Shown here piece by piece: positions 1-36,620 of a DNA stretch of 36,620 nucleotides. Location: contig CAIYYW010000329.1 in assembly GCA_903930515.1 (NCBI GenBank), forward strand, positions 1 through 36,620, given 5' to 3'. How positions within the stretch are numbered: position 1 is the stretch's first letter; every line of letters starts with the position of its first letter. The DNA is from an uncultured delta proteobacterium (GTDB taxonomy: Bacteria; RBG-13-61-14; DRUE01). Below the pieces are notes generated by a model, which made no database searches, had not been told where the DNA came from, and worked only from the letters and a program-made list of their open reading frames with translations. The translations under genes and the position numbers were made by a program.

Positions 1-116
1 ATTTTGTCTCCCTTTCTGATCTCACTGGACCAATTTAAAGGCTGGAAGGAAGCTAGCATTTTTCCCAATAGTTGTCAAGGAAAAATAAATAAAAGATTTC
101 CCCCCCCGGTCGGTTC

Positions 117-146
117 TTGACAAAAAGACCGGTTTGGGATGACAAT
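117..146 (+). promoter_or_regulatory. sigma-70-type promoter, leaderless type, for RDD gene
   Basis: TTGACA at 117-122 and GACAAT at 141-146 (four of six to consensus) are separated by 18 bases. The -10 ends seven bases before the ATG at 154, so the expected start site is at or next to that ATG. This is inferred from sequence only. Confidence 0.5.
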
Positions 147-153
147 TTAAAGG

Positions 154-1479
154 ATGACCGGATTGAGATGTCCCCATTGCGGGTTCTTCAACCTGACTGC
201 CCGGGCCAAATGCGCCCGGTGCGGAAAATCCCTGCCCGAAATTCCCGCGGGTCAAAAAGATATGTTCCCGGAAGACGAGACCACCGGGTCCGGGTCGGTC
301 CTTCCCGCAGACCTCATCTCCCAGACCGGGGAATCCCTGAAGCCGAAGGAAGAGATGAAAAAGGTTTCGCTGTTGGAAGAGGCGGAAAAAGCCGAGGCCG
401 GGGAAGAGACGCCGGTGGTGGTCCGGACCGAGGAAATTGCTCTGCTGCCGGACGCGCCGGAAAAACCAGAGATGATTGAAGCCGAGCCGCTGCCGCTTCC
501 TCCGTCTCCGGAGCCGGCCGAGGAATTCAGTTCATACAAACCCGTGATCCTGGAAGAGGAGGTTGCTCCCCGTCCCGGTCCCGCGTCCAAGCCAACTGCG
601 CCGGTCCGGAAGAAAAGCTTTTTTGAGCGGGAATTCGGAGAAGGGAGCGGGTCCAAATCCGGGTCAATAATTGAAGGCGAAGTCATTACCCAAGCCACCG
701 GCATTTCCAAAGAAGCCCCGGTACCGATTGAGTATGAGCCGGAGCTGCCCAGCTTTGACGAAGCAGCCGCGAGCAAATCCCGGCCCCGGGCCGACCTGGG
801 CGACCTGTCCAATTTTTTCAAGGGCGAGAAGAAAACCCCGGAGCCGGTTCAAGAAGAGCCAGCCGCGGAGGGGAGCGAGCTTAGGCTGAATAAGGAATCC
901 GAGGAGTCGGAGGAAAGCTTATCCCGGATCGGGATTGAAAAAGAAGAGGGGAACGGCGCGAGTTTCAAGCCGGATTTCGAAGAGCCGCGGTTCCCGCAAT
1001 TCGGGGCCGATTCCGCTGAGAGCAGCGCCGCGGAATCTTCCGAGTCCGCGGTGGCTTCGCCCGCGATCCCGGGCAAGTCCCGGATCGTTTTCGCCGGGAT
1101 GTTTGACCTGTTGATTTATATGGGGATCGCCGCCCTGTTCGGGCTTGCCGGGCAATGGGCAAGCGGGATTCCCTTTTCCAGCCTGAGCTTGTCCGAGCAG
1201 GTCTGGCCGTTCGGGATCTTGATCCTGGCCGCGCTGTCCGCGGTGGTCTGGTTTTATCAGTTATTTTTTATCGCCGTGCTTGGCCAGACCTTGGGCGGGA
1301 TGATGATGAAGGTGGAAATCCTGGAACCCTCCGGCAACCGGCCGCGGATTTTGAAAGCCTCGCTCCGGGCTTTGATTTATGTGCTCTGCCTGATCCCCTT
1401 CGGACTCGGGTTCCTGCCCACGGTCCTCAGCAACTCTCTCCCCGATCTGGTCGCGCGCACCAAAGCCGTCCGCTGGTAA
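154..1479 (+). CDS. zinc-ribbon / RDD-domain membrane protein
   Basis: A 441-residue protein in three parts. Residues 5-25 form a zinc ribbon with two CxxC pairs (CPHC and CARC). Residues about 30-305 are a long, acidic, Glu/Pro/Ser-rich linker that looks disordered. Residues about 306-441 hold hydrophobic segments resembling an RDD domain, with the GQTLGGMMMKVEIL stretch and the Arg-Ala-Leu region typical of that fold. RDD proteins are small integral membrane proteins of mostly unknown role; some have been linked to ion exchange. The ribbon should face the cytoplasm. No well-spaced Shine-Dalgarno precedes the ATG (AAAGG abuts it), and the promoter geometry suggests leaderless translation. 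A TTG nine bases downstream, giving MRCPHCG, is an alternative start. It is followed on the same strand by a small nuclease-like gene, with no evidence of a shared function. Confidence 0.7.
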   Translation: MTGLRCPHCGFFNLTARAKCARCGKSLPEIPAGQKDMFPEDETTGSGSVLPADLISQTGESLKPKEEMKKVSLLEEAEKAEAGEETPVVVRTEEIALLPDAPEKPEMIEAEPLPLPPSPEPAEEFSSYKPVILEEEVAPRPGPASKPTAPVRKKSFFEREFGEGSGSKSGSIIEGEVITQATGISKEAPVPIEYEPELPSFDEAAASKSRPRADLGDLSNFFKGEKKTPEPVQEEPAAEGSELRLNKESEESEESLSRIGIEKEEGNGASFKPDFEEPRFPQFGADSAESSAAESSESAVASPAIPGKSRIVFAGMFDLLIYMGIAALFGLAGQWASGIPFSSLSLSEQVWPFGILILAALSAVVWFYQLFFIAVLGQTLGGMMMKVEILEPSGNRPRILKASLRALIYVLCLIPFGLGFLPTVLSNSLPDLVARTKAVRW

Positions 1480-1531
1480 TTAGTCAAAGAATCCCCGGCC
1501 GAGAATGTAGTCAAAGGAAAGGAAGAAACAA

Positions 1532-1939
1532 ATGGTAAAGCATTTAAGCCCGGGGAAAAAAGCCCAGCGGACCGGGAAATACGCAAAAATTATGACCAAA
1601 TGGAGGATCACATATAAGACCCGGGGCGTGAAATGGCAATTTGTTTCTTTTGAAGGGTCGCAGGGGGGAGAATCCACCGGCGTGGTTGACCTGATCGCGA
1701 TCCGGAAGAACCATGAATTGCCGAAAAAGGAGCCGTTTAGCCGTGGAGATTTGTTTGACATCGTTATGATCCAGGTCAAGAGCGGCAAGTCCGGTTTGAA
1801 AATTAGCGATATCTTTCGTTTAAAAAAAGTTGCGCGGAGGTATAAGGCCAAGCCCGTGATCGCGGAATGGGATCAGGGCAAAAGCCTGATGTTTTATGGG
1901 CTTTCCGGCAACAAGTTGGACCCGGAAAAAATATTCTGA
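1532..1939 (+). CDS. small PD-(D/E)XK-like protein of unknown function
   Basis: A 135-residue basic protein. Asp53 in a hydrophobic strand (GVVDLIAI) is followed 26 residues later by a strand ending in IQVKSG (residues 79-84). This D...(E/Q)xK spacing resembles the core of restriction-endonuclease-fold proteins such as archaeal-type Holliday junction resolvases. The usual Glu of ExK is Gln80 here, so catalysis is uncertain, though QxK variants exist in the superfamily. A helix containing KKVARRYKAKPVIAEW follows, as is common after that core. A good ribosome site (AGGAAAGGAAG) precedes the ATG. The gene lies 35 bases before the dehydratase gene. I cannot name a family; the fold assignment is inference from motif spacing. 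Confidence 0.6.
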   Translation: MVKHLSPGKKAQRTGKYAKIMTKWRITYKTRGVKWQFVSFEGSQGGESTGVVDLIAIRKNHELPKKEPFSRGDLFDIVMIQVKSGKSGLKISDIFRLKKVARRYKAKPVIAEWDQGKSLMFYGLSGNKLDPEKIF

Positions 1940-1974
1940 TTGATGAGTTCTGGAAAAAATATCAGGGGGTAAAA

Positions 1975-3621
1975 ATGAAGAAGCCGAAGAGCAGGTTATT
2001 GTTTGAGAATGCGGATATGCCGATGAGCATAGTGCGGCTGGGGATTTTGAAAGGCACCGGGATTGACATTGAGGATTTGAAGGAGAAGCCGATGATCGCG
2101 GTGGTGAACAGCCACACCGAGATCAACGCGGGCCACTCGCACCTTCGGCTCCTGGGCGAGAAGGTCAAGGAAGGGATTTACGCCGGGGGCGGCATCCCGT
2201 TTGAGTTCAATGTCCCGGCGCCGTGCGACGGGCTGACCGAGGGGAACGAGGGGATGAGGTTCATCCTGCCCCAGCGGGAATTGATTGCGGACATAGTTGA
2301 GACCCATATCCGGAGTATGCTCTTTGACGGGATGGTGATGATCGCGAGCTGCGACAAGATCATTCCCGGAATGATGATGGCCGCGATCCGGCTGGATTTG
2401 GCCGCGATCTTTATCACCGGCGGTCCGGGGGCGTGGCAGATCCGGTACACGCCGGGCCGGAAGGAGAGTGTTGACCACAAGGACTATCCGGAACTGTTAT
2501 GGAAGATCCAGACCGGAACGCTCGCCACCTGCGGCGCCTGCGAGTTGATGGGAACCGCCAACACCTTCCAGTGTCTCGCCGAGGCCATGGGCATGACCAT
2601 ACCCGGCTCGGCCAATGTGCCCGGCTTCCTGGCCGAGAAGCAGCGGTTCGCGCGCAAGGCCGGGAAGCGGATTGTTGAGATGGTGGAGGAGGGATTGACC
2701 GCTCGGAAGATTCTGACCAGAAAGGCGATTGAGAACGCGATCGTGATAGACCTGGCGATCGGAGGGTCCACCAATGCCACCCTGCATCTGCCGGCGCTGG
2801 CGCACGAGATCGGGTTTGAACTGAAGTTGGAGGAATTCAACAAATACACGAAAAAGATTCCCACGCTGTGCGGGATCAGCCCGTGCGGCCCCTTCGGGAT
2901 CATTGACCTTTATATGGCAGGCGGAGTGCCCGCGGTGATGAAGATGATGCAGGGAGACCTGCACCTGGACGCGATGACCGTGATGGGCACGCCGGTCAAG
3001 GGGATTGTGGACCACGCCCTGGTAAATGATCCCAAGGTGATTCCGCCGCGCGATAAACCGTTTTTGCCCGAAGGCGGCACCGCGGTTTTGTACGGGAACC
3101 TGGCTCCGCAAGGATGCGTGGTGAAGCAGGCCGCGGTGGCGCGGGATATGCTCAAGTTCACGGGCAAGGCAAAAGTGGCGGAGTCCGAGGCCGAGGCGAT
3201 CACATTCCTGCGCGAGAAAAAAGTTCAGGAGGGGGAGGTTTTGATCATCCGCTATGAAGGCCCCAAGGGCGGGCCGGGAATGCCGGAGATGCTCACGGTT
3301 ACGATGGCGATGGACCTGATCGGGTTCAAGCGGGTGGCCTTGATCACGGACGGAAGGTTCTCCGGCGCTTCCGCGGGTCCGTGCATCGGCCATATCACGC
3401 CCGAGGCATATTTGGGAGGGCCGATCGCGGCGCTCCGGGACGGAGACGAGATTGAAATTGATATTCCGAACCGGAAGATTGAGGTCAAGCTTTCCGATTC
3501 CGAGCTTAAGAAACGGCTGGAGAATTTCAAACCCCGGGAAAACCCGGTTCCGCAGGGATATATGAGAATGTATAAGAAGCTGGTGACCGATGCGGCGCAG
3601 GGAGCGATCCTTAAGGTCTGA
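1975..3621 (+). CDS. ilvD: IlvD/Edd family dehydratase, probably dihydroxy-acid dehydratase
   Basis: A 548-residue protein, close to the usual length for IlvD (about 550-570). Family members are iron-sulfur enzymes; IlvD converts 2,3-dihydroxy-3-methyl acids to 2-keto acids in valine, leucine and isoleucine synthesis. Visible landmarks are NSHTEINAGH near residue 45, CDGLTEGNEGM (Cys84), CDKIIPGMMMA (Cys126) and CGACELMGTANT (Cys186, Cys189). C-terminal motifs include GGPGMPEML and TDGRFSG. The usual PGH is AGH, and DGIAMGH is replaced by DGLTEGN, so a sugar-acid or other hydroxy-acid substrate is possible. The ATG at 1975 is chosen because AGGGGG sits just upstream; the reading frame extends back to 1867 but would overlap the preceding gene. 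No other branched-chain amino acid gene is nearby. Confidence 0.85.
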   Translation: MKKPKSRLLFENADMPMSIVRLGILKGTGIDIEDLKEKPMIAVVNSHTEINAGHSHLRLLGEKVKEGIYAGGGIPFEFNVPAPCDGLTEGNEGMRFILPQRELIADIVETHIRSMLFDGMVMIASCDKIIPGMMMAAIRLDLAAIFITGGPGAWQIRYTPGRKESVDHKDYPELLWKIQTGTLATCGACELMGTANTFQCLAEAMGMTIPGSANVPGFLAEKQRFARKAGKRIVEMVEEGLTARKILTRKAIENAIVIDLAIGGSTNATLHLPALAHEIGFELKLEEFNKYTKKIPTLCGISPCGPFGIIDLYMAGGVPAVMKMMQGDLHLDAMTVMGTPVKGIVDHALVNDPKVIPPRDKPFLPEGGTAVLYGNLAPQGCVVKQAAVARDMLKFTGKAKVAESEAEAITFLREKKVQEGEVLIIRYEGPKGGPGMPEMLTVTMAMDLIGFKRVALITDGRFSGASAGPCIGHITPEAYLGGPIAALRDGDEIEIDIPNRKIEVKLSDSELKKRLENFKPRENPVPQGYMRMYKKLVTDAAQGAILKV

Positions 3622-3677
3622 AAGGCACAAAGGCTTGAAAGCATAAAAGATAAAAAGCAAAACACAAGGAGGCGGAA

Positions 3678-5282
3678 ATGAAAAGAATCTTTGGCTTTTG
3701 CCTGGCGGGGATCTTTTTCCTGACCGCGAATTCCCTGCAGGCGCAAGGCCTCTGTGATCAAGCCGTTCCGACCGGACAAGGACCGGTCCTGGGCAGGCAA
3801 GATCAAAAATTGCCGGTCTGCGCTTATAAGGGCATTGCTTACGCGCTGCCGCCGGTGGGAGGGTTGCGCTGGAAAGCTCCGGAGTTTCCCGCCCAAAGAA
3901 GCGGGACCTTTCCGGCTTGGGAATTCGGGGCATCCTGCGTTCAGAACGAGGCGTTTTTTTCCGGGGGCAAGAGCAAGTCTTTCAGCGAGGATTGTCTCAC
4001 CCTCAACATTTTCCGGCCGGCCGAACCCGGGACCTATCCGGTGATGTTCTGGATTCACGGAGGGGGGGACACCGAGGGAGCGGGCAGTTATGAGATGTAT
4101 GACGGAACCGGCCTGGTTTCGGCGAAAAAGGTGGTGGTCGTGACCATCAATTACCGGCTGGGTTTTTTCGGGTTCCTGGCTTTGCCCGAGCTGGCCAAAG
4201 AAGACCCGCACCAAAGCACGGGCAATTACGGGGTGCTGGATCAAATTGCCGCCTTAAAATGGGTCCGGGAAAACATCTCCAATTTTGGCGGGAACCCGAA
4301 CCAGATAACTATTTTCGGGGAGTCCGCCGGAGGGGTTTCGGTCTGCAATCTCCTGGTGACACCCCTGGCGGCCGGGCTGTTCCAGCGCGGGATCATTGAG
4401 AGCGGCGGCTGCGACCTGAACCGGTCTTTGGAAGACGGATATGAACAGGGCCGGATCCTGCTCAAAGCCCAGGACTGCGAGGGCCGGGACGCGCTTCAAT
4501 GCCTGCGCGCAAAACCAGCCCAAAGCCTGCTGCTTCCCAGCAAGGAGTTGATCACCGGCGCCGCGGCGCATATTGACCATTATGTTTTTGCCGACCAGCC
4601 AATCGAAATTCTCAAAAAAGGAAATTTCAACCGGGTGCCCATGATCGTCGGGTCCAACCGCGATGAGTTCTCCCTGATCATTTTTCTCGCCCCGGGCGGA
4701 ATTTTTTCCTCGCGCAAACAGGTGGTCAAATTGATGGAAGACCAACTCGGGACCCGGGCGCAGGAGGTGCTCAATATGTATTCCTTTGACGATTACCAAA
4801 GGCCCGCTTTTCTGATGGGAGCGGCCTTCACCGACGGGTTCGGGTCGCGCGCCTTTGCCGCGGCGGAGGCGATGTCGCCGTTCACGCCGGTTTACCTCTA
4901 CCGCTTTGACTGGCGCGAGGAGCGGCTGGGAAAAATCCTGGGAGCTTTTCACGGGACAGAGATCCCCTTTGTGTTCGGAACCCTGGAGGCGAAAAAGGCC
5001 ACCCTCCATCTCCTGCTCAGCCCCAGGGCGGTCGCTTCGGGGAAACCGCTCTCGGAAAAAATGATGAGCTATTGGACTAATTTCGCCAAGACCGGCAACC
5101 CGAACCCAGCCGGGCTTGCGGAATGGCCGGCATATAAAACCGACCGGCGCGACCGGATCTATCTTGATAACCGGATCACGGTGGCGCCGCTCACGGCCAG
5201 GGAAATAGAGCGCTACCAATACTTCGCCGCGATCAGCGTTGAGGAGTTGATGGGTAAAAAGGATCAGGCCGGGGAGAAATAG
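3678..5282 (+). CDS. exported type-B carboxylesterase
   Basis: A 534-residue alpha/beta-hydrolase of the carboxylesterase type-B (cholinesterase/para-nitrobenzyl esterase) family. A signal peptide is clear: MKR, a hydrophobic stretch, then a cut near SLQAQG at about residue 23, so the enzyme is secreted or periplasmic. The oxyanion loop is WIHGGG, the second family signature is EDCLTLNIF, and the nucleophile elbow GESAGG gives Ser216. The likely acid is Glu330 in NRDEF and the base is His425 in FHGTEIPFVFG. All triad residues are present and length is normal for bacterial members. A near-perfect ribosome site (AAGGAGGC) precedes the ATG, 56 bases after the dehydratase stop, so the two may share a transcript. 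The natural ester substrate cannot be told from sequence. Confidence 0.92.
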   Translation: MKRIFGFCLAGIFFLTANSLQAQGLCDQAVPTGQGPVLGRQDQKLPVCAYKGIAYALPPVGGLRWKAPEFPAQRSGTFPAWEFGASCVQNEAFFSGGKSKSFSEDCLTLNIFRPAEPGTYPVMFWIHGGGDTEGAGSYEMYDGTGLVSAKKVVVVTINYRLGFFGFLALPELAKEDPHQSTGNYGVLDQIAALKWVRENISNFGGNPNQITIFGESAGGVSVCNLLVTPLAAGLFQRGIIESGGCDLNRSLEDGYEQGRILLKAQDCEGRDALQCLRAKPAQSLLLPSKELITGAAAHIDHYVFADQPIEILKKGNFNRVPMIVGSNRDEFSLIIFLAPGGIFSSRKQVVKLMEDQLGTRAQEVLNMYSFDDYQRPAFLMGAAFTDGFGSRAFAAAEAMSPFTPVYLYRFDWREERLGKILGAFHGTEIPFVFGTLEAKKATLHLLLSPRAVASGKPLSEKMMSYWTNFAKTGNPNPAGLAEWPAYKTDRRDRIYLDNRITVAPLTAREIERYQYFAAISVEELMGKKDQAGEK

Positions 5283-5285
5283 AGC

Positions 5286-5340
5286 GGGGGCGGCAAGGGA
5301 AAGGGTTTAAAAGGGTCAAGGGGTTTAAGAGGGGTAGGGG
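5286..5340 (+). repeat. G-quadruplex-type G-run tract between convergent genes
   Basis: Between the carboxylesterase stop and the convergent small membrane gene there are G-runs at 5286-5290, 5297-5299, 5303-5305, 5313-5315, 5320-5323, 5331-5334 and 5337-5340. The last five have loops of 7, 4, 7 and 2 bases, which satisfies the classic G3+N1-7 pattern. Its position after the stop fits a transcription-end or pause element. No conventional hairpin-plus-T-run is visible here. Confidence 0.5.
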
Positions 5341-5388
5341 AGAGGAAACGGCCTGGGGGATTATGCAACCTGTAATGCAGCGCGAACC

Positions 5389-5622
5389 TTACTGCTCTTC
5401 CTCTTCCGACTCCTCGGTCTTGCGTTCAATCTGGCGGGCTTTTTGTTCCAGGGCGGAAGCAGCCGGATTCGTGTATCGCTCCGCGGCGGTATCCGCCTGT
5501 TTCTGCATTATCGCATTCCGTTGCGCCTCCTGCTGCTCCATCTGATGGTAATAATAGACGCCGATTTTCCAAAGCCCCAAGCCCAACAGCACCGCCGCCG
5601 CGATCCAGATCAGCTTTTTCAT
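5389..5622 (-). CDS. small membrane-anchored coiled protein, unknown function
   Basis: A 77-residue protein with one N-terminal transmembrane segment (LIWIAAAVLLGLGLWKIGVYY, residues about 4-24). It is followed by a charged Gln/Glu/Arg-rich helical tail ending in a run of acidic residues. The topology resembles small membrane anchors or secretion-type accessory proteins, but I recognise no family. The ATG at 5622 is preferred over an in-frame GTG at 5652, because the GTG lies inside the predicted promoter (-35 at 5655-5660, -10 at 5632-5637). The gene is convergent with the carboxylesterase and lies downstream of the MNT-HEPN pair on the same strand. Confidence 0.55.
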   Translation of the reverse strand: MKKLIWIAAAVLLGLGLWKIGVYYYHQMEQQEAQRNAIMQKQADTAAERYTNPAASALEQKARQIERKTEESEEEEQ

Positions 5623-5631
5623 TATAAGATG

Positions 5632-5660
5632 AGTATAGACTTTTTTATTCACAAATTCAA
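5632..5660 (-). promoter_or_regulatory. promoter for small membrane protein, near-leaderless
   Basis: On the minus strand TTGAAT (5655-5660) and TATACT (5632-5637, five of six) are 17 bases apart. The -10 ends nine bases before the ATG at 5622, and no Shine-Dalgarno lies between, so a leader of about 0-3 bases is expected. Confidence 0.55.
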
Positions 5661-5715
5661 GAAATTTGAACCATAGAGGAATCGGGAGTTGGGCGTTAGG
5701 AATTGGGAATTAGTA

Positions 5716-5758
5716 ATTCGGGAAATTCCGAACCCCGAATGAGCCACGGCGCCGTGGC
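5716..5758. repeat. two adjacent inverted repeats
   Basis: ATTCGGG (5716-5722) pairs with CCCGAAT (5734-5740) across an 11-base loop. It is followed directly by the perfect 16-base palindrome GCCACGGC/GCCGTGGC at 5743-5758. Both lie between the HEPN gene and the next minus-strand gene. Neither is followed by a T-run on either strand, so they are not typical terminators; they could be a dispersed intergenic repeat or a binding site. Confidence 0.5.
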
Positions 5759-5815
5759 AGGAGCGCCCGCCGGCGTCCGTCTGAGCTTAGGTGCGGACCG
5801 GCTGCTTCCGCATGT

Positions 5816-6208
5816 CTATTTATGATTTGGAGACAGGCGGAGTTTCATTCGGATTGTCTCGCGGACCCGGGCAGCGGTTTTACGGGCCTGTCGGGCTTGT
5901 TCCGGCGAGGCCTGGTCGCCGGGGTATCGGAAGGAGACCGCATAAGCGGTAAGGCTTTCCATCTCATTCTTGATCAAGAGCAGTTCGGGGAGTTCGGGAA
6001 GGATTTGGTTCAACAGCGCGATCAGGTCATGGGTCCTGGGGATGCCCCGGCCTTGTTCTTCCAGATAGGCTTTCAGATACTTTTCCGCGCATTGCTGGGA
6101 ATGGAAGCAGACGGAGTTGTAAAGCGGCTTCGCGCCCCTGCTCAACCGATGGGCCGCCTGCCAATCTTCCTCGGCCTTATCAACCCCTTCCTTAACCGGA
6201 GGCTTCAT
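5816..6208 (-). CDS. HEPN-domain protein, partner of MNT nucleotidyltransferase
   Basis: A 130-residue helical protein of the HEPN type (PF05168-like). Residues about 10-125 carry the family landmarks: CFHSQQCAEKYLKAYL near residues 34-49, then PRTHDLIALL with the conserved His. The AYAVSFRYP segment before the last helix is also typical. HEPN proteins paired with MNT nucleotidyltransferases form toxin-antitoxin modules, in some of which the HEPN is an RNase inactivated by the partner's AMPylation. I do not see the canonical R-x(4-6)-H RNase motif, so toxicity is uncertain. The start overlaps the MNT gene by 17 bases and lacks its own strong ribosome site, implying translational coupling. Confidence 0.85.
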   Translation of the reverse strand: MKPPVKEGVDKAEEDWQAAHRLSRGAKPLYNSVCFHSQQCAEKYLKAYLEEQGRGIPRTHDLIALLNQILPELPELLLIKNEMESLTAYAVSFRYPGDQASPEQARQARKTAARVRETIRMKLRLSPNHK

Positions 6209-6509
6209 AAACGACTTTGCCTTTTTCCATGATTTGGCGGATGAAGGAATCTCCCCATTTCAGGCGCTGCTTGATCTGGGCGGGGGTGCGGACAATGATG
6301 TCTATGGGGTAGGTATGCTCAATGGCTTGGCGGACCGCGGCCGCGGCGTCCAGGGTGTTCTTCCGCGTTTTCATTATGACCATCAAATCAATATCGCTGT
6401 CCGGCTGGGCCTTGCCATAGGCGTGAGAGCCGAACAGGATGATCTTTTCCGGCTTGAAGGAGCGGGTGATCTGGGAGACCAGATTATTTATTTCGCGGTT
6501 CCTGCTCAT
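6192..6509 (-). CDS. MNT-type nucleotidyltransferase, partner of HEPN protein
   Basis: A 105-residue minimal nucleotidyltransferase. The signature GSx10DxD is complete: Gly27-Ser28 in LFGSHAYG, then Asp39 and Asp41 in DSDIDLMV, which bind metal and nucleotide. The C-terminal half has LDAAAAVRQAIEHTYPID and RQIMEKGKVVYE, both common in this family. Such proteins act as antitoxins that transfer AMP or another nucleotide to a HEPN toxin. It is the first intact gene of a two-gene unit with the overlapping HEPN gene. Upstream lies a degenerate second copy of the same kind of gene (6565-6723), which suggests a former tandem arrangement. Confidence 0.9.
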   Translation of the reverse strand: MSRNREINNLVSQITRSFKPEKIILFGSHAYGKAQPDSDIDLMVIMKTRKNTLDAAAAVRQAIEHTYPIDIIVRTPAQIKQRLKWGDSFIRQIMEKGKVVYEASG

Positions 6510-6834
6510 CTGCTTCCAAAATAGCCCGGGCCTCGGGAAAAATCAAGCCCTTGCTCAGAAAGGTTCAAATTATCTTTTCCATATTTTTCATCGCCTGCCT
6601 GAGCACGGGTGCGGTCTGGGTTCCGGCCAGGTCATTCTTTGTCGGGCAGTATCGGATAAGGATGATCAATCGCATGCCGGACTTCTGCTGCGGCATCCAG
6701 TTATGATCGCGGGGAATTGGCATCTTTGGCGGAAAAGGTTTATGATGAAAAAATCAATTGGGCGATACTTGGATTGGGGCTGGATTAACTTAGAGCCTGC
6801 GGTTGAGGGCATTCTGGAAAAGGAGAACAAGCCC
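6510..6834. other. intergenic stretch between MNT gene and lipoprotein
   Basis: This 325-base gap holds the MNT remnant on the minus strand at 6565-6723. After its TGA the same minus-strand frame stays open to a TAA at 6484-6486, overlapping the intact MNT start; I cannot assign that tail. The plus-strand frame is open throughout and in phase with the lipoprotein, but it contains no signal sequence until the ATG at 6835. I see no convincing promoter for the lipoprotein. Confidence 0.5.
6565..6723 (-). pseudogene. remnant of a second MNT nucleotidyltransferase
   Basis: On the minus strand, 6650-6700 reads LDAAAEVRHAIDHPYPI, identical at 13 of 17 positions to the block LDAAAAVRQAIEHTYPI of the adjacent intact MNT gene. 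Codons differ at many synonymous sites, so this is an old paralogue, not a recent copy. That frame hits a stop shortly after. A neighbouring frame then continues with TKNDLA and APVLRQAMKNMEKII, which matches the MNT C-terminus (compare FIRQIMEKGKVVYE), before a TGA at 6565-6567. The N-terminal GSx10DxD half is not visible upstream. I read it as a truncated and frameshifted gene. Confidence 0.6.
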
Positions 6835-9240
6835 ATGACAAAAGATTTCCGCAAAATTTGGATCGGGGTTGGCGTATTCATTCTGGGGTTGGCGATCTTG
6901 AGCGGATGTTTGCAGAAAGAGCGTCGCGCCAGACAAAACGACCCAAATCCGGGAGCAGATTTTGATTCAACCGCCTCCTTTGCCGCCGGCTCGCTCAAGC
7001 TGACCGGTAATGTGTTCAAGGGGCCGGTTTCCCGCGCCAGGGTGAAGTTCTATCTCTTGAAAGGGAATGGCGCGCGGGGAGAACCATTGGGCGCCAAGAC
7101 CACGGACGGCAACGGCCATTTTTCCATCAAGTTTTCTCCCAAGCCGGTCAAGCCGATTCTGGTGGAATCCTGGGGCGGGGCATATCAGGATGAGGTGAGC
7201 GGAAACACGGTGGCCCTGAACCGGACCGATCTAATGACCGCGATCGTTCCGGTCGGGACCAAATCCATCGCCATTACTCCGCTCACGCATCTGGCATCCA
7301 CCCGGGCCCGGGCCTTGGCAGCCTCCGGCGCCCCACTCACGATTGCGATCATCTCTTCTTATATCGGGGTGGCCCAGCAATATAACCTTCCCGCCTTTTT
7401 GGGAATCGTCCCGGTCGCCCCGAACAACCAATCCGTTATGAACACCGCGGATTTTTACCAGCGAAACTACGGCTTGATCCTGGCCGGCCTTTCCTATCTC
7501 GCGCAATTACTGGGGGTCCGAACCTACGATCTGATCTCGGGACTGGCCGAAGATTTATCCGACGGCATCCTGGACGGAATGAAAGGAACCACCCCCCTCT
7601 ACCTCCCGCTCATCGGCGGCGCCGGTGAAACCATCCGCCTGCCGACTTCGGCCGGGACTTCCCAGTTGCATAATGCCATTGACGCTTTTCTCGCCTCGGC
7701 CAATAACAAGACCAACATCACCCTGTTGGACATTTCCAATAATTACCGGCCCGTGGGAGTGAGTATGAACAGCGTTTTATTCATCACCAAAACCACCCTC
7801 CCGGTCTGGACTTCCGGTCAATTCGGGTCCACCGCCATCACCGGCCAGGGCGGGACTTTGCCATATCACTGCTCGCTCAAGGCCGGCTCAGCCTTGCCCG
7901 CGGGATTTGCCATCTCGGACGGTTGCGTTCTTTCCGGCACCGCGGAAATTTTGGCAGCCGGAATCAAGATGAAAATCAGTCCTCCCTTCACAGTCGTAAT
8001 GACCGATTCCGGGGTTTCCCCGGCCAAGCCGGATCCGAGCCGGGTTTTGGCCGACCAGCCGTTCATCGGGGAAAACGAAAATGAATTCAGGATCATCATT
8101 ATACCGGGCCTGCCCAACCTGGAGCCGATGACCGGCTCTTGCCGGAGGGGAATCCCCTGCTCCACCGAAGTGGCTACTGCCACGGGCGGAATTCAGCCTT
8201 ATTACTTTGTCCAAGACACCCTGCGCAATGGCCGGACTCCATTTGGAATCGGCGTTTGGACCTCGCTTAATTATTTAAATGCCCTGGCAAAAGGAACCAC
8301 CAAGGAGACCGGCACTTTCCCTTTCGGGGTCTGCGTGGTGGACCTGGCTGGCTGGAAAGATTGCAAACAAACCACCGTAATCGTTGACGACTGCGCCGGC
8401 ACGGGCAAGTCCTGTGATAAAAATCCCTGCTGTAAGGGAACTTGCGTGCCCAATCCGAAATGCGATTGGGCTGATCCTGATCCAGACAATGTCTGTTATG
8501 GTCCCTGCGAGGGAGACCGTCCGGTTGATTGCGGCAATGGTTGCTGTTCGCTGGAACATTCGGTATGCAAAGATCACTGCAAATGCGGGGTGGCCGAAGT
8601 AAACCCTTTGCAGATCGTTCCCGGTCAGGGCGCTCTTTCCGCCTGCATTCAACCCTTGAATGGGCCGCCCTATCAATATATTGTCTGTGAAGGCACTTTG
8701 TTGGCCATCGGCGGAGCGCCTTTATCCGGATATACCTGGACCGTTTCCAATCTTTCAACTTTCCCGCCCGGAACCACGGTATTGCCTTTAACCGGGGTTT
8801 TCACCGGAACCGGCTCGGCCGTGGTTGAAGGGAATTATACCTTTAATATGACGGTTTCCGACGAAGGGAGCCATATTGCGACCGGGGACTTTCATCTGGC
8901 AGTGATTACCGCTGACATTTGCGGCTGTCCGGTTTTCCAGCAGTCCTACGATCTTAGCCTGGGAACCGCTAATGCCGGGATGCCCTTTGGGTCGTCGCTG
9001 GCCGTTGCCGGGGGAACCCCGCCTTATAAGTGGTATGAAGATACCACCTATTCCGAGCGGGCAAATTTTGTCTCCTCCGGATTGGCGATTGATCTGGATC
9101 GAGGGGTGGTGCGCGGAAGCATCATGGAAACGGTTCGGGGAGAAACCATCAAGTTCAAGGTGATTGTCAAAGACAGCACCAACGCCACCGCGTTTTGCAC
9201 TTTTGAAAATTGTATTTATTCCATTGATGTCTCGCCCTGA
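6835..9240 (+). CDS. large multidomain lipoprotein with cysteine-rich insert
   Basis: An 801-residue predicted lipoprotein. The N-terminus MTKDFRKIWIGV... ends in the lipobox ILSGC, with lipidated Cys25. The start at 6835 is set by this signal peptide and an AGGAG site upstream, although the frame is open back to 6439. Residues about 55-100 look like a carboxypeptidase-regulatory-type beta sandwich (KLTGNVFKGPVSRARV... TTDGNGHFSIKF). Later regions contain several GGxPPY and ALPAGF motifs typical of putative immunoglobulin-like repeats found in surface proteins. Residues about 517-585 form a dense cysteine cluster with CC pairs, probably disulfide-bonded or metal-binding. No enzymatic motif is visible. 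Likely a surface or periplasmic binding or structural protein; it is convergent with the PfkB gene, nine bases apart. Confidence 0.75.
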   Translation: MTKDFRKIWIGVGVFILGLAILSGCLQKERRARQNDPNPGADFDSTASFAAGSLKLTGNVFKGPVSRARVKFYLLKGNGARGEPLGAKTTDGNGHFSIKFSPKPVKPILVESWGGAYQDEVSGNTVALNRTDLMTAIVPVGTKSIAITPLTHLASTRARALAASGAPLTIAIISSYIGVAQQYNLPAFLGIVPVAPNNQSVMNTADFYQRNYGLILAGLSYLAQLLGVRTYDLISGLAEDLSDGILDGMKGTTPLYLPLIGGAGETIRLPTSAGTSQLHNAIDAFLASANNKTNITLLDISNNYRPVGVSMNSVLFITKTTLPVWTSGQFGSTAITGQGGTLPYHCSLKAGSALPAGFAISDGCVLSGTAEILAAGIKMKISPPFTVVMTDSGVSPAKPDPSRVLADQPFIGENENEFRIIIIPGLPNLEPMTGSCRRGIPCSTEVATATGGIQPYYFVQDTLRNGRTPFGIGVWTSLNYLNALAKGTTKETGTFPFGVCVVDLAGWKDCKQTTVIVDDCAGTGKSCDKNPCCKGTCVPNPKCDWADPDPDNVCYGPCEGDRPVDCGNGCCSLEHSVCKDHCKCGVAEVNPLQIVPGQGALSACIQPLNGPPYQYIVCEGTLLAIGGAPLSGYTWTVSNLSTFPPGTTVLPLTGVFTGTGSAVVEGNYTFNMTVSDEGSHIATGDFHLAVITADICGCPVFQQSYDLSLGTANAGMPFGSSLAVAGGTPPYKWYEDTTYSERANFVSSGLAIDLDRGVVRGSIMETVRGETIKFKVIVKDSTNATAFCTFENCIYSIDVSP

Positions 9241-9249
9241 AAGTGCCGC

Positions 9250-10218
9250 TCAGGAGAATTTTTTCAGGAACGAACTCGCCTGCTTTTCAGTCGGCGCGCT
9301 TTGGGTGCCGCCCATTCCCTTCAGGGTTAGAGCGGCAGTGGCCGAGGCGAACCGGGCGGTCTCTTTCAAAGGCCAGCCTTTGAGCATGCCGTAGATCACG
9401 CCCGCGTCAAAGGCGTCTCCGGCTCCGATGGAATCCGTGATCTCGTCCACCTTGAAGGCGGGCTGGCGGATCATCTGGTCTTTGGTCCTGAGCAAGGCCC
9501 CCGCTGATCCCTGCTTGATCACCACCAGCTTGATCCCGGTGTCAATCAACACTTTTGCGGAATGTTCCGGACTTTTGGTCCCGGTGATCATTTCGGATTC
9601 CAGCTCGTCCGTGAAAATAATGTCCAAATACTCCGGCAGATTCCCGAAATGTTTGAGCCAGGGCTTTTGAACCTCCGCGAGCGGGAACTGGGAATCCAGG
9701 GAAGTGAGCAAGCCGTATTGCCGGGCTTTTTTAAATAAGTTTTCCGTGGCCGCGCCCCACATTTCCGGGTAATGCAAATATCCTCCGCAGTGCAGCGATC
9801 GCGCTTGACGCAGTTGATGATCAACGGTCTGCGACAGTTTCGCGGGCCAGGGATGATTGGTCGCGAGCCTGCCCGTGAGCGGACGCTTCCGGCTCCCGAA
9901 CAAGAGCAGATATATCCCGATCCCGGAACTCGCTCCTTTTTCCAGATTGACGCAACTGGAGGTGACGCCTTCTTTTTCCAATCTCTGTATAATCCATTTT
10001 CCAAAAAGGTCGTCCGCAACCGTGGAAAACATCCCGACCTTGAGCCCGAGCCGGGCCAGGTCAACCGCGCAATATCCGACCGAGCCCGCCATGCACAACT
10101 CAACCTTTGAGGTTCCCACCCATTGTAAAAGCTTCTCCATCTCCCTGGGCGCATCTCCCAAAACGATCAGATCAACATTGAGCGCGCCAACCGCCAGAAC
10201 ATCTATTTTATTTTTCAT
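9250..10218 (-). CDS. PfkB/ribokinase-family sugar kinase
   Basis: A 322-residue carbohydrate kinase of the PfkB family. The N-terminal GALNVDLIV strand and the AGSVGYCAVDLARLG segment (residues 44-58) correspond to family signature 1. Signature 2 is DSIGAGDAFDAG (residues 262-273), with Asp268 as the catalytic base and the GAGD anion hole. Family members phosphorylate sugars such as ribose, fructose, 2-keto-3-deoxygluconate or nucleosides; the substrate here is unknown. It follows the double-SIS gene by 79 bases on the same strand with a good ribosome site (AAAGGAAA), so the two are probably one operon. A divergent sugar-type ABC transporter nearby suggests an imported sugar or sugar-like compound as substrate. 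Confidence 0.9.
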   Translation of the reverse strand: MKNKIDVLAVGALNVDLIVLGDAPREMEKLLQWVGTSKVELCMAGSVGYCAVDLARLGLKVGMFSTVADDLFGKWIIQRLEKEGVTSSCVNLEKGASSGIGIYLLLFGSRKRPLTGRLATNHPWPAKLSQTVDHQLRQARSLHCGGYLHYPEMWGAATENLFKKARQYGLLTSLDSQFPLAEVQKPWLKHFGNLPEYLDIIFTDELESEMITGTKSPEHSAKVLIDTGIKLVVIKQGSAGALLRTKDQMIRQPAFKVDEITDSIGAGDAFDAGVIYGMLKGWPLKETARFASATAALTLKGMGGTQSAPTEKQASSFLKKFS

Positions 10219-10297
10219 TTATTTCCTTTTCCCTTTTTGGGCGGCGCGACAATTTTCTCGCGCTACCGACAAGTCATAAGTTGAGACCTGACCCCAA

Positions 10298-11542
10298 TCA
10301 GTGCGATCCCGGCGGGAACAGTTGCATCCACACCCGCGCGTGCTTGGGGATATTGGACCGCTGGCAATCCGGGTTTCTATCCCCCAACTCCACTGCGCAG
10401 TAATACGGGATCAGTTGCGCGGGCACGGTTGCGGGCAGGACAAAAATATTCTCATCCAGATCCGGCAGTCTCACCACATAATCCATCATCGGCGAGATTT
10501 CCCGGTCGCTCTCGCAAACGATCCCGATTGAGGGAGTTTTCAAACCCACGGTTGCGATCGCGACCTGCTGAAGCCACGGCAGGGACGGTCCGGGCGGGGC
10601 GATAATCGCGGTTACGATCCGCTCGTCGGTCAGCCCGAGCGCGCCGTGGATATGGCGGTCCGGGCACATTGCCTTGGCCGGGATGGAAGCCATCTCGTCA
10701 AACTTGAGCGCGAACTCTTCCGCGGTAGCCAGGTTCGGACCGCCGCCCACCGTGATGAAGCTGCGCGCGTCCTTATGCCGCTTCGCAATGGCGCGGCAGC
10801 GGCCGTCAAGATATTTCATATTCTTGCCCAGCCAGACCGGGACGCTGTAAAGCTGCTTCCGGAGCGATTTGAAATCCAGGTCCTTTCCGCTCCGCTCGCC
10901 CAGCTCAATCGCCAAAAGAATTCCCGCGGCCATCCGGGTGCAGTAGTGGAAGGTGTCGGAACCGCCGGTGTCAAACCCGCCGGCGCAGACAATGGTGGCG
11001 TCCGCGATTTGGGTGAGCGGGCTGAAGGGCACGGAGGTCACCGCGACTACATAGGCCCCGCCGGCTTTGGCCTTTTTGGCCGCGGCGTTGGAATCAAAGG
11101 TCCTGCCTGAGCCGGAGAAAACCAGGAATGCGGAATTTTTCAGGTCCCAGTCTCTTTGGCTGGTGATGAATTCCCCGCCGTCAACCGAGTCCCCGTCCCA
11201 TCCGGCGAGGTTCCCGAGCGCTTGGGCAACGCCCATGGCCACGAACTGAGAAGTGCCCAGCCCGGTTCCAATGATCCGCCGCTTTTTATTCCTGACAATA
11301 TGATCCGCGACTTGGGCCACTGATTTCGGAATGGTCTTAAGCGTGTCATTAAGGGCCTTGGGGGTGCTCATAATGTCATTATAAAGATTGAACGGATGAG
11401 AGGTCCGGGGCTTGCTCCCGAGCGCGATATACATCACCGGAAATTCCCCGGTCCCCTCAACCGCCTTTACCCCGCCCCCCTCCAGCCAGTCCCACTTCTT
11501 CCGAGGCTCAACCCCTTTCTTCGCTCCAACTTTTTTCGCCAT
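10298..11542 (-). CDS. double-SIS-domain sugar-phosphate isomerase/binding protein
   Basis: A 414-residue protein with two SIS (sugar isomerase) domains. The first is at about residues 75-215, with RRIIGTGLGTSQFVA and FLVFSGSGRTFDSNAAA as phosphosugar-binding loops. The second is at about residues 250-390, with SFITVGGGPNLATAEEFALKF and a conserved Glu-rich helix. The arrangement resembles the isomerase half of GlmS and AgaS-type deaminase/isomerases, without a glutamine amidotransferase domain. It may isomerise, deaminate or sense an amino-sugar phosphate; the reaction cannot be fixed. AAAGGAG precedes the ATG. It is upstream of the PfkB kinase on the same strand and divergent from the RbsC/RbsA-like transporter genes, which supports a shared catabolic role. 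Confidence 0.85.
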   Translation of the reverse strand: MAKKVGAKKGVEPRKKWDWLEGGGVKAVEGTGEFPVMYIALGSKPRTSHPFNLYNDIMSTPKALNDTLKTIPKSVAQVADHIVRNKKRRIIGTGLGTSQFVAMGVAQALGNLAGWDGDSVDGGEFITSQRDWDLKNSAFLVFSGSGRTFDSNAAAKKAKAGGAYVVAVTSVPFSPLTQIADATIVCAGGFDTGGSDTFHYCTRMAAGILLAIELGERSGKDLDFKSLRKQLYSVPVWLGKNMKYLDGRCRAIAKRHKDARSFITVGGGPNLATAEEFALKFDEMASIPAKAMCPDRHIHGALGLTDERIVTAIIAPPGPSLPWLQQVAIATVGLKTPSIGIVCESDREISPMMDYVVRLPDLDENIFVLPATVPAQLIPYYCAVELGDRNPDCQRSNIPKHARVWMQLFPPGSH

Positions 11543-11668
11543 CTCTCGTTCTCCTTTTTCTTATTCTACTTAATTTGCTCCATGCAGTTCACTCGTGAGG
11601 GTGAGTTATTCTGATGCCGCCTGATGTTTTGCAGCATATCTGCTGATTGAACAGATAAAAAACTCCGC

Positions 11669-11962
11669 CTATTTCAGTTCAAGCTTTTTCTTGACCCTTT
11701 CCCACGATCCCGGTTTCATTTTGCCTTGTTCCGCCCAGGCTCGCCTAACTGCTTCTGCTTCCAGAAGATTTTCCAAATCGTCCATCTCAGATAAATCTTC
11801 AATCGGTAAAATGGCCGCAAAACCTTTTCCTCGCCGGGTGATAATAATTCGCTCCTTGCCATAAGCCACCCGGTTGATCACCTCAAAAAAATTATCTCTG
11901 GCCTGGACCGTGGTAATTTTGCCCGGCAATTCAAACTCCTTCTCCTTAACTTTCCAACCCAT
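11669..11962 (-). CDS. Phd/YefM-type antitoxin, no toxin partner visible
   Basis: A 97-residue protein resembling Phd/YefM antitoxins. An N-terminal fold around ITTVQARDNFFEVINRVAYGKERIIITRRGKGFAAILPIEDL matches the DNA-binding half of the family. A charged helical tail follows, of the kind that wraps a toxin. Phd proteins neutralise Doc/YoeB/RelE-type toxins and repress their own operon. No toxin gene is found on either side; the next minus-strand gene is the SIS protein. It may be an orphan or a repurposed regulator of the divergent sugar genes. The ATG at 11962 fits the promoter spacing; a TTG at 11968 would start only two bases after the -10 box. Confidence 0.75.
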   Translation of the reverse strand: MGWKVKEKEFELPGKITTVQARDNFFEVINRVAYGKERIIITRRGKGFAAILPIEDLSEMDDLENLLEAEAVRRAWAEQGKMKPGSWERVKKKLELK

Positions 11963-11970
11963 GATCAAAA

Positions 11971-11999
11971 AATGTACGATATGCGCGGAATGGTGTCAA
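11971..11999 (-). promoter_or_regulatory. promoter for Phd-like gene, leaderless type
   Basis: On the minus strand TTGACA (11994-11999, perfect) and TACATT (11971-11976, four of six) are 17 bases apart. The -10 ends eight bases before the ATG at 11962, with no Shine-Dalgarno between. Confidence 0.6.
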
Positions 12000-12113
12000 C
12001 TGGCATAATGTTCGGAATTATGAGATTTTCGATTTTTTATGTCTTCCTGCTGCATTACTTTAATGTGCGGCGCCTGACAAAAATAAAATTTCGGCAATGG
12101 ATTTTGCTCCCTT

Positions 12114-12141
12114 TTGTAATTGTGCGGGAATCAAGGATAAT
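12114..12141 (+). promoter_or_regulatory. promoter for ABC permease, leaderless type
   Basis: TTGTAA (12114-12119) and GATAAT (12136-12141, five of six) are 16 bases apart. The -10 ends eight bases before the ATG at 12150. It is divergent from the Phd promoter, with about 115 bases between the two -35 boxes. Confidence 0.5.
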
Positions 12142-12149
12142 GGGACGAA

Positions 12150-13109
12150 ATGAAATTGAGCCGTTCCCAAATCCTGGAGTTCCTGAGCGAAAACGGCTTC
12201 ATTATCATCTTCATTATCTGGTGTTTGTTCCTGGCCATAGTCACTCCGCCCTTCCGCTCAATATCCAACCTGATGACCGTGCTCCGCCAGGCGTCCATCA
12301 TCGGGATCGTGGCGATCGGGGAGATGCTGATCGTGCTGATGGGATCGGGAATGGATATTTCCCTCGCGTCCATCCTCGGCCTTTGCGGGGTGTCCGCGGC
12401 GATGCTGATGGTGGCGGGGTGGTCGTTGCCGGCGGCGGTTTGCGCCGGGGTTTTGCTGGGCGGGCTGGTCGGGATGATCAACGGGCTGATGGTTACCCGG
12501 ATGCGGATCAACGGGATCGTGGTCACGCTCGGGATGATGTACGCCCTGGAAGGGGTGGGGTTTGTGCTGACCAAGGGACAGACCATCTCCGGACCGACCG
12601 TGATTTCTTTGGCGCCGCTTTCGCGCGGATATTTCGGGCCGGTGCCGGTTCCGGTGCTGATCCTGTTTTTCTTTTACGCGGTGGCTTTTTATGTTTTAAA
12701 CTATACGGTGTTCGGAGCGCGATCCTACGCGGTCGGTGCCAACGAGCGCGCCTCCTGGCTCTCCGGAATCAATATTGACCGGCTCCGGCTTTTAAGCTAC
12801 ATCATCGCGGGTCTGCTCGCCGGGTTCGGAGGGGTGATGCAGACCAGCCGGATGGGATCGGCCACCGGAGGCATGGGAAGCGAATTCTTGTTCCCGATCC
12901 TGACCGCGGTGATCCTGGCCGGGGTCAGCCTTTCCGGGGGCAAGGGCAAAATCCTCAATGTCCTGATCGGAGCAATTTTCCTGGCGACCATCGCCAACGG
13001 CCTGATCCTGCTCAATGTCCCGATCTATATCCAAAAAATTATTTCTGGGGTGATCCTGGTGTTGGCGCTCTCGCTGGATCGGCTGAGGAATATCGGGGGC
13101 AGGGCTTAA
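12150..13109 (+). CDS. RbsC-like sugar ABC transporter permease
   Basis: A 319-residue integral membrane protein of the BPD_transp_2 family (ribose/galactose/autoinducer permeases). About eight to ten hydrophobic segments are visible. The cytoplasmic loop GARSYAVGANERASWLSGINIDRLRLLSYIIAG corresponds to the conserved EAA-like loop (typically GRxxxAxGxNxxAAxxSGI) that docks with the ATPase. The C-terminal region has the typical AVILAGVSLSGGKGKI motif. It is followed six bases later by the ATPase gene. No periplasmic binding protein gene is in the window, which is unusual for this family since the binding protein usually sits in the operon. The substrate is probably a pentose, hexose or related compound, judged from the PfkB and SIS neighbours. 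Confidence 0.9.
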   Translation: MKLSRSQILEFLSENGFIIIFIIWCLFLAIVTPPFRSISNLMTVLRQASIIGIVAIGEMLIVLMGSGMDISLASILGLCGVSAAMLMVAGWSLPAAVCAGVLLGGLVGMINGLMVTRMRINGIVVTLGMMYALEGVGFVLTKGQTISGPTVISLAPLSRGYFGPVPVPVLILFFFYAVAFYVLNYTVFGARSYAVGANERASWLSGINIDRLRLLSYIIAGLLAGFGGVMQTSRMGSATGGMGSEFLFPILTAVILAGVSLSGGKGKILNVLIGAIFLATIANGLILLNVPIYIQKIISGVILVLALSLDRLRNIGGRA

Positions 13110-13115
13110 TAAAAA

Positions 13116-14618
13116 ATGTCGGCAAAGATAGAATTCCATAACATCACCAAGGTTTTTCCGGGCGTGAAGGCCCTGGACGGGGTTTCGTTCGCGGTTGAAA
13201 CCGGAGAGGTTCACGGGTTGGTGGGAGAGAATGGCGCGGGCAAATCCACTTTGATCAAGATCATTTCCGGGGCTTTGAACGCGGAATCCGGGGAGATGCT
13301 CCTGGACGGAAAGGTTTTCCATCCGGCCGGTCCGCAGGATTCAATCATTGCGGGGATCAGCTCTATTTACCAGGAGCGGAGTTTCCTGCCCGAGCGGAAT
13401 GTGATGTTCAACATTATGCTGGGCCGGGAAAAAGGTTCTTCGCTCGGCCGTCTGGATTTTGGGGAGATGAAAAAGAAATGCCGGGAAGTCCTCAAGCTGC
13501 TCCATTCCGAAAACATCGGACTGGACTTAAAGGCCGGGGACTTGAAGGCCGGACAAAAACAGATCCTGGAGATCGGCCGGGCGCTGGTCCAGAAAAGCTC
13601 GGTCCTGATTATGGACGAGCCGACTTCGGCCTTGAACCTTGAGGAGCGGGAAAGTTTGTTCCAGGGGATCAAGCGGCTCCAGGCAGAGGGGATGACTATT
13701 ATATATGTGTCGCACCGGCTGGAGGAAATTTTTCGTCTGGCGGACCGGGTGACGGTTCTGCGGGACGGGAAATGGATTCAGACTTCTCGGATCAATGAAA
13801 TTAACAAGGACGACCTGATCAAAGCAATGGTGGGGAGAGAGTGGACCGGATCGTTTCCATCCAAGAACGCCGAGCCGGGCAAGCCGGTCCTGGAAGTGGA
13901 GGGGTTGAGCGGAAAATCTTTTCGCAACATCAGCTTCCAATTGCGGCAGGGAGAAGTTATCGGGATCACCGGTTTGGCCGGGAGCGGCAAAGAGGAATTG
14001 GGGCAGGCCTTGTTCGGGGCGTATCCGATCATCGGGGGCAGGATTAAAATTGCCGGAGAGGAAATTTCACCCACTCCCTGGACCGCGATCAAGGCCGGGA
14101 TCGCCTACCTTCCGGAGGACCGCAAGACCGAAGGGATTATCCAGTCGCTTTCGGTGCGGAGAAATATCTCGCTGCCGATATTGGGAAAACTTTCCGGCCT
14201 GATCGGGAATATCCGGATCAAGCAGGAGAGGGAATTGGCGCAAAGCTGGGTTGATCAACTGGGGATCAAGACCCCGGGACTGGAGCAGGTTTGCGAAAAT
14301 TTGAGCGGGGGCAACCAGCAGAAGGTGGTTCTGGCCAAGTGGCTGGCCTCCCGCGCCCGGCTGATCATCCTGGCCTGTCCCACCCAGGAGGTTGATGTAG
14401 TGGTCAAGTTTGAATTATACCGCCTGATCTCGGAACTTTCCCGAAAGGGGATTGCCATCATCCTGATTTCATCCGACCTTCCCGAAATCGTCGGAGTCAG
14501 CCGGCGCGTCCTGGTGATGCGCAACGGAGAGATCGCGGCCGAGCTGGAATCCGGCCGGGTGGAGAGCGAGACTATTCTGCGTTACGCCCTGGGCCAGGCC
14601 GCAATGGGGGGCGCTTGA
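13116..14618 (+). CDS. RbsA/MglA-like double ABC ATPase with altered second Walker B
   Basis: A 500-residue protein with two fused ATP-binding domains. Domain 1 has Walker A GENGAGKST (residues about 37-45), a signature variant LKAGQKQ and an intact Walker B LIMDEPTSAL. Domain 2 has GLAGSGKEE in place of Walker A and a good signature LSGGNQQKVVLAKWL. Its Walker B reads LIILACPTQEVDV instead of LILDEPTRGVDV, so the catalytic Asp and Glu are Ala and Cys. In this family one site is often degenerate, but loss of both acidic residues in domain 2 is striking. It should energise the RbsC-like permease six bases upstream. There is no strong ribosome site, so coupling is likely. Confidence 0.9.
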   Translation: MSAKIEFHNITKVFPGVKALDGVSFAVETGEVHGLVGENGAGKSTLIKIISGALNAESGEMLLDGKVFHPAGPQDSIIAGISSIYQERSFLPERNVMFNIMLGREKGSSLGRLDFGEMKKKCREVLKLLHSENIGLDLKAGDLKAGQKQILEIGRALVQKSSVLIMDEPTSALNLEERESLFQGIKRLQAEGMTIIYVSHRLEEIFRLADRVTVLRDGKWIQTSRINEINKDDLIKAMVGREWTGSFPSKNAEPGKPVLEVEGLSGKSFRNISFQLRQGEVIGITGLAGSGKEELGQALFGAYPIIGGRIKIAGEEISPTPWTAIKAGIAYLPEDRKTEGIIQSLSVRRNISLPILGKLSGLIGNIRIKQERELAQSWVDQLGIKTPGLEQVCENLSGGNQQKVVLAKWLASRARLIILACPTQEVDVVVKFELYRLISELSRKGIAIILISSDLPEIVGVSRRVLVMRNGEIAAELESGRVESETILRYALGQAAMGGA

Positions 14619-14674
14619 GCGTCTTCGGTTTGGGCGATCTTGCTCCATCCGCGGAAACCATTCCATCCGTCCGT

Positions 14675-14702
14675 TTGCAAGATTTGTTTAACTGACTATA
14701 AT
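14675..14702 (+). promoter_or_regulatory. sigma-70-type promoter of greA
   Basis: TTGCAA (14675-14680) and a perfect TATAAT (14697-14702) are 16 bases apart. The predicted start site is near 14709, giving a leader of about 42 bases that contains a GGGAG ribosome site before the ATG at 14751. The same TTGCAA/TATAAT pair occurs upstream of lysA. Confidence 0.7.
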
Positions 14703-14750
14703 CCTTAGCGGTTTTTTGAAAATAATGGGTAAAAGGGAGAATGAAAAAAG

Positions 14751-15227
14751 ATGGCGTTGATGCGCGAGCCGATGACGCGGGAGGGTTATGAGCGGCTGAA
14801 GGCGGAGTTGGAGCGGCTGCGCTCAGTGGAGCGGGTGAAGATCGCGGAGGAGATAGAACGGGCGCGCTCTTTTGGAGACCTGTCTGAAAACGCCGAGTAT
14901 AATTACGCCAAGGACAAGCAGGGATTGATTGAAGCCCGGATCCGCAACCTGGAAGACAAGTTCTCCCGCGCCGATGTGATAGACCTTTCCCGGCTCTCCG
15001 GCGAAAAGATCACCTTTGGCGCCAGGGTGGAATTGATGGACATTGAGAGCAAGGAAAAGGTGACCTATCAGATCGTGGGCAGTTTTGAGTCGGATGCGGA
15101 AGCGGGCAAGATTTCTTTTGAAAGCCCGATGGCGCGGGCCTTGATCGGGAAAGAACTGGGAGACGATGTGGTTATAAAAAACCCCAAGGGACAAAGGACC
15201 TACGAGATCGTGGCAGTCAAGTTCTAG
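14751..15227 (+). CDS. greA: transcription elongation factor GreA
   Basis: A 158-residue protein matching GreA over its full length. The N-terminal antiparallel coiled coil (residues about 8-80) carries the acidic tip motif GDLSENAEYNYAKDKQG (residues 43-59). Its Asp and Glu position the metal for RNA cleavage in a backtracked RNA polymerase. The C-terminal FKBP-like domain ends with SPMARALIGKELGDDVVI and the KGQRTYEIVAVKF strand, as expected. GreA enters the polymerase secondary channel to rescue arrested transcription. It has its own promoter and a GGGAG ribosome site; ATG 14760 (MREPMTREG) is an alternative start. It is followed by hppA after about 255 bases. Confidence 0.96.
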   Translation: MALMREPMTREGYERLKAELERLRSVERVKIAEEIERARSFGDLSENAEYNYAKDKQGLIEARIRNLEDKFSRADVIDLSRLSGEKITFGARVELMDIESKEKVTYQIVGSFESDAEAGKISFESPMARALIGKELGDDVVIKNPKGQRTYEIVAVKF

Positions 15228-15319
15228 AGATGTTGGCGATGACCGCAGGGGCACGGGCCGGGAAAATTATTTCAAAATCCCCCTTCCGGCTATGCGGGTC
15301 CGATCTCAGCCCTGATAAT

Positions 15320-15348
15320 TTGACAAGCTTTCCGTTTTATAGTATTTT
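15320..15348 (+). promoter_or_regulatory. possible hppA promoter
   Basis: TTGACA (15320-15325, perfect) and TATTTT (15343-15348, four of six) are 17 bases apart. The predicted leader to the hppA ATG is about 128 bases. Nothing else is recognisable in the gap after greA except a small CCGC/GCGG stem at 15438-15448. Confidence 0.4.
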
Positions 15349-15482
15349 CCCGCCAACTTATAAATGAATCACATTTGGGATTTACAACTGCTTTTGAAAA
15401 GGTTTGGGCATCCATTGTCAACCAACTCCAAACTTTCCGCTTAGCGGCTGGTAAAATATATTTAAAAAAGGAGGTTCTGGCG

Positions 15483-17699
15483 ATGAGTGAAGTAGGGTTA
15501 CTTGCGATCATTATTGTGATCAGCGTTTTCGGGCTGATCATGGCGTATGGCCTGGCCAAATGGGTGCTCAAACAGGGCACCGGCAGCGAGGCCATGCAAA
15601 AAATTTCCGACGCCATTAAACAGGGGGCCGAGGCGTTCCTGGCCAGGCAGTTCAGGACCATTGGCCTGCTGGCCGTGGCCTTTGCCGCGCTCCTGTTTAT
15701 CGGCTACGGCCTGCTCCGGGCGCACCGGGAATTTGACCCGGTGGATACCCGGATGGCTTTGGCGTTCTGGATCACGCTTTCCTTTGTGCTCGGCGCGATC
15801 TGTTCTTTGATCGCCGGATACATCGGGATGTGGGTGAGCATCCGGTCCAATATCCGCACCGCGGCCGGATTCCTGCAAAAGGAAGGCGCGGTCAACCAGG
15901 CCCTGCAGGTGGCGCTCCGGGGCGGCGCGGTTTCCGGACTGATGGTGGTGGCAATGAGTTTGCTGGGAGTGGCCGGGCTGTATGCCGCGGTAAAATTCAC
16001 TACCAGCGTGGAACCAACCCAGATCCCGTTCCTGATCGTGGGCTACGGGTTCGGCGCGTCCTTTGTCGCCCTCTTCGCCCAGCTCGGCGGCGGTATCTAT
16101 ACCAAGGCCGCGGATGTGGGCGCGGACCTGGTGGGCAAGGTTGAAGCCGGGATTCCCGAGGACGATCCCCGCAACCCCGCGGTGATCGCGGATTTGGTCG
16201 GAGACAATGTCGGCGACTGCGCCGGCCGTGGCGCGGACCTGTTTGAATCCACCGCCGCCGAGAACATCGGCGCGATGATCCTGGGCGGCGTGATGGCCCA
16301 TACCTTCCAGAAAATAATGCTGGAAAAAGGTATCACGGTTCCCGATTCCTGGGTCCTGGGAGTGATGCTCTTCCCGCTCGTTGCCCGCGCCTTTGGAATC
16401 ATTGCCTCGGTGATCGGGATCATTTCGGTCAAGGTCAAGGGCGAGGAAGACCCGATGCAGTCTTTAAACCGCGGCTACTATGTCACGGTGGTCCTGGCTA
16501 TGATCGCCTTTGCCGGAGCGAGCCGGATGTTGCTTTATCACGAGCAGGCCCCGCACGCCTGGATCAACTTCACGCTCTGCGGAGTGATCGGCGTGGTCAC
16601 CTCGGTATGTTATGTGTTCATTACCCAGTATTACACTGAATATAAATATCGCCCGGTCCTTTCCATTGCCGAGGCCTCCCAGACAGGCCCGGCCACCAAT
16701 ATCATCACCGGCCTCTCCGTCGGCCTGGAGTGCACCTGGATGCCGATTGTGGTCATCTCCGCGGCAATTTTGGGCTCCTACTATCTGGGAAAATCATCCG
16801 GGTTTGAGCACGCCGGATTGTTCGGAACCGCGGTCGCCACCATGGGTATGCTCGCCACCGCCGCCTACATCCTGGCGATGGACACCTTCGGTCCGATCGC
16901 GGACAACGCCGGCGGCATCGTTGAAATGAGCAAACAGCCCAAGGAAGTGCGGGACAAGGCCGACCGGCTGGACGCGGTCGGAAACACCACCAAGGCCCTG
17001 ACCAAGGGATACGCCGTCGGCTCAGCCGCTCTCGCCGCGTTCCTGCTTTTCTCCGCCTACTTTGATGAAGTAAGGAACTACCTCCCCGAGGTCCAGAAGA
17101 ACTTGTTTGTCGGCATTAATCTTGCCAAACCAGAGGTCTTTGTCGGCGGCGCTTTCGGAGGCATGCTGGTTTTCCTGTTCTCGGCCCTCGCCATCCGGGC
17201 CGTGGGCAAGGCCGCTTATTATGTGATCAATGATGTGCGCGCGCAGTTCAAAGAAAAGCCCGGCATCCTGCTGGGCACCGAGCAGCCCGATTACGGACGC
17301 ACCGTGGACATCGTGACCAAGGGCGCGCTTCGTCAGATGGTGGCGCCCGGCTTGCTCGCCGTCTTAATGCCGATTGCAGTCGGAATTATTTTCCGGATCT
17401 TCAAGACCCCGGACGACCCAACCATCGCCGCGGAAGCCGTCGGCTCGCTCCTGATGGTCGGGACCATCGTCGGGATCCTGATGGCCCTGTTCTTCAATAA
17501 CGGCGGAGGCGCCTGGGACAACGCCAAGAAATATATTGAGACCGGCGCCTACGGCGGGAAGGGTTCCCCCACCCACAAGGCCGCGGTCGTGGGAGACACC
17601 GTGGGAGACCCCTGCAAGGACACCGCGGGACCGTCGCTCCATGTCCTGATCAAACTTCTCTCAACCATAACCCTGGTGCTGGCGCCGCTGTTTATCTAG
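15483..17699 (+). CDS. hppA: K+-independent membrane pyrophosphatase (proton pump)
   Basis: A 738-residue integral membrane pyrophosphatase with about 16 transmembrane segments, which couples pyrophosphate hydrolysis to ion export. Catalytic motifs are DVGADLVGK (residues about 211-219) and [16 protein letters not shown] (about 241-256), where most homologues have GMGAD rather than GRGAD. Further C-terminal are [16 protein letters not shown] and the closing [14 protein letters not shown]. The segment [10 protein letters not shown] (about residue 500) has Lys and Thr at the two positions that mark K+-independent enzymes, a class known as H+ pumps. A strong AAGGAGG site fixes the ATG at 15483; the frame is open back to 15375 but without a signal to start there. 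A terminator follows at once. Such pumps conserve energy in anaerobes. Confidence 0.96.
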
Positions 17700-17713
17700 T
17701 TCAACCTTAAACC

Positions 17714-17746
17714 AAAAAAGGCGGGAGATCCTCTCCCGCCTTTTTT
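17714..17746 (+). terminator. rho-independent terminator after hppA
   Basis: GGCGGGAGA (17720-17728) pairs perfectly with TCTCCCGCC (17732-17740) across a three-base loop. It is preceded by an A-run and followed by six T's, so it is near-symmetric and may work both ways. It lies 15 bases after the hppA stop. Confidence 0.95.
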
Positions 17747-17824
17747 ATTCTCCCGGACTGCCGGCGCCATTTTTTTACCACCGGTGGCGACAGGTCAAGT
17801 TTTTTGCAAATGGAGATATTTGAT

Positions 17825-17854
17825 TTGCGCTTGAGCATAGTTGTATGTTAGATT
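17825..17854 (+). promoter_or_regulatory. extended -10 promoter for NCS1 permease, leaderless type
   Basis: TTGCGC (17825-17830) is 18 bases from TAGATT (17849-17854), and the -10 carries the extended TGn element (TG at 17846-17847). It ends seven bases before the ATG at 17862, with no ribosome site between. Confidence 0.5.
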
Positions 17855-17861
17855 TTGGGAA

Positions 17862-19268
17862 ATGGAAAAGAAGGGCAGGTTAAAGGCGATCTCGGCGCGG
17901 CTGGACGCGCTTTATGAGTTTGACCGGGAGCCGGTCAGTGAGAGCAAATTTCAGTCGGGCTGGAATTTCGCGTCCCTGTTCGCGGGCGAGCATATCGCGG
18001 GCACGGAATTTGTAATCGGGTCAATGTTCGTGCTCCACGGGGTTTCGGCCAAGGACCTGATCCTGGGGCTTTTGCTGGGAAACCTCCTGGCCGTGCTCTC
18101 CTGGACCTTGGTCTGCGCTCCGATCGCGGTCCGGGTAAGGCTCACCCTTTACTGGTATCTGCGCCAGATCGGGGGCCCGGGAATCACCTTTATCTATAAT
18201 GTGGCCAACGCTTTCCTCTATTGCATTTTGGCCGGGGCGATGATCTCGGTCGCGGCCACCGCGATCGGACTGGCCTTTGGCGTGGACACCCCGGCCCTGG
18301 ACGCGAAACTCCCCACCAGCGTCGGCTGGGTCGTGATCGCGTTGGGAACCGGGATGGTGGTGACGGTGGTGGCCATTCTCGGATTTGAAAAACTGTCCCA
18401 ATTCTCCAGCGTCTGCGCGCCTTGGCTGATCCTGATCTTCTTTGTCGGAGCCATTGCCGTGCTTCCCAGGATCGGCGAGTTCCATTCAGCGTCCGATTTG
18501 TGGAACCTGGCTCAAACCAAGATCTGGACCGGGATCCCGATTGAGGGCAAGGAAAAATTAGGCTTCTGGCACATTTGCTTTTTCGCCTGGTTTTGCAATC
18601 TGGCGATGCACATGGATTTGTCGGACCTGGCTTTATTCCGCTACGCCCGGCATTGGACCTACGGATTTTACTCGGCCTGCGGCGTGCTTCCCGGACACCT
18701 GATGGCATGGATCGCTTCCGGAATTATGGTGGCCGCGATCGGCCTGAAGATGAGTCCGGGACAGATGGCGGTGAACGCCGCGGGATTGGCCGGAGCGGTG
18801 GCGGTCGTGATTGCCGGCTGGACCACGGCCAACCCGACTTTATATCGGGCCGGACTCGCGCTCCAGACCGTCACCCCGAATTGGCCGCGCTGGCTGGTAA
18901 CCCTGGTGATCGGAATCCTCACCACCATCCTCTCCTGCTTCCCCTTCTTCTTTATGCGCCTCCTGGATTTCGTGGCCATTTACGGCCTGGTGCTGATGCC
19001 GATCGGAGCCGTGGTTTTCGCCGAGCACTGGCTGATCCCGAAACTGGGGATGGCCCAGAACCGCGCAAAGCAAAGGGGATGGTTCATCAGCTTTGCCGTG
19101 CTTTTAACCTGGGGCATCACCCTCGCAGTCTGCTGGTATATGCCGTTCCATTTATTCTTCAGATGGCTGCCGGGATATCTGATCGCGCTGGTCCTATACC
19201 TGGTCCTCGCCTCGCTGGAATCAAAACTGCGCCCGGCCCCAGCGGCTCAAACCGGAGGGGTAAAATGA
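17862..19268 (+). CDS. NCS1/cytosine-permease-like membrane transporter
   Basis: A 468-residue membrane protein with about 12 hydrophobic segments. The N-terminal stretch SGWNFASLFAGEHIAGTEFVIGSMFV, the WYLRQIGGPGITFIYN loop and the AWFCNLAMHMDLSDLALFRYA segment resemble nucleobase:cation symporter-1 proteins (cytosine, hydantoin, allantoin permeases). The match is by pattern only; another purine/pyrimidine-type or cation-coupled carrier is possible. The ATG at 17862 is chosen because the TTG at 17841 falls between the promoter boxes. Its stop overlaps the ATG of the next small gene (ATGA), so the two products are probably made together and may form one complex. Confidence 0.75.
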   Translation: MEKKGRLKAISARLDALYEFDREPVSESKFQSGWNFASLFAGEHIAGTEFVIGSMFVLHGVSAKDLILGLLLGNLLAVLSWTLVCAPIAVRVRLTLYWYLRQIGGPGITFIYNVANAFLYCILAGAMISVAATAIGLAFGVDTPALDAKLPTSVGWVVIALGTGMVVTVVAILGFEKLSQFSSVCAPWLILIFFVGAIAVLPRIGEFHSASDLWNLAQTKIWTGIPIEGKEKLGFWHICFFAWFCNLAMHMDLSDLALFRYARHWTYGFYSACGVLPGHLMAWIASGIMVAAIGLKMSPGQMAVNAAGLAGAVAVVIAGWTTANPTLYRAGLALQTVTPNWPRWLVTLVIGILTTILSCFPFFFMRLLDFVAIYGLVLMPIGAVVFAEHWLIPKLGMAQNRAKQRGWFISFAVLLTWGITLAVCWYMPFHLFFRWLPGYLIALVLYLVLASLESKLRPAPAAQTGGVK

Positions 19269-19507
19269 AAACCCGCACCCTGATCATCAACCTCGCGAGC
19301 ATCCTCGCGATCCTTTCACTTCTGATCGGTCTTTTGGTCGGCGTTCTCGCCTTCACCGGCGTCCTGGAATTTGAAAAATATAAATTGATCCTGAACCTGT
19401 CCAGCCTGGTCTGGTTTCTGACCGCGCCCTTCTGGTTCGTGCCTCAACTCTTCGGCAAAAATTTTGCCGAGGCCGGCAAGCAGGCTTGGCTTCGGCCGAA
19501 GGGCTGA
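19265..19507 (+). CDS. small two-helix membrane protein coupled to NCS1 permease
   Basis: An 80-residue protein with two hydrophobic segments: residues about 5-32 (LIINLASILAILSLLIGLLVGVLAF, in shorter form) and about 44-62 (LSSLVWFLTAPFWFVP). The start overlaps the permease stop by four bases (ATGA), a classic sign of translational coupling. Function is unknown. The arrangement resembles small accessory subunits of secondary transporters, which help assembly or stability. I do not recognise a named family. Only the coupling and the helices are seen directly; the partner role is inferred. Confidence 0.65.
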   Translation: MKTRTLIINLASILAILSLLIGLLVGVLAFTGVLEFEKYKLILNLSSLVWFLTAPFWFVPQLFGKNFAEAGKQAWLRPKG

Positions 19508-19622
19508 GTGAGGATCAAAGGAATCGCGCCTGAAGGCGCTCGCATCCTGCTCCGCTCCTCTCCAGACGCGGAGTTATGCAGGACAGGCCTTAAAAGCAAA
19601 GATTCGGTTGCGTCGTTGTGGT

Positions 19623-19740
19623 TTAAATTTCTTCGTGTTTGATGTTGCCCGGCGCCAGGTCAATGACCATGCTGGAATAAGTCGCCTCAAACCATTCGCG
19701 GAACATTTGATAGGTGCGGTTTTGGGGCCAGTCTGAAAAA
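19623..19740 (-). pseudogene. 3' remnant of a small protein gene behind AbiEii-like gene
   Basis: Directly after the AbiEii-type stop, in a different frame, the minus strand reads about 38 protein-like residues, including DWPQNRTYQMFREWFEATY and SSMVIDLAPGNIKHEEI, to a TAA at 19623. There is no usable start codon in the non-overlapping part, and the same frame upstream is only the shadow of the toxin gene. The segment looks like the C-terminus of a small conserved protein of unknown function that I cannot name. It is either a decapitated gene or, less likely, a +1-frameshift extension of the toxin. Confidence 0.4.
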
Positions 19741-20448
19741 TTATTTATTCTCTGCCAATTTTCTTTCGATCTCCAGGGACAGATTTTGGAAAAAGGTTTT
19801 AAGTTCCCTGGGGTCAAAAGGCTTGAGCATTTGCACGGGCCAGTCTTCCGCGCGATCGGAATAGGACCTTGCCTTATGGAGGGCTTGCGCGAAAAAGTAG
19901 AGGTCAAATCCGGGATCTTTTTCCTTGGCGAATTCCGCCAGTTCCCAGAAGGAAGCGTTTTCCTGAGTGAGAATGAAATAGAGGTCAACCACATCCTTAG
20001 GCGCGGTCCTTCCGAAAAAGGCCCCGAATTTGTCCGCAATTAAATCCAGGTAGTCATTGACAATAATAGTCTCTACCTTGAGGGGCGGCTGGAAACGAAA
20101 CGGGCTGTCATAGGCAAGCTGAATCTTGATGGTTTGATCGGTCTCCTTTAGCTCCAGTTCCACGAAAGTCTCATGTCGCCTGGTAATGGTGACGCTGAAT
20201 GATCCCTTGAAGTGCTGCTCCAGCTTGTTGGCAAAGGGAATGATCACTCCCTCCAGGCCGGTGAAAAAATCAAAATCATAGGACTTGCGATGGGCGAGGT
20301 AAAATTCCGCCAGCGCGGTTCCGCCGGCAAGGTAGAAATCTTCCGCGCCCGCCAAAGCGAAAAAGGATTTCAGGAACCTTTGATGCAGCGGGGACAGGGT
20401 GCCCTTAGTTTGCGGCGCCTGATTTGTCCATTTCGGAAAAGATTTCAT
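19741..20448 (-). CDS. AbiEii/AbiGii-type nucleotidyltransferase toxin
   Basis: A 235-residue protein of the AbiEii nucleotidyltransferase family (type IV toxin-antitoxin, DUF1814-like). The core motif FYLAGGTALAEFYLAHRKSY then DFDFF gives Gly42-Gly43-Thr44 and the metal ligands Asp58 and Asp60. Downstream KVETIIVNDYLDLIADKF and APKDVVDLYFIL (the KxxxxRxxKDxxDL-type region) complete the fold. Family toxins block growth by transferring nucleotides, for example to tRNA ends, and are neutralised by a small partner. The ATG at 20448 has AGGAG at good spacing; GTG 20457 is an alternative. It overlaps the small upstream gene by 44 bases. Confidence 0.85.
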   Translation of the reverse strand: MKSFPKWTNQAPQTKGTLSPLHQRFLKSFFALAGAEDFYLAGGTALAEFYLAHRKSYDFDFFTGLEGVIIPFANKLEQHFKGSFSVTITRRHETFVELELKETDQTIKIQLAYDSPFRFQPPLKVETIIVNDYLDLIADKFGAFFGRTAPKDVVDLYFILTQENASFWELAEFAKEKDPGFDLYFFAQALHKARSYSDRAEDWPVQMLKPFDPRELKTFFQNLSLEIERKLAENK

Positions 20449-20644
20449 TCCAAACACTCCTGACTTCCTTGGGCAGGGTAAGGTCCGGCAGAAGCTTGCG
20501 CACCTCTCCCCAGTCCAGATCTCGGATATCCTCGGTCCGGCCGTGAATCAAAACTTGCTCAATGTACCATTTGCGCTGGAAGGGATTATCCAGGTCAACC
20601 TCATCCACGGACCAGACAATATATCTTTTCGGCTTGATCTTCAT
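20405..20644 (-). CDS. small putative antitoxin upstream of AbiEii-type gene
   Basis: A 79-residue acidic protein with no motif that I can name. The sequence has a YIVWSVDEVDLDNPFQRKWYIEQVLIHG segment (residues about 8-35) and EDIRDLDWGEVRKLLPDL (about 38-55), seen in small proteins encoded immediately before AbiEii-like nucleotidyltransferases. It overlaps the toxin gene by 44 bases and has its own promoter seven bases before the ATG. Gene order and overlap support an antitoxin role, but a typical AbiEi winged-helix antitoxin is larger, so the type is uncertain. Confidence 0.65.
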   Translation of the reverse strand: MKIKPKRYIVWSVDEVDLDNPFQRKWYIEQVLIHGRTEDIRDLDWGEVRKLLPDLTLPKEVRSVWNEIFSEMDKSGAAN

Positions 20645-20651
20645 CGGTTTA

Positions 20652-20680
20652 AATATACCATTGCTCTTTCCCTAAAACAA
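20652..20680 (-). promoter_or_regulatory. extended -10 promoter for toxin-antitoxin pair, leaderless type
   Basis: On the minus strand TTGTTT (20675-20680) and TATATT (20652-20657, five of six, preceded by the extended TGG) are 17 bases apart. The -10 ends seven bases before the ATG at 20644. Confidence 0.6.
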
Positions 20681-20725
20681 TCAGCGAGAAACGAAGGAAA
20701 AGACAGGATCAAAATCCAGGGGCGC

Positions 20726-20753
20726 TTTACAAAAGAGAAAAGCCATTTAGAAT
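20726..20753 (+). promoter_or_regulatory. promoter of URO-D-like gene
   Basis: TTTACA (20726-20731, five of six) and TAGAAT (20748-20753, five of six) are 16 bases apart. Predicted transcription starts near 20760, leaving a short leader with a GAGG ribosome site before the ATG at 20778. Confidence 0.6.
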
Positions 20754-20777
20754 TGAGCCGACTTGAGGAACAAGTAA

Positions 20778-21872
20778 ATGAGTTTGATTGACGAGCTTGG
20801 GATCAAACCCGCGCCGGATTTTGAAGGCCGGATCAAGAAGGTTTTGCTGAGAAAAGGCGAGCCGGACCGGGTGGCTTTTTACGAGTTGTTCGCGGACAAG
20901 CAGATCAAGGACAAGATTTTGGGCAAGCCCACCTTGTTTCCGAGCCTGTTGCCGATCGGAGATCCGGCCAAGCTGATCCCTAATGAAATTGAATTCTGGC
21001 TCCGGCTTGGTTATGATTATGTCCCGGCGGCGCCCGCATACGGGTTCGGGATGAAGGTCAACCTGGCCAAGGACACCGCGGGAGTTGATCAGGGAATGAG
21101 GTTCTGGGTGGATGAGGGCGCATCCCTGATCAAGACCCGGGAGGATTTTGAAAAACATTTCTGGGTTGACGCGGACACGGTGAGCCTGGATCTTTTTGAC
21201 GCCTTTGCCCAGCATCTTCCGGAAGGAATGGTGGTCTTCGGACAAACTTCCGGCATAATGGAAAATGCGGTCTGGCTGTTGGGCCACCAGGGGATGTCTT
21301 ACCTGATGGCGGACGATCCCGAGTTGTTGAAAATGATTTTTGACCGGATCGGGAGCAACCTGGTGAGACTGATTGAGCGGATGGCGGAGAGGGAATTTGT
21401 CGGCGCGATCCAGATGGGGGACGACCTCGGGTTCAAGACCCAGACGATGATTTCTCCCAAAGCCTTGCGCGAGTATGTTTTCCCCTGGCACAAGAAAGCC
21501 GTGGAGGCCGCGCATCAAAAGGGCAAGCCCTTTATTTTTCATTCGTGCGGGAACCTGGAAAAAGTTATGGATGAGATCATCGCGAGCGGGATAGACGCCA
21601 AGCATTCGTTTGAGGACGAGATCACCCCGGTGGCCAAGGCGAAAAAACTCTGGGGGGACCAGGTGGCGGTTTTGGGCGGGCTGGATATTGATTTCCTCTG
21701 TCGCGCCAAGCCGGACCAGGTCCGGGAACGAACCGCGGCGATGATCCGGGAGCTGGCCCCGGGCGGCGGATGGGCGCTCGGCACCGGCAACTCGGTGGTG
21801 AACTATCTTCCGGTGGAAAATTATTTAATTATGCTCAAGACCGGATGGGAGCTGGGAAAATATCCGATTTGA
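20778..21872 (+). CDS. uroporphyrinogen-decarboxylase-family methyltransferase-like protein
   Basis: A 364-residue protein of the URO-D superfamily. The family includes HemE and the MtaA/MtbA-type cobamide:CoM methyltransferases. HSCGNLEKVMDEIIASGIDAKHSFED (around residues 255-280) contains the zinc-type His-x-Cys motif found in the methyltransferase branch. The N-terminal RVAFYELFAD and the C-terminal LGGLDIDFL and LGTGNSVVNYLPVENYL segments also fit that branch rather than heme synthesis. It probably acts on a methylated small molecule or corrinoid protein, but no corrinoid protein or activase gene is nearby. It has its own promoter and is followed ten bases later by an LPG-synthase-type membrane protein gene. 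Confidence 0.85.
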   Translation: MSLIDELGIKPAPDFEGRIKKVLLRKGEPDRVAFYELFADKQIKDKILGKPTLFPSLLPIGDPAKLIPNEIEFWLRLGYDYVPAAPAYGFGMKVNLAKDTAGVDQGMRFWVDEGASLIKTREDFEKHFWVDADTVSLDLFDAFAQHLPEGMVVFGQTSGIMENAVWLLGHQGMSYLMADDPELLKMIFDRIGSNLVRLIERMAEREFVGAIQMGDDLGFKTQTMISPKALREYVFPWHKKAVEAAHQKGKPFIFHSCGNLEKVMDEIIASGIDAKHSFEDEITPVAKAKKLWGDQVAVLGGLDIDFLCRAKPDQVRERTAAMIRELAPGGGWALGTGNSVVNYLPVENYLIMLKTGWELGKYPI

Positions 21873-21882
21873 ATTTCAAAAA

Positions 21883-22881
21883 ATGAATCCTGCAAACGAT
21901 CAAATTTCCGCCCCGAAAAAGCCCTCGCCAATCCGGCAGGTCATTCCCTGGATGTTCGCGATCGCGATCCTGGTTTATATGTTTTATCAGGTGGACTTCC
22001 GCAAGGTCTGGAAGGTGATTGCCGCGGGCAAGCCGCTCTGGATCATCGGCGCATACCTGTTTTACTGCGCGGTCTATTATCTCACCGACATCCTGAGCTT
22101 CTTCCGCGCTTACAACTGGTTCAATCTCCGGATCAGTTTCAAGGAAACCGCGCTCCTTCGGTTCGCCTCTTACGCGGTCCAGGCCGTGAACGGAGCGCTC
22201 ACCGAAATTATGAGCGTGCTCTATATGTTGCGCGCGAAAAAGGTTCCCATCCTTAATTCCACCAGCTCGGCCGGGTTTGTTTACTTCAACGAAACCCTGA
22301 CCCTGATGACTTTTCTGGCATACTGCGCCTTCGCCCTGCCCACGGCAAACCGGATCCTGATCCCAATCCCCTATCTCAATATTTCCTTCTGGACCTTGTT
22401 CCAAGCCCTGATCATTTCGCTGTGGGCTCTGGTCCCGCTCTGGCTGATCTTCTGGAGAACCGGCCTTTGTTCCCGCTTCCCGAAAATCCGCGACAACCCC
22501 CTCCTGCTATCATTCAAGCAGGCCGCCTTGAAGAATTATTTGGAAATGTTCTTCTACCGCTTCAGCAACAACCTGATCAGCCTGGGCGCAAACATCATTA
22601 TGCTCAAGGCTCTGGGGATCAACGCCCCGATCGCGCTCCTGTTCGCCTGCGTGCCCTTGATGGTCAACATCGCGTACTGGCCGGTCTCGGCCGGAGGGTT
22701 CGGAGGGCCGCAGCTGGTCGCGCATTTCCTGCTCAAGGGATACGCCTCGGAAGAAGCCGTGCTCGCCTACAGCATCGTCTGGTCCGCCCTCTTCTTCCTC
22801 ACCCGAACCCTCACCGGCATCCCTTTCCTCCGGCCGGTATATCAGGCCGCGTTCCCGCAAGATTCAGCGCGTAAAAATTAA
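21883..22881 (+). CDS. lysylphosphatidylglycerol-synthase-TM-type (UPF0104) membrane protein
   Basis: A 332-residue membrane protein with about eight transmembrane segments. Its architecture matches the flippase-like domain of MprF and free-standing UPF0104 proteins. Recognisable parts are the first helix after a short cytoplasmic tail, the AVNGALTEIMSVLYMLRAKKVP region near residues 100-125 and the WPVSAGGFGGPQL loop near residues 265-278. Related proteins are thought to flip or move lipids. No lipid-modifying GNAT domain is attached. No Shine-Dalgarno is visible; the start lies ten bases after the URO-D-type stop, so coupling is likely. A link between the two functions is not obvious. Confidence 0.75.
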   Translation: MNPANDQISAPKKPSPIRQVIPWMFAIAILVYMFYQVDFRKVWKVIAAGKPLWIIGAYLFYCAVYYLTDILSFFRAYNWFNLRISFKETALLRFASYAVQAVNGALTEIMSVLYMLRAKKVPILNSTSSAGFVYFNETLTLMTFLAYCAFALPTANRILIPIPYLNISFWTLFQALIISLWALVPLWLIFWRTGLCSRFPKIRDNPLLLSFKQAALKNYLEMFFYRFSNNLISLGANIIMLKALGINAPIALLFACVPLMVNIAYWPVSAGGFGGPQLVAHFLLKGYASEEAVLAYSIVWSALFFLTRTLTGIPFLRPVYQAAFPQDSARKN

Positions 22882-22935
22882 CCTCCCGGAATTGACAGTC
22901 CCGGAATTCCCCTTTACCCTTCATCTTTAAATCCG

Positions 22936-24072
22936 ATGAACGAGCGCGAAAAAAATATGCTCTGGCTCAGGCTGACCCGCGCCAAGGGAATGGGCCCGAT
23001 CTCTATCCGGAAATTGTTCCTGCATTTCCAGGGGGTGGAGAAAATATTCGCGGCCAAGGAATCGGAGTTCGGAAAAGTGGAAGGTATCAAGTCCGGGATC
23101 GCGAGGGAGCTTCAGGAAAAAGAACACCGGGAATGGGCGGAGCAGGAGCTGGAAAAAACCGACCGGGCCGGGGTAACCATCATTGCGATGGGCGATCCGT
23201 CATATCCGGAAAATTTATTGCAGATCCCGGACCCGCCGGTTGTGATCTATCTCAAGGGCGGTTTGAAAAAAGAAGACCAGCGGGCAGTGGCGGTAGTGGG
23301 TTCGCGGAATTACAACGAATACGGGGAAGTGATGGCTCGCCGGATCGGGGCCGGGCTGGCCAAATTCGGGATCACGGTGGTGAGCGGGATGGCCAGGGGG
23401 ATTGATTCCCTGAGCCAGGCCGCGGCATTGGACGGGGGAGGGCGGACCCTCGCGGTCCTGGGCTCGGGCGTGGATGTGATCTATCCGGCGGAGGAGAAGG
23501 ATCTTTACCGGCGGATCATTGAGCGCGGGGCCGTGCTCAGCGAATTCCCGATCGGGACCGGACCGGCCGCGGAAAATTTCCCGCAGCGCAACCGGATCAT
23601 CTCCGGCCTGGCAACCGCGCTGGTGGTGGTCCAGGCGAATAATCCCAGGAGCGGCGCCCTGATCACGGCCCGGTTCGCCCTGGACCAGGGCCGGATTGTT
23701 TACGCGGTTCCCGGAAACGCCGGCTCTCCCTGGTCCAAGGAAACCAACCGCCTGCTCAAGCAGGGCGCGGTTTTGGCCGAGGACGCCGAGGACATTGTGC
23801 TGGACCTTTTCCCGAGCCTGGGGATAAAGCCGGAGCAATTGGGGCCGCTGTTTGAGAAGGCCCAAAAACCGGGCAACTTGACAATTGAGCAGGAAAGAAT
23901 TTACTCTCTGATTCCGGAGTCGGAGGAAGGATCGGTGGAATTGGATTACCTGATCCGGAAAAGCAAGGTCGGGGCGAGCCAGACCCAATCCTTTCTGACC
24001 GAGCTGGAATTGTTCGGATTGATTGAAAAAATGCCGGGAGGAAAATGGCGGAAAAAACTGAGCAGTCTGTAG
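22936..24072 (+). CDS. dprA: DNA-processing protein DprA
   Basis: A 378-residue DprA/Smf protein. An N-terminal helix-hairpin-helix/SAM-like segment (residues about 5-70) is followed by the Rossmann-like domain (about 90-300). The core has VAVVGSRNYNEYGE, VVSGMARGIDSLSQAAAL, TLAVLGSGVDVIYPAE, NFPQRNRIISGLA and RSGALITARFALDQGR. A winged-helix DML1-like tail (about 310-378) ends the protein. DprA loads RecA onto incoming single-stranded DNA during transformation. No other competence gene is in the window, so it may also serve general recombination. It overlaps topA by 28 bases. A weak promoter (TTGACA at 22892-22897, TACCCT at 22915-22920) precedes it. Confidence 0.96.
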   Translation: MNEREKNMLWLRLTRAKGMGPISIRKLFLHFQGVEKIFAAKESEFGKVEGIKSGIARELQEKEHREWAEQELEKTDRAGVTIIAMGDPSYPENLLQIPDPPVVIYLKGGLKKEDQRAVAVVGSRNYNEYGEVMARRIGAGLAKFGITVVSGMARGIDSLSQAAALDGGGRTLAVLGSGVDVIYPAEEKDLYRRIIERGAVLSEFPIGTGPAAENFPQRNRIISGLATALVVVQANNPRSGALITARFALDQGRIVYAVPGNAGSPWSKETNRLLKQGAVLAEDAEDIVLDLFPSLGIKPEQLGPLFEKAQKPGNLTIEQERIYSLIPESEEGSVELDYLIRKSKVGASQTQSFLTELELFGLIEKMPGGKWRKKLSSL

Positions 24073-26441
24073 GAAAAGACCTGGTGATAGTGGAAAGTCC
24101 GGCCAAGGCCAAGACCATCAGCCGGTATTTGGGCAAGGACTATACGGTCAAGGCCAGCGTGGGCCATATTATTGACCTGCCCAAAAAGGAAATCGGCGTG
24201 AATATTGAAAAGGACTTTGAGCCTAAATACCAGGTGATGCCGGAGAAGAAAAAGATCGCCGCCGAGATCAAGGAGGCGGCGAAAAAGGCCAAAACGGTTT
24301 TTCTCGCCCCGGACCCGGACCGGGAAGGCGAGGCCATTGCCTGGCATATCGCCAACCTGATCAAAGCCGACAACCCGCGGGTCAAGCGCGTGCTGATCAA
24401 CGAGATCACCAAGCAGGCGGTGCAGAAGGCGATCGCCGACGCCGGCGAGTTGGACCGGAACCGGTTCGAGGCTCAGCAGGCGCGGAGGATTTTGGACCGG
24501 CTGGTGGGATATCAGATCAGCCCGCTGCTCTGGAAAAAAATCCGCACCGGCCTGAGCGCCGGGAGGGTGCAATCGGTCGCGGTCCGCCTGGTCTGCGAGC
24601 GCGAGCGCGAGGTTGAGGCGTTCAAGTCGGAAGAATACTGGACCCTTGAGGCCGATTTCAAGGCGCAGAACCCGCCGGAATTTTTGGCCAAGCTCTCCCT
24701 GATCAAAAACGAGAAGTTCAAAATCGAAAACCAGGCCCGGGCCGATGAGTTGGAAAAATCCCTTCAGGCCCTTGCTTACCAGGTTTCCAAGGTTGAGAAG
24801 AAGGAAAAGCAGAGAAGGCCGCCCGAGCCCTTCATCACGGCGCGCCTTCAGCAGGAAGCGGTGAAGCGGTTCGGCTTTCCGGCCAAGAGGACTATGTCGA
24901 TCGCGCAACAACTCTACGAAGGAATAGACCTCGGCCCGGAAGGACGGGTCGGATTGATCACCTATATGCGCACGGACTCGGTCCGGGTCTCGGACCTGGC
25001 CATTGCCGCGGCGCGGTCTAAAATCCTGGAGCTGTTCGGACCATCTCATCTACCGGCCACGCCCAATATCTATAAGAGCAAGAAGAGCGCCCAGGAGGCG
25101 CACGAGGCGATCCGTCCCACGATGATGGAATTGAGTCCGGAAAAAATCCAGCAATACCTCGCCCCGGAGCAGCAAAAACTTTACCGGATGATCTACGAGC
25201 GGTTCCTGGCCAGCCAGATGAAACCGGCGATCCTGGACCAGACCTCCATTGATATCTCCGGCAACGGCTTCACCTTCCGAGCCACCGGCACCGTGATCAA
25301 GTTCCCCGGATTCCTCGCCCTCTGGCAGGAGCCGGAAAGCGAGGATGAGGATTCCGAGGATAAATCCAATTCCAAAAAACTGCCGTTGGTATCGGTCGGG
25401 GAAAAAGTTCAACTGCTCAAGCTGGAAAAGAAACAGCATTTCACCCAGCCCCCTCCCAGATACAATGAAGCGAGCCTGATCCGGGAGCTGGAAGAGAAGG
25501 GGATCGGAAGACCCAGCACCTACGCCCAGATCGTGACCACCATCCAGGACCGGGAATATGTCATAAAGGAAAAAGCGGTGTTCAAGCCAACCGCGCTCGG
25601 GTTCCTGGTCAATGATATTCTGGTGATGAGCTTTCCCGACCTGGTCAACCCCCAGTTCACCGCCCGGATGGAAGACCAACTGGACGAGGTTGAGGAAGGC
25701 AAACTGAAATGGGTGGACCTGCTGAAGGAGTTTTATAAAAAATTCTCCCGCGACTTGGAGGCTGCTCCGGAGCTGATTGACAAAGCCCGGGGCGAAGTGC
25801 CGACCAGTCTCAAATGTCCCAAATGCGGGAAAGAACTGGCGATCCGGTGGGGCAAGAACGGGGAATACCTCAAATGCGCCGGCTACCCGGAATGCGATTT
25901 CACCTCCAATTTCAAGCGCGATGAAAGCGGAAAGGTGGAGCTGGTGGCCAGGGAAGAGACCGGGATCAATTGCCCGTTGTGCGGAAAGCCCATGGTGGTC
26001 CGCAAGAGCAAGCGCGGAGAATTCCTCGGTTGCTCCGGATACCCGAAATGCAAATCCACTTCCAATTTTGAGCGCGCGGAAACCGGCGGGATCAAACTTA
26101 AGGAAAAAGCCCCGGCCTCGCAGCCGACCGGGCTGGTCTGCGAGAAATGCGCCAAGCCCCTGGTGATCAAATCCAGGGCGCAACGCGAGTTCCTGGCCTG
26201 TTCCGGGTACCCGGCCTGCCGGAACATCAAGAATTTCAAGCGCAACGATAAAGGGGAAATTGAGATCGTGGCATCCGCGGAAGCGAGTGGCCCGGAGAAG
26301 GCTTGCCCGAAATGCGGAAAGCCCCTGTTATACCGGCGCGGAAGGTTCGGGCCGTTCCTCGGCTGCTCCGGATACCCGGACTGCAAATACCTCGAATCGC
26401 TCAACAAAAAAACGGCCGGCAAAAAAGATGAATCCGAATAA
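24045..26441 (+). CDS. topA: DNA topoisomerase I
   Basis: A 798-residue type IA topoisomerase. The N-terminal Toprim domain has VIVESPAKAKTISRYLG and the acidic motif DPDRE (Asp90, Asp92, Glu94). The active-site tyrosine is Tyr307 in GLITYMRTDS, which cuts one strand to relax negative supercoils. The C-terminal region (residues about 587-785) holds four zinc-ribbon repeats with CPKC/CPLC/CEKC/CPKC starts and CSGYPxC-type ends. Four is usual or slightly above usual for bacterial TopA. GGGAGG precedes the ATG inside the end of dprA. The dprA-topA order is common in bacteria; here queC is appended with a 14-base overlap. Confidence 0.97.
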   Translation: MAEKTEQSVGKDLVIVESPAKAKTISRYLGKDYTVKASVGHIIDLPKKEIGVNIEKDFEPKYQVMPEKKKIAAEIKEAAKKAKTVFLAPDPDREGEAIAWHIANLIKADNPRVKRVLINEITKQAVQKAIADAGELDRNRFEAQQARRILDRLVGYQISPLLWKKIRTGLSAGRVQSVAVRLVCEREREVEAFKSEEYWTLEADFKAQNPPEFLAKLSLIKNEKFKIENQARADELEKSLQALAYQVSKVEKKEKQRRPPEPFITARLQQEAVKRFGFPAKRTMSIAQQLYEGIDLGPEGRVGLITYMRTDSVRVSDLAIAAARSKILELFGPSHLPATPNIYKSKKSAQEAHEAIRPTMMELSPEKIQQYLAPEQQKLYRMIYERFLASQMKPAILDQTSIDISGNGFTFRATGTVIKFPGFLALWQEPESEDEDSEDKSNSKKLPLVSVGEKVQLLKLEKKQHFTQPPPRYNEASLIRELEEKGIGRPSTYAQIVTTIQDREYVIKEKAVFKPTALGFLVNDILVMSFPDLVNPQFTARMEDQLDEVEEGKLKWVDLLKEFYKKFSRDLEAAPELIDKARGEVPTSLKCPKCGKELAIRWGKNGEYLKCAGYPECDFTSNFKRDESGKVELVAREETGINCPLCGKPMVVRKSKRGEFLGCSGYPKCKSTSNFERAETGGIKLKEKAPASQPTGLVCEKCAKPLVIKSRAQREFLACSGYPACRNIKNFKRNDKGEIEIVASAEASGPEKACPKCGKPLLYRRGRFGPFLGCSGYPDCKYLESLNKKTAGKKDESE

Positions 26442-27117
26442 AAAAGCGGTGGTCCTGCTCAGCGGCGGGATTGATTCCGCGGTGGCCTCGGCCCTCGCGA
26501 ACAAGGCCGGCTATAACCTTTTCGGCCTGAGCTTTGATTACGGCCAGAGGCATAAGGTTGAACTCACGGCCGCAAAAAAAATTGCGGATCATTTGCATTT
26601 TGCACGCCACCTGATCTTCCCGCTCCCGCTTAATCTCTTCGGAGGCTCGGCCCTGCTCGGCGACTCGGAAGTGCCCAAGGGCCGGACCGATTCGGAAATC
26701 CAAACCGGGATCCCATCCACTTATGTCCCGGGCCGGAATTTAATCTTCCTCGCCATCGCCATCGCCTGGGCGGAAACTTTATCCGCGGACGCGGTCATCA
26801 TCGGCGCGCATACCATTGACTACTCCGGGTACCCGGACTGCCGTCCGGAATTTTTAGATTCCTTCCAGCGATCCGCCAACCTCGCCACCAAAGCCGGGAC
26901 CGAGCAAAGGCTGATCCGGGTCTGGCCCCCGCTGATCCACCTGGGCAAGGCCGAGATCATCAAGACCGGATCCGAACTGGGACTGGACTTCTCCCTCACC
27001 TTCTCCTGCTATGATCCGGATGAGCAGGGCCGCGCCTGCGGCCTGTGCGATTCCTGCCTGATCCGCAAAAAGGCTTTCCAAGCCGCGGATATTCCCGATC
27101 CCACTTTATACCGGTAA
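26428..27117 (+). CDS. queC: 7-cyano-7-deazaguanine synthase QueC
   Basis: A 229-residue protein. The PP-loop SGGIDSAVA (residues about 12-20) binds ATP, and the zinc site is the C-terminal set CYDPDEQGRACGLCDSC (four cysteines, about 192-208). Other QueC motifs are FDYGQRHKVEL, STYVPGRNLIFLAIA and AHTIDYSGYPDCRPEF. It makes preQ0 from 7-carboxy-7-deazaguanine on the way to queuosine in tRNA. The ATG at 26428 lies within the end of topA (14-base overlap), and no separate ribosome site is clear, so it is probably coupled. No queD, queE or queF is in the window. Confidence 0.96.
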   Translation: MNPNKKAVVLLSGGIDSAVASALANKAGYNLFGLSFDYGQRHKVELTAAKKIADHLHFARHLIFPLPLNLFGGSALLGDSEVPKGRTDSEIQTGIPSTYVPGRNLIFLAIAIAWAETLSADAVIIGAHTIDYSGYPDCRPEFLDSFQRSANLATKAGTEQRLIRVWPPLIHLGKAEIIKTGSELGLDFSLTFSCYDPDEQGRACGLCDSCLIRKKAFQAADIPDPTLYR

Positions 27118-27176
27118 TTTTTTCGGAGAGACACCGGCCCGGAGGCTGGCAAGATCCGCCCTGAGCAAAACCCGCT

Positions 27177-27204
27177 TTGATCGGCGAAAGAAAATTGCTA
27201 TAAT
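27177..27204 (+). promoter_or_regulatory. extended -10 promoter for TGS GTPase, leaderless type
   Basis: TTGATC (27177-27182) and a perfect TATAAT (27199-27204), with the extended TGC element before it, are 16 bases apart. The -10 ends seven bases before the ATG at 27212 and no ribosome site exists, so transcription should begin at the start codon. Confidence 0.65.
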
Positions 27205-27211
27205 TCTTATT

Positions 27212-28207
27212 ATGCCGGCAAACCTGACCCCCGATTATATGGAAGCGGAGCGGCTGTATAAACAGGCGCGCACGGACCAGGAGCGGATGGCGGCCCTGGA
27301 GCAGATGCTGTCCACTGTGCCCAAGCATAAGGGCACGGAAAAGATTCAATCCGACATCAAGCACCGGATGGCCAAACTGCGGGAGCTTTCCGAGGAGAAG
27401 TCGGGAAAGGGGGGCGGGAAGCGCGGGGTAAACCTTTTTGTGCCGCGAGAGGGGGCGGGCCAGGTGATCTTGATCGGCCCCCCCAATTCCGGTAAAAGCT
27501 CCATCCTGGGCTTTTTCACCAAGGCCCAGGTGGAGATCGCGGATTACCCTTACACCACCCGCCAGCTCCAGCCCGGGATGATGCCGTTCGGGAATGTCCA
27601 GATCCAGTTGGTGGACACCCCGGCGTTGAGTCCGGAAATGTTCGAGCCTTGGATGACCTCGGCGATCCGGTCGTCCGATTACCTCATCTTGGTGGTTGAC
27701 CTGATGAGTCCGGGGATTCTGGACGATCTGGAGTTCATCAAAAATACCCTGCGCCAGCATAGGATAGAACTTAACCGGAGCGCGCCGGAGAAGTTTGACG
27801 ACGAGGGGAACGCCCGGATCAAGGCGGTCATACTCGGGACGCATCTGGACCTGGAGGGCGCCAAAGACAACCTTGAGGCGCTCCGGGACATTTACGGCAA
27901 GGACCTGGACATTTTGGCCTTGTCGTTCAAGACCGGGGAGGGCGCGGATAAATTTGCCGGGGAAATTTTCCAGCGCCTGGAAGTGGTCCGGATTTACACC
28001 AAGAGTCCGGGCAAGCCCGCGGATCGGAGCGACCCGGTGGTTTTGCGGAAGGGGAGCACGGTGGACGACTTTGCCCGGGGCATCCACAAGGATTTGGAGC
28101 AAAATTTGAAATATGCCCGGATCTGGGGTAAGAATAAGTTTGAAGGACAGCGAGTGCCGCGCGATTATGTGTTTGAAGATGAAGATATCTGCGAGCTGCA
28201 TGGTTGA
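27212..28207 (+). CDS. DRG/OBG-like GTPase with C-terminal TGS domain
   Basis: A 331-residue GTPase related to the DRG branch of OBG proteins. A helical N-terminus (residues 1-75) is followed by the G domain: G1 GPPNSGKSS at 89-97, G2-type Thr in YPYTT, G3 DTPA at 135-138, G4 THLD at 210-213 and G5 around SFKTG at 238-242. A TGS domain occupies about residues 257-331. G3 is usually DxPG and G4 usually NKxD, so both are altered; base specificity may be relaxed. DRG proteins act on ribosomes and are mostly archaeal and eukaryotic. The next gene, for an FHA protein, starts ten bases downstream, so the GTPase leads a signalling operon. Confidence 0.85.
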   Translation: MPANLTPDYMEAERLYKQARTDQERMAALEQMLSTVPKHKGTEKIQSDIKHRMAKLRELSEEKSGKGGGKRGVNLFVPREGAGQVILIGPPNSGKSSILGFFTKAQVEIADYPYTTRQLQPGMMPFGNVQIQLVDTPALSPEMFEPWMTSAIRSSDYLILVVDLMSPGILDDLEFIKNTLRQHRIELNRSAPEKFDDEGNARIKAVILGTHLDLEGAKDNLEALRDIYGKDLDILALSFKTGEGADKFAGEIFQRLEVVRIYTKSPGKPADRSDPVVLRKGSTVDDFARGIHKDLEQNLKYARIWGKNKFEGQRVPRDYVFEDEDICELHG

Positions 28208-28217
28208 GGAGTAAACG

Positions 28218-28637
28218 ATGAGCGAGATGGTGATAAATTTTCCCGCACTGCTTTTTTCGCTGGTCACCGACGACCAGGGCGTGACCACTTTGGGAGACGA
28301 GGCCAAGGTTCATAAGATTCCGGACGATCTGGTGGTTCTGCTCCGGGTGCTGGAAGGGGCGGAAGCCGGCAAGGGCTACCAGATTCACGAGACCCCGGTC
28401 ACAATCGGCCGGGACAAGATTTGCGCGATCTCGGTCAAGGATTCCCGGATGAGCCGGCAGCACGGGGCGATCCTGTATTTCGCGCCCGACTTTTTCATCA
28501 AGGACCTCGCGTCCTCCAACGGCACCTTGCTGGACGGCAAGCCGGTGAAGCAGGCCAAGCTCAAGAACGGGGACAAGATCAAGATGGGGCAAACGGTTTT
28601 TGAATTCATCGTGAGCAATCTCTCGGAGGCGAAATAA
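28218..28637 (+). CDS. FHA-domain phosphopeptide-binding protein
   Basis: A 139-residue protein with a short N-terminal segment (1-40) and one FHA domain (about 42-135). The phosphothreonine-reading residues are present: GRDK, SRQHGAI and SSNGTLLDG. FHA domains bind phosphothreonine on partner proteins and often report on Ser/Thr kinase signalling. The stop codon overlaps the ATG of the PP2C gene by one base (TAATG), and GAGGAG precedes its own ATG. The reader and eraser are therefore co-expressed; no Ser/Thr kinase gene is in this window. Confidence 0.92.
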   Translation: MSEMVINFPALLFSLVTDDQGVTTLGDEAKVHKIPDDLVVLLRVLEGAEAGKGYQIHETPVTIGRDKICAISVKDSRMSRQHGAILYFAPDFFIKDLASSNGTLLDGKPVKQAKLKNGDKIKMGQTVFEFIVSNLSEAK

Positions 28638-29407
28638 TGCGCGAGCTTTCTTTGATCAGCTCCGGCGAGACCAATCAGGGGCGGCTCCGGGAGGTGAACC
28701 AGGATTTTTTCCTGGTCAACCGACAGCTTAATCTGTTCGCGGTGGCGGACGGGATTGAAACCGCGCCTTACGGCGAGCTGGCGAGCAGGATGGCCGCGGA
28801 GAAGCTGGAGGGCCTGCTCAAGGATTTTGACCTGTCCCTGGACGCCACTCCCCCGAGCGATGATCATCCCGCGGTGCCGCTCCCGGTCCGGGCGCTCAAA
28901 TACGCATTCCGCGAGGTGAACCGCCAGATTTATAATTTTTCGCGCGAGACCCCGAAATACCAGGGGATGGGCACCACCCTGACCGCGCTCTGGATTTATC
29001 AGGGCCGCGCCTATTTCGGACATCTCGGGGACAGCCGCGGTTATTTGATCCGACAGAAAGTGGCGCAACAACTCACCCATGATCATACTTCCATCTCCGA
29101 TTCTCCCTCGAAATTAAGCGAGGATATGGAATTTTACGAGGGCAGCCAGCGCACCTCCGAACACGAGCTGACCCAGGCGCTCGGGATCAATCCGGATATT
29201 CAGGTGCAACTGGCCGGGGGGTCGCCCAAATCCGGGGACCATTTCCTGCTCTGCACCGACGGCCTCTACGGCCAGGTCCAGACCTGGGAGATGGTGGATA
29301 TGGTGAACCAGAACCTCCCCCATCTGGCCTGCCGGAAACTGATCCAGCTTGCAAATCAGAAGGGAGGCAAGGATAATGTCGCGGTGGTGGTCGTGCAGGT
29401 GGAATGA
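28637..29407 (+). CDS. PP2C-family protein phosphatase
   Basis: A 256-residue phosphatase of the PP2C/PrpC/Stp type, which removes phosphate from Ser/Thr on proteins. Metal-binding Asp residues are kept in VNQDFF, VADG, CTDGLYG and GGKDNVAVVVV. HLGDSRGYLIR and the GMGTTLTAL strand are also typical. Two signature spots are unusual: the common NED is NQD, and the DGMGGH motif is replaced by DGIETAPYG. The metal ligands remain, so activity is likely, but loop geometry may differ. It overlaps the FHA gene by one base and has GGAGG before the ATG. Confidence 0.9.
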   Translation: MRELSLISSGETNQGRLREVNQDFFLVNRQLNLFAVADGIETAPYGELASRMAAEKLEGLLKDFDLSLDATPPSDDHPAVPLPVRALKYAFREVNRQIYNFSRETPKYQGMGTTLTALWIYQGRAYFGHLGDSRGYLIRQKVAQQLTHDHTSISDSPSKLSEDMEFYEGSQRTSEHELTQALGINPDIQVQLAGGSPKSGDHFLLCTDGLYGQVQTWEMVDMVNQNLPHLACRKLIQLANQKGGKDNVAVVVVQVE

Positions 29408-29460
29408 GGGCAAGGGTCTGAGGTCAGGGGAAAATTAACCACGGAAAAAAGGAGAGAGCA

Positions 29461-29919
29461 ATGGAAAATTTGGAGCTGATCAGAAACATCCGGATTTTTA
29501 TGGAACTGGAAGACCCGGAGTTGGAAAGGTTTTTACAGATCGCGGAGGAGAAGAAATTCGCCAAAGGCGCGGTGATTATTGAAGAGAACACGGAAGGGAA
29601 AGCCCTGTTCATTATCAAGAACGGCACGGTGGAAGTGACCAAGGTGGACGGGGCGCTGGAGAGCGAGTTGGGCAAGCTGTTCGCGGGGGAGCATTTTGGG
29701 GAGATGAGCCTGGTGGAGGACGCGAAAACCAGCGCGCGGGTCAAGGCCTATAATGAAGTGGTGTGCCTGGTGATTCCGCGGAGTGAGTTCCAGAAATTGA
29801 TTGAGAGCGATTACAAGGTTGCGGCCCGGGTTTACAAGGCCTTCACCCAGACCTTGTGCGACCGGCTCCGTCAGACCTCCCAGGACCTGGTGGCCTGGAA
29901 GCCGGAATTTCAGACCTGA
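29461..29919 (+). CDS. stand-alone cyclic-nucleotide-binding-domain protein
   Basis: A 152-residue protein that is essentially one cNMP-binding domain (residues about 5-125) with a C-terminal helix. The phosphate-binding cassette is GEHFGEMSLVEDAKTSARV. The usual Arg before Thr/Ser-Ala is Lys here (AKTSA), which may lower affinity for cAMP/cGMP or change the ligand. There is no DNA-binding domain, so it is not a CRP regulator; it may act by protein contacts. A strong AAAGGAGAG site precedes the ATG, 53 bases after the PP2C gene, so it probably belongs to the same transcript. It ends convergently with the FHA/receiver gene, 14 bases apart. Confidence 0.88.
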   Translation: MENLELIRNIRIFMELEDPELERFLQIAEEKKFAKGAVIIEENTEGKALFIIKNGTVEVTKVDGALESELGKLFAGEHFGEMSLVEDAKTSARVKAYNEVVCLVIPRSEFQKLIESDYKVAARVYKAFTQTLCDRLRQTSQDLVAWKPEFQT

Positions 29920-29933
29920 CCGGAGCGCTCCCG

Positions 29934-30689
29934 CTAGTGGATCGGGGATCGCTTCAGGTTATTGATCAGCAGCTTGACCTGCTCGCCAAAATCCATCCGG
30001 TCCTGCCGCCTGGGATAGTAAAGGCTCGGCGCGCAGAAGGTGAGCACCTTGCGGAACGCCTCGGTATCGGGCGGATCAAAGAAGAACACGATCGGGATCA
30101 GACCCGGTCTCTGATAGGCCCGCTCGTATGCCCTGATTGAAATCGCGGCATTGATCCCGTTGATGATCGGCATTTTCAAATCCAGGATCAACAAACCCGG
30201 GTCCCGGTTCTGTTCAAACCACTCAAGGGTCCGAACCATCAGTTCCTCGCCGTTGGGAAAAGCATGGCTCTCCTCCGCCAGCATTGACTGTTTGGCCTCC
30301 GCCGCCAGCATTTCCCGCTCCTGATTCTCGTAACCGGCTATGAACAGATTGGGATAGAGCGGAGAAGTGAGAGGCAATGACGCGGTGGTCGGCTCTAGCC
30401 GGACCGTCAATTCGCTCCGTCCCACCTGGATTTGGTCTCCGTTTTTCAAGGTGATGCGCTCATCAATCGGGGCTTGATTGACAAAGGTGCCGTTCTTGCT
30501 CATCAAGTCTTCCAGCTCCACCGACTCGCCGCCGGCAATGATCTGGCAATGCTTGACGCTCACGGAGCTGTCATTGAGGACCACCTCCGCTTTCCGGCTC
30601 CGGCCGATCAGGATGTTGTCCTGAGTGAACTGGTACTCCTCTCCTCGCTGGCTGCCGCCGGTGATCATAATAAAAACTTTCCATCCCAT
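29934..30689 (-). CDS. FHA domain fused to a degenerate receiver-like domain
   Basis: A 251-residue protein. Residues 1-100 are an FHA domain with LIGRSRKAEV, VSVKHCQI and KNGTFVNQ; SxKH replaces the usual SRxH. Residues about 120-251 look like a response-regulator receiver: the central LLILDLKMPIINGINAA has the phosphoacceptor-like Asp. However, the first strand reads LFIAGYENQ instead of the acidic VDDE. The usual Thr/Ser strand is VFFFDPP and the conserved Lys is not evident. It is therefore probably a pseudo-receiver. The gene is convergent with the GTPase-FHA-PP2C-cNMP operon and has its own promoter just after dapF. Confidence 0.82.
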   Translation of the reverse strand: MGWKVFIMITGGSQRGEEYQFTQDNILIGRSRKAEVVLNDSSVSVKHCQIIAGGESVELEDLMSKNGTFVNQAPIDERITLKNGDQIQVGRSELTVRLEPTTASLPLTSPLYPNLFIAGYENQEREMLAAEAKQSMLAEESHAFPNGEELMVRTLEWFEQNRDPGLLILDLKMPIINGINAAISIRAYERAYQRPGLIPIVFFFDPPDTEAFRKVLTFCAPSLYYPRRQDRMDFGEQVKLLINNLKRSPIH

Positions 30690-30697
30690 TTTTGTAT

Positions 30698-30725
30698 TTT
30701 ATACCGCTTTTCCAGGGATTTGCAA
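30698..30725 (-). promoter_or_regulatory. promoter for FHA/receiver gene, leaderless type
   Basis: On the minus strand TTGCAA (30720-30725) and TATAAA (30698-30703, five of six) are 16 bases apart. The -10 ends eight bases before the ATG at 30689, and the -35 begins five bases after the dapF stop. Confidence 0.6.
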
Positions 30726-30730
30726 AAGGC

Positions 30731-31558
30731 TCAGGAGCCAAACTTGATCCGGCCGGAAAAAACCAGCCGGGCCGGGCCGGTCAGATAGCAGGAATTCGGA
30801 TTCCACTCAATCCATAAATCTCCGCCCGGGAGGGATACCGTCGCGGAGCAATCGGCCAGGCCGAGCTTGGCGCAGGCAACCAGGGCCGCGCAGGCTCCGG
30901 TTCCACAGGCCAAAGTCTCTCCGGCTCCCCGTTCCCATACCCGGACCTGGAGATGAGATCGGCTGATTACTTTCACGAACTCCACATTGACCCGGTTCGG
31001 AAACCAGCGATGGCGCTCGATCTTCGGCCCCAGCCGGGCCAGGTCAATTTTGCTCAAATCCGGAACCGGGATCACGCAATGCGGGTTCCCGACCGAGAGG
31101 CAGGTGGCGGAAAAGTTCTTGCCCTCCACCTTCAAGGTTTTTCCGATCAACTCGCCCCGGCCCGCCACTGGGATTTTCTTCGGATCAAATTCCGCCCTTC
31201 CGATCCCGACCCGGAACCGATGGCTTAGCTTCTCAACCCGCATCACCCCGGCCCGGGTCTCGATTCCAAAATTCGTCTTCCGGCTCAGGCCCCGTTCATA
31301 TATATATAGCGCCAGGCAGCGGATCCCGTTCCCGCACATCTCCGCCTCGGACCCGTCCGCGTTGAAAATCCGCATCCGGAAGTCCGCGTCTTTCTTTCCG
31401 GATTTTTGCAGAAGCAAAATACCGTCCGCGCCGATCCCGAAATGGCGGTCGCACCATTTGATCACCTGTCTTTTGGCCGGGACCCAATCCCTGCCCCGGG
31501 TGTCAAGCAGGATGAAATCGTTCCCCAGTCCCTCCAGCTTGTAAAAATTCAGCTCCAT
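30731..31558 (-). CDS. dapF: diaminopimelate epimerase
   Basis: A 275-residue DapF, which converts LL- to meso-diaminopimelate for lysine and peptidoglycan. The two catalytic cysteines are present: Cys75 in NADGSEAEMCGNG and Cys218 in GAGETLACGTGACAA. LGNDFILLD at the N-terminus and SVGNPHCVI in the middle also match. The length is normal (about 275). It begins two bases after the end of lysA, with GGGAAATAAG just before the ATG, so lysA and dapF form one operon. Confidence 0.97.
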   Translation of the reverse strand: MELNFYKLEGLGNDFILLDTRGRDWVPAKRQVIKWCDRHFGIGADGILLLQKSGKKDADFRMRIFNADGSEAEMCGNGIRCLALYIYERGLSRKTNFGIETRAGVMRVEKLSHRFRVGIGRAEFDPKKIPVAGRGELIGKTLKVEGKNFSATCLSVGNPHCVIPVPDLSKIDLARLGPKIERHRWFPNRVNVEFVKVISRSHLQVRVWERGAGETLACGTGACAALVACAKLGLADCSATVSLPGGDLWIEWNPNSCYLTGPARLVFSGRIKFGS

Positions 31559-31559
31559 C

Positions 31560-32825
31560 TTATTTCCCGTCCAGGAATTCCGGAATCTTCTCCAGCCGGG
31601 TCAGATCCGAGTATTTCTCCCGCTCCCGGATCACATGGAAATCTCTTCCCGAAACCAGCACCTCGGCCGGGAGCGGCTGGCCGTTGTAATTGCTCGCCAT
31701 AACGAACCCATACGCGCCCGCGCTCATCACCGCCAGCAACTCCCCCCGCTTAAGCTCCGGAAACACCCGGTCCCGGGCAAGGAAATCAGCGCTCTCGCAG
31801 ATCGGCCCGACCAGGTCCGCGAGCGATCCCGGCTGATCCGGCTTTTGCGTCACCGGCCAAACCTCGTGATACGATCCGTAAAGCGCCGGCCGGATCAAAT
31901 CGTTCATCCCGCCGTCCGCGATGATGAACCGCTTCAAGCTGTTCTCCTTCAAAAAAGACACCTGCAACAGCAACACCCCGGCGTTCCCCGCGATCACCCT
32001 TCCCGGCTCCAAAATCAGCTTGCAGCCGGAAGCTTTCGCCATCTCGGAAATCTCCGCGGCGTATTCCCCGGGCAGGGGCGGATGCTCGCTGTTATAGGTG
32101 ATGCCCAATCCTCCGCCCAAGTCCAGGTATTTGATCTCCAATCCCATACCCCGCAACTCCCCCACCAGTTTCACCAGGAAGGAAAGCGCCTCCACGATCG
32201 GCTCCATCCGAAGAAGCTGGCTACCGATATGGCAGTCCACCCCGCACAATTCCAAATGCGGATATTTCTTCCAGTCCCGGAACAAGGACTTGGCCTGGCC
32301 CAGTTCAATCCCGAACTTGTTGACCTTCAGCCCGGTGGAAATATGGGCGTGGGTCTGAGGGTCTATGTCCGGGTTGATCCGGAGCGCCACCGGGGTTTTT
32401 TTCCCCAGCCGACCCGCCACCTGGTTCAACAGCTCAAGCTCGCCCTCGCTCTCCACATTGAAAAACAGAATCCCTTTGGACAAGGCGTATTCCAACTCCG
32501 GTTCGGTTTTAGACACCCCGCTGTAAACCACCTTTTGAAAATCCCCGCCCGCCTGCTCCACCCGGTAAAGCTCCCCTCCGCTCACGATGTCAAACCCGCT
32601 CCCCAGCCGCGAAAATAGGCGCAGGATCGCCAGGTTGGATAAAGCCTTGACCGAAAAACAGGTGAGGTGGGGGATGTCCGCGAAGGAATGGTCAAACGCC
32701 TGGTAATGACGGGTCAGAGTAGCCGAGCTGTAAATATACGCCGGAGTACCCGTTTCCTCCGCAATCCGCCGGAGCGGAACCTCCTCGCAATACAACTCGC
32801 CGTGCTGATAGTTGAAATGATGCAT
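31560..32825 (-). CDS. lysA: diaminopimelate decarboxylase
   Basis: A 421-residue PLP enzyme of the LysA fold III family, which makes lysine from meso-diaminopimelate. The PLP lysine is Lys60 in CFSVKALSN; other motifs are GSGFDIVSGGEL, GVDCHIGSQ, YLDLGGGLGI, EPGRVI and GPICESADF. The active-site Cys is in the last of these. SAGAYGFVMASNYN closes the C-terminal domain. The ATG at 32825 has GGAG at correct spacing; a TTG at 32843 is an alternative in-frame start without a ribosome site. It is the first gene of lysA-dapF, under a strong promoter with a hairpin at the start of its mRNA. Confidence 0.97.
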   Translation of the reverse strand: MHHFNYQHGELYCEEVPLRRIAEETGTPAYIYSSATLTRHYQAFDHSFADIPHLTCFSVKALSNLAILRLFSRLGSGFDIVSGGELYRVEQAGGDFQKVVYSGVSKTEPELEYALSKGILFFNVESEGELELLNQVAGRLGKKTPVALRINPDIDPQTHAHISTGLKVNKFGIELGQAKSLFRDWKKYPHLELCGVDCHIGSQLLRMEPIVEALSFLVKLVGELRGMGLEIKYLDLGGGLGITYNSEHPPLPGEYAAEISEMAKASGCKLILEPGRVIAGNAGVLLLQVSFLKENSLKRFIIADGGMNDLIRPALYGSYHEVWPVTQKPDQPGSLADLVGPICESADFLARDRVFPELKRGELLAVMSAGAYGFVMASNYNGQPLPAEVLVSGRDFHVIREREKYSDLTRLEKIPEFLDGK

Positions 32826-32841
32826 CTCTGCTCCAAAATTC

Positions 32842-32867
32842 AAAAACCACCCGAGCGGATGGTTTTT
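32842..32867 (-). other. hairpin at predicted 5' end of lysA mRNA
   Basis: A stem of eight G/C-rich pairs (one wobble) at 32846-32863, extended by A-T pairs to 32842-32867, with T-runs on both sides. The predicted start site from the promoter at 32870-32898 is near 32863, so the mRNA would begin almost exactly at the stem. It could protect the 5' end, act as an early attenuator, or be a two-way terminator that also serves upstream glnB. Confidence 0.6.
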
Positions 32868-32869
32868 TT

Positions 32870-32898
32870 ATTATATCCCCGGCTTCCCCGGCTTGCAA
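32870..32898 (-). promoter_or_regulatory. strong sigma-70-type promoter of lysA-dapF
   Basis: On the minus strand TTGCAA (32893-32898) and a perfect TATAAT (32870-32875) are exactly 17 bases apart. The predicted leader to the ATG at 32825 is about 38 bases and holds only the hairpin and the GGAG ribosome site, so there is no room for a lysine riboswitch. Confidence 0.75.
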
Positions 32899-32925
32899 CT
32901 TGATCGCAGATTCTTCCCCGGCTTG
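32883..32925. repeat. 13-base direct repeats over the lysA promoter
   Basis: CTTCCCCGGCTTG occurs at 32883-32895 and again at 32913-32925, exactly 30 bases apart, or about three helical turns. The first copy overlaps the -35 box and spacer. A partial third copy (TCCCCGGCTT) is at 32876-32885. Phasing and position suggest an operator, but no regulator is identified. Confidence 0.55.
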
Positions 32926-33038
32926 CCCGCGCCTTCCCTTTCCGGTCCAACCACTTGCCCCTGCATTGCTGGATCGCTATAACAAAATTAGATAAGTATG
33001 CTGAATTGAGCTAAGTTTAAAAAATAGACCAAAACCCA

Positions 33039-33425
<387 letters not shown>

Positions 33426-34661
33426 TTATTCAGCTTCCCCGCCATACGCCGACTCGCTATGCTGGCTCAAATCCAATCCCCTATCCTCGTCCTCCGCCTC
33501 CACCCGCATCCCGATCAGCTTGTCCACCACCCGGTAAAAAATCAGGCTCATCACCAGGCCGAATACCACGGTCACAACCACGGCCAGGAGCTGGATCAGG
33601 AATTGATGGGGGTTCCCGAAGAACAGGCCGTCGTTGCCCGCGGAATTGATCGCCTTCTGAGCGAACAAACCCGCGGACAGCGTTCCCACAATTCCGCCGA
33701 TGCAATGCACCCCGAACACATCCAGCGCATCATCATAGCTGAACCAGGCCTTGACCTTGGTCACCGCGAAATAACAAAAGAACCCCGCGCCGATCCCGAT
33801 CGCGATGGCGGAAAGCGGTCCGACAAACCCGCAGGCCGGGGTGATCGTGGCCAGCCCGGCGATGGCGCCGGAGGCGCATCCCAACATTGTGGGTTTTCCC
33901 CGCAGCGTCCACTCCAGCAAGGCCCAGGTCAGGCCCGCGGCGGCTGCCGCGGTGTTGGTGGTGACAAAGGCGTTCACCGCAAGCCCGTTGGCCGCGAGCG
34001 CGGAGGCCGCGTTGAACCCAAACCATCCGAACCAGAGCAGGCCGGTCCCGAGCACGGTGAACGGTAGATTATGCGGCGGGATCGGGATCTCGCCGTAGCC
34101 TTTCCGTTTCCCGATCATAATCGCCAGCGCGAGCGCGGAAATGCCGGCGCTGATGTGAACCACGGTTCCGCCGGCAAAATCCAAAACGCCCAGGTTCCGG
34201 AGCCACCCGCCCGCTCCCCAGACCCAGTGCGCCAGCGGATCATAGACCAGCGCCGACCAGAGCAGGGCGAAGATGAAAAAGGACGAGAACTTGATCCGCT
34301 CCGCGAACGCTCCGATGAAGAGGGCAGGGGTGATCACCGCGAACATCGCCTGGAAGATCATAAAGGCCTGGTGCGGGATGGTCGCCGCGTAATCCGGGTT
34401 GGGCTGCATCCCCACCCCGGAAAGGCCGATCCATTTCAGGCTCCCGATTAAATGACCCAGGTCCGGGCCGAACGCGATAGAATACCCGAACAAAACCCAC
34501 TGCACCCCGATCAGGCACATCAGAATGAAGCACTGCATCAGAATGCTAAGCACATTCTTCCGCCGAACCATCCCCCCGTAAAAGAGCGCCAGGCCCGGGG
34601 TCATCAGCAAGACCAGCGCCGAGCCGACCAGAACGAAAGCCGTGTCTCCAGAATCAATCAT
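33426..34661 (-). CDS. amt: ammonium channel Amt
   Basis: A 411-residue Amt-family channel with about 11 transmembrane segments; it forms trimers that conduct ammonium/ammonia. The family signature DFAGGTVVHISAGISALALA is present, and the two pore histidines are in VVHISAG and GVHCIGG. The N-terminus starts FVLVGSALVLLMTPGLALFYGGM as usual. The ATG at 34661 is chosen because GGGAGGTG lies at ideal spacing; a GTG three codons upstream overlaps that ribosome site. No cleavable signal is evident. It is the first gene of amt-glnB, under a sigma-54-type promoter. Confidence 0.97.
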   Translation of the reverse strand: MIDSGDTAFVLVGSALVLLMTPGLALFYGGMVRRKNVLSILMQCFILMCLIGVQWVLFGYSIAFGPDLGHLIGSLKWIGLSGVGMQPNPDYAATIPHQAFMIFQAMFAVITPALFIGAFAERIKFSSFFIFALLWSALVYDPLAHWVWGAGGWLRNLGVLDFAGGTVVHISAGISALALAIMIGKRKGYGEIPIPPHNLPFTVLGTGLLWFGWFGFNAASALAANGLAVNAFVTTNTAAAAAGLTWALLEWTLRGKPTMLGCASGAIAGLATITPACGFVGPLSAIAIGIGAGFFCYFAVTKVKAWFSYDDALDVFGVHCIGGIVGTLSAGLFAQKAINSAGNDGLFFGNPHQFLIQLLAVVVTVVFGLVMSLIFYRVVDKLIGMRVEAEDEDRGLDLSQHSESAYGGEAE

Positions 34662-34682
34662 TTCAATCACCTCCCGGATACT

Positions 34683-34702
34683 TTTGTAATATGAATTACA
34701 AA
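34683..34702. repeat. perfect dyad TTTGTAAT-N4-ATTACAAA upstream of amt
   Basis: Eight-base arms at 34683-34690 and 34695-34702 with a four-base centre. It contains GTA-N8-TAC and TGT-N10-ACA, the spacing used by CRP/FNR/NtcA-type regulators. It lies between the predicted sigma-54 start site and the amt ribosome site, so it would be a downstream operator or, as RNA, a leader hairpin. Confidence 0.6.
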
Positions 34703-34735
34703 CATTTTACTCTCCTGGTTTCGGGAAATAAGGTC

Positions 34736-34752
34736 AGCATATTCCGTGCCAA
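34736..34752 (-). promoter_or_regulatory. sigma-54-type promoter of amt-glnB
   Basis: On the minus strand the -24 box TTGGCACG (34745-34752) is followed after four bases by ATGCT (34736-34740). Against the consensus YTGGCACG-N4-TTGCW only one base differs, in the -12 box. Predicted start is near 34725, giving a leader of about 64 bases. A nitrogen-regulated amt gene is a classic target of sigma-54 and NtrC-type activators. Confidence 0.75.
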
Positions 34753-34829
34753 TAGTTTTCCCCGTTGCCAACCCCCGGAAATGCGAGCCTCTTGCGCTGG
34801 AAAACCCTTTACCTTTTGCCCGGAGCGGA

Positions 34830-34847
34830 TCGCAAAACCGGTTGCGA
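34830..34847. repeat. dyad TCGCAA-N6-TTGCGA, possible activator site
   Basis: Six-base arms at 34830-34835 and 34842-34847, about 80-95 bases upstream of the amt -24 box. That is a usual distance for an enhancer-binding protein site. It does not match the enterobacterial NtrC consensus. Confidence 0.4.
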
Positions 34848-34866
34848 GGAGAAGAAATTTAGCCCG

Positions 34867-34907
34867 CCAAAATTGTCAATAATGCCAAAAAATACCAATA
34901 TTGTCAA
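34867..34907. repeat. direct repeats CCAAWATTGTCAA, possible shared enhancer
   Basis: The 13-base motif occurs at 34867-34879 and 34895-34907 with one mismatch, 28 bases apart. An inverted partial copy (ATATTGG) is at 34925-34931. The pair lies about 115-155 bases from the amt -24 box and about 137-177 bases from the rightward -24 box, so it is placed to serve both sigma-54 promoters. Confidence 0.45.
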
Positions 34908-35042
34908 AATAGCCGCAGATTCGGATATTGGCGCGGATAGTTTTTTTTAAACCCGCAAATGCGGGGAATAAGCGAATAAAATCAAGATGTTAAAGGCTTG
35001 ACGCATCCGCTGGCCCGCGTTGCAAAAAGCCTTAAGACCATT

Positions 35043-35058
35043 GGGCATAGCTTTTGCA
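35043..35058 (+). promoter_or_regulatory. sigma-54-type promoter of hdr-gltB side
   Basis: GGGCATAG followed by CTTTTGCA: the GG at 35044-35045 and GC at 35056-35057 are ten bases apart, as sigma-54 requires. The -12 box TTTTGCA is perfect; the -24 box differs at three places from TGGCACG. Predicted start is near 35068, just before the 27-residue ORF. Confidence 0.65.
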
Positions 35059-35072
35059 CATAAGGGAAAGCG

Positions 35073-35156
35073 ATGCTGAAGACAATAAACGAAATATGCG
35101 CGCGGGCAATTGAGGCTATTTTAAGCTTCGGTTATTCAGCCGTTGGGAGGCTCTGA
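35073..35156 (+). CDS. 27-residue leader-type ORF
   Basis: An ATG preceded by AAGGGAAA opens a 27-codon frame, MLKTINEICARAIEAILSFG and seven more residues, ending at TGA 35154-35156, three bases before the ATG of the HdrB-HdrC gene. Its first 20 residues could form an amphipathic or hydrophobic helix. It lies immediately downstream of the sigma-54-type promoter. It might be a true small protein, a translational coupler or chance; length alone cannot decide. Confidence 0.4.
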   Translation: MLKTINEICARAIEAILSFGYSAVGRL

Positions 35157-35158
35157 AA

Positions 35159-36499
35159 ATGCCCTATTTAATTTTCTGGGGCTGTCATATCCCGGCTCGG
35201 TTTCCGCATTTGGAGCTTTCAATGAAAAAGGTTCTGGACGCGCTCGGGATACTTTATGCGGAGAGCAACCGGTTCACCTGCTGTCCGGAAAATTTCGGGA
35301 TCAAGGCGATGGGTCATTACCCCTGGCTTTTGACCGCGGGAAGGAATCTGGCGATTGCGGAAACGATGGGGATGGATCTGGTCAGCGCGTGCAACGGTTG
35401 TTATTCCACCTTGAAGAGCGCCCAGGCGGAGCTGCGAGGAGACGCGATGGCGCGGCAGAGCCTGAACCAATCCCTCCAAGGGATCGGCATGGAATATCAG
35501 GGCACGCTCAAGATCAGTCATTTCCTTGAGATGCTTTTTGACGATCTCAGTCCCGCGGGCATCAAGCGCAGGATTCGGAGGCCTCTGCAGGGAATTAAAA
35601 TCGCGGCTCATCCCGGGTGTCATCTGCTCAGGCCATCCACTCATCTCCGGTTTGACGAGCCGTTTATCGCGTCCAAGTTTGATCAACTGATCGCGGCAAC
35701 CTGCGCGGAGCCGCTGGAATATCAGGGCAAATTTCTCTGCTGTGGAGGCTCGTTCAAATATTCCGGCGAGGATGAGCTTTCCCTTCAGGCGGTTCGGGTC
35801 AAATTGAAAGAAATTCAGGAGTTGGGAGCGGACGCCTTGGTCACCGGCTGTCCCACCTGTTACAGCCAGTTTGACTCGGGTCAGATGATGCTCAACCGGG
35901 CCGGAGAAAAATTTGAGATTCCCGTGCTTTATTACACGGAACTGCTCGGGCTTGCGCTCGGGCTGTCTGCGGAAGAGCTTGCCCTGGACCGGCATCGGGT
36001 TCCGGTTGACAGCCTGCTCAACCGGCTGGCGCAGAAAGAAACGGAGAGGTTCTCGGCTAAAGGCATAATCAATCTGGAGATGATGCGGCAGTGCGTAGCC
36101 TGCTCCGCGTGCAAAGACGACTGTCCCGCGGTCAAGATCAGCAATGAGGGTTTCCAGCCCCATCGGCTTTTTGAAAAAATACTGGCGGGCGATTTGGCGG
36201 GGGTTCTGGCGTCAAGGGAAATCTGGAATTGCCTGGACTGCCACACCTGCGAGGAGTTGTGCGGACAGGCGATCGGGATGAACCGCTTCTTCGGTCAGCT
36301 TAGAGAATTGGCGCTGGCAAAAGGCCTGGCGCCGGAATCGGTCCAAGGCTCGGTGGACGCCTTTTGCAAGACCGGGATGGTGACCAAGCCCGCTCAAGTG
36401 ATGCGGAAGAAGCTGGGATTGGGAGAGCTCGCGCCCGCGGGGGATGATGAGTTGAAAAAGGTTCTCGCCGGGATGCACCGGTCAAAGGAGCCGGAATAA
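35159..36499 (+). CDS. HdrB-HdrC fusion-type iron-sulfur protein
   Basis: A 446-residue soluble protein. Residues about 1-280 are HdrB-like with two CCG domains: FTCCPENF, ACNGCYSTL, HPGCHLLRP, FLCCGGSF and TGCPTCYSQF. These hold the non-cubane [4Fe-4S] clusters that reduce disulfides in heterodisulfide reductase. Residues about 300-430 are HdrC-like with two clusters, CVACSACKDDCP and CLDCHTCEELCG. The order B then C in one chain is a known but uncommon arrangement. GGGAGG precedes the ATG. No HdrA, hydrogenase or MvhD-type gene is visible. It is directly followed by a probable glutamate synthase amidotransferase gene and driven by a sigma-54-type promoter, so a role delivering electrons in nitrogen assimilation is worth considering. 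Confidence 0.88.
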   Translation: MPYLIFWGCHIPARFPHLELSMKKVLDALGILYAESNRFTCCPENFGIKAMGHYPWLLTAGRNLAIAETMGMDLVSACNGCYSTLKSAQAELRGDAMARQSLNQSLQGIGMEYQGTLKISHFLEMLFDDLSPAGIKRRIRRPLQGIKIAAHPGCHLLRPSTHLRFDEPFIASKFDQLIAATCAEPLEYQGKFLCCGGSFKYSGEDELSLQAVRVKLKEIQELGADALVTGCPTCYSQFDSGQMMLNRAGEKFEIPVLYYTELLGLALGLSAEELALDRHRVPVDSLLNRLAQKETERFSAKGIINLEMMRQCVACSACKDDCPAVKISNEGFQPHRLFEKILAGDLAGVLASREIWNCLDCHTCEELCGQAIGMNRFFGQLRELALAKGLAPESVQGSVDAFCKTGMVTKPAQVMRKKLGLGELAPAGDDELKKVLAGMHRSKEPE

Positions 36500-36501
36500 A
36501 A

Positions 36502-36620
36502 ATGCAAGTCCGGGGTGTCTATGACTGGGAAATAAGAAACCCGTGCGGGTGCGGGATCACCGCGCTTTTAAGCGCGAAGCAAAAGCGCTCTGGCGGGGAG
36601 CTGGTGGTTCGGTCTCTGAA
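36502..36620 (+). CDS. start of probable glutamate-synthase-type glutamine amidotransferase (partial)
   Basis: Only 39 complete codons are inside the window. After a 14-residue N-terminal stretch comes CGCGITALLSAKQKRSGGEL, then VVRSL. Class II glutamine amidotransferase domains of GltB begin CGVGFxA followed after about 15 residues by SHxIVxxAL, so the pattern fits. Cys15 would be the N-terminal nucleophile after removal of a short propeptide, as in known GltB. AGGAG lies 11 bases upstream of the ATG and two bases separate it from the HdrB-HdrC stop, so they are one operon. The identity rests on a short stretch. Confidence 0.5.
   Translation, partial: MQVRGVYDWEIRNPCGCGITALLSAKQKRSGGELVVRSL

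Follow-up and report, generated by a model that had tools for sequence, protein, structure and literature searches.

In actinobacteria, the FHA gene fhaB lies beside the PP2C gene pstP, at a locus that also carries rodA, pbpA, pknA and pknB. In Bacillus, the prpC-prkC-cpgA operon combines a PP2C phosphatase and a Hanks kinase with a ribosome-assembly GTPase, CpgA; cpgA is transcribed together with prpC-prkC, and PrkC phosphorylates its product at Thr166 (PMC6449344). In GarA, OdhI and DgcB, the FHA domain binds the phosphorylated tail of its own protein (PMC6733907), and the OdhI/GarA switch, a small FHA protein with a Thr-bearing N-terminal tail, operates with the TPR kinase PknG (PMC8546545). 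Two papers state that bacteria lack the DRG/Rbg GTPases (Rbg1, Rbg2, DRG1 and DRG2) known from eukaryotes and archaea (PMC8629797, PMC4263083). In humans, STK16 phosphorylates DRG1, and a phosphomimetic form has lower GTPase activity (PMC8629797).

An earlier note on the bacterial DNA studied here (the window, the whole stretch of 36,620 nucleotides) proposed a five-gene signalling island comprising a ribosome-type GTPase, two FHA readers and a PP2C eraser of phosphothreonine, and a cNMP-binding protein, with no kinase. The five open reading frames are present, have orthologues in a second species, and carry domains consistent with that description, including both readers and the eraser, in calls made with Pfam and NCBIfam (Pfam, in gene order: TGS and MMR_HSR1; FHA; PP2C_2/PP2C; cNMP_binding; FHA with a sub-threshold Response_reg match). 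The locus contains the following features:

27177..27204, + strand: sigma70-like promoter candidate, TTGATC-16-TATAAT with extended -10, a consensus match only (10/12)
27212..28207, + strand: DRG-like GTPase, 331 aa, with N-terminal helices, G domain and C-terminal TGS, without S5D2L insert
27230..27400, + strand: N-terminal helical domain of the GTPase (residues 7-63), which has the family motif P-K-H-K-G-T and aligns with the HTH region of DRGs
27476..27502, + strand: G1 P-loop of the GTPase, GPPNSGKSS
27986..28198, + strand: TGS domain of the GTPase (residues 259-329), Pfam E 3.4e-16
28218..28637, + strand: FHA1, 139 aa, one FHA domain preceded by a short N-terminal tail, pThr pocket residues intact
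28269..28304, + strand: FHA1 tail motif DDQxxT[TS]LGxxA, N-terminal to the FHA domain, kept in 3/3 orthologues
28637..29407, + strand: PP2C-type Ser/Thr phosphatase, 256 aa, which retains the metal-binding Asp motifs and has another sequence for the GMGGH loop
29461..29919, + strand: stand-alone cNMP-binding domain protein, 152 aa, a genus-only co-directional neighbor outside the conserved core
29695..29742, + strand: altered phosphate-binding cassette of the cNMP protein, FGEMSLVEDAKTSARV, Arg replaced by Thr90
29934..30689, - strand: FHA2 (N-terminal FHA and degenerate receiver), 251 aa, a genus-level neighbor
29949..30359, - strand: receiver-like part of FHA2 (residues 111-247), which retains Asp170 but not the acidic pair or Lys

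The GTPase and FHA1 genes are separated by 10 bases, and FHA1 and PP2C overlap by 1 base (TAATG), both exactly as first described; 53 bases separate the PP2C and cNMP genes, and a 14-base convergent gap separates the latter from FHA2. The putative promoter ends 7 bases 5' of the GTPase ATG, and in a sister species a TATAAT lies 6 bases 5' of it, a placement that would result in a leaderless message, so the GTPase transcript may be leaderless in the window's genus. No promoter match was seen before the GTPase gene in a genome of another family, which has a Shine-Dalgarno-like GGAG there instead.

We compared three genomes of the candidate phylum: the window's own, that of the sister species and that of the other family. 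The sister species, the only genome matched in a contig scan, carries all five genes in unchanged order and orientation; this conservation between species, at 65–79% identity, shows that the five genes are real. In all three genomes the GTPase, FHA1 and PP2C genes adjoin one another in that order and on one strand; their identities to the window are 50%, 49% and 59%, respectively, in the other family. There the three genes are flanked by a methyltransferase gene and groES-groEL, and the 17-kb stretch around them has no further gene in common order with the window. The cNMP orthologue (61% identity) is on another contig, adjoining a receiver gene, and the FHA2 orthologue (35%) is on yet another, away from the core. 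Because that family keeps only the three genes together, the conserved unit is 27212-29407, and linkage to the cNMP and FHA2 genes is genus-level. The island as first drawn is thus upheld for GTPase-FHA1-PP2C and rejected as a single unit of five; the gene-neighborhood comparison of the five families that the earlier note had suggested supports the core and leaves the other two genes as genus-level companions. Its concern that the cluster might be confined to one genome does not apply to the core, and does apply to the FHA-PP2C partnership outside the phylum, where PP2C accompanies the GTPase at none of 75 other loci. A literature search for an FHA-PP2C-GTPase operon found none.

The designation of the first gene as a ribosome-type GTPase was strengthened by both sequence and fold. 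A profile built from 14 homologues and run against solved GTPases (hmmsearch) placed Rbg2 (E 2e-49) and Rbg1 (6e-46) nearest, with matches to the two spanning 2e-49 to 4e-45 and the next GTPase family at 9e-22. The alignment takes in the N-terminal helices, G domain and TGS domain, and from residue 24 onward the protein aligns with the DRG N-terminus, including its HTH region. The AlphaFold model (pLDDT 86; helices 7-18, 22-35 and 43-63) has Rbg1 (4a9a) as its top Foldseek match (E 7e-20), with a loose whole-chain superposition (TM about 0.6, rmsd 13). The protein is therefore nearer to DRG/Rbg than to Obg, YchF, HflX or Nog1 by both measures, and shares with DRG/Rbg the N-terminal helical domain, Obg-type G domain and C-terminal TGS. 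Unlike DRG/Rbg, it is bacterial, its G3 Gly is replaced, and the S5D2L insert (PF16897), which in DRGs falls between G3 and G4, gives no match, with Rbg2 residues 184-233 unmatched in the profile alignment; we accordingly use the name DRG-like rather than DRG. Yeast Rbg1 without S5D2L is still functional at 30 C (PMC3510508). G3 reads D-T-P-A in the window's GTPase, the Gly of DxxG being A or P family-wide, and G4, degenerate in the phylum, reads T-H-L-D (THLE in the sister species) vs NKxD, so that GTP binding, specificity and hydrolysis are predictions. This bacterial DRG-like GTPase is probably ribosome-associated, and its homology to Rbg1 and Rbg2 is what would link it to translation. Of 386 sampled genomes, 78 encode a member of the family; these 78 are all Bacteria, like the window's, and include 75 of the 383 outside the phylum; protein databases may well annotate bacterial members. 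Phosphorylation sites in the GTPase were also considered: the stretch aligned to the STK16-type Thr after G2 is R-Q-L-Q in the window, with no equivalent site, and T149, S154 and T210 gave a weak phylum-specific signal with two of the three phylum sequences compared, so we propose none of them.

In FHA1, the pocket residues for phosphothreonine (GR, SRQH and NGT) are all present. Its tail, with the motif listed above rather than ETTSVF, fits GarA/OdhI in part: T, then T/S, then L, with no hydrophobic residue at +3/-3. By analogy with those proteins, and speculatively, it is a candidate phospho-switch site. The OdhI NCBIfam model scores FHA1 at 42 bits against a cut-off of 200, and the top NCBIfam match, FhaB, is also below cut-off. 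The PP2C protein retains its metal-binding Asp motifs (NQD, VADG, CTDG and GKDN), as expected of a PP2C/PPM phosphatase; its GMGGH loop is lost, with DGIETAPYGE in its place, and it scores 181 bits against NF033484 (cut-off 230). Another, canonical PP2C adjoins a kinase at C146 of the window's genome, which makes the core enzyme an additional, second and non-housekeeping phosphatase. Elsewhere in the phylum's genomes, a further cluster of Hanks kinase, tandem FHA and MeaB, present in 3/3, suggests that FHA proteins have paired with GTPases more than once.

The island has no kinase, as originally observed, and the genome does: the search for an unlinked enzyme returned seven Hanks-kinase matches. 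Beyond the phylum, we also scanned about 4 kb around 75 loci encoding the GTPase (of 77 loci in the scan, 11 had <1 kb on one side). None had a PP2C or cNMP gene near the GTPase, one had an FHA gene and three had a kinase, which rules out a general FHA/PP2C linkage and indicates that the GTPase normally works without these partners. Two of the three kinase-bearing loci belong to the same other phylum, where five genomes, from two families, have a TPR-Hanks kinase divergently adjoining the GTPase; the third kinase, 2.5 kb away on the other strand, was taken as chance. The adjacent kinase is ∼30% identical over >650 residues to the TPR-kinases at C66 and C11 of the window's genome, which are the best candidate kinases by virtue of this homology. 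By a rough count, the adjacency involves one phylum among ∼60 families, not far above chance, and we treat it as support, not proof.

The conserved operon suggests a GTPase switched by protein phosphorylation, and the explanation we favor, at about even confidence, is that its three genes form a phospho-regulated DRG-like GTPase module, with the cNMP and FHA2 genes regarded as neighbors rather than core parts. The three genes would be co-transcribed, and an unlinked Hanks-type kinase would phosphorylate Thr on the GTPase, on the conserved FHA1 tail or on both. The FHA1 domain would then bind the phosphothreonine of the GTPase or, in the manner of GarA/OdhI, that of its own protein, this binding would alter the nucleotide cycle or ribosome binding of the GTPase, and PP2C would reset the phosphorylated state. 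Support comes from gene order kept in 3/3 genomes despite lost synteny, tight spacing, an intact FHA pocket and PP2C motifs, and, as support rather than proof, the independent TPR-Hanks kinase link to the GTPase in another phylum. Against it, FHA1 and PP2C could serve other clients, and the conserved order rests on few genomes, three. The earlier proposal that the GTPase is tied to a reader and eraser thus fits the conserved operon, without the second messenger it had included.

That fuller proposal, in which five genes integrate cyclic nucleotide and Ser/Thr phosphorylation to control translation, now seems very improbable to us. All five are adjacent in both species of the genus, and class III cyclases are present in 3/3 phylum genomes (the window's has four, with about a dozen cNMP domains). 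However, the cNMP and FHA2 genes are unlinked in the other family, and FHA2 lies on the opposite strand. The altered cassette noted from the outset (FGEMSLVEDAKTSARV) reads Thr instead of Arg in each of the three cNMP orthologues, whereas most paralogues keep Arg-Ser-Ala, so that conventional cAMP/cGMP input is unlikely and second-messenger control is disfavored. The description of FHA2 as a pseudo-receiver was supported by alignment and model: of the CheY receiver residues, the acceptor Asp170 alone is retained, and the AlphaFold model has a CheY-like succession of strands and helices. The best 50 Foldseek matches of that model are FHA matches only.

A stronger competitor, though still rather unlikely, holds that FHA1 and PP2C are a self-contained GarA/OdhI-like switch for another client, with the GTPase merely co-transcribed and not a phospho-client. 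FHA1 is indeed small and stand-alone, its short tail is conserved and bears Thr, FhaB and OdhI are among its NCBIfam matches (none of which reaches cut-off), and the GTPase lacks FHA/PP2C in 74 of the 75 other genomes. This account sits poorly with a GTPase gene that stays first in the operon across two families while the other neighbors change, and with the kinase that lies beside this GTPase in a different phylum. We give distinctly less weight to a chance operon, in which a housekeeping GTPase and generic signalling genes were kept together by short evolutionary time or operon economy: the sample of only three genomes and the lack of PP2C beside the GTPase at any of the 75 loci would agree with it, but the three-gene order persists between families at 50% GTPase identity, with other synteny gone.

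Read as a phospho-regulated module, the operon resembles PrpC-PrkC-CpgA in arrangement only. Both place a ribosome-type GTPase and a PP2C in one operon; here a DRG-like protein stands in for RsgA/CpgA, an FHA protein takes the place of the linked kinase, and phosphorylation is a prediction. With no kinase in the operon, the full combination of PP2C, Hanks kinase and ribosomal GTPase is not reproduced. Likeness to OdhI/GarA-PknG extends from the build of FHA1 to the TPR-Hanks kinases of the window's genome, although TPR is N-terminal to the kinase domain here and C-terminal in PknG. As at fhaB-pstP, an FHA gene adjoins a PP2C gene, and FhaB is the best NCBIfam match of FHA1, if below cut-off; the core lacks rodA/pbpA/pknA/pknB and has a GTPase instead.

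Although DRGs have been described as lacking in bacteria, about one-fifth of the sampled bacterial genomes outside the phylum encode a member of a DRG-like family. We tentatively suggest, as somewhat short of an even prospect, that two phyla or more couple this widespread family to reversible Ser/Thr phosphorylation, the coupling differing between them: an FHA-PP2C operon here and a TPR-Hanks kinase elsewhere. If true, bacteria too would subject a DRG-type translation GTPase to the kind of phospho-control known from human DRG1/STK16. An operon of DRG-like GTPase with phosphothreonine reader and eraser offers a small, testable system for the roles of DRG-type proteins on ribosomes and for their phospho-control.

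A Hanks kinase, a tandem-FHA protein and a MeaB/ArgK-type GTPase form a second conserved cluster, present in 3/3 genomes of the phylum, with 62/43/51% identity (kinase/tandem-FHA/MeaB-type GTPase) to the third genome, G002, which belongs to another family:

L084:7507-10492 (contig C317 of the window's genome, G000), kinase/tandem-FHA/MeaB cluster
L191 (contig C75 of the sister species, G001), its copy
L192 (contig C73 of G002), its copy

This is a further FHA-GTPase pairing, here with its own kinase included.

In another phylum, a TPR-Hanks kinase divergently adjoins the DRG-like GTPase in five genomes of two families (loci L163, L178, L181, L183, and L185), and is 776 aa long in genomes G078 and G220. 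Several of these kinase-linked loci carry a PilZ-domain gene after the GTPase, and in G220 an FHA-DUF4388 gene lies on the far side of the kinase.

Within the DRG-like GTPase itself, the G3 motif is altered across the family:

window 27614-27625 (+), G3 DxxG, residues 135-138

Nearly every bacterial DRG-like protein examined has Ala or Pro in place of the glycine of this motif. In the 5' region (window 27177-27212), TATAAT lies 7 bases 5' of the ATG (6 bases in G001), leaving a space too short for a Shine-Dalgarno sequence; judged from this sequence, the mRNA may be leaderless.

The C-terminal domain of FHA2 is related to a zinc-ribbon-like plus receiver protein family with several copies in the window's phylum (loci L075, L076, L078, L079, L080, and L081), some with degenerate receivers.

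Several cNMP domains cluster with a class III cyclase on one contig:

L085:3585-9894 (contig C333 of G000), cyclase/cNMP cluster

For cNMP signalling, this cluster is a better place to look than the window.
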